DNA of 64,000 bases from an uncultured Caulobacterales bacterium. Lineage in GTDB: Bacteria > Pseudomonadota > Alphaproteobacteria > Caulobacterales > Maricaulaceae. Shown piece after piece: positions 1 to 64,000 of this stretch. Numbering within the stretch: position 1 is the stretch's first letter; each line of letters starts with the position of its first letter. The notes beneath the pieces are model-generated. The model was not told the origin of the DNA. It saw nothing but the letters and a program-made list of their open reading frames with translations, and did no database searches. The DNA lies in the NCBI GenBank assembly GCA_947503715.1, contig CANNER010000002.1, forward strand, positions 1 to 64,000, in the 5' to 3' direction. The translations under genes were made by a program, and so were the position numbers.

Positions 1-1527
1 TTCCGTCAGGACATTTATATCCTCAGAGGATTTCTCAGCCTGTTCTTTCAATTTCGCCGCAAGAGCATCACGATCCGCCGTTAATTTCTCAATCTTCTCA
101 TTGAAAATCTTGAGCGTCGCTTCCGCGTCAGACTTCAACTTCTCCCCTTGAGATTTTAGCTCAGCCCGCGCGGCGTCGCGATCTTTCAAAGCTGTCTCAG
201 CGGATAATTTATAGGTCGCAATTGCGTCATTGCGTTCACGTCTAATCTTTTCAATTTTTAGACTGGCGTCGGCCATATCCTTTTCGAGCTTTTTCGTGCG
301 GACTTTCAACTTCTCCGCCATCTCATCGCGACTGGCAAATGCGGCCCTCGCATCTGTTAAGGCTTTGGCAGCGGCAAGTTCGGCGACAGATCTGGCTTTA
401 CGGGCGAGGACTGCGTCATTGGCAGCGGCGACTGCACGTTCGCGAACCTGTTGAATTTGCGCGCCGCCAGGCAATTGGATGGATTCAATCAGATCCTGCG
501 TGAGGAAATCTGTTTCACCCAGGTCAGCAGCAACACCATGATTTTCCAGAACCTGTCCCAGGGCGCCCAACCGAAGCGTTTTGGCGAATGAGAATTCGGG
601 AATAGACGCAATCAAGTCCATATCTGCATCCCAACGGGAGAGATCAAAAACTTTTGAACCCGTTTCGAATGAAGGCTCCGTCATATCAGGGAACATAGTT
701 TTTAGTACGGCATTATAATCATCCAGACCCCGCAATTCTTGCGCGAGGCGGTCACTTACAAATATCTTTCCATTGAAAGTCGGGGCCAATCGCGCGGCAG
801 CCTCGAACGCGACATAGGGGATTAACATACTTTGCCCCATTAAATTCAGGAGCATTTTCAGGCCCAGAAGATTTCCTGAGAGGGAGGGGTTGGATTCGAT
901 GACGACATTTGTGTCCTCAACATCATCGAGACCAATAATGTCGAGAAAATCCTCCACGATGTCACGGTTTTTGAGTTTATCCCGCTCATAGAGACGGAAA
1001 ACCGAACGTTCCGAGAGTCGACTCCAATTTCTTATAAAGGCCGTAATTCTTATATTCTGACGCTCCATATACTGGCGGATATTGAATATCTCTCCGCTAA
1101 AATGGATGCGCTGCGCAAATCCGGACAGCCCATACCCTAAGCCCTCACGCATATAAGCAATGACGGTCAAGTCATAATCAGCAAAAAGAACGGCAAGACG
1201 CTTGAAATCTTTTTGATTTTGAAAATCCTCACTGCTGAGGAGAATGGTATCAAAACCCTCAGCCTCTTTCGCTAAATCTCGAAAAAGTGTCTCAACCTCC
1301 TCAGCGGGTTTATAATGTAGGGTATGACTGAATTCATGATGGGCTGTTGCCGCCGTGCCGTGCGGTGTTTTTCGACCGGTTTTAGGATATAAAATGCCCC
1401 GACTTGCCAAGAGGTCTGATTTCTGGGTGAAGAAATTCTGTAACGAAGATGTACCCGTTTTATGTCGCCCAATATGAAGATATAGCTTCTTTTTCGACGT
1501 GGTTTTTGCTGATTTTTGATCTGCCAT
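1..1527 (-). CDS. Sulfotransferase-like protein with C-terminal coiled coil (partial, runs off left edge)
   Basis: The minus frame is open from an ATG at 1527 to the window edge, giving 509 codons with no stop. Near residue 20 it has HIGRHKTGTSSLQ, which matches the PAPS 5'-phosphosulfate loop of the sulfotransferase fold. The first 300 or so residues look globular. From about residue 370 the sequence becomes Ala/Glu/Lys-rich with heptad-like spacing, typical of a long coiled coil, and it continues past the edge. The family moves sulfate from PAPS to glycans or other acceptors; the substrate here is unknown. A polysaccharide-processing role is inference. The C-terminus and true length cannot be seen. 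Confidence 0.7.
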   Translation of the reverse strand, partial: MADQKSAKTTSKKKLYLHIGRHKTGTSSLQNFFTQKSDLLASRGILYPKTGRKTPHGTAATAHHEFSHTLHYKPAEEVETLFRDLAKEAEGFDTILLSSEDFQNQKDFKRLAVLFADYDLTVIAYMREGLGYGLSGFAQRIHFSGEIFNIRQYMERQNIRITAFIRNWSRLSERSVFRLYERDKLKNRDIVEDFLDIIGLDDVEDTNVVIESNPSLSGNLLGLKMLLNLMGQSMLIPYVAFEAAARLAPTFNGKIFVSDRLAQELRGLDDYNAVLKTMFPDMTEPSFETGSKVFDLSRWDADMDLIASIPEFSFAKTLRLGALGQVLENHGVAADLGETDFLTQDLIESIQLPGGAQIQQVRERAVAAANDAVLARKARSVAELAAAKALTDARAAFASRDEMAEKLKVRTKKLEKDMADASLKIEKIRRERNDAIATYKLSAETALKDRDAARAELKSQGEKLKSDAEATLKIFNEKIEKLTADRDALAAKLKEQAEKSSEDINVLTE

Positions 1528-1612
1528 AATCAGAGCAATCCCTATTTAACGTCAGCCTTATAGACGGAAGCGGAATATGATGACCATGACCTATTTGCGC
1601 TATCTGGCACTC

Positions 1613-3013
1613 TTAAAAAGTGGCGGAAAAGCTGGTCCTTAAGCGGTTCCTTGCAGGAACGCCTTTTTGTAAATTATCTCCGTCCAATCCGTAGACCGCA
1701 ATCACGTCGAACCAATCAGCCTGAAGGCTTTGGTTCAAAAGGTCCTCAGCAGATAAGCTATAGCGGCCGGCCTGTCGACCGAGCTTAAAATCAATTTCGC
1801 CGACCCCATTATAGGTACGGTAAATGACTTCCGTACAAACGAGCCGATCGGCCGTGCTGAAATCGAAAATAAAGTCATATAATTTGCCCGTATGAGAGCG
1901 CGCCCGACTGAGAGCTGCTGAAATTTGCGCAGGTTTAAGCTTGGGTCGCAAGAGCACAAAAGCATCAACCTGCAAGGTCTCCTCAAGATTACGCAGTAGG
2001 ACCCCGTCTTTCTTCGCCTCCAGAATATCGGCATCCTCTGCCCCGAGCCAGAGTGCGGCATGGGGCCAGAATCCCGGAAGGAATAGGTTGCTCATCGCAT
2101 CGTCATGCCGGGTGACGAATACATCACCCGGCTGTAATATGCTCTTCAGTGTGTGGCGAAGTTCAGGCGTCACGCGCTTTTCTGCCTTTAAGGGCTTCAC
2201 GAGCGGGATCTTTAGGTCCGCAATATCAGATCCCATCATTTCAAAAACTGAAAAGAGAATATTTCGTAGCGCTGAGCCATGTCGGCGCTTGAGGGAGTGC
2301 CGTAAAAACCGACGGTAACGGCGAAGGTGGTTCCCGCGAGAGGCCGTTGGTAGGTTTAAGTCAATGAGAATGTCTATTACAGTTTCATATCCCGACAGTT
2401 TTAGGGCCTCGAAGACCTGTCCACGGTATTCATCAAAAAAATCACACGCCCGATAAAACCCATGCATGCGTATCGCGGAAGTGAGTTGTCGATAAAGGCG
2501 CGTGAAACTCTTTCTCGGGATGCCGTAGCGTTTTTCAGCTTCATCTAGCTTTTGCCATACAGCCTTACGTTGGCGCGCGAGATCTATTAGATATTCACCC
2601 GTCCTAACGATGATTTCAGCCGCGCAAAAGGCGAGGCCAAAATAACAAATGTCGCTCTGCGAAGCGCTATCAGGGTCAGACTGTACCCGTTTTGCGCCGG
2701 CCTCACATTCTTTTATAACCTCCCATAGAGACACTCGGATCGCGAGGTAGCGGGCATAGGTCACACGCAGCCGTTCATCTTCATCTGGATTATAATATCC
2801 GCGCGCCTCTGCAGCCTGTGCATCTTCGAGCAACATCTCTATATCGGAAGACTTTGGTAATGCCTTATAGGCCGCCGTTAAAATTCTGAGATGGAAAGAT
2901 CTTTCGGGGTTGTCTCTGCCAATTGTCGTCGAAAAGAGACTTTGGTCGAGATAAGGTGCTTTCTCACCATGATTGAACTGACGAGGATCTGCTTTATTGG
3001 AGGTTTGATCCAA
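1613..3013 (-). CDS. YiiX/YebB-type permuted papain-like hydrolase domain protein
   Basis: The C-terminal half matches the YiiX/YebB-like permuted NlpC/P60 fold (DUF830 type). LQPGDVFVTR opens the domain, WPHAALWLG carries the likely catalytic His, and LVCTEVIYR carries the likely Cys nucleophile. Members act as amidases or thioesterases; the substrate is unknown. The N-terminal 230 residues are helical and unrecognised. I place the start at the TTG at 3013 because AAGGA lies 8 nt upstream; a TTG at 3031 has only a poor site and follows an in-frame stop. The gene lies 85 nt upstream of the sulfotransferase-like gene on the same strand, so the two may be cotranscribed. Confidence 0.65.
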   Translation of the reverse strand: MDQTSNKADPRQFNHGEKAPYLDQSLFSTTIGRDNPERSFHLRILTAAYKALPKSSDIEMLLEDAQAAEARGYYNPDEDERLRVTYARYLAIRVSLWEVIKECEAGAKRVQSDPDSASQSDICYFGLAFCAAEIIVRTGEYLIDLARQRKAVWQKLDEAEKRYGIPRKSFTRLYRQLTSAIRMHGFYRACDFFDEYRGQVFEALKLSGYETVIDILIDLNLPTASRGNHLRRYRRFLRHSLKRRHGSALRNILFSVFEMMGSDIADLKIPLVKPLKAEKRVTPELRHTLKSILQPGDVFVTRHDDAMSNLFLPGFWPHAALWLGAEDADILEAKKDGVLLRNLEETLQVDAFVLLRPKLKPAQISAALSRARSHTGKLYDFIFDFSTADRLVCTEVIYRTYNGVGEIDFKLGRQAGRYSLSAEDLLNQSLQADWFDVIAVYGLDGDNLQKGVPARNRLRTSFSATF

Positions 3014-3096
3014 GATCGCGTTCCTTTTCAATCCAAATTAAATCCCGCCAAGCAATTTCTGGCTATCTTCAGACTATATATGTAAATCAAAAACGC

Positions 3097-3130
3097 AAAA
3101 AACCCCGCTGGCGTTAACCAAACGGGGCTC
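3097..3130 (-). terminator. rRNA operon terminator
   Basis: Read on the minus strand, a CCCCG/CGGGG stem (3123-3127 with 3103-3107) is followed by six T. It lies about 40 nt beyond the 5S gene and fits a Rho-independent terminator for the rRNA operon. Confidence 0.75.
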
Positions 3131-3171
3131 TTGTGTATAATATAAGGAGGAAAAACTATAGCTTGGATAAA

Positions 3172-3287
3172 CCGGGCGGCGACCTACTCTCCCGTGCCTT
3201 AAGACAAAGTACCATCGGCGCTGAGAGGCTTAACGACTGAGTTCGGGATGGGATCAGGTGGGGACCTCTCGCAATAACCACCCGGTC
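3172..3287 (-). rRNA. rrf: 5S ribosomal RNA
   Basis: The minus strand reads GACCGGGTGGTTATTGCGAG and later CCCATCCCGAACTC, the conserved 5S loop A-C sequence, and ends in a GCCCGGT strand complementary to the 5' end. The length of about 116 nt is normal. It is the last gene of the operon; no tRNA-fMet follows. Ends are accurate to a few bases. Confidence 0.93.
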
Positions 3288-3469
3288 AATGCAAGCTATG
3301 TTGTTTAAACGTCTCTCACGAGACGAATAAACGGATTAAATAGTAAAGATATCGTCTGAACAGCCCCAGCGTTTGGACATTTTAGTCCACGCGCATGGGC
3401 GCTAACGTTTCTTGTTTGATTAATCACTCCGAAGAGCAGTCAACCTTGGCCAAGAAACAATCTGAAATG

Positions 3470-6256
<2,787 letters not shown>

Positions 6257-6555
6257 CTTCAGATTCTTGAGATGGTCATGGTCCCGACCAGAAGAGTTAG
6301 GACCACAACCGTCAATGTTTGGCGCCCATGCGCGAGGAATAAAATGTCTATGTTTAGTGCATAAACAAACCTCACTGACATGAGCTGCCAGACGATATCT
6401 TTACTATTTAAAGCCCATCCTTGTCGATTAAAGTCCTTGCCTGATTAAATCAGCGCAAAGCCTCTGGGCGGATGAGCCCTCCTTATACGATGTCAAATAT
6501 CTGCCAACCTGTCTGAGCGAACTCATGTCGGTGACAAAACTTTGTGTGTTGAAAA
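6257..6555 (-). other. Internal spacer between tRNA-Ala and 23S
   Basis: About 300 nt of operon spacer with no tRNA or supported open frame. A stretch at 6400-6420 (GATATCTTTACTATTTAA) also occurs near 3337-3355 downstream of 23S, so the two flanks share sequence, as expected for RNase III processing regions. Confidence 0.6.
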
Positions 6556-6631
6556 TGGTGGAGCTTAGCGGATTCGAACCGCTGACCCTCTGCTTGCAAA
6601 GCAGATGCTCTACCAACTGAGCTAAAGCCCC
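6556..6631 (-). tRNA. tRNA-Ala (anticodon TGC)
   Basis: The minus strand folds as a 76-nt tRNA starting GGGGCTTTAGCTC, with TTTGCAA around the anticodon TGC, GGTTCGAATCC in the T arm and an encoded CCA end. It is the usual second tRNA of the 16S-23S spacer. Confidence 0.95.
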
Positions 6632-6780
6632 TCTAGCGATTTTGCGAAGCAAAAACGCGGAAAATGCGGCAGGCAATTGCGAAGCAAATGCCGAGAGCAT
6701 TCAAAGGTCAGGCCCGCACGCATTTGGCTACGCCAATTGCTTTCGCGGGGTCGTTGTTTTTCGCGAAGCGAAAAAGCAAC
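6632..6780. repeat. Spacer with three GCGAAGC-centred hairpins
   Basis: Between the two spacer tRNAs are three perfect or near-perfect palindromes, at 6640-6654, 6672-6692 and 6753-6780. All three have GCGAAGC at the centre, so each has the same GAA loop. The third has an 8-bp A/T-rich stem extended by GTTG/CAAC. They may be RNase III processing sites or copies of one small repeat. Confidence 0.6.
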
Positions 6781-6857
6781 TGGTAGGCCGAAGAAGACTT
6801 GAACTTCCGACCTCGCCCTTATCAGGGGCGCGCTCTAACCAGCTGAGCTACCGGCCT
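6781..6857 (-). tRNA. tRNA-Ile (anticodon GAT)
   Basis: A 77-nt cloverleaf on the minus strand. The acceptor AGGCCGG pairs with TCGGCCT, the anticodon loop reads CTGATAA with anticodon GAT, and CCA is encoded. It is the first tRNA of the 16S-23S spacer; 6858-7067 beyond it is spacer without a gene. Confidence 0.95.
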
Positions 6858-7062
6858 CCATATCAACACATTTACAACCTCATGCGACAAGTTGAATTCC
6901 GAAGAAATCAACAGCGCTACGGCTGCAAACGAATGGGAAGAAAAACGAAGACGGCGTTTAACCGCTATGTGATCCATATGGCGTGAGCCAATGGACCGTT
7001 ATATTTTCTAAAAAGATAAAAGCGTACGTCACTACCGAAATAGCGGAAGACACTCAAATCTT

Positions 7063-8545
<1,483 letters not shown>

Positions 8546-8917
8546 GAGAGTGAAACTGACCATGTCGTTGTTAATCGTTCGTGATCACCGAAGTAATCAA
8601 GAACCACTGACGTCTGAAATGCATAAATACATTTCAACGTTTTGCGTTCAAAGAAAATTACGAGTTCCTCAACCTATCGAAATAGGCCAAGCAATGTCAT
8701 AACTTTCGAAAAGAAACTTCAGACATAGTCGTTCAGTTAATGTGCAGTGTGTTACCACATCTGCTCACAGCCAAACGCCGCCTGCGTCTCTCTTCCCAAT
8801 ATTCACGATGTAAAACAGCTGGTTACGAATTTAATCCGCTTCCAAATTAAAAGCCCCGCTCGAGGAGAGGGGCTCCCGTTCCCGCCGGTTGACTGTGTGT
8901 CTCTCAGCGAGGAGCGC
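8546..8917 (-). other. rRNA operon leader
   Basis: About 370 nt between the predicted promoter and 16S, with no supported gene. It contains a C/G-rich hairpin at 8852-8873 (GCCCC/GGGGC) that on the minus strand is followed by TTTTAATTT and so looks like a terminator or attenuator. TTTTCTTTGAACG near 8640-8655 (minus) faintly resembles the boxA antitermination element. Confidence 0.5.
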
Positions 8918-8946
8918 TATATAGGGGGGTGATTTTTTTTCCGCAA
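8918..8946 (-). promoter_or_regulatory. Predicted rRNA promoter
   Basis: On the minus strand TTGCGG (8941-8946) and TATATA (8918-8923) are separated by exactly 17 bp. The -10 is followed by GCGCTCC, a G/C-rich discriminator typical of stringently controlled rRNA promoters. No better candidate was seen in the leader. Confidence 0.6.
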
Positions 8947-8991
8947 CACCTTTTTTCGCTAAAAGTGCAGAAAGATGCTTTTGCTTGCAGC

Positions 8992-9054
8992 TTATCCACC
9001 TTGTGCTACGGAAACCCCCATAAAACCGTGGTTTTGATAAACCACTTATCCACA
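8992..9054 (+). promoter_or_regulatory. Two DnaA-box-like sites and a hairpin
   Basis: TTATCCACA at 9046-9054 is a perfect DnaA box, and TTATCCACC at 8992-9000 differs at one base. Between them, 9028-9045 is a perfect palindrome GTGGTTT-TGAT-AAACCAC. They lie between the divergent rRNA promoter and the alkaline phosphatase gene and could bind DnaA. Two sites alone do not make an origin. Confidence 0.45.
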
Positions 9055-9066
9055 GGAACACCCAAA

Positions 9067-10518
9067 ATGGCCGCTAAACTCCAGCACCTGAAGCGTTTTT
9101 CCGCTTTTTTACTGATCTCAACAGCTCTTTTTCAGACAGCATGCATAGCAGAAAGCACTGAAAATAGCAATTCGGGCGAGTCGTCGACCCAAATCACCAT
9201 GAAAAAAAATACTGATTCAGGCGAAAAAAATTCAGTCGCGACTCAAAAAATGTCAGATTCGCCTCCGAAAAACATCATTGTCTTCATTGGGGACGGGATG
9301 GGCATCTCGACAATCACCGCCGGTCGAATCTTTGTCGGGCAGGAAATGGGCAAAAAAGGGGAGGAGCACGAGCTGTCTTGGGACACATTTGAGCAGCTCG
9401 CCCTCATCAAGACCTATAATACAAATGCACAGGTGCCGGATTCGGCCGGAACGGCAACGGCGATCCTGTCCGGATATAAGACAAATATCGGCGCAGTGAA
9501 TGTTCGGCCCGATGCGAATTTGGAAAATATGCTGGCCGAAGGCTGTGGCGGCGACACCTCCCCTACGCTGACCGACAAGGCGAAAGCCGATGGAAAGGCC
9601 GTTGGTGTCATTTCCACGGCCCGCCTGACCCACGCGACACCCGCCGTTATGTACTCACATTCCGCTAGTCGCGACATCGAAGCGGATAAAGACCTAGAAG
9701 GTCCCTTTGCCATGGAGGGCTGTAAAAGCATTTCGCAGCAATTGATTGAAAGCGAGGTTGATCTGGCGCTTGGAGGCGGGCGGAAAGAATTCACAGATGC
9801 GCAAGTCGCGGCTTGGCCGGGCGCTACCGCAAGCACAAAGGCCGATATGATGGCCGCAGATACGAGCCAACCCCTGCTCGGCCTGTTCAATGCGTCACAT
9901 ATGTCATTCGAAGCCGACCGTGCCGGGACGGAAGAGCCTTCCATTGCGGAGATGACAACATTCGCCATGGACCGCCTGGCCTCCAATGGCGACGGCTATG
10001 TCCTGATGGTCGAGGCGGGTCGTATCGATCACGCCCATCACGGCACGAACGCCTTTCGCGCATTGAAGGATTTGCAAGCGATGGATGCGGCCGTCTCAGC
10101 AGCCGTTGCAAAAGCGGATGATGACACACTCATCCTTGTGACTGCTGACCACAGCCATGTCTTCACAATGGCCGGCTATCCAGCCCGCGGGAATCCAATA
10201 CTCGGCCTTTCGCGCCCCGTCGATCCGGAGACCGGAATAGCCCATCTCGAATATGCGCTGGACGATGACGGCAAGACCTACACGACATTGGGCTATCAGA
10301 ACGGACCAAATGTGCGCGAAGCCGATTCAGAAACGCTGACCGACAACATGGTCCAAGCCCCCGATTACCGCCAGCAAACGGCCGTCCGCCTTCGGAGTGA
10401 AACCCATGCGGGAGAGGATGTCGCCCTCTTCGCGACGGGCCCCGGCGCAGAGCGCTTTAACGGCGTCATGGAACAGGACGAGATCGGACGCATTCTCGCC
10501 GACCTTCTGGCCGAATAA
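9067..10518 (+). CDS. Alkaline phosphatase (PhoA family)
   Basis: A metal-dependent phosphomonoesterase exported to the envelope. Family motifs appear in order: FIGDGMG near residue 74 (metal Asp), PDSAGTA near 124 with the nucleophile Ser126, then EAGRIDHAHHG and TADHSHV as zinc/magnesium ligands. The product of 483 residues has the usual family length. I chose ATG 9067 because it follows AGGAA and begins a signal peptide; the open frame extends 46 codons upstream into the rRNA promoter region. The signal ends in FQTAC, so it could be a lipoprotein with a poor lipobox or a normal secreted protein. The gene is divergent from the rRNA operon. No clear Pho box was found. Confidence 0.92.
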   Translation: MAAKLQHLKRFSAFLLISTALFQTACIAESTENSNSGESSTQITMKKNTDSGEKNSVATQKMSDSPPKNIIVFIGDGMGISTITAGRIFVGQEMGKKGEEHELSWDTFEQLALIKTYNTNAQVPDSAGTATAILSGYKTNIGAVNVRPDANLENMLAEGCGGDTSPTLTDKAKADGKAVGVISTARLTHATPAVMYSHSASRDIEADKDLEGPFAMEGCKSISQQLIESEVDLALGGGRKEFTDAQVAAWPGATASTKADMMAADTSQPLLGLFNASHMSFEADRAGTEEPSIAEMTTFAMDRLASNGDGYVLMVEAGRIDHAHHGTNAFRALKDLQAMDAAVSAAVAKADDDTLILVTADHSHVFTMAGYPARGNPILGLSRPVDPETGIAHLEYALDDDGKTYTTLGYQNGPNVREADSETLTDNMVQAPDYRQQTAVRLRSETHAGEDVALFATGPGAERFNGVMEQDEIGRILADLLAE

Positions 10519-10545
10519 GCATACATTATATATGCGTGAAAAATT

Positions 10546-11346
10546 GTGAGCCCGGACACGTCTGAAATCCCTCTAAAAGGCCCGCGAAAGCGGGACCTTT
10601 TACGGAGTTTGCTACTCCCATTGGAAGTGCGGGGATTGCGGCGCACGATTGCGACTGTGGAAGCTGATGTAGACGGCTCTCCGTCCGTGATTGTTGTACC
10701 CGGTCTCTGGGCGTCGGACCGCAGCCTTCGCTTCCTGCGCCAATATCTCAAAAATGCGGGTTATGATGCCCGAGGCTGGGGGCTCGGCCGAAATATGGCC
10801 GGTGAAGGGTGGGACGGTGATCTGGAAGACTTGTCCGACGGTTGGCAGAAAGACAAAGCCGATAAACATTACAATGGCGAAGGTGAAGTTCCCGCCCTGT
10901 GTGATCGGTTCGGCGCGCGAGTGAAAAATATATCAGAAGAGCTGGGCCGCCCCGTCGCGCTAGTCGGGTGGAGCCTTGGCGGTTTCATCGCCCGCGAAGC
11001 CGCACGGGATTATCCGGCTCATGTGGCAGGCGTCATCACGCTCGGATCCCCTGTTGTCGGGGGCCCAAAATATACCCTAACGCGCCGCAAATATGAAAAG
11101 CGCGGCTATGATATTGATTGGATAGATGCAGGGATACTCGCGCGGCAGGACACGCCCATCCAATGCCCCGTTACATCCATCTATTCAAAAACAGATGCGA
11201 TTGTGAGTTGGACCGCCAGTCTGGATCGCTGGACACCCCATGCCCGACATCATGAGGTCCAATGCAGCCACACAGCTTTTGGCTATCACCCACCAAGCCT
11301 GAAACTTGTGAAAGCAGAACTAGATAGGATTTTCATACCTTCATAA
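10546..11346 (+). CDS. Alpha/beta hydrolase (lipase/esterase-like)
   Basis: The 266-residue product shows the alpha/beta-hydrolase fold: VIVVPGLW as the first core strand and oxyanion region near residue 48, the nucleophile elbow GWSLGG with Ser143, an Asp in YSKTDAIV, and a late His in CSHTAFG. GLGRN near residue 80 is common in the lipase-like branch of the fold. No signal peptide is visible, so it is probably cytoplasmic. The start is GTG 10546 with no strong ribosome site. It follows the phosphatase gene by 27 nt and may be cotranscribed. The substrate is unknown. Confidence 0.8.
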   Translation: MSPDTSEIPLKGPRKRDLLRSLLLPLEVRGLRRTIATVEADVDGSPSVIVVPGLWASDRSLRFLRQYLKNAGYDARGWGLGRNMAGEGWDGDLEDLSDGWQKDKADKHYNGEGEVPALCDRFGARVKNISEELGRPVALVGWSLGGFIAREAARDYPAHVAGVITLGSPVVGGPKYTLTRRKYEKRGYDIDWIDAGILARQDTPIQCPVTSIYSKTDAIVSWTASLDRWTPHARHHEVQCSHTAFGYHPPSLKLVKAELDRIFIPS

Positions 11347-11493
11347 ATTACAGCATCATGATATCAGAACACTATAGCTTTAGACTATTGAAAATATAGA
11401 AAGAGAGTCAGCAACCGTTTCACCTGCTATCGCGTATGTAAGGACAAGTCGTCGGACCGGCGGCATAGCATTACCTTCAATGGGGAGACTATC

Positions 11494-12339
11494 TTGTCCA
11501 AATTTATGAAATCCACACTCGTCATGGGCGTCGCCGCACTTGGTCTCGCAGCCTGTGAAACCGACCCGATGGTCAAAGAGGCTGAAATGGCCAAAACAGA
11601 CGTGAAAATGGCGACAGCCGATGGCCCGCTCTGCACGACAATGGGCCCGCAAACACCGCGCGATATTTCCAGCAAAGTCGGTCTTAACCTGACAGACTTC
11701 ACAATGGCCCCGTCCAGCGGTCAGATGAATCTCTGCAATATTCACACCCACACAAATGCCGAACATAAAGGTCCGGGTTTTGAGATGTTTGTCGATGATA
11801 GCGATTACGGTGGATATGCCTGTAATGAAACGGCTGATCTGACGGCAGCAGAACTCGCGCCTTATGAAGGCAGCTACGGCAAAGTTAAATCCGGCGACAC
11901 GATCGAGGTCCACTGGGTCCACACATCCTGTGACGCAACACCGGGCGAAGGCCTTGGTGCCTGTGTGCCGGACACTTGTACGGATCCGGTTCTGCGCGTG
12001 GAGACGCAAGTCTTCCTCGTCGTCAATGACCGCAATGCGTCCGACTTCATGGACTATGCTTACCAAGGCAATCGTCTGAACTTTAAGTATCAGCCAAAAG
12101 CCCTCCCAACAGGAAACGGCACACCCGTCGTCTTCCGTGGCTCCACAACAGGGCCGAGCTATAATCAGTCCGTCTGCTCGCCAGCACAAGTCACATGGTC
12201 GGTCCGCCCACAATGTGAAAAGCTCGACATCGCGTCCCTCGACGCGTGGGCAAAGTCCGGTAACGTCTTTAACGAGACAGAAAGCCACGGCGTCCGCCAG
12301 CTCGTCACAGCACCAGAACTGCTGTCCCCGATTGAGTAG
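11494..12339 (+). CDS. Delta-class carbonic anhydrase, predicted lipoprotein
   Basis: The 281-residue product matches bacterial delta-class carbonic anhydrases (CA_like family), enzymes hydrating CO2 to bicarbonate. Diagnostic pieces are TTMGPQTPRDI, CNIHTHTNAEHKGPG with clustered His residues likely to hold the metal, HWVHTSCD, and near the end QVTWSVRPQC and HGVRQLVT. The N-terminus is a lipoprotein signal ending LAAC with Cys21, which places it on an envelope membrane. The start is TTG 11494, favoured over ATG 11506 because GGGAG sits 6 nt before it. A strong terminator follows. The product assignment is from memory of the family. Confidence 0.8.
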   Translation: MSKFMKSTLVMGVAALGLAACETDPMVKEAEMAKTDVKMATADGPLCTTMGPQTPRDISSKVGLNLTDFTMAPSSGQMNLCNIHTHTNAEHKGPGFEMFVDDSDYGGYACNETADLTAAELAPYEGSYGKVKSGDTIEVHWVHTSCDATPGEGLGACVPDTCTDPVLRVETQVFLVVNDRNASDFMDYAYQGNRLNFKYQPKALPTGNGTPVVFRGSTTGPSYNQSVCSPAQVTWSVRPQCEKLDIASLDAWAKSGNVFNETESHGVRQLVTAPELLSPIE

Positions 12340-12373
12340 TTAAAATACAATCTTAGGATTGATGAATTACAGT

Positions 12374-12408
12374 CCCCCTTCGCCATATAAACCGAAGGGG
12401 GATTTTTT
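12374..12408 (+). terminator. Terminator of the carbonic anhydrase gene, abutting the next start codon
   Basis: CCCCCTTCG (12374-12382) pairs perfectly with CGAAGGGGG (12393-12401) across a 10-nt loop, followed by ATTTTTT. The T run ends directly at the ATG of the next gene (12409). The 3' arm AAGGGGG is also the only ribosome-site-like sequence for that gene, so the hairpin could hide it in read-through RNA. Confidence 0.85.
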
Positions 12409-14937
12409 ATGTTCTGGAAGCGCAAGAAAAAATCAACACCATCCGAATCTGAACAACGGCAAGCCGGACAAGAAAATCTAACACCGGCCCCTCCACTCAT
12501 GAAAAAATTCTTTGAGCTCTTTGTGAAAGACGGAGCTTATCACAGATACCAACCGTTTAAAGGCTCTCCCGCTGACATTGGGTATACCGAGCTGAGCCCG
12601 ACCGAACGCGCAGAGTTTCTCCTGTTCTTCGCAGAAAACCCGCCTTTTGCTCAGAAAGGGAACGAGACTTATGGGTATAATCTCCGCGAAACATATGGCC
12701 TTCTTCTCAGACGTAAGGCGGAGTTTACGCCGACTCAGGTTATTCATCTGCTGGCGATCTTAAAAGCTCGAAAATCGGGACGCTTCTATCAATGGCCCAT
12801 CGGACTTATCGTCTCTCAGCTTGAGAAGGCTGTTAAGCGAGAAGGTTTGACAGATTCAGAGCTCCTTAGCCTGAAAGACATGCTAACTTGGCCGGAATGG
12901 GCAACCCGCAGTTATGGTACCAACCTACAAAAAGCTCAGCTAAAACTTGCCGCAATCGTTGGAGAGGACGGGCCTACGCCCGTTTTTGAATTGGGAAATA
13001 CATATCTCGCTGAGCATATTCGGAATTGGACAAATGGCCTTTCGGAAAAACAATTAGAGAATTGGAACCGCCTCTTCAACTCAGCAGCATCTGCAAACGG
13101 ATCAAAGCCGACGAAGAAGCTTCAAACCGCTTTGACGACAGATATCGAACGTCTTGGTAAAGATGAATTTCGGACCGCTTTTCAGGATTGGGCGAGCTGG
13201 GCCGGCAAAACATCCAATGCCTTTCATTACCCAGAAGCAGAGGCGCGCCACTATTATAGTCGTGGTCAATTGCACGGCACGTTGCAAACCATGATAAAAG
13301 GCCTGGTTTGGGGTATGGCCAGATTTCATGATGAGAAGAGCCTTGCCTCAATCGCAGCGCTCGCAGAAAAATGTTTCGAACGCCTTCCCGGAATTGGCCC
13401 CGCCGCACCTGCGCTTGGCAATGCCTGTATTTACACACTGTCCACCTCAAAAGGCCTATCCGGCGTCGCGCATCTTTCACGCCTTAAGCTCCGCGTAAAG
13501 CAGAACAACACCCAAAAACTCATACAAAAGAAAATTGACGAAAACGCAAAACGCTTGGGTCTGAAATCAGCAGAAATCGAAGAAATGGCTGCGCCAGATT
13601 TTGGTTTGACCCAGGGCCTGCGTGATTATCCTTTTAAAGATTATACCTTGCGTCTGGATGCCCGACGCATTGGCGAGGCAAAACTGGCTTGGATTAAGCC
13701 TGACGGTTCAGCGCAAAAATCTGTGCCGAGCTTTATCAAGGAAAGTGAGACGCTGAAAAAACAACTCACCGCAATCCGTGCAACGGCCAAAAATATCAAG
13801 AAGGCGTCGACCGCCCAGCGTGACCGGATCGACCGTCTCTATACCGAGGATATGAGTTGGACCCCCGAAGCGCATCGCAAAGCCTACCTGAATCACGGTC
13901 TCGTCGGACCTTTGGCCCGAACCTTAATTTGGCAATTAGAGATCAACGGCGACGCGCTTCCAGCTCTTTTCAAAAATGAAAAATGGGAAGATGTCACGGG
14001 GAAAACCATTCATGCTGACATTACGTCTTTACGACTTTGGCACCCCGTCATGAGTGACATTGACACAATCATGGCTTGGCGAGACCGTTTTGAAATACTA
14101 CAAATTCAGCAACCGTTAAAGCAAGCCTATCGCGAAGTTTACATTCTCACCGATGCGGAAATTACTACACGTGTTTATTCAAATCGGATGGCGGCACATA
14201 TTCTTAAACAGCATCAGCTCAACGCATTGGCGGCCATACGCGGATGGTCTTATTCACTGATGGGGGCCTATGATGATGGGCGGGACAATGAAATTGCCCA
14301 AAAGCCTTTACCCGCCTATGATTTGACGGCGCAGTTCTGGATTGATGAAATATTAGACGAGGCGGATAGTTTCAACGATTCCGGTATTTGGGATTTTGTC
14401 GCGACGGATCAGGTGCGCTTCGTCAAGGCAGATGATACGCCCGTCGACCTTATAGATATTCCACCGATTATCCTCTCTGAAATTCTGCGGGATGCGGATC
14501 TCTTTGTGGGTGTAGCTAGCGTAGGGAATGATCCGACTTGGGCCGACCGAGGCGGAGCCCCGCGGACGCAACAATATTGGCAAAGCTTTGCTTTTGGCAA
14601 TCTCAATGAAACGGCCAAAACGCGCAAGGCCGTTCTGGAGAAACTATTACCCCGTTTAAAAATCAGAGATATTGCAAAAATCGAAGGTCGGTTCCTTCAA
14701 GTTCAGGGAAAGCGTCATCTCTACAACATCCATATCGGTAGCGGTAATATTCAAATTGCGAGTCGTGGTGATCGTTACCTTTGTATTGTTCCCGGGCGAG
14801 GTAAGAATAAGTCACTCGATAATCTCTACCTGCCCTTTGAAGGTGATCGGGGACTTTCCATTGTCCTTTCCAAGGCCTTCCTTTTGGCCGAAGATGATAA
14901 CATCACTGATACAACAATTCTCAGCCAGTTGAGATAG
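12409..14937 (+). CDS. DUF4132 domain protein (MolR/YehI-like)
   Basis: A large soluble protein of 842 residues, with no signal peptide or membrane segment. The central part shows the DUF4132 pattern: AWIKPDGS, then helical STAQRDRIDRL and HGLVGPLARTLIWQLE. The C-terminal end, KIEGRFLQV through HIGSGNI and YLCIVPG, matches the domain that usually closes these proteins. The N-terminal 400 residues are helical and poorly conserved; no WGR domain is visible. The biochemical function of the family is unknown. The stop codon region overlaps the ribosome site of the next gene, so the two are very likely translated together. The start codon sits directly behind a terminator hairpin. Confidence 0.8.
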   Translation: MFWKRKKKSTPSESEQRQAGQENLTPAPPLMKKFFELFVKDGAYHRYQPFKGSPADIGYTELSPTERAEFLLFFAENPPFAQKGNETYGYNLRETYGLLLRRKAEFTPTQVIHLLAILKARKSGRFYQWPIGLIVSQLEKAVKREGLTDSELLSLKDMLTWPEWATRSYGTNLQKAQLKLAAIVGEDGPTPVFELGNTYLAEHIRNWTNGLSEKQLENWNRLFNSAASANGSKPTKKLQTALTTDIERLGKDEFRTAFQDWASWAGKTSNAFHYPEAEARHYYSRGQLHGTLQTMIKGLVWGMARFHDEKSLASIAALAEKCFERLPGIGPAAPALGNACIYTLSTSKGLSGVAHLSRLKLRVKQNNTQKLIQKKIDENAKRLGLKSAEIEEMAAPDFGLTQGLRDYPFKDYTLRLDARRIGEAKLAWIKPDGSAQKSVPSFIKESETLKKQLTAIRATAKNIKKASTAQRDRIDRLYTEDMSWTPEAHRKAYLNHGLVGPLARTLIWQLEINGDALPALFKNEKWEDVTGKTIHADITSLRLWHPVMSDIDTIMAWRDRFEILQIQQPLKQAYREVYILTDAEITTRVYSNRMAAHILKQHQLNALAAIRGWSYSLMGAYDDGRDNEIAQKPLPAYDLTAQFWIDEILDEADSFNDSGIWDFVATDQVRFVKADDTPVDLIDIPPIILSEILRDADLFVGVASVGNDPTWADRGGAPRTQQYWQSFAFGNLNETAKTRKAVLEKLLPRLKIRDIAKIEGRFLQVQGKRHLYNIHIGSGNIQIASRGDRYLCIVPGRGKNKSLDNLYLPFEGDRGLSIVLSKAFLLAEDDNITDTTILSQLR

Positions 14938-14946
14938 GAGTCTAAG

Positions 14947-15345
14947 ATGGGTTTTCAAAACGTTATAATCCGAGATGAAACCATGGGCGGCGAAACCCTA
15001 AACCAATTTGCACTGGAGTTTTTAACGGCTGACGTCAGTGTTGCAGATATTATCCGCGAACGTGTCCGTTATGAAGTCGACGCTTATAACCGAAAAAAAC
15101 AGGACCGCTTTGCAGGTCTCATTCAACCCACTGGAACGGAAAAAGTTCTGAATAGTTATGCGATGAAGACACGCAGGAAAATTGATTCAGGCCAACAAAT
15201 TGAGACAGCCCTAAAAGCCTTTACTGCGAACGGTTACATTCTTCTTATCAATGATGTTCAAGCGGAAAGTTTGGAACAGAGAATTTCGCTTTTACCGGAT
15301 ATGAGCATTACGTTCTTAAAGCTCACGCCGCTTGTCGGAGGTTAA
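14947..15345 (+). CDS. Small protein with MoaD/ubiquitin-like C-terminus ending in Gly-Gly
   Basis: A 132-residue protein 9 nt after the DUF4132 gene, with AGGAG overlapping the end of that gene. I recall similar small proteins next to other DUF4132 genes, but no function is known to me. The N-terminus reads as a beta hairpin (VIIRDETMGGETLNQFALEF) followed by a helix. The last 36 residues (ILLINDVQAES, then ITFLKLTPLVGG) follow the end of beta-grasp sulfur carriers such as MoaD, whose final strand runs into a free Gly-Gly. The chain stops exactly at Gly-Gly. A conjugated or thiocarboxylated tail is inference; no E1-like gene is present in this window. Confidence 0.7.
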   Translation: MGFQNVIIRDETMGGETLNQFALEFLTADVSVADIIRERVRYEVDAYNRKKQDRFAGLIQPTGTEKVLNSYAMKTRRKIDSGQQIETALKAFTANGYILLINDVQAESLEQRISLLPDMSITFLKLTPLVGG

Positions 15346-15419
15346 GGATACTCCCGCGCCGCCCTCTGACATCATCGTATGAAAGCGGTGATGGATTATC
15401 CATTCACAGCCGCACCACC

Positions 15420-16661
15420 CTATAGACCAACGACAAAGGAACAATTTGTCGTACCCGAGCCGCCGACATTAAAAGTCCCGACGGTCTTTGCGCCGTCGAC
15501 TTGATAGTCTCCGGCGCGGCCTGTTGCTTGCTTGGCAGCATCTAACAACATGCGCACACCTGTGGCGCCGACGGGGTGGCCCATACCGATCAATCCGCCA
15601 GATGGATTGACAGGCAGGTCGCCGTCAAAACCGATACGGCCCGTTTCAATGGCTTTCCACGCCTCACCCGGTGCCGTGAGGCCAAAATGTTCAATGGCCA
15701 TATATTCTGTGATGGAAAAACAATCATGCGTTTCGATCACGTCCAAATCATCCGGCCCGGAAATTCCCGCACGGCGATAAGCGTCCGTAATGGCTTTGCG
15801 CGTCCAAGGGAGCATGTAACCCTGCCCGTCTTCTCGCGCCGCGCTTTCCTGCAGCTTCGTCGTCATCAACATTGGCGCGGTCGTATGGCCCCAGCCGCGA
15901 ATACGCGGCAGTGTCTCAAGTGCGATACCGTGTGTATCCGCATAGGCTTGCGCGCGTGTTTCCGTCGCCAGAAAAACAACCGCCGCCCCGTCAGAAACTT
16001 GACCGCAATCCTGGCGACGCATCCAACCTTCGATGACGGGATTATACTCATCATTGGCCGTGAAACTCTCGGCTTCAAATGTCCATGTCCGTCCCTGCGC
16101 ATTGGGATTACGCCGCGCATTGGCAAAATTAATTTTCGAAATTTCGGCTAGATGATCATATTTCAAACCATAGCGTTGATCATACTCTTCCGCGAGATCG
16201 GAGAACATGGCCGGCCAGATATAGGACGCATCTTGCGCTTCTTCCCCGACCCAGATCGCCGCGCCTAAATTATTCGCCGCAATTTTTCCCGGCACATTGC
16301 GCATTAATTCTATACCCGCAACACAGGCCAAATCGTAACGCCCGCTTTCCAAATCCGTCATCGCGCCGAGGATAGCCAGCGAACCGGACGCGCAGGCCCC
16401 TTCGTGGCGGGAGGACGGCATGCCGGAAAAGTCCGGATGAACATGACCGAAAAACCCGCCCAGCATGCCTTGACCCGTGAAAAGCTCCGCCACAAAATTA
16501 CCGACATGGCCGACTTGGACATCTTTCGCGTCCAGTTTGCTTGTCTCCAACCCTTTCAAAACCGCCTCGGAAAACATGTCGAATAATGTCTTCTCCTGCC
16601 GCGCCCAATTGACCGAAAAATCAGTCTGATGGCCGCCGAGAATATAGATATCCCCTGCCAT
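15420..16661 (-). CDS. Thiolase / acetyl-CoA acetyltransferase family protein
   Basis: The 413-residue product is a SCP2/acetyl-CoA acetyltransferase-like thiolase. HEGACASGS near residue 86 carries the acyl-accepting Cys90; NPSGGLIGMGHPVGATG carries the conserved His; the C-terminal SGTTNCSF has the second Cys. It would make or cleave a 3-ketoacyl-CoA; this branch often acts on sterol or branched chains. Its ATG overlaps the stop of the upstream carotenoid oxygenase gene by one base (TAATG), so the two form one translationally coupled unit. Confidence 0.87.
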   Translation of the reverse strand: MAGDIYILGGHQTDFSVNWARQEKTLFDMFSEAVLKGLETSKLDAKDVQVGHVGNFVAELFTGQGMLGGFFGHVHPDFSGMPSSRHEGACASGSLAILGAMTDLESGRYDLACVAGIELMRNVPGKIAANNLGAAIWVGEEAQDASYIWPAMFSDLAEEYDQRYGLKYDHLAEISKINFANARRNPNAQGRTWTFEAESFTANDEYNPVIEGWMRRQDCGQVSDGAAVVFLATETRAQAYADTHGIALETLPRIRGWGHTTAPMLMTTKLQESAAREDGQGYMLPWTRKAITDAYRRAGISGPDDLDVIETHDCFSITEYMAIEHFGLTAPGEAWKAIETGRIGFDGDLPVNPSGGLIGMGHPVGATGVRMLLDAAKQATGRAGDYQVDGAKTVGTFNVGGSGTTNCSFVVGL

Positions 16662-18127
16662 TATGCGGTCGCCTTTAATTCACTCGCATCCGCCCAAACG
16701 GCATGTGTGCCGCTGCAAATGCGGTGTGGCAGAATGATCTGGCAAAGGGGTCCGGCCTCTAAATCCTTAGCGTCCAAAATCACGCATTCGGATCTATTTA
16801 AGGTCATGTCTGTGATGAAGCTGATGATATAACCATCATCCTCTGACGTGGCACCCTGACGCGGGATGAAGGGTGCTTCTGAGCCAAAGCGGTTGGGACC
16901 GAAATCATAGTGCTGTGTTTCACCGGTCTCCAAATCGTGTTTAAGCAATCCCGTAAAGAGGAACCAGCCATCCTCGCCCAGCACACTGTAAATATAGCGA
17001 TGTTTTTCACCGGCCACTTTTGGATTGATAGTTCCAAATTCAACGATCTCATCATCGAAGAGACGCTCTTCAATCGTCTCGCCCGTTTTCAGGTTGAAAC
17101 GCCAGCGGTGGAGGTGGGTTTGCAAGGAATGCAAATCGACATTCGAGCCCATAACCTTATATTTATCCGGCATATGTTCCAATGCATCGGGACGTGGGTT
17201 ATCTTGGAAATATCCGTCCATGATGACTTCGTCGCCCTCTTCATAGGCATTCATGAAATGTAGGACATAGGTTGAGTCTGCTTCGAACCACTGTACCTCT
17301 TCGGACGACCCGTAACGGGGCACTACGGCAAAGCGGGATTTCATTGTGCCGTCATAAACGGGGATGTAGAAATTCTGTTCGATCATGGCTTCCGGCCAGA
17401 ATTGCGGGAAGTCATTCAGGATCGAATAGTTTTTCGAAAACGCCATATCATGCGGCAGGCGCGGACCGGGTAGGTCCACGGGAATATAGTGTTTTAATTT
17501 ATTATCCGCCCCCACAACGCCGTAATGCATGAAGGGCGCATGGGTTGAATAATTAAAAAATAACAGCTCGCCCGTATGCGGGTCCAGCTTTGGATGGGCG
17601 GAAATCCCGTCAATCGGCGTCCAGCCTTCTATGCCCAAAGTTTCGAGCGTTTCAGGGTCCAAGCGATAGCCCTCGCCGCATTGCCAGAATGTCGAGAGAA
17701 TTTGACCGGCATGTACAATGACATCGGTCGACGAACTATCCTTGATATAGGGATGGGCACACCGACCGGGTCGCTCAGACTTATCCGGCCGGCCCATACA
17801 GCCAATCCAGAGAGATCGATTGGCTTCTTGTTCCGCTTCAAACCCGCGTGTCCGGATGAACCGGTTTTTATATTCAGCCTGACCATTGGACAGACGCATC
17901 ATGTGCAACATACCGTCGCCATCAAAGGGATGATATCGGCCAATCGCATCGTGAACCGGGTTTTCAGTATTCCGAATATAAATGCCGTCAATGTCGTCAG
18001 GAATCGTCCCGATGACTTCCATCGCATTATCATCATATTCCTCAAAATTCGGCGTCCACGCACCGTTTAGATAAGGATGGTCCGACGGAGAAAGCGTCGC
18101 CTTAACAGTGTTTACAAGCTTACCCAT
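16661..18127 (-). CDS. Carotenoid oxygenase family protein
   Basis: This family (RPE65/lignostilbene dioxygenase type) cleaves a C=C bond with non-haem iron held by four His. Candidates are visible in order: ISAHPKLD, LPHDMAFS, YVLHFMNA and CSGTHAVWA. The N-terminal LNGAWTPN...GIYIRN pattern is also typical. I place the start at ATG 18127; a TTG at 18139 would add four residues. The length of 488 residues is normal. It is coupled to the thiolase gene, which suggests that an apocarotenoid or stilbene-like product enters CoA metabolism; the true substrate cannot be told. Confidence 0.87.
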   Translation of the reverse strand: MGKLVNTVKATLSPSDHPYLNGAWTPNFEEYDDNAMEVIGTIPDDIDGIYIRNTENPVHDAIGRYHPFDGDGMLHMMRLSNGQAEYKNRFIRTRGFEAEQEANRSLWIGCMGRPDKSERPGRCAHPYIKDSSSTDVIVHAGQILSTFWQCGEGYRLDPETLETLGIEGWTPIDGISAHPKLDPHTGELLFFNYSTHAPFMHYGVVGADNKLKHYIPVDLPGPRLPHDMAFSKNYSILNDFPQFWPEAMIEQNFYIPVYDGTMKSRFAVVPRYGSSEEVQWFEADSTYVLHFMNAYEEGDEVIMDGYFQDNPRPDALEHMPDKYKVMGSNVDLHSLQTHLHRWRFNLKTGETIEERLFDDEIVEFGTINPKVAGEKHRYIYSVLGEDGWFLFTGLLKHDLETGETQHYDFGPNRFGSEAPFIPRQGATSEDDGYIISFITDMTLNRSECVILDAKDLEAGPLCQIILPHRICSGTHAVWADASELKATA

Positions 18128-18195
18128 TTGACGTTCCAATAGGTTGAGAAGTTTAATTATACAGGGTTTACAGTCGCATCATAGAAATGCAAAGC

Positions 18196-19473
18196 CTAGC
18201 GGTCATCCCTTGTCTCTTCCAAGGCCATCGCCTGAAAGCGGTCATGTATCTCCGGATCATCTCCGCCGAAAAATTGTAGCATGATGATGCCGATGGCGTC
18301 GTTTTCAGGGTCGATCCAGAAATTTGTGCGGGCGGCACCGCCCCAACCAAATTGGCCGGGATAGCGTCCACGTTCCGCTTCCTGTTCCGGCGTTGTCGTC
18401 ATTTGTACAGACCCGCCATAGCCGAAGCCCGCGCCCGTTTCGCCGCCCAACCACGGCAGGAGGTAGGGCGTGTCAGAGCCAACATGGTCCTGCATCATGA
18501 GACGCACGGTTTCGGGCTCCAGAATGCGCGTGCCTTCATACTCGCCCTCATTCAGCAACATCCGTGCGAATTTCAGCCAATCATCCGTGGTCGAAACGAG
18601 GCCTCCGCCACCGGATTCATATTTATGGCCCGTCGTATAGTCAGATGTTTGGCCATCATCGGCGAGGATATAACTGCCATCTTCCTGCAAGAGATAATTA
18701 GACACAAAGCGCGGCTTTTGGTCAGGTCGGACTTGGAAAGATGTTTCCGTCATACCCAGTGGACCGAGGAAACGCTCTTGCAACGCCTCACCCAATGTCT
18801 GCTCTGTGACGATTTCCGCGATGACTCCGAGGACGTCGATGGAGAAGGAATAAAACCATTGTTCCCCCGGTTGCCCGAGGAGGGGTAAGGCCCCGAGCTT
18901 ATCCATCTGGTCTGCGACGGTTTCCTTGGAGTTAAATAATCCGGCCTTTTGATAGGCTTGTTCAATCGGACCGACGCCGAAAATACCATACGCCAATCCT
19001 GCGCGGTGGAGGAGGAGGTCTTCAATCGTCATGGGTCGCGCTTGATCCGCATATTGCGGGACACCATTCGCGTCGAGGCTCGCGACTTTCATATTGGCGA
19101 GTTGCGGAACATATTTCGAGGCAGGGTCAGAGAGCTTCAGCTTTCCCTCTTCGACTAAGTCCATGATGAGGGCCGAGGTCATCGGTTTGGTCATGGAATA
19201 GACGCGGTAGACCGTATCTTCCGCAACGGGCACATTACGTTCCCGATCACCGAGACCATACATCCCACGATAGACGGTCTGCCCTTCATCAAAGACGAGC
19301 GCCTGCACGCCAATGACTTCACCGCTTTCCACGGCTTCGGACAGCATGGCGTCCATGGCGGCCGTATCGAAGCTCGGGGTGGGCGGCGGGGCCTCCGCCG
19401 TGGAAGGGGGTGAACACGCTGCTAAGCCTCCCATGATAACGGACGAAAGAAGGAGTGTTTGAATATGTTGCAT
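18196..19473 (-). CDS. Serine hydrolase, class C beta-lactamase-like lipoprotein
   Basis: The 425-residue product has a lipoprotein signal ending LAAC with Cys20. It then has the class C/EstB fold: YSMTKP with the SxxK catalytic pair Ser93/Lys96, WFYSFSIDVLG in the position of the second Tyr-containing motif, and GGGGLVSTTDDWLKFA near 290. Relatives are esterases, D-peptidases or lactamases; antibiotic hydrolysis is not implied. It is divergent from the membrane hydrolase gene at 19536. Confidence 0.85.
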   Translation of the reverse strand: MQHIQTLLLSSVIMGGLAACSPPSTAEAPPPTPSFDTAAMDAMLSEAVESGEVIGVQALVFDEGQTVYRGMYGLGDRERNVPVAEDTVYRVYSMTKPMTSALIMDLVEEGKLKLSDPASKYVPQLANMKVASLDANGVPQYADQARPMTIEDLLLHRAGLAYGIFGVGPIEQAYQKAGLFNSKETVADQMDKLGALPLLGQPGEQWFYSFSIDVLGVIAEIVTEQTLGEALQERFLGPLGMTETSFQVRPDQKPRFVSNYLLQEDGSYILADDGQTSDYTTGHKYESGGGGLVSTTDDWLKFARMLLNEGEYEGTRILEPETVRLMMQDHVGSDTPYLLPWLGGETGAGFGYGGSVQMTTTPEQEAERGRYPGQFGWGGAARTNFWIDPENDAIGIIMLQFFGGDDPEIHDRFQAMALEETRDDR

Positions 19474-19535
19474 GGCCCCTTGTGCGGCGAAGTCACAGCT
19501 TTGACAAGGCGGAACCCGCGCGGCATCACGTCGGC

Positions 19536-20324
19536 ATGATCTGGATACAACGGTTTCTTCTCATCGCACTTGCGCTCTATCTGCTTCTCGTGCTGCTCGC
19601 CTATATTTTCCAGCGCAGCCTGCTCTATTTTCCACCGGATTTTTATAATCCACCTCACGATTGGATGGTCGAGATTGAGGCGGCGGATGGCAGCATGGCA
19701 TGGTGGGCTGCGCCTGCACGCGAGACAGCGCCCGTCATCCTCGTCTTTCACGGCAATGCGTCGGCGATTGACAGCAATATGTTGATCTTCCGTGATCTTC
19801 ACGCGCAGGGCTATGGCGTGATGTCGATTGGTTATCCGGGCTATCCCGGCAATGCAGGCAAACCGACGCAGAGCGCCCTCACCTCTGCCGCCATATCACA
19901 GCGTGATTGGGTCCTCGCGCAGGGCGTTTCAGCGGACCGCATCGTGCTCTATGGCACGTCACTGGGCAGCGGCGTTGCGGCACAAGTCGCAGCCGATCAA
20001 CAGCCCGGCCTCATCATTCTCGATGCGCCGTTTCAGTCGACCCTCGCAATTGCCAAACAAACGATGCGCTTTCTTCCCGTGGGGATTTTGATGAAAGATA
20101 GGTATCGGTCTGATCGCGCACTGACAGAGTTAGACATGCCGCTGATTTGGATTCACGGGCGCAAGGACCGCGTCATTCCGCTCGCCTCGGGGCAGGCGCT
20201 CTATGACGGCTATGGCGGGCCAAAATCCGCGCATATTCTGGAAAACGGGGAACACCATAATGGCTGGTTAATGGGCGGGCGTGAAATTGTTCTAACGACG
20301 CTTGCAAAGCTAGAGGCGGATTAA
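19536..20324 (+). CDS. Membrane-anchored alpha/beta hydrolase (Bem46/ABHD13-like)
   Basis: A 263-residue protein with one N-terminal membrane segment (residues 5-25), then an alpha/beta hydrolase. VILVFHGNAS forms the oxyanion region, YGTSLGSGVA the nucleophile elbow, GRKDRVIP holds the acid and GEHHNGW the His. Length and order fit the Bem46/ABHD13 group, whose substrates are poorly known. I chose ATG 19536 because an upstream start at 19455 would run into the divergent lactamase-like gene and precede the membrane segment with an unlikely leader. Confidence 0.8.
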   Translation: MIWIQRFLLIALALYLLLVLLAYIFQRSLLYFPPDFYNPPHDWMVEIEAADGSMAWWAAPARETAPVILVFHGNASAIDSNMLIFRDLHAQGYGVMSIGYPGYPGNAGKPTQSALTSAAISQRDWVLAQGVSADRIVLYGTSLGSGVAAQVAADQQPGLIILDAPFQSTLAIAKQTMRFLPVGILMKDRYRSDRALTELDMPLIWIHGRKDRVIPLASGQALYDGYGGPKSAHILENGEHHNGWLMGGREIVLTTLAKLEAD

Positions 20325-20360
20325 CCTGTTCTTTGTACCTTTCCTGCGATAGGCAGACTT

Positions 20361-21299
20361 ATGAAAACATCACCACTTTCGCTCCAAAATGTGTCAAAAT
20401 CCTTTGGAGGAAAACCCGCCGTTGAAGACGTGTCTTTCACAGTCGAACCGGGGCAAATCATCGGCTTTCTCGGCCCGAACGGCGCGGGGAAAACAACGAC
20501 GCTGCGCATGGCGCTGGGCCTCATCAAACCCGATAGCGGCACCGTTAAACTGTTCGGCGAGGAGCCGGGCGAAGCCGCCTTTGGCCGGATTGGTTTCCTG
20601 CCGGAAGAACGCGGCCTCTACAAGAAACAAACGGCACGGGATTCGATTTCCCATATGGCGCGCTTGAACGGGATGAAGAAGGCCGAGAGTTACCAACTCG
20701 CAGATGAGATGCTGGATCGCTACGGTCTCTCGGAAGCCAAGCGGAAGAAGAATAAGGACATGTCCAAGGGCATGGCGCAGAAGGTCCAACTCCTCGCTGC
20801 GATTGCCCATGACCCTGAATTTCATATTCTGGACGAGCCATTCTCCGGCCTCGACCCCGTCAATCAGCAAGTCCTCGAGGGGATTGTGCGCGAAATCGCC
20901 TCGCGCGACCGGACGATCATTTTCTCGACCCATGTCATGGAACATGCGGAACGGCTCTGTGACCGCATCATCCTGATGGCGGCGGGACGAAAAGTCTTTG
21001 ACGGCACGACGGAAGAAGCCCTCGCCCAAGCCCCGCGCCGTGTGGTTTTGGCTTCAAAGGATGAGACCCTGCCCGAATTCGTCGCGCCCTTCTCTGAGTC
21101 GGTGGAGACCAAACCCGATGGCAGTCTCGTCCTGACGTTAAAACCCAAAGCACAGGCGCATGATATTCTGGAGAAATCCGTCAATGACGGCCTCCGCTTG
21201 ACGCGATATGAGCCCGCCCGCGCCACCCTGCATGAGGCCTTTGTCGCCTTGGTTGGGCGTGATGTTGTGGAGACCATGGAATTGGAGGGCGAGCTATGA
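20361..21299 (+). CDS. ABC transporter ATP-binding protein (NatA-like)
   Basis: The 312-residue ATPase has Walker A GPNGAGKTTT near residue 38, a signature motif in the form SKGMAQK, and Walker B FHILDEPFSGLDP. A C-terminal extension of about 90 residues is typical of ABC-2 exporters such as NatA. It works with the permease encoded next, with which it overlaps by 4 bp (ATGA). NatAB relatives export sodium or other compounds; the substrate is not evident. Confidence 0.92.
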   Translation: MKTSPLSLQNVSKSFGGKPAVEDVSFTVEPGQIIGFLGPNGAGKTTTLRMALGLIKPDSGTVKLFGEEPGEAAFGRIGFLPEERGLYKKQTARDSISHMARLNGMKKAESYQLADEMLDRYGLSEAKRKKNKDMSKGMAQKVQLLAAIAHDPEFHILDEPFSGLDPVNQQVLEGIVREIASRDRTIIFSTHVMEHAERLCDRIILMAAGRKVFDGTTEEALAQAPRRVVLASKDETLPEFVAPFSESVETKPDGSLVLTLKPKAQAHDILEKSVNDGLRLTRYEPARATLHEAFVALVGRDVVETMELEGEL

Positions 21300-22780
21300 G
21301 CTTTTTACCAAAAGTCGATTTGCGTCGAACCTTCCTCATCGCGAGACGCGATTATCTGGGCTATGTCAAAACCTGGGGCTTCTGGCTGTCCTTCGTTACG
21401 CCCATCCTGTTTGGCGTGATCGGATTCTTCGCAGGCAATTCGGATTTCGATATTTCCCCGCCGCGTTACGAGACGATTATTGACGAAACAGGTCAGCATG
21501 AAGCCGGGATTTTGGCGCGGTTGGACGCGCGATATGAGGCGCGGGAAAGAGCCACAATTTTAGCCGCGGCGACAATCCTGCCCGAAGATTTTCGGACGGA
21601 ACTCGAAACCACCTATGATACGCGCGGGAAAGACGCCGCACTTGACCTCCTAAATGACCGCAGCCCGGGTTTGGCAAGTGGCCTCAAACCCGTTGAACGT
21701 GACCTGATTTTCGTCGATGCACCCGCCAACACGATCGAAGATTTAACCCCGTGGTTATCCGAGACAAAAACGCTCATGATTGATGGTAAAGAACAGCCCC
21801 TTTCCGGTGCAGTCTCCATCAAAACAGGCGAGACGGGCGAACCCGTTATTGCCTATTGGACGACGAAATTCACAAATACGCAGGCCGAAAATCTGGTAAA
21901 TGGATATTTCAAAGACCTCGCCGAGAACGACTATCTGGCCAGCGGCGGTTTGGAAGCAAAAGCCCTCGACACAGCCCGCAAAAGCGCCCCCGAAGTTGAA
22001 ACATTCGACCCCACGAAAAGCGGAGACACAGAGGGCAGCGGCCAACAAGTCACGATGACGGATAAAATTCCATTCCTCGCGGCAGGCGCACTTGCTGGCC
22101 TTCTCTGGCTCAATATTTTCGCGGGCTCCTATATGTTGCTCACCTCCATGCTGGAGGAGAAGTTGAATAAATTACTGGAAATGATGCTGGCCTCCACCCG
22201 TTTTGCAGAAATTATTTTCGGGAAGTTAATCGGGGTCGCGGCCCTGACACTGACCGCAATGGCACCCTATTTAATTATGGGGGTAGTGGGCGTACTCTAT
22301 TTTATTTTCTTTGGCCCGGACAAAGAAATCGCAGAGGGATTAATCGCCGCCTTCTCGGCAAAGATGATTATCTTCCTGATTATATTCTTCATCCTCGGCT
22401 ATGTCCTCTACGGCGCATTCTTTATCGCCCTCGGAGCGCTGTCCTCTTCCATGCAGGATGCGCAAACGCTCACGACACCCATCATGCTCGTCATGATGGC
22501 GGCGCTGATTGTCGTGCCAATCGGGCTGAATAATCCGGATAGTCCGCTCATCACGATTGCGAGTTTCATTCCCTTCTCCGCACCCTTTGCCGCGATTATC
22601 AGCCTGCCCTCCGACCCGCCGCTCTGGCAGCTTCTGCTGTCCACGGCATGGCTCGCGCTTTGGTGCGTGATCGTTATCTCGGTGGCCAGTCGCATCTTCC
22701 GCTTCGGCCTGCTCTCCGGTGCGGGCTTGGAAGTCGTGACGAACTGGTTCAAACGCACGGTCCTGCGGCGCAAAGCCTAA
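21296..22780 (+). CDS. ABC-2 type permease (NatB-like)
   Basis: The 494-residue membrane protein has a first helix near residues 28-48, a large external loop of about 200 residues, and then five or so helices in the C-terminal half. SMLEEKLNKLLEMMLAS after the second helix is typical of NatB/ABC-2 permeases. It overlaps the ATPase gene by 4 bp and would form the membrane half of that exporter. Confidence 0.9.
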   Translation: MSFLPKVDLRRTFLIARRDYLGYVKTWGFWLSFVTPILFGVIGFFAGNSDFDISPPRYETIIDETGQHEAGILARLDARYEARERATILAAATILPEDFRTELETTYDTRGKDAALDLLNDRSPGLASGLKPVERDLIFVDAPANTIEDLTPWLSETKTLMIDGKEQPLSGAVSIKTGETGEPVIAYWTTKFTNTQAENLVNGYFKDLAENDYLASGGLEAKALDTARKSAPEVETFDPTKSGDTEGSGQQVTMTDKIPFLAAGALAGLLWLNIFAGSYMLLTSMLEEKLNKLLEMMLASTRFAEIIFGKLIGVAALTLTAMAPYLIMGVVGVLYFIFFGPDKEIAEGLIAAFSAKMIIFLIIFFILGYVLYGAFFIALGALSSSMQDAQTLTTPIMLVMMAALIVVPIGLNNPDSPLITIASFIPFSAPFAAIISLPSDPPLWQLLLSTAWLALWCVIVISVASRIFRFGLLSGAGLEVVTNWFKRTVLRRKA

Positions 22781-22821
22781 TCGACATTTGCGTGTAAGCT
22801 CCCTATGTGGAGCCTATGAGC

Positions 22822-23514
22822 ATGACCGATGATAAACGCGACCTGATCCTGGATGCAGCGCTGAAGATCGCGCCTTTTGAGGGCTGGACCTCGCTGACCC
22901 TGAAACGGGCCGTGCGGGATGTCGGCCTGCCGGACGGCGCAGAAGGCCTCTATTTCGAAAAAGGCGTGGCCAGCCTCCTCGACCATTGGGCCGCAAAAAT
23001 GGACGTCCAAACGGAAGCCGCCATTGGCGAGATGGATCTCGCTTCTCTCAAAATTCGGGAACGTGTGACGCAGGGCGTCCTCGCCCGATTAGAAGCCCTC
23101 GGTCCCCATGAGGAAGCCGCCCGTCGTGCGTCCTCCCGCCTCATCCTGCCGGATATGGCGGGCACAGGATTGCAGCAAATCTGGCGCGCCGCAGATACAA
23201 TCTGGACCGCGATTGGCGACACGTCGACCGATGCGAATTATTATTCGAAACGCACCATTCTGTCGGGCGTTATCGGCGCGACCCTCCCCGTCTGGCTCTC
23301 GGATAATGATCCGGACAAGACCAAAGCCCGCGCCTTTCTCGACGCGAGAATCGAAAATGTCATGGGGTTCGAGAAACTGAAATGGCAGGTGAAGTCAGCC
23401 ACGAAGGACTTCCCCAATCCAGCGGAAATCCTCGGACAGCTCCGCTATGGCGGGCTGGATATGTTCACACGCCCGAAAAAAGGTCGCGCCAGGCGACGTC
23501 GCTATTCGCGGTAA
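22822..23514 (+). CDS. COQ9 family protein (ubiquinone biosynthesis)
   Basis: COQ9 is a TetR-like-fold lipid-binding protein that helps COQ7 hydroxylate ubiquinone precursors. The sequence begins like a TetR helix-turn-helix (ILDAALKIAPFEGW) and carries the family signature YYSKRTILSGVIGATLPVWLSD near residue 145. I chose ATG 22822 because GGAG lies 9 nt before it; GTG 22807 and ATG 22816 are alternatives. It lies 41 nt after the ABC permease gene on the same strand. Confidence 0.87.
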   Translation: MTDDKRDLILDAALKIAPFEGWTSLTLKRAVRDVGLPDGAEGLYFEKGVASLLDHWAAKMDVQTEAAIGEMDLASLKIRERVTQGVLARLEALGPHEEAARRASSRLILPDMAGTGLQQIWRAADTIWTAIGDTSTDANYYSKRTILSGVIGATLPVWLSDNDPDKTKARAFLDARIENVMGFEKLKWQVKSATKDFPNPAEILGQLRYGGLDMFTRPKKGRARRRRYSR

Positions 23515-24423
23515 TTTACGCCGTTTTGAGGCGCAGCAAAAAGATAATCCTCGGTAATGCGGGTTTTATAAGCGTGGATTAGCAAGTTTCTTTCTGAGAT
23601 ACATGTGCCCGTCCCCAGCGCAGGCTGGGGCCTCGTGGGTTGTTGAAATCATTGCGTTAATCGACTCCCCCTCTGTTGCGGACAAGGCCCCGGTCCATGT
23701 TGTTTGCTCACAAACAACGGGCCGTGGACGGGCTTATAAACGGGGATTGGAAAAATGTTCAAAAACTGCGTCCACACCCTAGAGAACCTGTGCAATTTTA
23801 AACCTGTCTTCTTTCACAGGGCGGTCAAGTGTACATTGGCTTAATCGGAAAGAAGCGGCGCTTGTCATTGGACAAAGTCGAGTAATGCCGACGGAGTTGG
23901 GTGGCCTATCGAGAGCTGATCGTTCCCCGACTGAATGGTTCGGCCGGTCGTGCAAAAAGGCGTCGCCGCGTGGGCTCGTTGGGGTTCGAAAACTTAGCTT
24001 ATAATCTGGTTTGCGACCAGAACCCTGAATACCCACGCGGACATCCCGTTTTATTAAGAGTGAAACGGACACAAAATAAGAGATACAGGAAGCCAGCGCT
24101 TCCGAGGACCACCAAATCAGCGGCTCCCCCGCCTGTCATCCCGCACGCAACGCAGTGGAGATGCAAGACTTATCGGTTGCTCGCTCAAACCTGCGTTCAT
24201 ACACGATAGGCCCCGCATCACGTGCAGGGCAATGAGAGATGTGTGGCGCCGAAGGGCAAGCGCTTCGGTACCTCGATATGCACAAAACTGCGTCACTCTG
24301 TGAAAACATACCGCTATCGCCAGATGGAACCTTGTAATCCGTCATGTGTTCATTAGGTCCCGCGCACGGTTTCGTGAATGCGGAATCACCTGAATTTTCA
24401 CCTTCAAAATTAAGAGTAAACGT
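23515..24423. other. Gene-free interval rich in inverted repeats
   Basis: I found no supported protein gene in these 909 bases. They hold a CCCCAGC-GCAG-GCTGGGG palindrome near 23613-23630; a long hairpin with TTGTTTG-CTCA-CAAACAA at its tip (23700-23717); two copies of a motif around CGGG-TTATAA-CG-GGATT (23563 and 23728); a nested structure at 23966-24040; and another hairpin at 24046-24067. TGTCATCCCGCACGC at 24136 resembles dispersed repeats of alphaproteobacteria. Confidence 0.55.
23966..24040. ncRNA. Candidate structured RNA (strand uncertain)
   Basis: CCGCGTGGG (23966-23974) pairs with CCCACGCGG (24032-24040). Inside, GGGTT pairs with AACCC, and a tip hairpin TCTGGT-TTGCG-ACCAGA closes it. 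Nested perfect stems in a gene-free region suggest a folded RNA. It does not match tmRNA, RNase P or SRP RNA as I know them. Without a promoter, the strand is open. Confidence 0.35.
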
Positions 24424-24975
24424 ATGACTGATTATCCAACACATGTGCCTGACGTGACATTGCAAACGCGCGTGCGGGACGAGTCTGTTGAAGGCCCCAA
24501 CCCCTTCCGTTGGGAAGAGCTGTCCACGGGCGAGTTTTTCAAGGATCGCACGGTTGTTGTTTTCTCCCTGCCTGGCGCTTTCACACCGACCTGTTCCTCC
24601 TCTCATTTGCCCCGCTATGACGAACTCTATGGTCAGTTTCAGAAACACGGTGTCGACGAAGTCGCCTGTATTTCCGTGAATGACGCCTTTGTCATGTATA
24701 AATGGGGTCTGGATCAGGGCAATCAGAACGTCAAATTGCTCCCCGATGGATCAGGTTCCTTCACGCGCGGCATGAACATGCTCGTCAAGAAAGACAATCT
24801 CGGTTTCGGTGAGCGGTCCTGGCGCTATTCCATGCTGGTCGTGGATGGCAAGATCGAAAAGCTTTTCATTGAGCCCGGCTTCATGGATGACTGCCCGACC
24901 GACCCGTTTGAAGTGTCCGATGCGGATACAATGATGGCCTACCTCAACAGCCGCGAGGTTGCAAAAGCCGCTTAA
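24424..24975 (+). CDS. Peroxiredoxin, Prx5 type
   Basis: The 183-residue product is a thiol peroxidase of the Prx5 group, often reduced by glutaredoxin. The active-site motif [14 protein letters not shown] carries the peroxidatic Cys57; no other Cys is placed as in 2-Cys AhpC. The central [13 protein letters not shown] and the C-terminal half fit the family at its usual length. It removes hydrogen peroxide and organic peroxides in the cytoplasm. It stands alone with its own terminator. Confidence 0.93.
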
Positions 24976-24995
24976 GGCTTCAGCCTCATCTGAAT

Positions 24996-25040
24996 AAAAA
25001 AGACCCGCATCATTTGGGATATGATGCGGGTCTTTCATTT
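24996..25040 (+). terminator. Terminator after the peroxiredoxin gene (bidirectional)
   Basis: GACCCGCATCAT pairs with ATGATGCGGGTC over a short loop; TTTCATTTT follows on the plus strand and six T on the minus strand. It can end transcription from both sides. Confidence 0.85.
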
Positions 25041-25364
25041 TGGGCCGTAGGTGCAGTGACGGGTAGGGGGGAGGAAGTCACCGCAACCCACGGACCTAAG
25101 CATTTCTAATCTGACAGTGCCAACCTGTCCAAACATTGTCCGTTTCATGACAAAAGAGTCATTCTTAACCATAGTAAAGTTTGAAAAAAATTGGGCCGCA
25201 GCACAAACAGGTCGAGGGGAAGGTACGTGGTTTGTGCGGCGGCCCGAGAACCCTCAAGGGAAGAGGGGGAAGGGATAATCATTCTATAGACGTCTATTTG
25301 CACCTTGCGGATGACAAGATGATGACAGCTGCGTGAACTTGACGTTACAGTCCGCGCGGCACAC
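25041..25364. other. Intergenic region with a strong minus-strand terminator
   Basis: These 324 bases hold no supported protein gene. 25193-25208 and 25230-25245 form a 15-bp stem with one mismatch. On the minus strand the stem is followed by AATTTTTTTC, a canonical Rho-independent terminator. No minus-strand gene lies upstream of it, so a short transcript starting before 25365 may end here. Confidence 0.55.
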
Positions 25365-26060
25365 ATGGACGCTATGGCCCGTCTTGATCTCAAACTCATT
25401 CCCGTCACCCCGTTCCAGCAGAACTGCTCTCTGCTCTATGATGTCGACACCAAGGAAGGTGTGCTGATTGATCCGGGCGGAGAAGCCGAAAGGTTGAAAT
25501 CCGTGCTGGAGGAAATGGGCATTACGTTAAAGGCGATGTGGCTGACCCACGGGCATCTGGATCATGCCGGCGGGGCAGATGAGTTGCGCGAAACGCTCGG
25601 TGTTGAAGTAATTGGCCCGCATAAGGATGACCAGTTCTGGATGGATGATATCGGCAATCACTGGGCAAAATACGGGCATCCCGGAATGGGCCGCGCGGTT
25701 GTGCCGGACCGCTATCTGGAAGACGGCGATGTGCTGGAATTTTCGGGCGTGCAATTCGACGTGCTCCACACGCCGGGTCACACACCGGGCCACATCGTGA
25801 TTGCCAATCAGGACATGAAGATCGCTTTTGTCGGGGATGTGTTGTTTCAAGGCTCCATCGGGCGGACGGATTTTCCGAAGGGCAATCATCAACAATTGCT
25901 GGACTCGATCACGTCAAAGCTCTGGCCCCTCGGGAACGAGATGCGGTTTGTCCCCGGTCATGGCCCGATGGGCACATTTGGGGCGGAACGTCGGAGCAAT
26001 CCTTTTGTCGCGGATTCTGTCATCGGGCAGAGCGCACCGAATACATCCGGCCCCGGCTAG
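25365..26060 (+). CDS. MBL-fold hydrolase (glyoxalase II-like)
   Basis: The 231-residue product is a metallo-beta-lactamase-fold hydrolase. THGHLDHAGG near residue 61 is the HxHxDH metal motif, HTPGHTPGHI adds the third ligand group and GDVLF the bridging Asp. It resembles YcbL-type enzymes related to hydroxyacylglutathione hydrolase, which cleave thioesters; the substrate cannot be told. ATG 25365 or ATG 25374 could start it; neither has a clear ribosome site. It ends 8 nt from the convergent YdbH-like gene. Confidence 0.87.
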   Translation: MDAMARLDLKLIPVTPFQQNCSLLYDVDTKEGVLIDPGGEAERLKSVLEEMGITLKAMWLTHGHLDHAGGADELRETLGVEVIGPHKDDQFWMDDIGNHWAKYGHPGMGRAVVPDRYLEDGDVLEFSGVQFDVLHTPGHTPGHIVIANQDMKIAFVGDVLFQGSIGRTDFPKGNHQQLLDSITSKLWPLGNEMRFVPGHGPMGTFGAERRSNPFVADSVIGQSAPNTSGPG

Positions 26061-26068
26061 TTAAGGCG

Positions 26069-29000
26069 CTAGCGCGTTTCGGGAAGCGCCTTATCAACGT
26101 CCAGCCCCGTCTGGCGTAGGATTTCGGATTTGATCTGGGCGTTGGAGTTGAAGCTCTGCGCGATGTTGAGCAACTCTCCATTGACGCGGAGATCAAAGCG
26201 GAAAGGCTGACTGTTCAGGACTTTCGGGTTTGACCCGTCAAAGATAAGGCCAATCGCAACGGTCCCGTCCAGCGGTCCGTCCACGGCGGCACTGAGCGAG
26301 CGGTATTCAAACTCTTTCAGCGCGTCACGAGCCAGCGCCGCATATTCCTCACTGCGTTTTTCGCGGAAGATTTCCAGGGCCTCTTCCTGCGTGTAACTCT
26401 TGCCTGGCGTGTCGGCGTCATATTTGATGATACCACCGTCAGGCACGGCAATCTCTCCGCCCTCGACGAGGACTTGGACCCCGCGCACGACAATCGGGAA
26501 GGTCCCAATAACCGTGCCCGTCGCCTCTAATTTGCTATTCCCGACATCCTCGAGGAAGTCTCCGAGCGAAATATCCTCTACCCGCATCGTCACGCGATTT
26601 TCCTCTGCTGTATAGGTCCACGTAAATGGGTCGAGCGAAAGTCGTCCATTCCCGACGGGCCAGTTCGCCGCGTCAACAACCACGCCATCCGGGATCAAGC
26701 GGTAGGTCATGACTCCATTTTTTAAGTTATAGCCCGGGTTGAAACTCGTCATGGTCAGGGTCTGCGTCCCTAGCGTTTGAACGGGCCAGAGTGAGTCAAA
26801 TCGGATGGACGTGTTTACGCCATTTAGCGGACCCGGCGCCGTACCGATATCCATATCCACAAGATCAAGCTTTCCGTCAGACCCGGTCAGTGCGCCCTCC
26901 GCAAACTCGATATGAAATTGCGCGCGCGCATTCCCCGTGACCCGCGCAATCTTACCGCGCAAAGCCGGAATGAGGTCTTGCGGCTGGAGCCCGCGCGGCT
27001 CAAACAAAATGGCGGGCACATCAATATCCGCCTCGCCAGTCCCGCCCGCATAGGTGTAATCCACATCGACTTTTGCATTCCCCGCTTTCGCCACACGAAG
27101 CTGGGCTTGGCCCGTAAACGCGCCATCAGCCAAACGAACGGTGCCCGTCGCGGGGAAACTGGCAAGGCCTGCCGCAGCCGCCTGTTCCGCGAGGGCTGAG
27201 CCGATGAGTTTCACAGTGCCGCTGGAGTGATTGACAAGATAATTATCCGGTGTCCCGTTCAACGCGACCATCATATCATTGATTTCAACAAGGGGTGTCG
27301 CGGCGGTCACAGAAACTGCATCAAGCGCTAAACTTGCAGGCGTGTTCGGAGCTAGCCGCGCGTTGACTTGAGCCTTTGGCGCGCGTGCCGTTGTGCCCGT
27401 CCCGGGAAGGGTCTCGCTGTTATATTTTACGGTCGTGAAATCCGCTATCCAATCCTGCGTCATGTCTGGGTTCAGGACGCCCTCAAGTTTGAGAGCCTCT
27501 GCCATTATCTCCACACGTTGTGACGGGCCGGTCTCATCCTCTGGTCGCGTTGCGGAAAATTCAGGAGTTAGGAGATTCGCGGCAATCGTGGATTTTTGCC
27601 GGTTTCGAACAAAAATCTTCTGCGTTGCAGGCAAATCAAAACTCACATCCCGCAGGGTCCAATCCGTCGGCGTTTCCAATTGGGTCACGGTTACACGCTT
27701 ATTCTTGCGAGGCGTAAAGTCGATGGATTGCCGTCCTTCATAAAGCCGGATATCTATCCGTCCCGCCAGGTTCAAACCCTCAACGACACCACCCGGCAGC
27801 GGTCCGTCATAATCGAGGCCGGTATCCAGCGAGAGTTTCCGTGGGTTCCCCTCCGTCACACTATAATCCACGCGAGTCGAAAGCGGCCCCAAACGTACGG
27901 CCTCCCCCGTGGTGGTCGCGCTGGCCAGCCAGTTCTTATCCGTCGTGACACGAGCGATAAATCCATCAATGCCTTCCAATCGCAATCCGTTTGAAGAACC
28001 CGCGCGCAGATCAATATCCCGCAGGGTCAGACCGACAGGTTTTTTAAACCGGGCCTCCATGCGAGCCCGCAAGGACTCAGAGCCTGCGTCAAATTCATAA
28101 AATGTCTGCGCCTCAATGGGTGTGAGAGTGAGTGTATTATCCTTATTTTTTATTGTCACGGAGGTTGACGGTGAGATCGTGAAACCTTCGGGCGTAAAAT
28201 TTAAACGACCGGCAGCGTCTAAATCTGTACCCATGAGGAAGTCTTTAATCGTCGATTTCACGGACGCGGCGAAATGCTCCGAGACAGGAACAACATTCAG
28301 CGCCGGGAATAGTGAAAGCGTATCCGCGACGGCTTCAACACGTTCAGGGCGCGGCAATTTAGCGTTCTGTGCCGAGAGGACCCATGTACCGCTCGCAGTG
28401 AGATTTTCCTCAGAAATGATGTTCCCGTCCCAGTCCAAATTGACCGAAGCCGCAGCAAAAGGCTCGCTTTCAATGGTTTCACCGTCAACTTTAATCGTCC
28501 CAAGATAGGCTCGACTCTCCAGATCAATATTTCCTTTCGCAAAAATATGCGCATTGCGGATAGACAGCTCTTCATTCGACAAAATATCCGTCTGAACCTG
28601 TCCATCAATTTCGAACATGTTTCCTTCACGCGTGATTTCCATGACGCCCGCCCCTTCTGCGCCAAAGCCGCGATAGGCGAGATCAGACGGCGCGAGTGTC
28701 AGGGCGAGCGTGAATGCATCTGCGGAGGCAATCTCTGTATCTGTGTAAAATGTGGCTTCACCCAGCGGGGACATAACTGTCAGGATCCCGTCATTCAGAG
28801 CGATACCATTGGCCGGAAAATTAGCGGGCCCGTCAATCTGGGTGCCAACTTTCGGTCTTAGCAAATCAACTAACCACGCATCGGATACCTGCCAATTTTC
28901 ATCCAAACGAAGTGTAAACTCCGGCTGATCCAACTCTGCGCGCAGAACTTTTCCATCGCGAACATCCGGCCAGGCATAGTCCAACCGCAACTCACGGGCC

Positions 29001-29296
29001 GAAATGACGGGCTGTCCATTCTGGCGAAGCCGAATATCCCGCACCACGGCGCGCGTGTCAGTCGCCGACACGATATCCAGCTCGGCTTCAAAACCAGCCT
29101 CAGCCAAGCTATCGATGAAATAGCCTTCCATTATATCGTAACGCTCGGACCAGAGCCAAGCCGCAAGGCAGCCCAGCACGATGAGCAGTGTCAGCAAGAC
29201 CCAAAGACACCACGCCCACCACCGCAAATACCATTTGCGGCGGATCTCGGGCGGTTTCGCACCCTCTCCCGCTGTGATTTTGGCTTGCGTTGAAAT
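26069..29296 (-). CDS. YdbH-like intermembrane transport protein, probable ATT start
   Basis: A very long envelope protein (1,075 residues) with one N-terminal membrane helix followed by beta-rich repeats of the AsmA/YdbH kind. Its C-terminal DGPLDGTVAIGLIFDGSNP and SFNSNAQIKSEILRQ match YdbH-like proteins. In E. coli, YdbH and its relatives bridge the two membranes to move phospholipid. A TTG at 29227 would place the start inside the basic tail with no ribosome site. AGGAGG followed 7 nt later by ATT at 29296 is the only well-placed start, and an in-frame TAA lies just upstream. This adds 23 residues (basic, ending IRRKWY) before the helix. Confidence 0.8.
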   Translation of the reverse strand: MSTQAKITAGEGAKPPEIRRKWYLRWWAWCLWVLLTLLIVLGCLAAWLWSERYDIMEGYFIDSLAEAGFEAELDIVSATDTRAVVRDIRLRQNGQPVISARELRLDYAWPDVRDGKVLRAELDQPEFTLRLDENWQVSDAWLVDLLRPKVGTQIDGPANFPANGIALNDGILTVMSPLGEATFYTDTEIASADAFTLALTLAPSDLAYRGFGAEGAGVMEITREGNMFEIDGQVQTDILSNEELSIRNAHIFAKGNIDLESRAYLGTIKVDGETIESEPFAAASVNLDWDGNIISEENLTASGTWVLSAQNAKLPRPERVEAVADTLSLFPALNVVPVSEHFAASVKSTIKDFLMGTDLDAAGRLNFTPEGFTISPSTSVTIKNKDNTLTLTPIEAQTFYEFDAGSESLRARMEARFKKPVGLTLRDIDLRAGSSNGLRLEGIDGFIARVTTDKNWLASATTTGEAVRLGPLSTRVDYSVTEGNPRKLSLDTGLDYDGPLPGGVVEGLNLAGRIDIRLYEGRQSIDFTPRKNKRVTVTQLETPTDWTLRDVSFDLPATQKIFVRNRQKSTIAANLLTPEFSATRPEDETGPSQRVEIMAEALKLEGVLNPDMTQDWIADFTTVKYNSETLPGTGTTARAPKAQVNARLAPNTPASLALDAVSVTAATPLVEINDMMVALNGTPDNYLVNHSSGTVKLIGSALAEQAAAAGLASFPATGTVRLADGAFTGQAQLRVAKAGNAKVDVDYTYAGGTGEADIDVPAILFEPRGLQPQDLIPALRGKIARVTGNARAQFHIEFAEGALTGSDGKLDLVDMDIGTAPGPLNGVNTSIRFDSLWPVQTLGTQTLTMTSFNPGYNLKNGVMTYRLIPDGVVVDAANWPVGNGRLSLDPFTWTYTAEENRVTMRVEDISLGDFLEDVGNSKLEATGTVIGTFPIVVRGVQVLVEGGEIAVPDGGIIKYDADTPGKSYTQEEALEIFREKRSEEYAALARDALKEFEYRSLSAAVDGPLDGTVAIGLIFDGSNPKVLNSQPFRFDLRVNGELLNIAQSFNSNAQIKSEILRQTGLDVDKALPETR

Positions 29297-29397
29297 GGAC
29301 CAACCTCCTAGATTTTACGCATAGAGGACGTTTCGCGACAAAACCAATAAAACCGACCCTTACAAATCGGTCAGTTTACAGCGGATGTAACATTGCG

Positions 29398-29412
29398 TTA
29401 ACCCTGATTTAG
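29398..29412 (+). promoter_or_regulatory. CtrA-like site before the M23 peptidase gene
   Basis: TTAA, seven bases, TTAG matches the cell-cycle regulator CtrA consensus (TTAA-N7-TTAA) except for the last base. It lies 10 bp before the start of an envelope peptidase gene, a common CtrA target class. It is short and may be chance. Confidence 0.25.
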
Positions 29413-29421
29413 GGAAGGGTG

Positions 29422-30867
29422 ATGCAGTGTGGGCGCAATCAAACTCCTTTTGAGATATATAGCGCCGGGCTGACCATGACTGAGACATCACATCGGATAA
29501 AAGACGCGCTCAAAGAGCGGGCTGTGGCTTTTGCAACTTTTCGACATACCGTTATTCCAACGGAAAACAGATTTCGGTTTTTGATGGTCGCGGCGGCGGC
29601 CTCTGTTATCGGTTTTATCTTTATGCCCGATGGCCAGACGGAAACTGCCCCCATTCAGGTGACGGAAACCATAACCGCCCCGAAAATTGACCTGACGCGT
29701 TTTGATATGGGTCTCGAGACTGATTTTACGCCCAGCTCTACAGTGAAGACTGTCAAGCTCAAGCCCGGTGATAATCTCGGGCCCCTCCTCCAACGCAACG
29801 GTCTGACGGGCACGGAAGCTTATCGCGTCACGCAGGCTTTTGGCGATGTGTTCCAACCGCGCAACCTTCGCGCTGGCCAGAGCTTTAATTTGCACTTTAC
29901 CGGAGAGACGCTGGATCACCTGACCTTTAAACCGAATGTCGAGAGCACCGTTTTTATTGACCGTGCGGGTGAGGAATACACAGCCCGCAAAGTGAATGCA
30001 GAATTCAAATATGAAACGATTGCTGTGAAGGCGACCGTGGAAAACTCACTCTATGTCGATGCAACCCGTCTCGGCGCGCCGGATAAGGTCGTCGTACAAT
30101 TCGCAAATATCTACGAATATTCCGTCGACTTCCAACGCGATATCCAACCCGGTGATGCCTTTGAGATGTTTTTCGAAGTCGCCCGCAATCAACGCGGCGA
30201 AATTGTGAAAGCGGGAGATCTGCTCTACACCTCCTTCTCCCCACGCGGGAAGCAATCTGAATATTGGTTATTTGAAGACGCCAAGGGGCGCGAGAATTTC
30301 TACGATGCGGTCGGTAAGACGGCGAAGCGGAAGCTCCGCGCGACACCCGTCAATGGTGCGCGCCTGTCATCCAGCTATGGCCGCCGCAAACATCCAATCC
30401 TCGGCTATCGCAAAATGCATGCCGGTGTGGATTTCGCCGCGCCGCGCGGCACGCCCATTCTGGCGGCGGGGTCAGGCACGGTAGAGCGCGCCAATCGCTA
30501 TGGCAGCTTTGGCAATTATATCCGCATTCGTCACACGGATGGGTATAAAACCGCCTATGCGCATCTTCAGGGGTTTGCCCGTGGCGTGAAATCCGGTGCC
30601 TATGTCAAGCAAGACCAAGTCATCGGCTATGTCGGCACAACGGGCCGCTCCACCGGACCGCATTTGCATTATGAAGTCATCCATCACGGCAAGAAGATTA
30701 ATCCACGCAAACTCTCACAACTATCAGGCAAGCCATTGTCCAAAGACCAGATGCCTGATTTCAAAGCCCGTCGTGTTGAAATTGAAGCGATGCGTGACAC
30801 ATCGGAAATTATTCAACCCGCGCCGGCCATCGGTGCGACTTTAACCGCAGAAGCGCTGCCGGAATAA
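29422..30867 (+). CDS. M23 family metallopeptidase (peptidoglycan endopeptidase)
   Basis: The 481-residue product has a membrane segment near residues 50-68, a LysM/OapA-like domain (VKLKPGDNLGPLLQRNG), a linker, and a C-terminal M23 domain. RKMHAGVDFAAPRGTPI holds the first zinc His and Asp; GPHLHYE holds the last His. M23 enzymes cut peptidoglycan cross-links or activate amidases in cell division and growth. The start at ATG 29422 follows AGGGA by 6 nt; ATG 29476 is an alternative. It is divergent from the YdbH-like gene. Confidence 0.9.
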   Translation: MQCGRNQTPFEIYSAGLTMTETSHRIKDALKERAVAFATFRHTVIPTENRFRFLMVAAAASVIGFIFMPDGQTETAPIQVTETITAPKIDLTRFDMGLETDFTPSSTVKTVKLKPGDNLGPLLQRNGLTGTEAYRVTQAFGDVFQPRNLRAGQSFNLHFTGETLDHLTFKPNVESTVFIDRAGEEYTARKVNAEFKYETIAVKATVENSLYVDATRLGAPDKVVVQFANIYEYSVDFQRDIQPGDAFEMFFEVARNQRGEIVKAGDLLYTSFSPRGKQSEYWLFEDAKGRENFYDAVGKTAKRKLRATPVNGARLSSSYGRRKHPILGYRKMHAGVDFAAPRGTPILAAGSGTVERANRYGSFGNYIRIRHTDGYKTAYAHLQGFARGVKSGAYVKQDQVIGYVGTTGRSTGPHLHYEVIHHGKKINPRKLSQLSGKPLSKDQMPDFKARRVEIEAMRDTSEIIQPAPAIGATLTAEALPE

Positions 30868-30935
30868 TTTTTCACCTCTTCAAGGTTGCGAATTTAATAT
30901 CTATAAATTAACTCAGAAATTAATCGCAAAGAGAG

Positions 30936-30957
30936 CGGGCCTTGCGGCCCGTTTTTT
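30936..30957 (+). terminator. Terminator after the M23 peptidase gene
   Basis: CGGGCC pairs with GGCCCG over a TTGC loop, followed by six T. Confidence 0.85.
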
Positions 30958-31004
30958 AATGGGTTAGGGACAATATCAATTGAATTTCAATTGGGTCCAA
31001 CGGC

Positions 31005-31817
31005 ATGAAAAATCTTGTAAATTTCTTTTTCTCTTTCGATAAATTATTCAAAGAGAAATTAATCGTTCCTGCCTTCTGGTTGGCAATCGTATATTACGGA
31101 CTTAAATATCTTGTTCAGGCTGTGGACGCCGTCCAACTCCATCCACTTAACTGGTTCATTGGACCCGTGAGTTTTATTGCAAAGATCCTGTTTACTTTAC
31201 TGGTCATTCGGATCGTCGCGGAGCTTGTTGTTGCGATCTTCCGAATTAATGACAACCTTTCGCCCGATAAAGGAAAATCCGAACTCGCCGATATTGACCC
31301 GATGCTGGAGGCCCGCAAGGCTGCAGAAATGGCCGCGGCCCGTACACGCGAAGCGACCAAATCCGTGAGCGAGAAGGCCAGCGCTGCGACCAAATCCGTG
31401 CGCGAGAATGTCGACGATATGGCCGATACGGTTCAGGCCAAGGCGAAATCCGTGACTCAATCTTCAAAGGAAAAAACAGAATCTATTATGGGTAAAGGCA
31501 GCGTCCCGCATCCGGATCAGGACCCGACACCCGTCAAAATTCTGGAACCCAGCGCCGCTGATACGCCGAAGAAACGGGGACGACCAAAAGGGTCAACCAA
31601 CAAACCGAAACCTGCAAGCTCGGCTACGCCGAAAAAACGGGGCCGTCCGGCTGGGTCAAAGAACAAGACCAAAACGACGACGACAACGAAAGCGAAAACA
31701 GCCCCAAAGAAACGCGGTCCAAAGCCAGGTTCGAAAGCTCCTCGCGATGCGGACGGCAATCTCCTCAAAAAAGATGGCACGCCGCGCAAGAAACCGGGAC
31801 CGAAGCCCAAGTCCTAA
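31005..31817 (+). CDS. DUF4282-like membrane protein with AT-hook-like basic tail
   Basis: The 270-residue product has three parts. Residues 1-90 have two membrane helices and resemble DUF4282. Residues 95-165 are Ala/Lys/Ser/Glu-rich and predicted helical (AATKSVRENVDDMAD). Residues 185-270 form a Lys/Pro/Gly-rich tail with KKRGRPKGS and KKRGRPAGS, two close matches to the AT-hook core, and two degenerate copies (KKRGPKPGS, KPGPKPKS). The tail resembles histone H1-like bacterial proteins and would bind DNA; the N-terminus would anchor it to the inner membrane. A role in tethering the nucleoid is inference. Confidence 0.75.
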   Translation: MKNLVNFFFSFDKLFKEKLIVPAFWLAIVYYGLKYLVQAVDAVQLHPLNWFIGPVSFIAKILFTLLVIRIVAELVVAIFRINDNLSPDKGKSELADIDPMLEARKAAEMAAARTREATKSVSEKASAATKSVRENVDDMADTVQAKAKSVTQSSKEKTESIMGKGSVPHPDQDPTPVKILEPSAADTPKKRGRPKGSTNKPKPASSATPKKRGRPAGSKNKTKTTTTTKAKTAPKKRGPKPGSKAPRDADGNLLKKDGTPRKKPGPKPKS

Positions 31818-31853
31818 TCAATTCAATACCAGGCAGTCTTTCGGGGCCGCCTT

Positions 31854-32600
31854 TTATTTTACACAAACCGCCAATAGGCTAAGCGGGAGGGAGATGGGCA
31901 GAGTCTGCCCAGCATATTCGCTCAATAATTTATCCCGAAGAGTCTGGAGTGTTTCAGCCTGTCCGTCCTCTCTGGCGCGCAAATGCGCTGACCAACTCTG
32001 CGCAAAATCCGCAAGTTGTTCAGCGGTCCAGTCGGCTCCCGCATCGAAGGCAGGTATGTCCAATGTTGGAAATGGGCAATTTAGATTATCCGCAGAATAA
32101 CCCCTCATACAGAGGCGGTTACCCTCCGCCCAATAGGGATCAATCAACGCCAATAAAGGTGTCAGGAAATCCCGTTCGACCTCCGCCGTGCTGCGCGGTA
32201 ATTGATAGGTCCACGCACAGAAGAGCGCATCCGGTTTACTGACGCGCTTAACTTCTTCCCAGAACGCCACATCCGCGAACCAATGCACCGCTGTCGCAAC
32301 CGTGACGGCATCCGCCCAATGATCCGTTAGGCCCGAAGCTTGCGCTGGCGCGACGGTGTAATTGATATTGGGGTGAGGTCGCGCGGCAGCAATCTGATCT
32401 TCTGAAATATCAGTCGCATGGACCTCTGCAAATCGATCTGCCAGCGCGTGCGCGGCCTGACCGTTCCCCGTCCCGACATCCCAGACTTTTTCAGTGTCAG
32501 GACTATTCGCGGCAATCCAGTTATAGAGCTCTGCTGGGTATCCGGGTCGCCCTTTGGCATAGGTAGAGGCTTGTCGCCCAAAACTCGTTGCATTTCTCAT
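31854..32600 (-). CDS. Class I SAM-dependent methyltransferase
   Basis: The 248-residue product has VWDVGTGNGQAAHALA (SAM-binding motif I) near residue 39, HATDISEDQI (acidic end of strand 2) and VATAVHWF after strand 4. The layout fits small-molecule methyltransferases of the UbiE/Trans-aconitate type; the substrate is unknown. It faces the DUF4282-like gene tail to tail with 36 nt between them. Confidence 0.85.
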   Translation of the reverse strand: MRNATSFGRQASTYAKGRPGYPAELYNWIAANSPDTEKVWDVGTGNGQAAHALADRFAEVHATDISEDQIAAARPHPNINYTVAPAQASGLTDHWADAVTVATAVHWFADVAFWEEVKRVSKPDALFCAWTYQLPRSTAEVERDFLTPLLALIDPYWAEGNRLCMRGYSADNLNCPFPTLDIPAFDAGADWTAEQLADFAQSWSAHLRAREDGQAETLQTLRDKLLSEYAGQTLPISLPLSLLAVCVK

Positions 32601-32655
32601 GTGAGTATTAAAGCAGACCAGCCTAATAACGGGAAGTGACGAGACCGGAGAGTAG

Positions 32656-35241
32656 TTATGCAGCAGAGCTCAAGACGCTGACGCGAATCCTTCCCCCCGC
32701 CGCATCGACCTTGATCGTGTCGCCGTCCTTGATGCGGCCACCAAGAAGTTCACGGGCGAGCTCATCCTGTACTTGTTTCTGGATCACGCGTTTGAGGGGA
32801 CGCGCGCCGAAACTTGGATCGTACCCCGCGTCACCCAGATGTGTGCGGGCGGCATCCGAGAGTTCCAGCGTGATTGCTTTATCCTTCAGCCAGCCCTGCA
32901 AACGACCAATCTGGATATCGACAATCGCGCCCATATGTTCGGGCTTTAGCCGTTCGAAGAGCAGGATCTCGTCAATGCGGTTCAGGAATTCCGGACGGAA
33001 ATGCGCATTGACTTCAGCCATCACGCCAACCTTTGCCGCCTGCACATTATCGCCATCCGCGAGGTTCAGCAGATGCTGCGCCCCGATATTGGACGTCATG
33101 ATGATGAGGGTATTGCGGAAATCCACCGTGCGCCCCTGACCATCCGTCAGGCGACCATCGTCGAGGACTTGCAGGAGGATGTTAAACACATCGGGATGGG
33201 CTTTCTCGACCTCGTCAAACAGCACGACCTGATAGGGTCTGCGCCGCACGGCCTCGGTCAGGGCGCCGCCCTCGTCGTAACCAACATAACCGGGAGGGGC
33301 CCCGATCAACCGCGCGACGGAATGCTTCTCCATATATTCCGACATATCCATGCGCGTGATGGCCTGGTCATCATCGAACATAAATTCGGCCAGCGCCTTG
33401 GTCAGTTCGGTCTTCCCCACACCCGTCGGGCCGAGAAACATGAAACTGCCAATGGGGCGCTGCGGATCGCGCAGACCCGCCCGCGCCCGACGCACGGCAT
33501 CCGAGACAGCCTCGACCGCGCGTTCCTGTCCAATGACGCGCTGGCGCAGAACGGATTCCATATCGAGCAATTTTTCCCGCTCACCTTCCAGCATTTTCTC
33601 TACCGGCACACCCGTCCAGCGCGAGACGACAGCGGCGATTGTTTCCGCCGTCACGGTTTCACTCGCGAGGCTGGGCGCATCCGCCGTCTGCTCCAGTTCC
33701 GCCATTTGCGACTCCAAGGCGGGAATATCCTCGTGCTGCAGACGTCCGGCGGTTTCATAATCCCCGCGACGCACAACATCGGCCAGTTCAAACCGCGCGC
33801 GTTCCAACTCTTCCTTCACATCCGTTGCAGAAGCCAGTTTGGCCTTCTCCGCCTGCCACGCCGCCGTCATTTCATCAGACTGAGATTGTAATTCATCGAT
33901 CTCAATTTGGCGTTTGGCGAGACGATCTTTGGACGCGTCGTCTTTTTCCTTCTTCAGGGCTTCAACCTCAATGCGAAGCTGCACGAGGCGGCGGTCGATT
34001 TCGTCCAGCGCTTCGGGCTTGCTGTCGACCTGCATCCGCAGACGACTGGCGGCCTCGTCCATCAAGTCGATGGCTTTATCCGGCAGGAAACGATCTGTGA
34101 TGTAACGATTAGACAGTTGCGCTGCAGAGACAATCGCCGCGTCAGAAATGCGAATACCGTGATGGACTTCGTATTTTTCCTTGAGGCCGCGCAGGATGGA
34201 GACTGTGTCCTCCACTGTCGGCTCACTCACAAAGACGGTCAGGAAACGCCGCGCGAGCGCCGCGTCTTTTTCCAAATGTTTGCGATATTCATCCAGTGTT
34301 GTTGCGCCAATACAATGCAGCTCTCCACGCGCGAGGGCGGGTTTGAGCAAGTTGGCCGCGTCCATCGCTCCATCCGTTTTCCCGGCGCCAACGAGGGTAT
34401 GGATTTCATCGATGAAGAGAATGATCTGCCCCTCGGCTTTCTCAATCTCTTTCAGCACGGCCTTCAGGCGTTCTTCAAACTCGCCACGATATTTCGCGCC
34501 CGCGATGAGTGCGCCCATATCCAGCGCGAGTAATTTTTTATCTTTGACAGACTCTGGCACGTCGCCGGAGACTATGCGTACAGCGAGCCCTTCAGCGATG
34601 GCGGTCTTACCCACACCGGGTTCACCAATTAGAAGCGGGTTGTTTTTCGACCGCCGCGAGAGGACTTGCAGCGTGCGACGGATTTCTTCGTCCCGTCCGA
34701 TGACGGGGTCGAGCTTTCCGTCCCGTGCGGCCTGTGTCAGGTCGCGGGCATATTTAGATAGGGCTTCATATTGATCTTCGGCGGAGTCTGAGGTGACGGG
34801 GCCATCCGAGCGGACGGATTTAATGGCTTCACCCAATCGCGCAGTATCGACACCGCTCTGTGAGAGCGCCGCGTGTAGCTCTTTATCCGCATTGGAAACG
34901 GTGGCGAGGAGCAACCTTTCTACCGTGACAAAGGCATCGCCCGCATCTTTGGCGGACTTCTCCGCCTTGGCAAAAATCTTGGCCGACGCGCTGGAGAGAG
35001 AAAGTCCTGACCCGCCCTCGACGCGAGGCAATTTCTTCAATGTTGCATTGACGGCCGCATCCACGGCATCGGGAGACGCGCCGGACATTTGCAGCAAATT
35101 ACGCGGCAGACCGCCATCCTCGTGAATCAGCGCGCTCATGATATGCGCAGGCGTCAATTGCTGATGATCGCGCGTGACGGCCTCGGTTTGTGCCGTTTGG
35201 ATCACGCCCCGCGCCCGTTGTGTATAGGCTTGAATATCCAT
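32656..35241 (-). CDS. clpB: ATP-dependent disaggregase ClpB
   Basis: ClpB is the Hsp100 chaperone that pulls proteins from aggregates together with DnaK. The 861-residue chain has the N domain ([13 protein letters not shown]), the first AAA+ domain with GEPGVGKTA near residue 205, a coiled-coil middle domain around 410-520, and the second AAA+ domain with GPTGVGKTE near 610 and SEYMEKHSV. Length and order are normal. No ClpP-binding loop is expected or seen. An RpoH-type promoter lies just upstream. Confidence 0.96.
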
Positions 35242-35275
35242 GTTTCAGATCCTCAAAGAGTGTTCAGTTTCGAGT

Positions 35276-35306
35276 CCGAGATAGGACTAAAATCCTGTTG
35301 TTCAAG
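35276..35306 (-). promoter_or_regulatory. Heat-shock (RpoH) promoter of clpB
   Basis: On the minus strand CTTG (35303-35306), a 17-bp spacer and CCTATCTCGG (35276-35285) match the alphaproteobacterial RpoH consensus CTTG-N17/18-CYTATNTNNG at every fixed position. The start of transcription would fall about 25-30 nt before the clpB ATG. Confidence 0.75.
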
Positions 35307-35399
35307 ACGTGTGAATAGCTGTGACATGATTGAGCGTAAAAAATTTGGAACGGAATGGGTGTGGTTCCGTTTTATTTGCACACAATACAGGAGTTAATC

Positions 35400-35615
35400 A
35401 TGTCAGGTTATAGCGAAGGCACGAAGGTCGAATGGGAATGGGGCAATGGCTCGGCCACGGGTGAGATTGAGACCGTCTATACCCAAAAGACCACACGGAA
35501 AATCAAAGGCACGGACGTCACCCGAGAGGCCAGCGAAGACGAGCCCGCCTATTACATCAAACAGGATGACGGCGACGCCGTTTTGAAGTCACATAGCGAA
35601 GTTACAAAGGCTTAA
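35400..35615 (+). CDS. DUF2945 (HVA1/Tudor-like) small protein
   Basis: A 71-residue protein. KVEWEWGNGSATGEIETVY and the C-terminal IKQDDGDAVLKSHSEV match DUF2945, now described as the hypervirulence-associated Tudor-like domain. It is a small beta-barrel protein of unknown role. I chose ATG 35400, after CAGGAG; a longer frame starts at 35355 without support. It is divergent from clpB. Confidence 0.85.
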   Translation: MSGYSEGTKVEWEWGNGSATGEIETVYTQKTTRKIKGTDVTREASEDEPAYYIKQDDGDAVLKSHSEVTKA

Positions 35616-35621
35616 AACAAG

Positions 35622-36677
35622 TCAGAAATTCTTTTTCAAAATCTGAGAGCCCTTATAAGATTTGCCGGAAACCCATTTTCCAATGGGTGTCCGTTCTCCG
35701 CCGGATGAGAATTTCTTGGCTGTGATAGTCCACATATACCAATCATCACTATCGTCTTCCTTTATGGGCACGACGAATTTAAACTCGTCCCATTTATAGG
35801 TCCAAACGGTTTCTGTGCCCGACCATGTTACATCTCCACTCAAGGAAACGTCCACGTCTTCAACTTCAATTTCTTTATCCTTACGTTCCCGTTCCACGAT
35901 TTCTTTGGTCGTTAAAACGATGGGGCCGTAGTCGCCAAAGCCATATTTTTTAGTCTCTAAAATCGCTTTCGCTGCCTTCAAACGCTTGCGGTCTTTCGAC
36001 TGGGCTTTTGGCAGTTTGAAATTTTCCAACGTCGCCGCATTCGCGTCCGCCAGTTTACTTTCATAGCCCGCAAGGCTTTTGAGAAAAGCTTTCGGCTTGG
36101 CCGCATCGCGTCCCAAACCTTCTTCGATTGCGAGTGCCGCCTTACCGTAGGCCCGCAAACGCGCAAAATTTTCCTCTGCCGTCGGACCTTTGTAATATTG
36201 CATTTCATTTTGATAACCATTCAGACCATCCGACATGGCTTTGGACATATCTGCATAGCTTTTATCAGATTTCGCCCGCTGCGACGTCGCATAACGCTGC
36301 ATCCTTTGGACATCACTATTATCATAAGGTGCGCCTTGCGAGACCGTGCCTGGATTACTGCCGAGATCGACTTTAGCAAATTTCGGGAGATAGTCTTGAC
36401 TGGCGAGAATTGTTTTGCGGGCGAGCGCGGCGTCCTCAATCCATTTTTCTATCTGTCCATCTTCAAAAGGCGGGTAGATAGGGCGCGGAACCGGACGGGA
36501 TTGCAGGCCTCTATCTATTTTCGCCAAAGCCGCTCGAATATCCGCTTTAGCCTGCGTATCATCCGCCTGTACCGTCATAATCTGAGCCTCGTTTTGAGAT
36601 GTCTGAGACTGCGCGACACCCGAAATGGATAGGGCGAGAACACCCATGAGCAGGGGTCGAGTATATTTGTGGGACAT
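35622..36677 (-). CDS. Exported protein of unknown function
   Basis: The 351-residue product has a signal peptide (MSHKYTRPLLMGVLALSISGVAQS, cleaved after AQS or so). The middle is helical and Ala/Lys-rich; the C-terminal 100 residues look beta-rich (VTWSGTETVWTYKWDEFKF) with conserved-looking Trp. I do not recognise a family. It lies tail to tail with the DUF2945 gene, 6 nt apart. Confidence 0.65.
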   Translation of the reverse strand: MSHKYTRPLLMGVLALSISGVAQSQTSQNEAQIMTVQADDTQAKADIRAALAKIDRGLQSRPVPRPIYPPFEDGQIEKWIEDAALARKTILASQDYLPKFAKVDLGSNPGTVSQGAPYDNSDVQRMQRYATSQRAKSDKSYADMSKAMSDGLNGYQNEMQYYKGPTAEENFARLRAYGKAALAIEEGLGRDAAKPKAFLKSLAGYESKLADANAATLENFKLPKAQSKDRKRLKAAKAILETKKYGFGDYGPIVLTTKEIVERERKDKEIEVEDVDVSLSGDVTWSGTETVWTYKWDEFKFVVPIKEDDSDDWYMWTITAKKFSSGGERTPIGKWVSGKSYKGSQILKKNF

Positions 36678-36848
36678 AGTTGCGCGCTCCTCTATTCATT
36701 TGCTTTAACACAAAATAAGCGCCTCAAAAACAATTAATCAGTTTCAGCTTAGCGCTTGTAGTCAGGCGTCATAAATGCGTAGCTGACAGATGGTTTTCAA
36801 AGGACAGAATTTATATCCCCATGGGGTCACGGCGCTTGAACATCGGTT

Positions 36849-38399
36849 ATGAGCCAAGGGCCCATCCGTCATATCGTTTTCTGGCTACCGCTCACTCTCT
36901 TCACCACCCTTGTCGTCACGAGCTTGATCATGCCCGTCAAGTTTCTGCGCGCCGCCACCGCTTTAAATAATTTGATATTAGATATTTTTTCGCAAGCTTT
37001 TTCGCTGGCGGCTTTCGCCTTTGTCTTGACCTGTCTTTGGGCCGCAGTCTCGCCTTTGGGAAAAATACGGATCGGCGGTCATGATGCTGTCCCGCTTCTC
37101 TCGCGTTGGAATTGGATGGCCATAACACTCACGACAACGGTGGCGATTGGGATTTTATTCTGGGCGACGGCGGAACCGCTCTATCATCTTTACACGCCGG
37201 GCGGATTACCGATTGAACCAAACTCAGTGGAGGCTGCGCGGTTTTCCATGGCGTCTCTCTATCTCCATTGGTCTTTCACGCCCTATGCGATTTATACGAT
37301 TCCCGGACTGACCTTTGCGCTGTGCTATTATAATTTGAAAAAACCGTTCTCTCTTTCCGCGCCGATTTCTGTTTTGATCAATCGACCCGTGCCGCGCATT
37401 GGCGCAGACCTTCTTGACAGTCTCGCGCTCATCGCATTGCTTTTCGGCTTATCTGCGAGTCTGGGCGCAGGCATCATGTCCATTTCGGGCGGGATAGACC
37501 GTCTCTCCCCCTTGAGCGTTAATCCCGTTCTGACAGGTTTCGTCGCCCTCACAATTATCAGCGCGTTCTTTATGTCCTCTGCCAGTGGATTGCAGAGGGG
37601 TATTCGGGTCCTGTCAGATATAAATACAAAGATATTTATCGCCCTGATGATCTTCGTGCTGATCGCCGGACCCACATTGGAGATTCTTAGCTTGGGCCGT
37701 CAGTCACTTGTGACTTACGCAAAAGAGTTCATCCCGCGTTCCCTCATGCTGGAACCGCATAATGACGAGCCCTGGTTGAAAAGCTGGACCGTTTTCTATT
37801 TTGCGAATTGGATGGCTTGGGCGCCTTTGGCCGCTTTGTTCTTGGGGAAGATTTCGCGGGGCTATACCGTTCGTGAATATATTTTGGTGAACCTGTTTTT
37901 GCCCGCGATATTTTCCATTCTTTGGATGACGATTTTCGGGGGGTTGGCGATTAATATTGAATTGGCGACGCCGCAAATATTAAACGATGTTTTGGAGAAC
38001 CTAGGGCCGGAACATGTTCTCTATGCTGTTCTTGATACTCTTCCACTCGCGACGGGTTTGGCGCTCTTGGTCGTGACCGTCTCTTTCCTATCCTATGTGA
38101 CGGCAGCGGATTCGAGTCTTGACGTCATCGCGACCCTGACACGGCGAAAAACGACAGCGGTGGAATTAAAGACAGATATGACGGCTGGGCCGAAAGCCCG
38201 AAAAATCTCTCTCATACTGAAATTCATCTGGGCGCTGGCCGTCGGGTTCGCCGCTTGGATCATGACAACATTATCCGGAATAGACGGCGTGAAAATGCTG
38301 TCCAATCTCGGCGGACTGCCGGCTTTATTTATTATCGTGATATTCAACGTAACCCTGATCGTTTTGGGAACGGTCAAATTGAAAGCCTTACGAGTTTAG
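36849..38399 (+). CDS. BCCT family transporter
   Basis: BCCT carriers import betaine, choline, carnitine or DMSP, usually with sodium, for osmoprotection or nutrition. The 516-residue chain has about twelve membrane helices and the family motif GILFWATAEPLYHLY near residue 98, and FANWMAWAPLAALFLGKISRG later. The substrate cannot be told. It overlaps the convergent WecG-like gene by 4 bp. Confidence 0.9.
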   Translation: MSQGPIRHIVFWLPLTLFTTLVVTSLIMPVKFLRAATALNNLILDIFSQAFSLAAFAFVLTCLWAAVSPLGKIRIGGHDAVPLLSRWNWMAITLTTTVAIGILFWATAEPLYHLYTPGGLPIEPNSVEAARFSMASLYLHWSFTPYAIYTIPGLTFALCYYNLKKPFSLSAPISVLINRPVPRIGADLLDSLALIALLFGLSASLGAGIMSISGGIDRLSPLSVNPVLTGFVALTIISAFFMSSASGLQRGIRVLSDINTKIFIALMIFVLIAGPTLEILSLGRQSLVTYAKEFIPRSLMLEPHNDEPWLKSWTVFYFANWMAWAPLAALFLGKISRGYTVREYILVNLFLPAIFSILWMTIFGGLAINIELATPQILNDVLENLGPEHVLYAVLDTLPLATGLALLVVTVSFLSYVTAADSSLDVIATLTRRKTTAVELKTDMTAGPKARKISLILKFIWALAVGFAAWIMTTLSGIDGVKMLSNLGGLPALFIIVIFNVTLIVLGTVKLKALRV

Positions 38400-39241
38400 C
38401 TCCGGCTCATCGACCATTTCGCCCAAAGCCAGAAGATTTTCGGGCCATCAAGTAGGTAGCGTTTCCACAACCGTTTCGGTTCTGACGCCAAACGATGGAG
38501 CCACTCAATCCGGGCTTTTTGCATCCATTTCGGTGCGCGTTTTGTACGGCCGGAGAGGAAGTCGAGTGAGGCCCCGACACAAAGGCCAAGACCGACGCAA
38601 TCACCGCGGTCCAGACACGCCTTCGCAACCATTTCCTGTTGCGGGCTACCCACGCAGATAAAGACATAGCGCGCGGGGTTGGCCGCGATATATTCTGCCG
38701 TCTTGGCAACTTCGGTCGGTTTGTGACGCAGGCCAAAGGGGGGTTCATAATGATTGATTTTATCCAAACCATAGAGCAACTTCACAGTCTCAATGATCTC
38801 TACATCCGCGCCGATCACCGTAATTGTATCGTCCGCCGTGATAACATTATCAAATAATTGTTGCGTCAAATCGCTACCCGGCACAGCTTTCAACGGAATA
38901 CCGGAAAACTTCGCAAGCAGCTCCAGAATACGGGAATCGCAGACAGAGAGCCAACTCGCCGCATAGAGCGGATTAAACACATCCGGTTCTTTCGAGACAC
39001 GTACGAGATGATCGACATTCGGCGTCACAAGGAAGCGGAACCCATGTTCCGCCGTCATCCATTTTGCGCGAGACAAAGTTTGCACAGGCGTCAGCGGATC
39101 AAAGGTCGCACCGATAAATTCATAACTGCGCGGATTGATGCGCCAATCCGTTTGGTCAGGCCGTTGATCCGTCCGGCGGTCCTGCCCCCGGGCAAGCGTT
39201 GGCACGTGCGGCGAGGCCGCTTTTTCTGCTGTCTGGTTCAT
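38396..39241 (-). CDS. WecG/TagA/CpsF family glycosyltransferase
   Basis: The 281-residue enzyme would add a sugar (ManNAc-type in known cases) to a lipid-linked carrier in polysaccharide synthesis. ATPNVDHL-like TPNVDHLVRV, SVCDSRILELL, PGSDL and FICVGSPQQEMVA follow the family order. It has no membrane helix except a possible amphipathic C-terminus (KIFWLWAKW). No other polysaccharide genes adjoin it; the ABC gene at 39331 is divergent. Confidence 0.9.
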   Translation of the reverse strand: MNQTAEKAASPHVPTLARGQDRRTDQRPDQTDWRINPRSYEFIGATFDPLTPVQTLSRAKWMTAEHGFRFLVTPNVDHLVRVSKEPDVFNPLYAASWLSVCDSRILELLAKFSGIPLKAVPGSDLTQQLFDNVITADDTITVIGADVEIIETVKLLYGLDKINHYEPPFGLRHKPTEVAKTAEYIAANPARYVFICVGSPQQEMVAKACLDRGDCVGLGLCVGASLDFLSGRTKRAPKWMQKARIEWLHRLASEPKRLWKRYLLDGPKIFWLWAKWSMSRS

Positions 39242-39330
39242 TCTCCAACCCTTTCGACACAGGCTTTACCACCGCGTGGTTGACATCAGGTTTACAGGCG
39301 CCACATGGCAGAGGTGAAAGCCATGCAAAT

Positions 39331-41157
39331 ATGAGACCGTCCCGAAATTCGACAGAACAAGATGATGCGGTTGAGCGCGGCATTTTCCAGCAACTTAAGG
39401 GGTTGTGGCGGCTAAAGCCCTATCTCTGGCCGGATGGAAATCCCGGCTTTAAAATCCGGTCCATCATCGCGGTCGTCCTGACCATTGCCAGCCAATTCGT
39501 GATCGTCGGCGCGCCCTTCTTATTGGGGCGGGCAATTGATGCGACGGAGCTGGCGGAAGAGACGGCTGTCACGCAAATCACGGTCGCGATTATCGCGCTC
39601 GCCATGGGCTATGGTGCGCTACGCTTGCTCTCGACCCTATTCTCCGAAGGTCGGGAATATATTTTCGCCCCCGTCGCGCAATCCGCACAACGGGCCGTGG
39701 CAACCGAGACTTTCGCGCATATGCACCGGCTCTCCCTGCGCTATCATCTGGAAAAACGCACCGGGCGGCTTACGCGGATAATTGAACGCGGTGTGAAATC
39801 GATTGATTTTCTCTTCCGCTTTCTCCTGTTCAATATTGGTCCGACATTTCTGCAATTGGCCATCGTCGCCGTGACCTTTACGTTGGCCTTTGACTGGCGC
39901 TTTGCCGCCATCGCGGTGGTTATCGTCCTCACCTATGTTGCCTTTACCGTCATCACGACGGAATGGCGGCTAAAGTTTCGGCGTGAGATGAACCGTCAGG
40001 ACAATGAGGCCGCCGCGAAAGCCGTGGACAGCTTGCTGAATTACGAGACGGTGAAATATTTCAGTTCAGAGAATTTTGAAACGACCCGATATGACGGCGC
40101 CATGGCGGGTTACATGAAGGCCGCGATCCGGTCACGGACCTCGCTCTCGACCGTGAATATTGGGCAGAGCCTGTTGATGAATATCGGAACCGTGGCGGTC
40201 GTCCTACTGGCTGCAACTGTCATTTTGGACGGCGATATGAAAATCGGTGACATCACCGCCGTTACGCTCGTCATGGCGCAGCTCTACCGTCCGCTCAATA
40301 TTCTCGGCTTTGCTTATCGCGAAATTAAACAAGCCCTGACGGATCTGGAAAATATGTTCGCCCTGATGGACCGCACGCCGGAAATTCAGGATAGTGATGA
40401 CGCAAAAGCCCTGACGGGTGTCGAGGGGCGTGTCGTTTTTGACGATGTCTATTTCCACTATGACGCGGACCGGCCCATCCTGAACGGGATCAGTCTTGAG
40501 ATTGAGCCCGGTCAGACGGTTGCGATTGTCGGACCCACGGGGGCGGGCAAATCCACGCTGTCGCGTATCCTGTTCCGCTTCTACGACATTTCGTCCGGCA
40601 CGGTGACGATTGACGGGCAGGATATACAGCGCTTGAAACAGGCCAGCGTCCGAAAAGCGCTGGGCATCGTGCCGCAGGATACCGTCCTGTTTAACGATAC
40701 GATTGGATATAATATCGGATATGCCAATCCCGACGCAACGCAGGCGGAGATCGAGCAGGCGGCGCAGGACGCGCAGGTTCACGATTTCATCGCGTCTCTG
40801 CCGAACGGCTATGAGACGATTGTTGGTGAACGCGGATTAAAATTATCCGGCGGGGAGAAGCAGCGCGTCGCGATTGCGCGAACGCTTCTAAAAAATCCGG
40901 CTATCCTCATCTTGGACGAAGCCACCTCCGCCCTCGACAGTGCGACGGAGCGGGACATTCAGGCCGCGCTGGACCGGATTTCCACGGACCGGACGACACT
41001 CGTCATTGCGCATCGATTATCGACGATCATCAATGCGGATCAGATCCTGGTCATGGAAGATGGCCGCATCCGGGAAAGCGGCCGTCATGAAGATTTGCTA
41101 AAACTCGATGGTCTCTACGCCTATCTCTGGGCGCAGCAGGAAAAGGATGTGGCTTAG
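39331..41157 (+). CDS. ATM1-type ABC exporter (fused membrane and ATPase domains)
   Basis: The 608-residue product has six helices in the N-terminal half and a C-terminal ATPase with GPTGAGKST, LSGGEKQRVA and LILDEATSALD. HRLSLRYHLEKRTGRL and the overall pattern match ATM1/ABCB7, which exports glutathione-linked sulfur or metal species and supports iron-sulfur protein maturation and metal tolerance. I chose ATG 39331; the frame opens at 39199 inside the divergent glycosyltransferase gene. Confidence 0.92.
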   Translation: MRPSRNSTEQDDAVERGIFQQLKGLWRLKPYLWPDGNPGFKIRSIIAVVLTIASQFVIVGAPFLLGRAIDATELAEETAVTQITVAIIALAMGYGALRLLSTLFSEGREYIFAPVAQSAQRAVATETFAHMHRLSLRYHLEKRTGRLTRIIERGVKSIDFLFRFLLFNIGPTFLQLAIVAVTFTLAFDWRFAAIAVVIVLTYVAFTVITTEWRLKFRREMNRQDNEAAAKAVDSLLNYETVKYFSSENFETTRYDGAMAGYMKAAIRSRTSLSTVNIGQSLLMNIGTVAVVLLAATVILDGDMKIGDITAVTLVMAQLYRPLNILGFAYREIKQALTDLENMFALMDRTPEIQDSDDAKALTGVEGRVVFDDVYFHYDADRPILNGISLEIEPGQTVAIVGPTGAGKSTLSRILFRFYDISSGTVTIDGQDIQRLKQASVRKALGIVPQDTVLFNDTIGYNIGYANPDATQAEIEQAAQDAQVHDFIASLPNGYETIVGERGLKLSGGEKQRVAIARTLLKNPAILILDEATSALDSATERDIQAALDRISTDRTTLVIAHRLSTIINADQILVMEDGRIRESGRHEDLLKLDGLYAYLWAQQEKDVA

Positions 41158-41957
41158 AACTTGCGCGCGATCGCAAGGGAAACCGCATCCGCATCCGGAC
41201 CGTCAAAGTCATAGCGCGTGTAATCCGCGCGAATGGATGTTTTCGGCGTGAACGCATATTCCGCGCCGACGCCGTAAGCGATCCCGTCTGTTGAGAACTC
41301 GCTCTCGACCGTCGTCCCGGCCAGGTCGGCTTCTGCCGAAAGTTCCGTATTGTGATAACCGACACGGCCCAGCACATTAAATTGTGGTGAAACGGGTAAG
41401 CGGGCGACGCCAAAGGCCGCGATCTGGTTATCAATTTCGCTGGTCGCGAGGACGGGGCCCGCCCCGAAATCCTCAAAAGACTCATCATCCGTCAGGCCGA
41501 GCGAGCCTTCGACTTCCGCGCCAAAGAAACTTGCAGATTGCCAACCGAGACGTGCCTGCGCACCGAACAGATCGCTATCGACATCATACATTGTCGCGCC
41601 GAGTGAGCCGTAAGTGTAAGATTTTTTCGGACCGCGTAGACCGTGTTTCGCATGATGTGTCGGTGCGGCATAGGCCGGGACGCCATATCCGGGATGACCC
41701 TGAACGGATTGCCCATAAGCGTGTTGGTTCGGTGTCTGTGGCGCGTGGCCATAATTTTGTTGTGCAACGGGATAGCTGCTTTGTGCGGCGCATCCTGTAT
41801 AGGCGCACCCAGCGGAAGGCCCGTAAATATGCGGCAATTGCTGTTCCTGCATCTGGGCATATTCGCCCGCATAATAATCATTTGTTCCCGCCATAGAGCA
41901 AGCGCCCAGCGTGCTGCCCAACAGAAGAACGGGAATGAGTTTCATTGAATTGCGCAT
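41154..41957 (-). CDS. Outer-membrane beta-barrel lipoprotein
   Basis: A 267-residue protein with a lipoprotein signal ending LGAC. A 95-residue linker rich in Gln, Tyr, His and Pro (YGHAPQTPNQHAYGQ) follows. The C-terminal 170 residues alternate polar and non-polar residues in strands (ATMYDVDSDLFGAQARLGW...) and end in Phe, as outer-membrane barrels do. ATG 41957 follows AGGA by 7 nt. It ends 4 bp inside the convergent ABC gene. Its function is unknown. Confidence 0.75.
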   Translation of the reverse strand: MRNSMKLIPVLLLGSTLGACSMAGTNDYYAGEYAQMQEQQLPHIYGPSAGCAYTGCAAQSSYPVAQQNYGHAPQTPNQHAYGQSVQGHPGYGVPAYAAPTHHAKHGLRGPKKSYTYGSLGATMYDVDSDLFGAQARLGWQSASFFGAEVEGSLGLTDDESFEDFGAGPVLATSEIDNQIAAFGVARLPVSPQFNVLGRVGYHNTELSAEADLAGTTVESEFSTDGIAYGVGAEYAFTPKTSIRADYTRYDFDGPDADAVSLAIARKF

Positions 41958-42128
41958 GGTAAAGTCCTTTTTTGCCCACCTTTTGGAGGGAGACATATCG
42001 CAAGAGCCTTAAATTCCGGTGAGTCCACGCTTAACCCCTCGTCAACCACGTTTAGGGACGTTTCATTTTCACGCAGTTGCTCTGTCCCGCTTTGACCTTT
42101 ACTTAAAGAAAACTTTACGGAGGACGTT

Positions 42129-43007
42129 ATGTCATTAGACGGTAAAACAATTTTCATGTCAGGCGGGTCGCGCGGGATAGGTCTCGCGATTGCGAAAAAA
42201 TGTGCCGCTGACGGCGCGAATGTCGTGATTGCGGCCAAAACGGATAAGCCGCATCCGAAACTGGACGGGACCATCCACACAGCGGCGGCAGAGATTGAAG
42301 CCGCAGGCGGCAAAGCGCTGGGTGTCGTCTGCGATATCCGCGACGAAGCCAATGTCAAACAGGCCGTAGACGCCGCCGTCCAACGGTTTGGCGGGATTGA
42401 TATTTGCATCAATAATGCTTCGGCCATTTCCTTGACGCCAACCTCGGCCACGCCGATGAAGCGCTATGACCTGATGAACCAGGTCAATGCGCGCGGGACC
42501 TTCCTCGTCAGCCAGACTTGCCTGCCGCATCTGATGAAAGCGGATAATCCACACATCATGAATATCGCGCCGCCACTGGATATGAATCCAAAATGGTTCA
42601 AAATGCACACGGCCTACACGATGGCGAAATATGGCATGTCCATGTGTACCTTGGGCATGGCGGAAGAATTCCGCGGCAAAGTTGCGGTCAATTCCCTCTG
42701 GCCGATGACATCGATTGATACCGCCGCCGTCCGCAATGTGCTGGGAGGAAACTCCATGGCAAAGATGAGCCGCACGCCGGAGATCATGGCGGATGCCGCC
42801 TATATCGTGCTAAATCAGGACGCGAAGACATATACGGGCCAGTTTATCATTGACGAATTTATCTTAGGCGAAACCGGCACAACCGATTTCGCGCAATATC
42901 AACAGCCGGATTATGACGGACCACTCATGGCGGATTTCTTTATTCCGCAGGATTGGCTCGATAAATCCGTGTCCAAGATTATTCAAAACCCCGGATATGA
43001 GGGATGA
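42129..43007 (+). CDS. Short-chain dehydrogenase, HSDL2-like
   Basis: The 292-residue NAD(P)-dependent oxidoreductase has GGSRGIGLA near residue 13, CINNAS for the adenine-side loop, and the catalytic pair in YTMAK. The long tail and SIDTAAV region resemble hydroxysteroid dehydrogenase-like protein 2, a peroxisomal fatty-acid or steroid-linked SDR. It overlaps the DUF1330 gene by 4 bp and heads a four-gene unit. Confidence 0.88.
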   Translation: MSLDGKTIFMSGGSRGIGLAIAKKCAADGANVVIAAKTDKPHPKLDGTIHTAAAEIEAAGGKALGVVCDIRDEANVKQAVDAAVQRFGGIDICINNASAISLTPTSATPMKRYDLMNQVNARGTFLVSQTCLPHLMKADNPHIMNIAPPLDMNPKWFKMHTAYTMAKYGMSMCTLGMAEEFRGKVAVNSLWPMTSIDTAAVRNVLGGNSMAKMSRTPEIMADAAYIVLNQDAKTYTGQFIIDEFILGETGTTDFAQYQQPDYDGPLMADFFIPQDWLDKSVSKIIQNPGYEG

Positions 43008-43423
43008 GCGGGATTTCCCTTGAACCGCTACCGGAGCAGGTGAAAGCCTTTCTCGCCAACCATCCGGACGGTGAACCCGTCTTTATGCTCAACCTGCTCA
43101 AGTTCAAGGACAAGGCGACCTATCACGACGGCGAAGATATTTCCGGCGCGGAGGCCTATGCCCGTTACGGCAAAGCCTTTGGCGAGATGGTGGCGGGATT
43201 GAATATTGACGGTGCGCATTCCGTCTTTGGCGGCAAGATGGGCGCGTGGTTGATCGGGCAAGGTGAAGGCGAGTGGGATTCGGTCGCGATTTTCCGTTAT
43301 CCCGATGCCAAGACCATGTTCGAGACAGTGAGTTCAGAGGCATACCGCAAGATACATAAACACCGCAAAGCCGGATTGGCAGGGCAATTATTGATTGCCT
43401 GTGATGGAAGCGGGATGTTTTAG
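43004..43423 (+). CDS. DUF1330 domain protein
   Basis: A 139-residue protein with the DUF1330 dimeric alpha/beta-barrel pattern: PVFMLNLLKFKDKATY, then GEWDSVAIFRYPDAKTMFE and YRKIHKHRKAGL. The family is of unknown function and resembles EthD/monooxygenase-like barrels. It overlaps the SDR gene by 4 bp (ATGA), which implies coupled translation. Confidence 0.85.
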   Translation: MSGISLEPLPEQVKAFLANHPDGEPVFMLNLLKFKDKATYHDGEDISGAEAYARYGKAFGEMVAGLNIDGAHSVFGGKMGAWLIGQGEGEWDSVAIFRYPDAKTMFETVSSEAYRKIHKHRKAGLAGQLLIACDGSGMF

Positions 43424-43435
43424 ATTAAATAATGG

Positions 43436-43567
43436 GTGTCACACCGACGCGACTTGAAAGGTCGCCCGGTGCCCATGCCGTGATATTTGCGGGATGAAAT
43501 GACATTGAATAGATACGCTGGCCTCACGGCATGGGCACCGGGTGACCTACGGTCACGACGGTGTGAC
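43436..43567. repeat. About 130-bp palindromic (MITE-like) element
   Basis: The left arm starts GTGTCACACCG, and the right arm ends CGGTGTGAC. Inner arms (43464-43483 and 43524-43543) match at 19 of 20 bases in inverted orientation, and the outer 16 bases match at about 14. The core between the arms is about 40 bp. It encodes nothing and sits between two cistrons. Whether other copies exist cannot be seen here. Confidence 0.65.
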
Positions 43568-43587
43568 GCAAAAGATAGTTAGGAAAA

Positions 43588-44679
43588 ATGATGCAAACAC
43601 TCCTCGTCAACAAAACCGATTTCGCCGATGTCTCCATCGTCAATTATGATGAAGGCAAACTCCCCGACGGGCAGATCCGTGTCGATATCGGCCCCTTCGC
43701 CCTGACCGCGAATAACGTCACCTATATGGTGACCGGTGATCAGATTGGATATTGGTCGGTTTTCAACCCAACCGCCTATGACCTGACGGAAGATAATAAT
43801 CAGGGCCGGATGCCGGTATGGGGTTACGGCCTTGTGCGGGAGTCCAACTTCCCGGGAATCGAGGTCGGCACGAAACTTTACGGCTTCTTCCCAATTGCCA
43901 AATCCATGGACATGCAGCCCGGAAAACTATCCGCGCATGGTTTCACGGATATAGCCGAACATCGCTCCGGCCTGCACGGTCTTTATAGCAGCTATAGTTT
44001 CACGGATGCCGATCCGAGTTACGGTGCACATGTGGACCTACAGCCCGTCCTTCGCCCGCTTTTCACAACAAGTTTCCTGATTGACGATTTTCTGGATGAT
44101 GAAAATTTCTTTGGCGCAGAGCAGGTTTTACTCCTCTCCGCCTCGTCCAAAACAGCCCTTGGCACAGCCTATTGTTTAAAAGCACGCGGCGGGCTTCCTG
44201 TTGTCGGATTGACGTCAGAGAGCAACAAAGCCTTCGTTGAAGAAACCGGATTTTACAAAGACGTCTTCAGCTACGACTCTATAACCGATATGAACCCTGA
44301 TGTGAAAACCGTGGTCGTGGACATGTCCGGCAATATGGGCGTCATCCGCACGCTGGAAGATCACTTCGAGGAAAACCTAACATATATTTGCCGCGTCGGC
44401 ATTTCACATTGGCAAGAAGCCGCAAAAGCTCCGCCGAAACGTACCGCGACTCCTACAGCGTTCTTCTTTGCGCCCGACCGCGCGAAACAACGGATCGCGG
44501 ATTGGGGACAGGCGGGTTTTGCCCAAAATCTCGGCGCGCGCTGGATGCCATTCCTCGACAGCGCAAAAGACTGGCTGACGGTGGAAAAAGCCGAAGGCAT
44601 GGAGGCCGTGCTGGAAAATTATAAAGACCTTTTGAACGGGCAGAGCGCTCCGGATAAAGGCTATCTCTTCACACTATAG
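43588..44679 (+). CDS. DUF2855 family protein
   Basis: The 363-residue product matches DUF2855: DIGPFALTANNVTYMVTGD near the N-terminus, VWGYGLVRES, then QVLLLSASSKTALGTAYCL, which reads as a Rossmann-like strand-loop-helix. The fold resembles medium-chain dehydrogenases/quinone reductases but the function is unproven. ATG 43588 or 43591 starts it. It ends 8 nt before the dienoyl-CoA isomerase gene. Confidence 0.82.
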   Translation: MMQTLLVNKTDFADVSIVNYDEGKLPDGQIRVDIGPFALTANNVTYMVTGDQIGYWSVFNPTAYDLTEDNNQGRMPVWGYGLVRESNFPGIEVGTKLYGFFPIAKSMDMQPGKLSAHGFTDIAEHRSGLHGLYSSYSFTDADPSYGAHVDLQPVLRPLFTTSFLIDDFLDDENFFGAEQVLLLSASSKTALGTAYCLKARGGLPVVGLTSESNKAFVEETGFYKDVFSYDSITDMNPDVKTVVVDMSGNMGVIRTLEDHFEENLTYICRVGISHWQEAAKAPPKRTATPTAFFFAPDRAKQRIADWGQAGFAQNLGARWMPFLDSAKDWLTVEKAEGMEAVLENYKDLLNGQSAPDKGYLFTL

Positions 44680-44687
44680 GAGGCTTT

Positions 44688-45524
44688 ATGTCTGATCATA
44701 AATGTTTCGACGTCACAATTGAAGACGGCGTCGCCCATATCATCATGAACCGCCCTGAAAAGCGGAATGCGATGATCGCGGAATTCTGGAAAGAGCTGCC
44801 GGAGATTGTGCGCGACATTGACGATAACGCGAAAGCGCGTTGCATTGTCCTGTCCTCCACAGGTCCCGTATTCTGTGCGGGGATCGATATTGGCATGTTC
44901 CAGAACGATATTGGCGGGACGCAGGATAAGAACCACCCGCAATATGGAGCAGGGTTTTACCAGAATGTGAAACGATTGCAGGCCGCATTATCTATCCTGG
45001 AAGAGTGCCGCATTCCCGTTGTCGCCGCGATACAAGGTGGTTGTTATGGCGGCGGCGTCGACCTAACGACGGCTTGCGATATGCGTTACGGGACGGAAGA
45101 CAGCTTCATCACGATCTATGAAATCAATGTCGGCATGACGGCGGATGTCGGGACCTTCCCGCGCATACTCAACCATATGCCGGAAGGCATTGTCCGCGAG
45201 CTGGCCTATACGGGTCGTAAGATGGGTGCGGCGGAATGTAAGGCGCGCGGACTTTATAATGAGGTCTATTCTGACCACGAAACGATGTTGGCCGCCGTTA
45301 TGGACACCGCCAAAGAGATTGCGTCAAAGCCGCCGCTGGCCGTTTATGGCTGTAAACGCGCCATTACTTATTCGCGCGACCATTCCACAGCCGACGCTCT
45401 GGACAATATTGCGGTCTGGAACATGTCCATGCTGATTCCGGTCGAGATGATGGAAGCGATGATGTCCAGCAAACAAAAGCGCTCCGGCAATTTTCAGGAA
45501 CTACCCGTTTTGAAAAAAGGCTAA
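44688..45524 (+). CDS. Crotonase family protein, dienoyl-CoA isomerase-like
   Basis: The 278-residue crotonase-fold enzyme has MNRPEKRNAM at the start, VFCAGIDIGMF forming the oxyanion hole, and IQGGCYGGGVDLTTACDMRY. The acid residues and the sequence EINVGMTADVGTFPR resemble mitochondrial delta3,5-delta2,4-dienoyl-CoA isomerase (ECH1), needed to break down unsaturated fatty acids. It is the last gene of the SDR-DUF1330-DUF2855 unit. Confidence 0.88.
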   Translation: MSDHKCFDVTIEDGVAHIIMNRPEKRNAMIAEFWKELPEIVRDIDDNAKARCIVLSSTGPVFCAGIDIGMFQNDIGGTQDKNHPQYGAGFYQNVKRLQAALSILEECRIPVVAAIQGGCYGGGVDLTTACDMRYGTEDSFITIYEINVGMTADVGTFPRILNHMPEGIVRELAYTGRKMGAAECKARGLYNEVYSDHETMLAAVMDTAKEIASKPPLAVYGCKRAITYSRDHSTADALDNIAVWNMSMLIPVEMMEAMMSSKQKRSGNFQELPVLKKG

Positions 45525-45571
45525 AAAAAAAAAGACCAGGTTCAAAGCGCCCCGCTTGAACCTGGTCTTGG
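45525..45571 (-). terminator. Strong terminator in minus orientation
   Basis: A perfect 14-bp stem (45532-45545 with 45556-45569) is followed by eleven T on the minus strand. On the plus strand it is preceded by A and lacks a T run, so it is a poor terminator for the crotonase gene but an excellent one for a minus-strand RNA. Confidence 0.75.
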
Positions 45572-45837
45572 ACCCACCGCTAAGTGGTTTGCGCCCCGTT
45601 TGTAGCTATAAAGCTAAATTTGGGCCACTTTGCCTGCGGGTGTGCCGCCCCATGACATAAATATAGTCATATCCGGGTCGAATAGATTGTCCTCACGCAT
45701 CGAATCTCTTTGTCATTTTCTTCCAGCCTGTCATAAACACAAGATGACAACGCGATCTGCACAAAAATGACAAGTCCTCCGCCTTTCGATCAAATGACCG
45801 GAAAGCAAAAGTCGCATCACTCTGCGAGCGAATCATT
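45572..45837 (-). ncRNA. Candidate small RNA on the minus strand
   Basis: This 266-bp interval has no supported protein gene. On the minus strand it runs into the terminator above. Two more hairpins lie in it: CCAC-N6-GTGG near 45573 and TAGCT-ATAA-AGCTA near 45602. No convincing promoter was found, so this remains a candidate. Confidence 0.35.
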
Positions 45838-46869
45838 ATGAAAATGACTCTCTCCCATCGCTACCTTGATGCGAATCTTGACGTGCTTGATAAAATTGGA
45901 TTTCCAAAGGCAGACTCTTTGGAAAGTCTTGAATTGGCGGAGGGTTGGATGGGCAATCCCACCGACCGGTTTCCAATTGAACCCTTTCTAACCCTTCTTG
46001 AAACCGCCGCCATCCGTTTGGACGACCCTTTTATAGGGTTGCGGATGGGACATAGGTTCCGGATTGCAACATTTGCGAAAACCGGATCTATTTACGGATA
46101 TTGTCGAAATCTGGCACAAGTGATCGAGATGAATGCCCGCTATCAACACTTGGCCATTGATGCGGGCACAGTCGAATATGACCACGCGAATGCAGGTCAT
46201 TTGATGCGGTTTCGTCCCTATTATTCTGACCAGAATACCTTTCGACATATTACAGATCTCGTCATGGGCGCATATGGTACAGCCTATCGTTGGCTGTCTT
46301 GGGCGTCTGGAGAGGACCTCATGGGAACGAGGCTACCTTATGATCGTCCTCACAACACGGATTTATATGAGCGTGTATTTCAATGCCCTGTCACATTTAG
46401 CTCTGAGTGCGGAACAGCGGCCCTGGTTTTCACCGAGGCGGCAATGTCCGAAAACCTGACAACATATGACGCGGAAAAGCTAACCCGGGCTCAAGCGCAA
46501 TTAGATAGTCTATTAAACACAAAACAAGCAGCTGCCAGTTTAGATATGGCCGTCGACGCAGCTATTCGCGGCGCCATCCAGTCGGGCCGTGTGAGCACTC
46601 TGGTGGTTGCGGAACGACTGGACAGGGACTGGCCTGCCCTGCGAAAGGCTTTAAAAGAGACGGATCGTAACTTTTGGGCACGTGTCGATGGCGTGCGCCA
46701 AAACATGTTCATAGACTTGATCTCACAAGGCCATAGTCTTTCGCAGATTTCACAGGCCTTGGCCTATAACGATCAGGCGGCCTTTAACCGAGCGTTCAAA
46801 CGCTGGTACAATATGAGCCCCACGGCTTGGCTAAAGGCAAACCCGCCTCAGGCCGCGCGACCCCAGTAA
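45838..46869 (+). CDS. AraC family transcriptional regulator
   Basis: The 343-residue protein has an N-terminal sensor domain of the type found in OruR/AraC regulators (residues 15-190) and a C-terminal two-helix-turn-helix domain, seen as GHSLSQISQALAYNDQAAFNRAFKRWYNMSPTAWL. It lies downstream of the catabolic-looking cluster and may control it, which is inference from position. Its end overlaps the convergent methyltransferase gene by 22 bp. Confidence 0.88.
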   Translation: MKMTLSHRYLDANLDVLDKIGFPKADSLESLELAEGWMGNPTDRFPIEPFLTLLETAAIRLDDPFIGLRMGHRFRIATFAKTGSIYGYCRNLAQVIEMNARYQHLAIDAGTVEYDHANAGHLMRFRPYYSDQNTFRHITDLVMGAYGTAYRWLSWASGEDLMGTRLPYDRPHNTDLYERVFQCPVTFSSECGTAALVFTEAAMSENLTTYDAEKLTRAQAQLDSLLNTKQAAASLDMAVDAAIRGAIQSGRVSTLVVAERLDRDWPALRKALKETDRNFWARVDGVRQNMFIDLISQGHSLSQISQALAYNDQAAFNRAFKRWYNMSPTAWLKANPPQAARPQ

Positions 46870-47459
46870 TTATAGCTCAGGACTTTCGGGCCAGGAATAT
46901 ACATCTCGTCCATCTCTTGAATATTTAGACCTGCAGCGCTGATAAGCGCCGGAATATCCCGTCCACTATGACATCCACCCGCAATCTTTTTCCAGAGCGG
47001 GTCAATGCGGGATTGCCATTTCGCCACGCCGGTATCCGGCGCTTGTCCGTGTTCACAGAATAAGATTTCACCGTCAGGTTTTAAGATGCGGCGCATTTCT
47101 TTCAGAGCCTGAACGGGGTCGGGTATTGTACAAAGACTATAGGTCACGACAACGGTATCTGCGAGGGCGTCCTCTAAAGGAATCGCTTCGCCTGACAAAC
47201 CAATCCGGTCAATCGGAAAAGTTGCCGCTTCCCGTCGCGCAGCACTTCGCTTCCAAATATGTTCATCAGGGTCGACACCTGTGACGGATGTGATCCGCTC
47301 AGGATCATAATGTGGAAGGTTCAAACCTGACCCGATTCCAATTTCCACCACCCGCCCTTTGGCGAGTGGGACAATTTTCGCCCGCTGTTTCTCAATCGGT
47401 CCGATAGAGCAGGCGCGATCAAGGCAACAGGGCAGAATATGACGGGCATAGACCCCCAT
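46848..47459 (-). CDS. Class I methyltransferase (METTL7/PmtA-like)
   Basis: A 203-residue enzyme with VVEIGIGSGLNLPHYD as the SAM-binding motif, TGVDPDEHI, and TYSLCTIPDPVQALKEMRRILKPDGE. The order resembles METTL7-like and phospholipid N-methyltransferases. The N-terminal HILPCCLDRACS and C-terminal KKIAGGCHSGRDI are typical of that group. The substrate is unknown. Convergent overlap with the AraC gene is 22 bp. Confidence 0.85.
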   Translation of the reverse strand: MGVYARHILPCCLDRACSIGPIEKQRAKIVPLAKGRVVEIGIGSGLNLPHYDPERITSVTGVDPDEHIWKRSAARREAATFPIDRIGLSGEAIPLEDALADTVVVTYSLCTIPDPVQALKEMRRILKPDGEILFCEHGQAPDTGVAKWQSRIDPLWKKIAGGCHSGRDIPALISAAGLNIQEMDEMYIPGPKVLSYNYWGRAA

Positions 47460-47465
47460 ATTGTC

Positions 47466-47954
47466 TTAACGTGTGAAGTTCATCGTGAGGTCGGTTTCGG
47501 CTTGATAGACAACAAGGCTGTCTTTCGTCAGCGTTTTAATCTCACTGCGGGATTCAACTTCTGCCGCCATGGCCGTTTCCATTTGCGCCGCGATTGCAAT
47601 CGCTTGCGCCGCGTTGGACCCGGGCTTCACATCAATGTCGGAAATGCCTTCGATTAACATGCCGTCCTCAATTTTCCACGTGCCGGTCGTCGAAATCATA
47701 TAAGATGCAAAATCGGCAGGTACGCCGCTCAATGTCATTTGCACATCGCCTTTTGACGTACCGTCAGCTGCATAAGTAATATTTGTGTCCGTCATGGAAA
47801 CTGTCGTTCCAGCTTCTTCAATCGTAATTGGTGCGCCCTGTTTCCAATCGCCAACAATGAGGGTTTCCGGTGTTGCTTTGGAACATGCGCCTAATGCGAT
47901 GGCCGATGTGACAAGGACTGTTTTTAGGATTGAGGGTTTGAAAAAAGGTTTCAT
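47466..47954 (-). CDS. Small lipoprotein, member 1 of a paralogous triplet
   Basis: A 162-residue lipoprotein with signal ending LGAC. After the Cys comes LIVGDWKQGAP, then alternating strands and a C-terminal TKDSLVVY. The WxQ opening and spacing recur in the next two genes, so the three look like diverged copies. The fold may be a lipocalin-like barrel. Function unknown. It ends 6 nt from the methyltransferase start. Confidence 0.7.
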   Translation of the reverse strand: MKPFFKPSILKTVLVTSAIALGACSKATPETLIVGDWKQGAPITIEEAGTTVSMTDTNITYAADGTSKGDVQMTLSGVPADFASYMISTTGTWKIEDGMLIEGISDIDVKPGSNAAQAIAIAAQMETAMAAEVESRSEIKTLTKDSLVVYQAETDLTMNFTR

Positions 47955-47998
47955 AAAATTTCCAGTTTTGGATGAATTATAAATATCAGAATGAATAT

Positions 47999-48526
47999 TT
48001 ATGGTGTGAGTCGCTTGCGCTGCATGGAGATTAACGTTCCATCCGTGCCACGTGCAACATAATTGTCCTTATTTAGGCTTACAATAATCATGGGCTCTGT
48101 TGGCTTCATGAACTCTGCCTCAATCGCTTTTGCTACGTTCAGTCCGACAGGATTATCGCCGGCATAGGTCACATCTACCTTTATGGGTGTCGTGAAATAT
48201 TCATCCCCCACAAGGCGCCATTGGCTCTCCACAACCACATCATAAATGCGGAGATCCTCCGGCATCTCCGCACTCATAATTTCCATTCGCAAGGATGAGT
48301 TGGACGTTCCGTCACCTCTGATATCTTCTAGACCCTGTGAAATACGGACCTGTTCATTGCCTTCGCCGACAAGTCTCTCCGCACCTTGCGTCCATCTTCC
48401 AACGAGCATTTGCGAGCGATCGGAGGATACAGAGGTCTCATCCGGTTGCGCAAACGAAGAAACCGGTGCAAGAGATGCAAATGTTAGACAGGCAGCTGCT
48501 GCGCCGATACGAAGACATGAAATCAC
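47999..48526 (-). CDS. Small exported protein, member 2 of a paralogous triplet
   Basis: A 175-residue protein with a Sec signal (cleaved near SSFAQ) rather than a lipobox. LVGRWTQGAERL matches the WxQ opening of its neighbours, followed by strands such as SQWRLVGDEYF and a C-terminal LNKDNYVARGTDG. Function unknown. It is tandem with the other two on the minus strand. Confidence 0.68.
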   Translation of the reverse strand: MISCLRIGAAAACLTFASLAPVSSFAQPDETSVSSDRSQMLVGRWTQGAERLVGEGNEQVRISQGLEDIRGDGTSNSSLRMEIMSAEMPEDLRIYDVVVESQWRLVGDEYFTTPIKVDVTYAGDNPVGLNVAKAIEAEFMKPTEPMIIVSLNKDNYVARGTDGTLISMQRKRLTP

Positions 48527-48591
48527 AAGGCAATCCTATTAAAGCTCACGGCTACGCTAGGTTAGCCATGGCCATTCCGCAAGCAACACCA

Positions 48592-49071
48592 TCATCTCCG
48601 CCGATAGACATCTGTGACACCTGTTTCCAAGTCTTGCAGCATTAACTGTTCCCGGTCCAAAGCAATGATGCGTTTTTGGCTCTCAGACATGGTCCCTGAT
48701 TGGTCCTGCAATTGTCGCGCAATTTCCATGGATGCCGGGTCAGACGTCCGTGCCGTCACGATAGAGTTTTCAAGCGTTTGGAATAAGGCATCCCCCTCCA
48801 TGCGCCATTGACCCGACAGGTCGACGTCAACGCCAACCCCTGTTTCCGGGAATCCCGCACCGCGTAAATCAAGCTGTCGGCGGAGGCGGACATCGCCATC
48901 TTTTTCAAATGTCAGCACAGTGTCAGAGGTCGTCGCCTGCACGCCGGCCTGAGTTGTCGAGGTTGGATTTGCCTGTACCCATGTTCCGATGATCGCTTTT
49001 TCCGGCGGCGGGTTGCCGCAAGCCGTCAGGAAAATTGTGAAGAGAAGCGGAAATATGAGGCGAATTTGCAT
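48592..49071 (-). CDS. Small lipoprotein, member 3 of a paralogous triplet
   Basis: A 159-residue lipoprotein with signal ending LTAC. IIGTWVQANP is the shared opening, followed by TVLTFEKDGDVRLRRQLDL and LSGQWRMEGDALF, aligned in spacing with the other members. The C-terminal DREQLMLQDLETG matches their final strand. Function unknown. Probably first gene of the tandem unit. Confidence 0.7.
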   Translation of the reverse strand: MQIRLIFPLLFTIFLTACGNPPPEKAIIGTWVQANPTSTTQAGVQATTSDTVLTFEKDGDVRLRRQLDLRGAGFPETGVGVDVDLSGQWRMEGDALFQTLENSIVTARTSDPASMEIARQLQDQSGTMSESQKRIIALDREQLMLQDLETGVTDVYRRR

Positions 49072-49169
49072 GGGAATCAGCCCTAATCAGCGTCGCGACC
49101 AGCTGCAAGCCTCTTTACGATTTGGGCATTCGAAAATTTCTGTTATAGCGATGCGCGGGAGGGCACAGC

Positions 49170-49487
49170 ATGGCGAATACGGACTCTGACAAGGTTGAAT
49201 GTCGGACACCCACTCAAGGACGGAAGGGGACCACTCAAATTCCCCGCTGGAAATATGAGTGTATCCAACGCGCCATCCTTGAGGCTTTAGAAGAGGCCGA
49301 GACCGGCTATATTTATTTTAAGCATCTCAACGCGGCTGTCGAAGAGGCCCTGACGACCAATCAACTTGCGAAACTCGGCTCGCTCGGCTGGCATGTGACC
49401 ACAGTTAAACTCAATATGGAGGTTGAAGGCGAGATCGTGCGCGTCGAGGGTGCAAAACCACAACGCCTTATGAAAGCCCGTTTATGA
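49170..49487 (+). CDS. DUF6958-like small protein
   Basis: A 105-residue protein: [17 protein letters not shown] then [21 protein letters not shown] and QRLMKARL. The pattern fits a winged-helix-like small family I recall as DUF6958; DNA binding is inference. Its end overlaps the purT start by 4 bp (ATGA), implying coupled translation. Confidence 0.72.
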
Positions 49488-50650
49488 TCACGCTTCACGG
49501 AACGAAAGTTCTTCTCCTCGGCTCAGGCGAATTGGGCAAGGAAGTTGTTATAGAATTCCAACGTCTGGGCGTCCAAACTGTGGCCGTTGACCGCTATGCC
49601 AACGCACCCGCCATGCAGGTCGCGCATAGCGCCCATGTCATTGATATGACGGATGGGACGGAACTTCGTCGCATCGTCGAGGCGGAACGACCTGATTTTA
49701 TTATCCCGGAAATTGAAGCTATTGCGACGGATACATTGGGTGAGCTGGAAGCCGAAGGATTTAACATCGTCCCGACGGCGCGCGCGACACAACTCACGAT
49801 GGATCGCGAGGGTATAAGGCGTCTGGCGGCGGAAGAGTTGGGTCTGACAACATCGCCCTACCGCTTTGCCGATACGGAAGAGGAGGTCCGCGCCGCGATA
49901 GCGGAGATCGGCCTGCCCTGTGTCGTCAAACCCGTTATGAGCAGTTCGGGTAAAGGACAGAGTACGGCGAAAACTGAGAGCGATATCGCAGATGTCTGGG
50001 CCTATTCCCAATCCGGCGGTCGCACCGGACCTTCGCGTGTGATTGTCGAAGGCTTTGTGGATTTCGATTATGAAATCACGCTGCTGACCGTTCGCCATGC
50101 GGGCGGAACCACATTCTGCGCCCCGATTGGACATCGACAAGTGGACGGCGATTACCGCGAAAGCTGGCAGCCGCAGGCGATGTCGAAAGCCGCGCTTTCG
50201 GTAGCGGAGGAGATGGCAAAATCCATGACAGAGGCCCTAGGTGGATATGGTCTTTTTGGTGTCGAATTATTCGTGCGAGGGGACGAGGTCATCTTTTCCG
50301 AGGTCTCGCCCCGTCCGCATGATACGGGTCTCGTCACGCTCATCAGTCAGGACATGAGCGAGTTTGCCCTTCACGCCCGCGCGATATTGGGCCTTCCCAT
50401 TCCGAAGATTGAATATTCAGGTCCTGCGGCAAGCCATGTCATATTGGGCGACGGGCAATCAAATAATATTGGATTTGAGATCGACCCACAGGTCTTGGGC
50501 GAACCCGGCACACAATTACGCTTGTTCGGAAAGCCGGACATTGATGGCACACGTCGATTAGGGGTCGCGCTGGCCAGAGATACGGATATAAAAAAAGCGC
50601 GAGACAAAGCCGCGCGCCTTTCTAGATCTGTTCATATTCGCCTTGGCTAG
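49484..50650 (+). CDS. purT: Formate-dependent GAR transformylase PurT
   Basis: PurT makes formyl-GAR from GAR, formate and ATP, the folate-free route of step 3 of purine synthesis. The 388-residue chain has the ATP-grasp layout: [12 protein letters not shown] at the N-terminus, [30 protein letters not shown] in the grasp, [23 protein letters not shown] and YGLFG motifs. Length matches the family. It overlaps the DUF6958-like gene by 4 bp and the convergent TadG-like gene by 4 bp. Confidence 0.96.
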
Positions 50651-52056
50651 ATTGATAGTCGGGTAAAGTCGAGCTGACCGGCAATATCCTTGAAAGCTTT
50701 TTTCAATTGCGGCCCATCGCCAGCTTGGAAAAATCCTGCGGGTGTTGTCGCACAATTCTCCAACATCGTTTTCGTGGCTGTGTCCGACGCATCCAGCTTG
50801 AACCCGAGTGTAAAAATCATGATACCGTCATCTTTAGCCGCATTGCAAAGCGCGAGGGTACGGGCATTCGCCTCTAATTTATCCGAGCTATCATGTTTGA
50901 ACGTTTCATTGCCTCCCTGTGAAAGCGTATTCGCTCCGTCCGTCATAATGAGCATGACTTTTGCACTTTCAACCTGTCGCTTATTATCGCTCTTGAGTTT
51001 CACGTCGGTTTTGAAAGGGGCTTTATCCTGTAATGTCCGCCACCCCCAAACAACACCCGCCGGTATGTAAGTATTCCCGTTCGTGTTGAGGGAAGAAATT
51101 TTAGACTTAACATCGGTCATATTCGTGGTGAGCGGCTGTAACTCTGTCCCGCATGTCTCATTCATAATGCCAGGAATACGCTGACTGCCAAAGGCCGCAC
51201 GCTCATTATACGGCGCGTTACGGGATCCGACACAACCGTGCCATGTGTAAGTCGTCGTTCGGTCTTCGCAAATTCGGTTGCCCGTATATTCATATTCCGC
51301 TGCCGTGCAGGTCTGCTCTTGATAGCTATTTTGACCAAAATTTACGCCATCGCGAATATCATCATAATATATCGTTCTTCCGGTCTCCGTACATTCCCGC
51401 GGTTTTGTTGTCCGTCTTTCATCCCAGCAAACTTCTTCTGTTTCAGATGTACCGTCTTTGGAAATATCAAGCCAGTTTTCACGGTTTTGGTTCATACCAA
51501 CATTGACGTATTTACCGAAAGGTATCACTGAGACCGCCGCCGTCGTATTGTTTTCTTCAAACTCATCAACCATGGCATTCGCCGCGACTTTCAGGGACGC
51601 TATTCTATTGCCTTCCATTGACGTGGTTGTATCCAAAACCAAAGCCAGTTTAATTGGAGTTTTAGAGGCAATCGGTGATGCAGCTGCAACTTGAACATCC
51701 ATCGCCTTTTGACCGATAAAACCCATTAAAACAGTGTCGTATACAGTCTTGGCAGTAACGTAAACTTCATCATCAATAACTTTAACATCCAGTTTTATTT
51801 TATTAGGGCTTGGATCGCTCTGCTCAACAAACTCTTCCACAATTTTTTTGAGTTTGGCTTCATTCGTGATATTGGCTCTCGCCGCAGCCAGCGTCGCGCC
51901 ATCAATGGCATCCTGTAAATCCTGTTTTTGGCTGGATATTCCACTATAATCGACAGCAGCTCCGACTGCGATAACTATCGTTGAAATTGTCAACGCAAAC
52001 ATGATGGCGACATTACCGCCTGTTTCGCGTTTGAACTTGTTGAACTTGTTGAACAT
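50647..52056 (-). CDS. TadE/TadG-like protein with von Willebrand factor A domain
   Basis: A 469-residue protein with an N-terminal pilin-like segment: basic [14 protein letters not shown] then a hydrophobic helix, as in TadG. A VWA domain starts near residue 135 with [12 protein letters not shown], a MIDAS-like DxTxS, and ends with LIMTDGANT and [10 protein letters not shown] Cys-rich insert lies between. TadG-like proteins assist Flp/Tad pili. I chose ATG 52056, after GGGA; GTG 52071 would add five residues. No other Tad genes adjoin it. Confidence 0.82.
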
Positions 52057-52149
52057 TTTTAAATCCCACACTGAATTGTTATCGTTATAACGTGAAAGCT
52101 CTTTCTATTTCGCTTGGGTTTGTGGTGAATTTTACGTTAACGGGGACGC

Positions 52150-53100
52150 ATGACCCAAACTCTCAAACTCGCCCTTCCTCAACTCGCCCCCATATGGCTC
52201 TCCCGCGACGCAGGATTGGCACAAGTTATTGAAACAATCCAAACCGCCGCAAAGGAAAAGGCGGAGTTGATTGCCTTCTCGGAGAGTTTCGTGCCTGGCT
52301 ATCCCTTCTGGCTCGACGGAACGGGCGGTGCGCAATTTAATAATGACCGTCAAAAACAAATTTTCGCGCATTATGCCGATCAAGCCGTCACGATTGAGGC
52401 CGGGCATTTGGATGACGTCTGCGCGGCCCTTCAAGACGCGAATATGGCCTGCTATCTAGGCATTATCGAACGACCGGAAGACCGTAGCGGGCATTCACTC
52501 TATTGTTCCTATGTCTATATTGATGCGACGGGTCTGGTTCAGTCGGTCCACCGAAAGTTACAGCCGACCTATGAAGAACGGCTCGTCTGGTCCCCCGGTG
52601 ATGGACATGGATTAGTAACGCATAAATTGGGCGGTTTCACGGTCGGTGGATTAAACTGCTGGGAAAACTGGATGCCGTTGGCGCGGGCGGCGCTATATGC
52701 GCAGGGCGAGGATTTACATGTCATGGGCTGGCCCGGAAGCGACCGAAACACAGAAGACTTAACCCGCGTTCTGGCGAAGGAAGGCCGTAGTTATTGCGTC
52801 TCAGTTTCTGCCATTATGCGGGCGGAAGATGTCCGCGACGACACACCATTCGCAGAAGACATCAAGGCTGCTCTGGGCACGATGCCCGCAAATGGTGGGT
52901 CTTGCGTGTCTGCCCCGGATGGCACGTGGCTTTTGGAACCCGTGACAGGCGGAACAGGCATTCGGTATTGCGACTTGGACCCAGCTTTTGTCCGGCGAGA
53001 GCGCCAAAATTTTGATCCGGCTGGACATTATTCCCGCCCCGATGTGACGCAGCTCACGGTGGATCGTCGGCGTCAGACGACGGTCATCTTTAAAGATTAA
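52150..53100 (+). CDS. Nitrilase family amidohydrolase
   Basis: The 316-residue enzyme hydrolyses nitriles or amides. The catalytic triad is visible: Glu45 in FSESFVPGYP, Lys136 in HRKLQPTYEE and Cys170 in LNCWENWMPLAR. The WENW form and PGYPFW are typical of aliphatic/arylacetonitrilases. Length is normal. It ends 4 bp inside the convergent carboxylesterase gene. Confidence 0.92.
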   Translation: MTQTLKLALPQLAPIWLSRDAGLAQVIETIQTAAKEKAELIAFSESFVPGYPFWLDGTGGAQFNNDRQKQIFAHYADQAVTIEAGHLDDVCAALQDANMACYLGIIERPEDRSGHSLYCSYVYIDATGLVQSVHRKLQPTYEERLVWSPGDGHGLVTHKLGGFTVGGLNCWENWMPLARAALYAQGEDLHVMGWPGSDRNTEDLTRVLAKEGRSYCVSVSAIMRAEDVRDDTPFAEDIKAALGTMPANGGSCVSAPDGTWLLEPVTGGTGIRYCDLDPAFVRRERQNFDPAGHYSRPDVTQLTVDRRRQTTVIFKD

Positions 53101-54818
53101 TCTTCCAACGCGCCCTGCGGTCCTGTGCCGCTAACTGTCTGGTCCAGCGCGTCGAGTTTCTGGATAAGACCCGTCTCAAGCGCATTTAGTTTTTCGACGC
53201 GAACATTATCTAACGCCTCTGCGATGTCCCAAGATGTATTGGCGGAAAAATGCATCCAATTTTCGCCTTGGTGAGGTTCCCAATTCGGTAAATTGCCCCC
53301 ATTTGGATCGCCGGATTTTGCAAAATTTGTCCAAGCGGACACCATCATCTCTGTGAGCGCTTTATCATCTTCCGTCAGCCCTAAAATGGGTTCAGAACTG
53401 TCAAAGACAAAGGGAATTTCCGACGCATGAAAAGCGCCCAAAATTTGCTTGTCAGAGGGCGGAACGCGGGAGAAGAAATAGGCATAACTTGGCGCACCCA
53501 TTGCTTCATTAGCTTGTGCCGCGAACCGAACATTTACGCCAAAAATCTCGTCGCCCATCATCTGGGTTCCACCCGTTATGAAATCGTTCTCGAGATCATA
53601 AAGCTCTGCAATCAGCTCCCCCCGACCGGGATAATGTTGATTTAATGCGGCCAGCATTTCAGCCCCGCCACGTGGCATATCAGGCTCCCAAACGGACGGT
53701 TGCGGATCATCGGGGAAGAACAAAGTCCCCTCATCCGAATTATATCCCGTGAGGAACGGCACAGCATTCATCTCGCCATCACGAAAGGCTTGTCCAACAT
53801 TTTTCGGAAAGACATAGCCGTCGCGAATATGATGAAACGCTTCATCTGCCTTTTCCGGCAGGTTCGCCATAATTTCTGCCGCTGGAACTGCGCGAAGGTC
53901 TGCCGCCGTCGGCTCAGTCAGGCCGACACTTTCCGCAACCTGCTTACCCATGGAATAGCCGCTCGGCCAACCGACACCGTCACCGTCCATTTGTCCCAAA
54001 TGATAGGTCGACGCGCCGCTCTGTGCGATGGCTTTGTGAAACAGGCCCTTTGCGAGGGGGCTGGCCATCATTTCCGTCACAGACCACGCGCCCGCACTCT
54101 CGCCAAAGATCGTGACATTATCGGGGTCACCACCATAGGCCGCGATATTGTCCTGCACCCATTTCAGGGCCGCGATTTGGTCCAATGCACCGTAATTGCC
54201 GGACACGCCATTCGGGTCATCCGCAGAGAGCGCCGGATGCGCCATATAGCCGAACGCACCGAGACGGTAATTAATTGTCACCAGGACGACATCTTTTTCG
54301 ACGAGGCCGTTAGACTGGTAATATGCAAAATCACTGGACCCGAATTGATGTCCTCCGCCGTGAATCCAGACCATGACAGGCTGTTGCGTGTCACCATTCA
54401 AATTTCCGGTGCGTACATTCAGATAAAGGCAATCCTCACTCATTGGGCCCGGTTTTTGCGCTTTGACCGCCTGTTTTATGAGAAAGTTTTTCGTCGCGCT
54501 CAGCCCGTGGCCCTCAATGAGGCGGTTAAAAAATCCACCTTCAACACCCTCGGGCTGCATGCAGCGATTACCGAATGTGTCCGCAATCCTTGTTTCCTTC
54601 CAACGGGGTGCGGGCGCAGGGGCGGTCCAGCGAAGATCACCCACGGGTGCAGCCGCAAAAGGAAGGCCTTTGAAATTGAAAATATCCGCAGATGCCGTCG
54701 TAACACCTTGGACGGGGCCTTGCGGTGTTGAAATCAGCGCTTCTGCCGCGATGTCTTCATCAACGCTGCCGCAGCCAACCAAGACTAGACCTGCAACTGT
54801 CATCGTGAAAAGGCGCAT
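53097..54818 (-). CDS. Type B carboxylesterase, lipoprotein
   Basis: A 573-residue esterase with lipoprotein signal ending LVGC (Cys16). VMVWIHGGGHQFGS forms the oxyanion hole, TIFGESAGAWSV the nucleophile elbow with Ser241, and a late AFHASEIPFVF holds the His. EDCLYLNV is also diagnostic. It would split carboxylic esters on the cell envelope. A long plus-strand frame opposite it is a shadow. Confidence 0.92.
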   Translation of the reverse strand: MRLFTMTVAGLVLVGCGSVDEDIAAEALISTPQGPVQGVTTASADIFNFKGLPFAAAPVGDLRWTAPAPAPRWKETRIADTFGNRCMQPEGVEGGFFNRLIEGHGLSATKNFLIKQAVKAQKPGPMSEDCLYLNVRTGNLNGDTQQPVMVWIHGGGHQFGSSDFAYYQSNGLVEKDVVLVTINYRLGAFGYMAHPALSADDPNGVSGNYGALDQIAALKWVQDNIAAYGGDPDNVTIFGESAGAWSVTEMMASPLAKGLFHKAIAQSGASTYHLGQMDGDGVGWPSGYSMGKQVAESVGLTEPTAADLRAVPAAEIMANLPEKADEAFHHIRDGYVFPKNVGQAFRDGEMNAVPFLTGYNSDEGTLFFPDDPQPSVWEPDMPRGGAEMLAALNQHYPGRGELIAELYDLENDFITGGTQMMGDEIFGVNVRFAAQANEAMGAPSYAYFFSRVPPSDKQILGAFHASEIPFVFDSSEPILGLTEDDKALTEMMVSAWTNFAKSGDPNGGNLPNWEPHQGENWMHFSANTSWDIAEALDNVRVEKLNALETGLIQKLDALDQTVSGTGPQGALED

Positions 54819-54915
54819 ATCTTTTTCCTTGTTTTAGCGTTCATACGAATGAAAGCGCAGTCAGTGCAAGTTTCACCCTTTGCCACCCGACATATGATTG
54901 TGTAGGGCGCACGCC

Positions 54916-55995
54916 GTGTCTCAAACATTTCCGCATATCGTAATTCTGGGTGCAGGTCTTATCGGGCTCTGCACGGCAGATCATCTCTTGGCAAAAGGCG
55001 CAAAAGTTACTGTTATCGACGCTCGTTCCGGTCCGTGCGAAGGTACCAGCTTTTCCAATTCCGGCATGATCCACCCAAGCCAGGCCTGTAGCTGGGCCAA
55101 GGATGACGCGCATGCCAATTTCGACGCTGCTGCTGCGCGTGTTACAGCGGATTTAGGGAAACGCTCCGCCGTCCTCCTCAAAACCCGAATGCGGGAATTG
55201 GGGTTGCCGGACCGCCCCTCAGGCTGCGTTCAAATTTATCCAAGTGTCGAATCGGCACGAACAGCCCAAACAGGGTTTAATGTCATCGGTATACACGCGG
55301 ATATTCTGATTGATCCCATCGAGACATTCAACCAACCCGCCTGCGCTTTTCCGGATGATCTGTCCGGCAATGCAAAAGATTTCGGATGCGCCTTGGCCGC
55401 GGACCTGACAGCGCGGGGTGTGACCTCTCTCTACAATACAGATAATTTTGCTGTGCGAAGACAGGAAGACGGCATCTTTAAAATCATGGCGGGGGAGGCC
55501 CGTCTGGATTGTGATCAGCTGATTATTGCCGCAGGTATTCAAACGCCGGCAGTTCTCAAAAGATTGGATGTGCGGATGACACTCGATCCGGTCTCAGGCG
55601 TTGCAGTCAATTTTACATTGCCTCACGATAAAATAGACTTACCTAGTCGTCCCGTCATGGACGCTGCGTCGCGAACCGCCCTGACCGTTTTTGATAACCA
55701 TGTTCGGATCAGTGGTGGCTGGAATGTGTCAGACCCAAAGAGTATCCTTGCAAGATGGCAGGAAATCTCGCCGGAGCTCATGGCGCGTCTCGGCGCGCCT
55801 CTCTCAACGTGGCATGCGCAACGCCCCGTATCACCCGTCGGGCGCCCTTATATCTCGTCGACCTCAATTCCCGGCCTCTGGGTCAATACGGGTCATGGGC
55901 ATATGGGCTGGACCCTCTGCGCGGGATCAGGTGAATTATTGGCAAATATGATCGTGGACGGCGTCAGTGATAAACGCTTCACATTCGCCGGCTAG
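54916..55995 (+). CDS. FAD-dependent D-amino acid dehydrogenase-like oxidoreductase
   Basis: The 359-residue product opens with VILGAGLIGLCTADHL, the FAD-binding Rossmann motif, and closes with YISSTSIPGLWVNTGHGHMGWTLCAGSGELLA, the DadA signature. It oxidises a D-amino or related amine to an imine. I chose GTG 54916, which has AGGG 8 nt upstream; TTG 54898 is the longer option. It overlaps the convergent YdcH-like gene by 4 bp. Confidence 0.88.
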   Translation: MSQTFPHIVILGAGLIGLCTADHLLAKGAKVTVIDARSGPCEGTSFSNSGMIHPSQACSWAKDDAHANFDAAAARVTADLGKRSAVLLKTRMRELGLPDRPSGCVQIYPSVESARTAQTGFNVIGIHADILIDPIETFNQPACAFPDDLSGNAKDFGCALAADLTARGVTSLYNTDNFAVRRQEDGIFKIMAGEARLDCDQLIIAAGIQTPAVLKRLDVRMTLDPVSGVAVNFTLPHDKIDLPSRPVMDAASRTALTVFDNHVRISGGWNVSDPKSILARWQEISPELMARLGAPLSTWHAQRPVSPVGRPYISSTSIPGLWVNTGHGHMGWTLCAGSGELLANMIVDGVSDKRFTFAG

Positions 55996-56237
55996 GCAAT
56001 GATATCGGGTGTGAGCTGATTTTCGAGAAAAGCGATCTTGTCCTTCATCGACAATTTTATTTTCTTCATCCGCTTGATTTTCAGCATATCCGTGACGCCC
56101 GTCTCGAACGACGCCTTGATCTCATTATCGATTGCGCGATGCTCAGCGCGTAACTTGGTGAGCAAAATAAGAAGCTCTTCGTCCGACAAGTCATCAGAGT
56201 TGGCTTCATCGTGTGTTTCGGGCGGCGTTTCATCCAT
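55992..56237 (-). CDS. YdcH/DUF465-like small helical protein
   Basis: An 81-residue helical protein: LRAEHRAIDNEIKAS, then LKIKRMKKIKLSMKDKIAFLENQL, the DUF465 pattern. ATG 56237 follows GAGG. The family function is unknown. It is divergent from a second member at 56405. Confidence 0.85.
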   Translation of the reverse strand: MDETPPETHDEANSDDLSDEELLILLTKLRAEHRAIDNEIKASFETGVTDMLKIKRMKKIKLSMKDKIAFLENQLTPDIIA

Positions 56238-56404
56238 GGTCGCCTCTTTAACCGCCTGTGTAAGGCGGCGCAAAACGTTTCTATGATTTACCTGGAAGCA
56301 CAGATTTGAGGCGGGAAATATGAAAAAGCGGAAATTTTCACGCTTGGTTAGGACTCCGGTAAGATTTTATGTTAGGAGGAAGATATCATTTTAAGGAGAG
56401 ATCT

Positions 56405-56575
56405 ATGGCAGTATCGGCACATTTGGAAACCTTGCACACAAAACACATGAGCCTGGAAGAGAAAATCCAGGCAGAACTCCGAAGTCCGATGCCGGATCAG
56501 CTCCGCGTCTCTCAACTCAAAAAAGAAAAACTCCAGATTAAAGATACGATCAGCCAATTTGCTGATGCACGATAA
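56405..56575 (+). CDS. YdcH/DUF465-like small helical protein (second copy)
   Basis: A 56-residue helical protein: LETLHTKHMSLEEKIQAEL then VSQLKKEKLQIKDTI. The strong site AAGGAGAG lies 5 nt before ATG 56405. It matches the YdcH family and ends in its own terminator, so it is a separate highly translated gene. Confidence 0.87.
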   Translation: MAVSAHLETLHTKHMSLEEKIQAELRSPMPDQLRVSQLKKEKLQIKDTISQFADAR

Positions 56576-56623
56576 GCGGCAGTTGAAGCCGTTCGTCACA
56601 GGCCGTATCAGGCCGTAAGATCA

Positions 56624-56650
56624 GCCCCCGGCACTGTCGGGGGTTTTTTA
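56624..56650 (+). terminator. Terminator after the short YdcH-like gene
   Basis: CCCCCG pairs with CGGGGG over a 7-nt loop and is followed by six T. Confidence 0.87.
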
Positions 56651-56668
56651 GTTTTATGAGGTACCATT

Positions 56669-57472
56669 ATGTCTGACCGCGTTTTTATCGTGACCGGGGC
56701 CGCCCGCGGGATTGGCTTTGCTTGCGCCCAACGCCTCATCAGTGATGGCCACCGCGTTGTTCTTGCTGACCGCGATACAGATGCAGGCTATCAAGCCGGG
56801 AAAGATCTCGCAGCTGGCTCAGACCGCGCAATATTTGTGGAGTGTGATGTCGCCGACCCGCTCTCCGTCCACAACCTCATCGCAGAGACACTGGGTGCCT
56901 ATGATCGGATTGACGGCTTGATCAATAATGCGGGCATCGCAGTCAAAGGCGGGGCACTGGATATGGCGATTGAAGATTTCGACAGAAACCTTGCCGTCAA
57001 CCTGAGGGGAGCCTTCCTGATGTCCAAAGCCGTCGCCAAATATATGGTCAGCGAAATTGAGGAGCGCGCGGACCGGTCCCGTCTAACAGAACGTCCCTAT
57101 GCCATCGTCAATATGTCCTCAATCAACGATACGGTCGCCATCCCGGACTACCTCGCTTATACAATTTCCAAAGGGGGATTGCATCAGATGACCCGCGCGA
57201 TGGCGCTTGAACTCGCGCCCTATGGCATCCGCGTCAACGGCATAGGTCCGGGGTCGATTAAGACAGATATGCTCGCCAGTGTCGTCAATGATGCGGACGC
57301 GATGAAGAAAATCAAGCAACGCACACCGCTTGGTCGTCCGGGCCTGCCCGATGAAATCGCCTCAGTCGCAGCCTTTCTCCTCTCGGAAGAAAGTAGCTAT
57401 ATTACCGGCCAGCACATCTATGCTGATGGCGGGAGATTAGCTTTAAATTATATGATAGATGTCGAGGACTAG
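56669..57472 (+). CDS. Short-chain dehydrogenase/reductase
   Basis: The 267-residue oxidoreductase has TGAARGIGFA near residue 8, LINNAG, and the catalytic YTISK (Tyr and Lys four apart) after NMSSINDT. The end GRPGLPDEIASVAAFLLSEESSYITGQ fits 3-ketoacyl-ACP reductase or alcohol-dehydrogenase types. The substrate is unknown. The DUF2959 gene follows immediately. Confidence 0.88.
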   Translation: MSDRVFIVTGAARGIGFACAQRLISDGHRVVLADRDTDAGYQAGKDLAAGSDRAIFVECDVADPLSVHNLIAETLGAYDRIDGLINNAGIAVKGGALDMAIEDFDRNLAVNLRGAFLMSKAVAKYMVSEIEERADRSRLTERPYAIVNMSSINDTVAIPDYLAYTISKGGLHQMTRAMALELAPYGIRVNGIGPGSIKTDMLASVVNDADAMKKIKQRTPLGRPGLPDEIASVAAFLLSEESSYITGQHIYADGGRLALNYMIDVED

Positions 57473-58174
57473 TTGAAAACGACAACCGTGAGCAAGATTG
57501 AAAGAAAGATTAGCCTTATGTTGAAACTCATGCCTGTTATGGCGGCCCTCATGCTGGCTCCGGTTTTCCTCTCGGGCTGCGCGACAGCCGCCTATGAAGT
57601 CCAAGAACGGTTTGGAATTGAGAAACGCGATATTCTGGTCGACCGCGTCAAAGGGGTGGCAAAGTCGCAAATTGAGGCCAAAGAGGAATTTGCCGACGCG
57701 CTGGAAGCCTTTCGCGCCGTCGTTGCAGTCGATGCGGGTGAGTTAGAAGATGTCTATGACGACCTCAGCCGGGCCTATGACCGGGCAGATGATCAAGCGA
57801 ATGAAGTCAGATCCCGCGTGAAATCCGTCAAACGTGTATCGCGGGATTTGTTCAAAGAATGGGAAGCGGAATTAAGCGAATATTCCGACGCCGGATTACG
57901 CCGCGCCTCGGAAAGGCAGCTTCGTGAAACGGAACGTCGCTATGAAGTGCTCGTCGATAAAATGGACGACGCGACTGGATCGATGGATCCTGTACTCTCC
58001 GTGTTCAAAGACCGCGTCCTCTATCTGAAACACAATCTCAACGCCCGTGCTATCGCCGCGCTGAATGCGGAGACAGCAGACCTCGAAGATGACGTCGCCC
58101 GTCTCATCGCGGAAATGGAGCAATCAATTTCAGCGGCGGACGCCTTTATCGCTGAGATGGACGGGTCCGTTTAG
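57473..58174 (+). CDS. DUF2959 family lipoprotein
   Basis: The 233-residue protein is a lipoprotein (FLSGC near the end of the signal) followed by a long helical region: KSQIEAKEEFADALEAFRAVV, ADDQANEVRSRVKSVKRVS and YLKHNLNARAI fit DUF2959. The function is unknown. The exact start is open: TTG 57473 directly after the SDR stop, GTG 57488, or ATG 57518, which gives the tidiest signal peptide. Confidence 0.8.
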   Translation: MKTTTVSKIERKISLMLKLMPVMAALMLAPVFLSGCATAAYEVQERFGIEKRDILVDRVKGVAKSQIEAKEEFADALEAFRAVVAVDAGELEDVYDDLSRAYDRADDQANEVRSRVKSVKRVSRDLFKEWEAELSEYSDAGLRRASERQLRETERRYEVLVDKMDDATGSMDPVLSVFKDRVLYLKHNLNARAIAALNAETADLEDDVARLIAEMEQSISAADAFIAEMDGSV

Positions 58175-58192
58175 TCCAAACCATTTCAGATT

Positions 58193-59320
58193 TTACAGCA
58201 TCATATCCTTCGTCAAAACCCGGTCCATATCTCCGTCCACATTGGCGAGAACGAGCGGGTCCATCACGCGGCGGAAGAGTGGCGGACAATAGGCCAGCAA
58301 AAACATGAACCCATAGCCATGCGGCAATTGCGGTGCATCGGGAAAGGTCCGCAAATTCTGATAATGGCGCGCGGGATTGGCGTGGTGATCGGAATGACGC
58401 GCCAAATTAAATGTTAGCAGGTTCGTCACGATCTTATTGCAATTCCAGCTATGTTCCGGACGGGCGGGAAGGTATTTCCCGTCGGGGCGTTGATCCCGCA
58501 ATAATCCGTAATGTGCGATATAGTTTTGCTGTGACAGGCCCGTCACAGAAAACGCCCACGCGATGAGCATATAGGGCAGCACGACCAAGCCGAAAATCAT
58601 GAGCATGGTGGTCCAGACGGCGAGGCCCAACAGAGTCGCCAGCACGACTTCGTTCTTGATAGAAAAGCGTGAATAGCCCTTGCGGTCCGCGCGCTTGCTC
58701 TCAATCGCCCAGGCCCGTTTCCACGCGCCCGGAATTTCGCGGCCGATAAAGTGCCAGAAACTCTCGCCAAAATAACTCGTGGCCGAATCTTTCGGCGTGG
58801 CGACATGGGAATGATGCCCGACATTATGTTCTATCCGGAAATGCCCGTAAAAGCTTGGCGCGAGCATGAGCAGGGCAATCCATTTACTCGTGCGGTCAGT
58901 TTTATGCCCGACCTCATGACCGGAATTAATCGCGAAGCCGAGACCGAGCCCGTGGCTGACCCCAAGGCCGATGAGCGTCAAAATACCGGGCGATTGAGTC
59001 GCGACATACCACGCCCCCAACCCCCATGTGAGATAGATAATCGGCAGCAAGCCGTGGACCATATAGCGGTAGAAGGGCGACATGGCAGCTTCCGCATCCA
59101 TCTGCCCGAGAATATCTGTGTGATCGTCCCCGACTATAGTCTCGATGACAGGAATGACGAGATAGACGAGCGCAACTGGCAACCAGACCCACGCGGCCTG
59201 CCCCGTCGCAAGCGCAACGAGTGTACCGAGCAGCGGAAAGAGCGGATAGGTCAGCGAAATCAGCCAGAGATGCCGCTTTCGCGCCGGATATTCCGCAAAT
59301 TTGGGGTCTAGAAATGCCAT
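58193..59320 (-). CDS. Alkane 1-monooxygenase (AlkB family)
   Basis: AlkB is a membrane di-iron hydroxylase that turns alkanes into 1-alkanols. The 375-residue chain has six or so helices and the His boxes NSGHEVGHKTD, EHNVGHHSHVATP and LARHSDHHANP in the family order and spacing, with RQRHSDHH-type residues intact. ATG 59320 follows AGAGGA; a longer frame to 59401 is unlikely. It is divergent from a TetR regulator gene, the likely local control. No rubredoxin gene adjoins it. Confidence 0.93.
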   Translation of the reverse strand: MAFLDPKFAEYPARKRHLWLISLTYPLFPLLGTLVALATGQAAWVWLPVALVYLVIPVIETIVGDDHTDILGQMDAEAAMSPFYRYMVHGLLPIIYLTWGLGAWYVATQSPGILTLIGLGVSHGLGLGFAINSGHEVGHKTDRTSKWIALLMLAPSFYGHFRIEHNVGHHSHVATPKDSATSYFGESFWHFIGREIPGAWKRAWAIESKRADRKGYSRFSIKNEVVLATLLGLAVWTTMLMIFGLVVLPYMLIAWAFSVTGLSQQNYIAHYGLLRDQRPDGKYLPARPEHSWNCNKIVTNLLTFNLARHSDHHANPARHYQNLRTFPDAPQLPHGYGFMFLLAYCPPLFRRVMDPLVLANVDGDMDRVLTKDMML

Positions 59321-59395
59321 ATGCTGTCCTCTTGACCCTGAAATGCACACTAGTGATAGATTTGTCAATAAGAAGATTTCATTGCGCTCTGCCTT

Positions 59396-59414
59396 GCACA
59401 TTCTAATGATGTGC
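59396..59414 (+). promoter_or_regulatory. Operator-like palindrome between alkB and tetR
   Basis: GCACAT (59396-59401) and ATGTGC (59409-59414) are perfect inverted repeats 7 bp apart, in the intergenic region and immediately before the TetR ATG (59417). It fits a TetR operator that would block its own gene and possibly alkB. Confidence 0.4.
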
Positions 59415-59416
59415 GC

Positions 59417-60025
59417 ATGGAAGATGCCAAGCGCTCAGATATGAAGGCGATGCCCGCGAAACCGCGCAAACGGCTGAGTCCGGATGCGCGGCGGCGGCAA
59501 TTACGCGATGTTGCCATGAAAGCCTTTGCCGCGGCCGGTATAGAGCGCGCGGTCCATGCGGATGTCGCCGCCTTGGCGGGTGTTTCGACACCGACAGTTT
59601 TCAAATATTTTCCGACACGGGACGCCCTTGTCGATGATGTTCTCGACAGGGTCGAGGTGACGATTACAGATCTCATCACCCAAATCCCCGTTCAATCCCA
59701 ATTAAGTGTGGCGGATATGCTGTACCGCTTTGCCAGCGGCCTCGATGTTTTATGCCTGACCGAACCGGATTTGATGAAAGTCGCGCTGGCTTGGTCCGTG
59801 GCCTTCTCCTCCGTCAGGGAACGGTACATTACGTTTCAGGAACAGCAGCTGGATATGTTGCAGGCAAGGCTGGGACAGTCGGAACATGACCGGTCCGATG
59901 CGCGCATTCTGATGGGGGTTGCCTTGCTCTATACCCGCATGCATTTTGACGGAACGTCAGATGATGTGAGACGTCGATACGTTGACCGATTGACGGAACT
60001 TTGGGCGGCCTCGCCGGACGGCTAA
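59417..60025 (+). CDS. TetR family transcriptional regulator
   Basis: The 202-residue protein has the N-terminal helix-turn-helix: RRQLRDVAMKAFAAAG then HADVAALAGVSTPTVFKYFPTRDALVDDVL, and a helical ligand domain with many hydrophobic residues. It is divergent from alkB and probably represses it in response to a fatty acyl or alkane-derived ligand, which is inference. ATG 59417 is favoured because GTG 59411 lies within the operator-like palindrome. Confidence 0.87.
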   Translation: MEDAKRSDMKAMPAKPRKRLSPDARRRQLRDVAMKAFAAAGIERAVHADVAALAGVSTPTVFKYFPTRDALVDDVLDRVEVTITDLITQIPVQSQLSVADMLYRFASGLDVLCLTEPDLMKVALAWSVAFSSVRERYITFQEQQLDMLQARLGQSEHDRSDARILMGVALLYTRMHFDGTSDDVRRRYVDRLTELWAASPDG

Positions 60026-60040
60026 GTGAGTGTAAATAGA

Positions 60041-61486
60041 TTACTCTACCAGCCGTGCACCGTCTTCGGCGCGCGGCAGAAGTGGCGGAATCCCAGCCGT
60101 CTTGTGATCAACATCAACGACCATGGTTGCGCCTACCTGACCATCAATATGTAACGTGTCGGCGATGAAACTCGTGGCAGGAGCCATAGAACCGACAGAT
60201 GTGCCTTCACCCCGAATTTCGAGCTTTTGCGTTGGTAAGTATATCGTGCCGAGAACACTCAATGAGCCGCCACCTGATACGAGGCTTTGTTGTTGAACAG
60301 ATAAACGGTTTCCGGGTGCTGTTTTATCAACGGCTTCCATAACGGCAAGACCTTTGCGGGCACCGCTATTGCGGGCTTTCAATTCAACTTGAGCCTGGCT
60401 CTGAATGTTAAGGACAGCGCCCTCCCCCGCGAGGATGAAGGTCACATCCTTCGCGACCGCCTCTGCGCCGTTAATAAAGCTCAGGGGTCCGTCTTTGATA
60501 ATATATTCACCGGGTAGAAAATCGACATCAATGCCGTCCACGGTCAGTCCGCCACAAAATGTACCCGGCCTAATATCAACGAAACTGCCCGTCAGGTTTT
60601 GCGACAATTCGATCACGCGGTTTGCGTCTTGATCAAAAATAGGAGTCGTCCCTGATGTTACGAAATCCTCTACCGCCGCCCGAAGTGACCCTGTCTGTTC
60701 GAAAACATCGTAAGCTGATGACAGCCTCAGTCGAAACAACTCACGTGCATCCAGTGTTGAGAGTTGAGCTGTGTCCTTTAAAATAACCAGATCCCGCAAG
60801 GGCACGACGCAGGTATCAGGAATTGTGGGCAAAGCGGTCGACTCATAAGGATCGTCAATCGCCTTACATTCCCCTTTTACGTAGGGATCGAAATCCCCAT
60901 AGGCACCGCCCACCGTGCAGAATGATTTCGCAACGGGCGGAAGAGAGGCCACGGAAACGATAGCGCTGGAACTGCTGGAGTTGGATTGAACAGAACAGGA
61001 CGGTGAGGAATATTTTATACCGCCATTAAAAGAAATAGATTGTGCCGAAGTCTGATTCAAAGCCATTAGGCAAATCGTATTTTCCGTTGAAATAACAGCG
61101 GAACTGCGGGCTTTCACAAGCGGGTCTTTTATACCGATGAGTTGTCCGAATGAGAGATCAATTGATCCATCGGCCAACAAGGTGACTTGGTTTTCTGCAA
61201 CAGTTGGAAAAAGCTCCAGTGTGACGCCACCCTTATAATTCGACTGGAAATGCGTTTCAGCATATGCCCCCTTATCGCTTAACGGGATAGCATTATTATT
61301 TACCGCCGCGATGACAGCGGCATCCAAAGCTCCATTAATCGCACCCTTTTCACGGACGACATTTGTGTAATCAACAGAGGCTGACGTGATGGCGAGCAAA
61401 GGGACAGCCATCATCGCAAAGAACATGGCGACTTGACCGTTTTCATCTTGCTCATAAGCAGACGTATTTTTCAAAAAATTTCGCAT
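60041..61486 (-). CDS. TadG-like pilus assembly protein (no VWA seen)
   Basis: The 481-residue protein begins with a TadE/G-like segment: DENGQVAMFFAMMAVPLLAITSASVDYTNVVREKGAINGALDAAV. The rest is beta-rich, with a Ser-rich stretch (SNSSSSSAIV) near residue 175 and paired Cys (SFCTVGG, GECKAI, TFCGG). I see no VWA motif. ATG 61486 or GTG 61495 starts it. No Tad secretion genes are near. It resembles the protein at 50647 only in the first 70 residues. Confidence 0.78.
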   Translation of the reverse strand: MRNFLKNTSAYEQDENGQVAMFFAMMAVPLLAITSASVDYTNVVREKGAINGALDAAVIAAVNNNAIPLSDKGAYAETHFQSNYKGGVTLELFPTVAENQVTLLADGSIDLSFGQLIGIKDPLVKARSSAVISTENTICLMALNQTSAQSISFNGGIKYSSPSCSVQSNSSSSSAIVSVASLPPVAKSFCTVGGAYGDFDPYVKGECKAIDDPYESTALPTIPDTCVVPLRDLVILKDTAQLSTLDARELFRLRLSSAYDVFEQTGSLRAAVEDFVTSGTTPIFDQDANRVIELSQNLTGSFVDIRPGTFCGGLTVDGIDVDFLPGEYIIKDGPLSFINGAEAVAKDVTFILAGEGAVLNIQSQAQVELKARNSGARKGLAVMEAVDKTAPGNRLSVQQQSLVSGGGSLSVLGTIYLPTQKLEIRGEGTSVGSMAPATSFIADTLHIDGQVGATMVVDVDHKTAGIPPLLPRAEDGARLVE

Positions 61487-61593
61487 GAGGCGCACGGCTT
61501 AATAGCCAAATTTTTACGAAGCGGTAATATTCTATATGAATCAAACGTAAATGCGCGGCTTACGTGTGACTGGGTCAATTAATCCTTAACAGA

Positions 61594-62214
61594 TCACCCT
61601 TTATCTGCCGTGACTTGAACGTCGATTTCAACAGCTTTTGAAACCCACTCATCTGTATCCCAAGGCGCGGCACCGACACCCCAAGCCGTCCGATCAAGCG
61701 TCGCCTGACCCGTCATGACGGCGCGGTCGCCATCCAGTGCTAAGTTGAAAAAGAGCTCAACAGGTAGCGTTGCTCCTTTTAGGGTCAGCGTGCCTTTAGC
61801 CTCATAGCCATCGCCAACGCTCACAATTTCAGTTGCCTCATAAATGGCTGTTGGGAAAGCCTTTGTTGAAAACCAAACTTTGCCCGGTAGAGTCGAGTTG
61901 CGATCTTTTGATCCGGCATCGACGCTTTTTAAGGGTATCTCGATACGAACATAACTGCCACCCAGCGCATCCGGGTCAAAATTTATGACGCCGGAAAACT
62001 CGCCGAAGCTTCCTGTAAAAGCGTCGCCTTCCTGTGCTGCCGTGAATTGAATAAAAGAATCCTCCGCCACAATATTCCAACTGGAAGCGCTCGCCGCACT
62101 GGCAGGCGCGGGCACATCCGCCGGAGTTTCGGCTGAACTGGCATTTCCGCAAGCGCCCAGCGACGCAGCGATGAGGAAGCCGGCGGATAAACGAAGTGAT
62201 TTTGTAAAGGTCAT
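61594..62214 (-). CDS. YceI family lipoprotein
   Basis: The 206-residue lipoprotein (signal ending LGAC) matches YceI: WNIVAEDSFIQFTAAQEGDAFTGSFGEFSGVINFDPD near the N-terminus, VDAGSKDRNSTLPGKVWFSTKAFPTA and a C-terminal WGVGAAPWDTDEWVSKAVEIDVQV. The family forms a lipocalin-like barrel that holds isoprenoid or fatty molecules. ATG 62214 is chosen from the signal peptide; ATG 62229 adds five residues. Confidence 0.9.
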   Translation of the reverse strand: MTFTKSLRLSAGFLIAASLGACGNASSAETPADVPAPASAASASSWNIVAEDSFIQFTAAQEGDAFTGSFGEFSGVINFDPDALGGSYVRIEIPLKSVDAGSKDRNSTLPGKVWFSTKAFPTAIYEATEIVSVGDGYEAKGTLTLKGATLPVELFFNLALDGDRAVMTGQATLDRTAWGVGAAPWDTDEWVSKAVEIDVQVTADKG

Positions 62215-62352
62215 GGTTTCTCTACGCATGGTAAGAGCTGTTTGTGCAAATGAATTTTCCGCGAGATGTAGAATCCTGTTCAATATTTAGGCTTCATTGC
62301 ATGAAATGCAGTTGATAGGGGTAATTCGACGCCGTTTAACAGAAGGTCTGCT

Positions 62353-63153
62353 ATGTCATCGCCCTATATCGCCACACCCGGTCAATTGTTTGATCTCTCC
62401 GCCTGTCCGACACGGGTAGATGTGTATAAGGATAAGGACACTGCGAAAGAGGCGATCAAGGACCACGCCAAGGCCATCGCACCGCTCGCGCATAAGCTTT
62501 ACGGCGAGGCGGACCGGAAGCTTCTCATCGTATTGCAGGGTATGGATACATCTGGTAAGGACGGCACGACGGAAGCCATTTTCCACCGTACGCCGCCTCT
62601 GAATGTCAAAGTCGCAGGGTTCAAAGCGCCGACGAAAACAGAACTCGCACATGATTATCTCTGGCGCGTGCATCAAGTCGTTCCGGGGGCGGGTCAGATC
62701 ACCGTTTTTAACCGCAGCCATTATGAAGACGTCCTCGTCGTCAAGGTGAAGAATTATGCCAGCCCCGAGACGATTGAGCAGCGCTATGCCCAGATCAATG
62801 ATTTCGAGCGGCTGCTGGTGGAGAGCGGGACGACCATCCTGAAATTCATGCTACATATTTCGCATGAGACACAGGGCGAGCGCCTGCGCGACCGTTTGGT
62901 GCAACCGCATAAACGGTGGAAGTTTAATCCGGGCGATCTAGACGACCGTGCGCTCTGGCCGGACTTTATGAACGCCTATGAGACGATGGTGCAGAGGACC
63001 TCGACCGAGCACGCGCCGTGGCACATTATTCCGTCCGACAGTCGCTCTACGCGCGGCGCGATTATCTCCGGCATTGTAAAGGACACGCTGGAAAAAATGG
63101 ACCCGCAATATCCCGATCCGGGATATCGTCCGGATGATTTCCAGATTGACTGA
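62353..63153 (+). CDS. Polyphosphate kinase 2 family protein
   Basis: The 266-residue PPK2 transfers phosphate between polyphosphate and a nucleotide. It has LQGMDTSGKDG (Walker A, near 61), VFNRSHYEDVL (Walker B region), and RDRLVQPHKRWKFNPGDLDDRALWPDF, which are the PPK2 signature. The direction and nucleotide cannot be told from sequence. Length is normal. The next gene overlaps its end by 20 bp. Confidence 0.92.
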   Translation: MSSPYIATPGQLFDLSACPTRVDVYKDKDTAKEAIKDHAKAIAPLAHKLYGEADRKLLIVLQGMDTSGKDGTTEAIFHRTPPLNVKVAGFKAPTKTELAHDYLWRVHQVVPGAGQITVFNRSHYEDVLVVKVKNYASPETIEQRYAQINDFERLLVESGTTILKFMLHISHETQGERLRDRLVQPHKRWKFNPGDLDDRALWPDFMNAYETMVQRTSTEHAPWHIIPSDSRSTRGAIISGIVKDTLEKMDPQYPDPGYRPDDFQID

Positions 63154-63904
63154 ACAGGCGGAACACGTTGATTTCGTTTTAGCGGACGGAGATGTCTATG
63201 GCCCAACGCGGCCTGAGACTAAAAAGACGCGTTGGCTCTGGAGGATATTTAAAATCCTGCTCTGGATTGTCCTCATCCTCCATCTCTATGCAGTGGCGTT
63301 GCGCTTCTTACCCGTACCGACGACAATCCTAATGACGCAGCGCGCCTTGGCGGGTGAAGATGTCCGTCGGGATTGGACGCGATTGGAAGATATATCCCCG
63401 CACCTCCCCCGCGCTGTCATGGGCGGCGAAGACTCCCGTTTTTGCGACCACCACGGTGTGGATTTCGAGGCGATCACGCAAGCACTGGAGGATAATGCAG
63501 AGGGCGGGCGACGGCGCGGCGGATCAACCATCACGCAACAAACGGCGAAGAATGTCTTCCTTTGGAATGGCGGTAGTTATGTACGCAAGGCGGCCGAGGC
63601 CTATTACGCGCTGATGGTCAATATCGTCTGGGGTAAGCGCCGCACGATGGAGATTTATTTAAACGTCGCAGAGTGGGGCGACGGTATATTCGGCGCGGAA
63701 GCGGCGGCGCAAGCCAGATTTGGAAAACCCGCCAAAGACCTGACGAAACGCGAAGCCGCCCTCCTCGCAGCTGTCCTGCCCAGCCCGAATAAGTGGCGCG
63801 TCGACCCGCCGGGGGACTATGTCAGCGAGCGGGCAGGGACATTAATGAAACGCGCAGAGGTTATCCGTACAAGTGGGTATGATGAATGTTTGGGACTTGA
63901 GTAA
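63134..63904 (+). CDS. mtgA: Monofunctional peptidoglycan transglycosylase MtgA
   Basis: The 256-residue membrane enzyme polymerises lipid II glycan strands without transpeptidase. One helix near residues 36-58 precedes the GT51 domain: MGGEDSRFCDHHGVD with the catalytic Glu, GGRRRGGSTITQQTAKN and MEIYLNVAEWGDGIFGAEAA. ATG 63134 overlaps the PPK2 gene by 20 bp and has a poor ribosome site. Length is normal for MtgA. Confidence 0.93.
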   Translation: MISRLTEQAEHVDFVLADGDVYGPTRPETKKTRWLWRIFKILLWIVLILHLYAVALRFLPVPTTILMTQRALAGEDVRRDWTRLEDISPHLPRAVMGGEDSRFCDHHGVDFEAITQALEDNAEGGRRRGGSTITQQTAKNVFLWNGGSYVRKAAEAYYALMVNIVWGKRRTMEIYLNVAEWGDGIFGAEAAAQARFGKPAKDLTKREAALLAAVLPSPNKWRVDPPGDYVSERAGTLMKRAEVIRTSGYDECLGLE

Positions 63905-63959
63905 TAAATACGCTCTCATCCCGGATTTATTCCGAGATAAGACACGCGTTGAAGTCGCT

Positions 63960-64000
63960 TTACAAAACCGCCAAAATCGCATCGGCCAGACGCGGAATAT
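63960..64000 (-). CDS. Possible C-terminal end of a minus-strand gene (partial)
   Basis: The minus frame reads IPRLADAILAVL and then TAA at 63960-63962, with the remainder beyond the edge. Thirteen codons are visible, too few to name it. The phase and hydrophobic helix-like ending are gene-like. It is only a hint. Confidence 0.3.
   Translation of the reverse strand, partial: IPRLADAILAVL

What the first reader, a model, noticed from the sequence alone, without database searches (positions are those of the whole stretch)
12409..15345. Two-gene DUF4132 plus Gly-Gly protein module of unknown function
An 842-residue DUF4132 protein and the Gly-Gly small protein are tightly coupled (9 nt apart; ribosome site inside the upstream gene end). 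DUF4132 has no settled biochemical role. A large protein with a dedicated ubiquitin-like partner would be a new kind of modifier or cofactor-delivery pair. Nothing in the flanks (carbonic anhydrase, thiolase) explains it.
Basis: partly seen in the sequence, partly recalled or inferred. Interest (0 to 1): 0.75.

Follow-up and report, generated by a model that had tools for sequence, protein, structure and literature searches.

The report
Ubiquitin-like protein paired with DUF4132 protein
Two neighbouring bacterial genes encode a small ubiquitin-like protein ending in two glycines and a large partner protein of unknown function; the same pair occurs in distant bacteria, sometimes with a gene like those that activate ubiquitin, so it looks like an undescribed protein-tagging or sulfur-delivery system.

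Summary
In detail: an 842-aa DUF4132+DUF7737 protein (12409-14937) is followed after 9 nt by a 132-aa protein ending LTPLVGG (14947-15345).

The pairing is real. A scan with the DUF4132 protein kept 80 loci. In 68 of the 75 not cut just upstream of DUF4132 by a contig end, the small gene is nearby on the same strand; five of the other seven genomes hold it elsewhere, two MAGs do not. Of 73 small proteins, 70 end exactly in GG. Of six sampled genomes with DUF4132 but no DUF7737, none has it.

The small family shows no significant Pfam or PDB sequence match. AlphaFold predicts a ubiquitin/MoaD-like beta-grasp (weak Foldseek E-values). In 12 of 81 loci that can be judged (all Bacteroidota) a ThiF-type E1 gene directly follows, giving Ubl-DUF4132-E1; it is the only recurrent immediate neighbour. 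No E2 and no recurrent JAB were seen.

Best reading: an E1-activated ubiquitin-like system whose transferase or acceptor is the DUF4132-DUF7737 protein, with an invariant Cys792. Conjugation versus sulfur delivery is open. An E2 origin of DUF7737 was tested and not supported. The co-fold was uninformative.

The parts
12409..14937 (+). gene of the 842-aa DUF4132-DUF7737 partner protein (a relative is predicted to have a mainly helical N-terminal half)
   Evidence: ORF; Pfam PF13569 and PF24879; model of the L017 relative
13705..14247 (+). DUF4132 domain (residues 433-613)
   Evidence: Pfam, E 3.5e-37; same span
14614..14931 (+). DUF7737 domain (residues 736-841), the part that marks the subfamily with a ubiquitin-like partner
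   Evidence: Pfam, E 6.8e-34; co-occurrence
14782..14784 (+). codon of Cys792 (YLCIVP motif), candidate acceptor cysteine
   Evidence: identical in 63 of 63 aligned proteins; role inferred
14936..14940 (+). AGGAG ribosome-binding site of the small gene, overlapping the upstream stop codon
   Evidence: read from the sequence
14947..15345 (+). gene of the 132-aa ubiquitin-like (beta-grasp) protein
   Evidence: ORF; family in 73 of 85 loci; AlphaFold model pLDDT 80 and Foldseek matches to ubiquitin/MoaD/SUMO, best E 0.02
15337..15342 (+). codons of the C-terminal Gly-Gly, directly before the stop
   Evidence: GG end in 70 of 73 family members

Best explanation
The pair is the core of an E1-dependent ubiquitin-like system. 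The small beta-grasp protein ends in a ready-made Gly-Gly, so it needs no trimming. A ThiF/MoeB-type E1 adenylates that glycine and binds it on its conserved cysteine. The E1 is a dedicated one encoded next door in some Bacteroidota; elsewhere, and in the window's genome, it would be a housekeeping MoeB-like E1. The charged protein is then handed to the DUF4132-DUF7737 partner, which holds substrates (or itself) on a helical body and accepts or transfers the modifier at its C-terminal DUF7737 domain, most likely through the invariant Cys792. Shown: the genes, the conserved pairing, the conserved GG end, the E1 neighbour. Predicted: the beta-grasp fold. Inferred: activation by the E1, the hand-over, the role of Cys792, and protein (rather than sulfur) transfer.
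For: Pairing: 68 of 75 scan loci not cut just upstream; five of the other seven genomes hold the small gene on another contig. In 398 genomes of the phylum the small protein is in 3, and DUF7737 in the same 3 plus one 32-residue fragment. GG end in 70 of 73. Element order b-b-a-[insert]-a-b-b-b; the Foldseek list is led by ubiquitin bound to Uba1 and also holds MoaD, SUMO and p110 Ras-binding domains. ThiF-type E1 directly downstream, -3 to +4 nt, same strand, in 12 of 81 loci that can be judged, each with the small gene upstream; GxGGLG, NLxRQ and a cysteine aligned with that of the MoeB-like protein are kept in 12 of 12. ThiF is the commonest neighbour family, 12 of the 111 proteins scanned, next 4. 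On the DUF4132 tree the E1 label (11 of the 12 are in the tree, against 49 without) needs 7 changes, at least 5 by well-supported branches, so it came or went several times. Four E1-bearing genomes searched hold further ThiF-type matches, so the E1 is an extra paralogue. Cys792 is invariant in 63 of 63.
Against: 69 of 81 judged loci have no E1 directly downstream, the window among them; the only ThiF match in its genome is a MoeB-like protein with CxxC on another contig. Foldseek E-values for the small protein are weak (best 0.02, none at or below 0.001), and the list also holds staphylococcal superantigen-like proteins. Profile comparison with ThiS/MoaD is at the level of shuffles (1.1% against up to 1.5% in 20; no positive control was run). 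DUF7737 shows no link to E2 (0 of 63 by Pfam; hhalign 0.6%, no positive control). No recurrent deconjugase was seen. The co-fold did not place the GG tail. The scan query came from loci found through the small protein, so the pairing rate among the weaker relatives that were not kept is unknown. I found nothing biochemical in print.
Confidence: 0.45

Rival explanations
1. Sulfur carrier: the E1 turns the C-terminal glycine into a thiocarboxylate, as in MoaD and ThiS, and the DUF4132-DUF7737 protein is the enzyme that takes the sulfur, as MoaE takes it from MoaD. The product would be an unknown sulfur-containing cofactor or modified RNA.
For: MoaD structures are among the listed fold matches (6jc0_A, 6jbz_B, 5mpo_A). 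E1s of the MoeB/ThiF type serve sulfur carriers (established). In genomes without an adjacent E1, 30 of 33 best ThiF matches lie in open frames of 351-448 aa, the size of E1-rhodanese fusions; their domains were not checked.
Against: No sulfurtransferase, cysteine desulfurase or cofactor family is among those matched by two or more of the 111 neighbour proteins scanned. The dedicated E1s are 194-248 aa, too short for a fused rhodanese, and hold no CxxC in 12 of 12. The family shows no ThiS/MoaD match by sequence.
Confidence: 0.27
2. One-target system: the small protein is a dedicated subunit or covalent tag of the DUF4132 protein itself and is not passed on. The GG tail docks in, or is bonded to, a lysine of the partner and switches it on or off.
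For: Regular pairing, close gene coupling and parallel divergence (r 0.81 over 57 pairs, permutation maximum 0.32; co-inheritance alone would also give this). Lys822 invariant and Lys571 at 98%.
Against: One Hymenobacter locus (L069) has three DUF4132 genes with one small gene. An adjacent E1 in 12 loci points to activation chemistry. The co-fold did not place the tail.
Confidence: 0.18
3. Not a ubiquitin-like system: the small protein is an accessory subunit whose GG end is structural, and the E1 neighbour in Bacteroidota is a secondary association.
For: Weak fold scores, and no E1 directly downstream in 69 of 81 judged loci.
Against: GG exactly at the C-terminus in 70 of 73 proteins from seven phyla by record title, a beta-grasp prediction, and an E1 neighbour that came or went at least five times on the tree.
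Confidence: 0.1

Closest known systems
ThiS/MoaD sulfur carriers with ThiF/MoeB
   Same: small beta-grasp fold (predicted), free C-terminal GG (30 of 30 ThiS/MoaD sequences fetched end in GG), MoeB/ThiF-type E1 with the conserved cysteine
   Different: no sequence match found to ThiS/MoaD; about 130 aa with a ~30-residue insert; partner is DUF4132-DUF7737, not MoaE/ThiG; no sulfur family recurs nearby
Bil operons and the E1-E2-JAB clusters 6a-6e of Iyer et al. 2006 (PMC1779556, section 14 read; Bil from passages of PMC11354881)
   Same: bacterial ubiquitin-like protein with an E1-like enzyme in one operon; cluster 6d has a small standalone beta-grasp protein with a conserved C-terminal glycine
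   Different: no E2 and no recurrent JAB seen; the E1 is short with no room for a fused domain; the partner is DUF4132-DUF7737, which the text read does not name
DUF4132 proteins of the YehI/MolR type (E. coli yehI)
   Same: share the DUF4132 domain (YehI residues 954-1138)
   Different: no DUF7737 in YehI; E. coli yehI sits with WGR-family YehF, MoxR, VWA and SWIM genes
Urm1/SAMP-type modifiers
   Same: MoaD-like modifiers used by MoeB-like E1s (recalled); weak Urm1 profile matches in 2 of 71 members (best E 0.063)
   Different: the Urm1 match is at chance level

Membership tests
Ubiquitin-like (beta-grasp) modifiers | beta-grasp fold | tested here: met
   AlphaFold pLDDT 80, order b-b-a-a-b-b-b; Foldseek list led by ubiquitin with MoaD, SUMO, NEDD8, but best E only 0.02
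Ubiquitin-like (beta-grasp) modifiers | exposed C-terminal Gly-Gly | tested here: met
   70 of 73 end in GG; the last residues are without structure in the model
Ubiquitin-like (beta-grasp) modifiers | cognate E1 | tested here: inconclusive
   ThiF-type E1 adjacent in 12 of 81 judged loci; 33 of 34 other genomes searched hold a ThiF protein. That the E1 acts on the small protein was not tested
Ubiquitin-like (beta-grasp) modifiers | covalent conjugates on target proteins | not testable with these tools
   needs mass spectrometry
ThiS/MoaD sulfur carriers | sequence match to the ThiS/MoaD profile | tested here: not met
   PF02597 is not among the 25 families shown of 44 (71 members, E up to 10) nor; hhalign 1.1% against shuffles up to 1.5%, no positive control
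ThiS/MoaD sulfur carriers | thiocarboxylate, and a sulfur donor or acceptor gene nearby | tested here: inconclusive
   no such family matched two or more of the 111 neighbours scanned, of 136 selected; the chemistry is not testable here
Bil / E1-E2-JAB clusters | E2 enzyme in the operon | tested here: not met
   no E2 among recurrent neighbours; DUF7737 against Prok-E2_B 0.6%
Bil / E1-E2-JAB clusters | JAB peptidase | tested here: inconclusive
   no JAB family matched two or more of the 111 neighbours; only 25 of 109 families are shown
YehI/MolR-type DUF4132 systems | DUF4132 domain | tested here: met
   PF13569 E 3.5e-37
YehI/MolR-type DUF4132 systems | MoxR-VWA-SWIM/WGR neighbours | tested here: not met
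   seen at E. coli yehI; no such family recurs next to the pair

The most novel reading that the evidence does not exclude
DUF7737 with Cys792 is a new class of ubiquitin-like transferase: a conjugation system without E2 or JAB, in which a helical-repeat protein takes the modifier straight from a MoeB-type E1 and puts it on its cargo.
Probability: 0.25. Interest if true: 0.92.

Novelty: new variant of a known kind. Interest (0 to 1): 0.74.

Why it matters
Few bacterial ubiquitin-like systems are known, and those described in the papers I read carry E2 or JAB parts. This one is a pair found in seven phyla by record title, whose small protein matches no Pfam family. It gives a concrete hypothesis for DUF4132/DUF7737, and the three-gene Bacteroidota operons hold the parts needed for an in-vitro test. 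If true, it would show ubiquitin-like transfer with a minimal E1 and a single large partner.

Tried and rejected
E2 origin of DUF7737: the order helix-strands-Cys-helix in the model resembles E2 enzymes as I recall them. Tested by Pfam on 63 members, a PDB profile search and hhalign against 9 Prok-E2_B sequences (no positive control): no support. ThiS/MoaD membership by profile: not supported. Phage carriage: no relative in viral contigs with either query (few patterns). Known defence system: neither protein matches PADLOC at E up to 1; 12 of 111 neighbours match its E1-E2 models, the same number as match ThiF, as E1 homology would give. G188 was a false match: partial, with a stop, inside an unrelated gene. 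Co-fold of the window's own read-through: MAFFT misaligned it, so 11 loci with the small gene upstream in frame were used. Each part of the model is confident but no interface can be measured. Foldseek on it shows only weak armadillo/HEAT matches (best E 0.016). The second aligner was not available. My first tree count of the E1 label compared it with 4 rows only; it was redone against 49 rows. Papers: 'DUF4132' gave 3 papers (passages of one read, the others seen as listings), 'DUF7737' none; seven further searches listed no title on the pair.
Full report
Observation. The large protein carries Pfam DUF4132 (433-613) and DUF7737 (736-841). The small one has no Pfam or PADLOC match at E up to 1, one NCBIfam match at E 0.056 far under its cut-off, and no PDB sequence match at E up to 10. 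They are 9 nt apart and the small gene's AGGAG overlaps the upstream stop (read).

Is the pairing real? Relatives of the small protein were found first in two plasmid-collection records, Nonomuraea gerenzanensis and Novosphingobium humi, and in 3 of 385 genomes of the class, the window's own included (a fourth match, G188, was false). The four foreign ones each lie beside a large gene that matches DUF7737. The query proteins had been found through the small protein, so the scan favours this subfamily; the rate among the weaker relatives is not known. With the five starting loci this makes 85 loci. A profile of the small protein hits 73 of the 85. Of the 80 scan loci, five (L011, L020, L027, L073, L078) have under 80 nt upstream of DUF4132; of the other 75, 68 have the small gene on the same strand with frames overlapping or within 188 nt (1,211 nt in L081, where the DUF4132 frame is short), and seven (L018, L024, L031, L034, L041, L074, L084) do not. 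Whole-genome search of those twelve and of three odd loci (L014, L059, L065) found the small gene in 11 of 15 genomes; the four without are MAGs (L018, L034, L020, L078). So five of the seven hold it on another contig. No relative was found in viral contigs with either protein.

Anatomy of the pair. In 69 of 73 loci the small gene is upstream of DUF4132; it is downstream in the window, L019 (Hellea sp. MAG), L075 and L089. In 70 of 73 the protein ends exactly in GG, 50 of them as LTPLVGG. The three exceptions are L014 and L059, whose genes carry an in-frame stop, and L065, which ends VGV but whose genome also holds the normal copy of L069 (same genome). Record titles name Bacteroidota, Pseudomonadota, Planctomycetota, Verrucomicrobiota, Acidobacteriota, Armatimonadota and Actinomycetota members, many of them MAGs, plus one MAG labelled cyanobacterium. 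Pairwise identities of the two proteins rise and fall together: r 0.81 over 57 pairs, maximum of 1000 permutations 0.32; co-inheritance alone would also cause this.

Which DUF4132 proteins? In 398 genomes of the phylum the small protein occurs in 3, and DUF7737 in those same 3 plus G444, a 32-residue piece (that it was one draw is judged from the handle numbers). DUF4132 as such occurs in 10 of 299 genomes of the phylum: those three, six others of the 398 with neither DUF7737 nor the small protein, and G325, which had no match to the window's small protein. E. coli YehI has DUF4132 without DUF7737 and sits among WGR, MoxR, VWA and SWIM genes. The partner therefore goes with the DUF4132+DUF7737 subfamily.

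Fold of the small protein. AlphaFold with 69 sequences gives pLDDT 80: b4-11, b17-25, a32-49, a loose insert, a81-93, b98-101, b112-114, b120-124 and a tail without structure. The 50 Foldseek matches shown (of 458 at E up to 10) include ubiquitin in Uba1 complexes, MoaD subunits (TM by target 0.58-0.63), SUMO, NEDD8, p110 Ras-binding domains and staphylococcal superantigen-like proteins; to my recall most of these folds are classed as beta-grasp. None reaches E 0.001. By sequence profile there is no detectable link to ThiS/MoaD, without a positive control. I take the fold as probable, not proven.

E1 neighbour. Clustering 1018 genes of the 85 loci gave one recurrent neighbour family touching the pair, apart from antisense shadow frames and shared gene order among Hymenobacter: a ThiF-family E1 directly downstream of DUF4132, -3 to +4 nt, same strand, in 12 loci (L015, L025, L029, L036, L037, L040, L042, L043, L044, L047, L048, L049), each with the small gene upstream. 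Four loci (L033, L035, L060, L077) end too soon to judge, so it is 12 of 81. Four of the E1s scanned by Pfam give ThiF E 5e-59 to 4e-72 and score below the NCBIfam cut-offs of the MoeB and ThiF models shown. They keep the nucleotide motif, NLxRQ and the cysteine that aligns with that of the MoeB-like protein of the window's genome (C180, 13 of 13 rows) but hold no CxxC (0 of 12); the L048 frame is short (194 aa). Of 136 immediate neighbour proteins selected I scanned 111, leaving out 25 by hand: ThiF matches 12, the next family 4. On the DUF4132 tree, 11 E1 loci against 49 without need 7 changes, at least 5 by well-supported branches, and the label is clustered (1 of 500 shuffles as low); the tree is a quick one and has two long branches. 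Thirty-eight genomes were searched with the E1 profile: four with an adjacent E1 score 359-366 bits; of 34 without, 33 have a ThiF protein at 190-277 bits and one MAG has none at E 1e-20. The window's genome has one ThiF match, MoeB-like with CxxC, one ThiS-family match and one MoaE, so any E1 for the pair there would be shared.

The large partner. In the L017 model (read-through of the small and large genes, pLDDT 88, pTM 0.73) the first half of the partner is mainly helical and the second half mixed; Foldseek gives weak armadillo/HEAT matches. In 63 aligned proteins Cys792, His775, Ser778, Asp813, Lys822, Asp834 and Gln840 are among the residues that never vary; the window protein has three cysteines. 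DUF7737 has no PDB relative of weight by profile (best E 0.78) and no E2 link. The GG tail in the co-fold has pLDDT under 50 and I had no coordinates or PAE, so contact could not be judged.

Mechanism. A free, conserved GG end with a beta-grasp fold and a ThiF-type E1 next door is the mark of E1-activated ubiquitin-like proteins (established for MoaD/MoeB, ThiS/ThiF, ubiquitin/E1). The product of activation is either a thioester for conjugation or a thiocarboxylate for sulfur delivery. The dedicated E1s are too short for a rhodanese domain and no sulfur family recurs, which tilts me to transfer of the protein; the partner's invariant cysteine is the natural acceptor. This last step is inference.

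Known or new? Passages and one section of Iyer et al. 2006 (PMC1779556) and passages of a 2024 review (PMC11354881) name no DUF4132-type partner. DUF4132 in print: one paper says a Deinococcus member may be involved in molybdopterin biosynthesis and mentions MolR (PMC8533742, passages); PMC7824862 names MolR-like WGR factors (passages). Searches listed no paper on the pair; most subscription papers and all bioRxiv preprints are not held. I rate it a new variant of a known kind.

Noticed in passing
window 11494-12339 +: Delta-class carbonic anhydrase (PF10563, E 1.6e-62) just upstream of the pair; to my recall this class is best known from diatoms and other algae.
   Followed up: no
window 12375-12408 +: Hairpin of 8 pairs (CCCCTTCG...CGAAGGGG) and a T run end directly at the ATG of the DUF4132 gene; its 3' arm carries an AGGGGG ribosome-site-like stretch, so it may end the upstream gene or mask the start (z -0.88, not unusual against shuffles; not listed by the scan, whose loop limit it exceeds).
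   Followed up: partly
L069 2351-10313; L087 5496-10307; L034 625-4240: Tandem DUF4132 genes: three with one small gene in Hymenobacter sp. H14-R3 (L069), two in L087, and a partial plus a full one in L034.
   Followed up: no
L037 8864-9253 +: Second, partial copy of the E1 about 4.5 kb from the first.
   Followed up: no
L014 and L059 (genome copies L093, L096): The small gene carries one in-frame stop while the DUF4132 frame is open.
   Followed up: no
A11 neighbour set: ClpS adaptor genes are neighbours in 2 of 111 cases; probably chance.
   Followed up: no
window 16661-18139 -: RPE65-type carotenoid oxygenase (PF03055, E 1.9e-123) next to the thiolase gene.
   Followed up: no
L109 1501-1596 (G444): Isolated 32-residue DUF7737 C-terminal piece in an 85-aa frame, in a genome that also has a Prok-E2_B match.
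   Followed up: no
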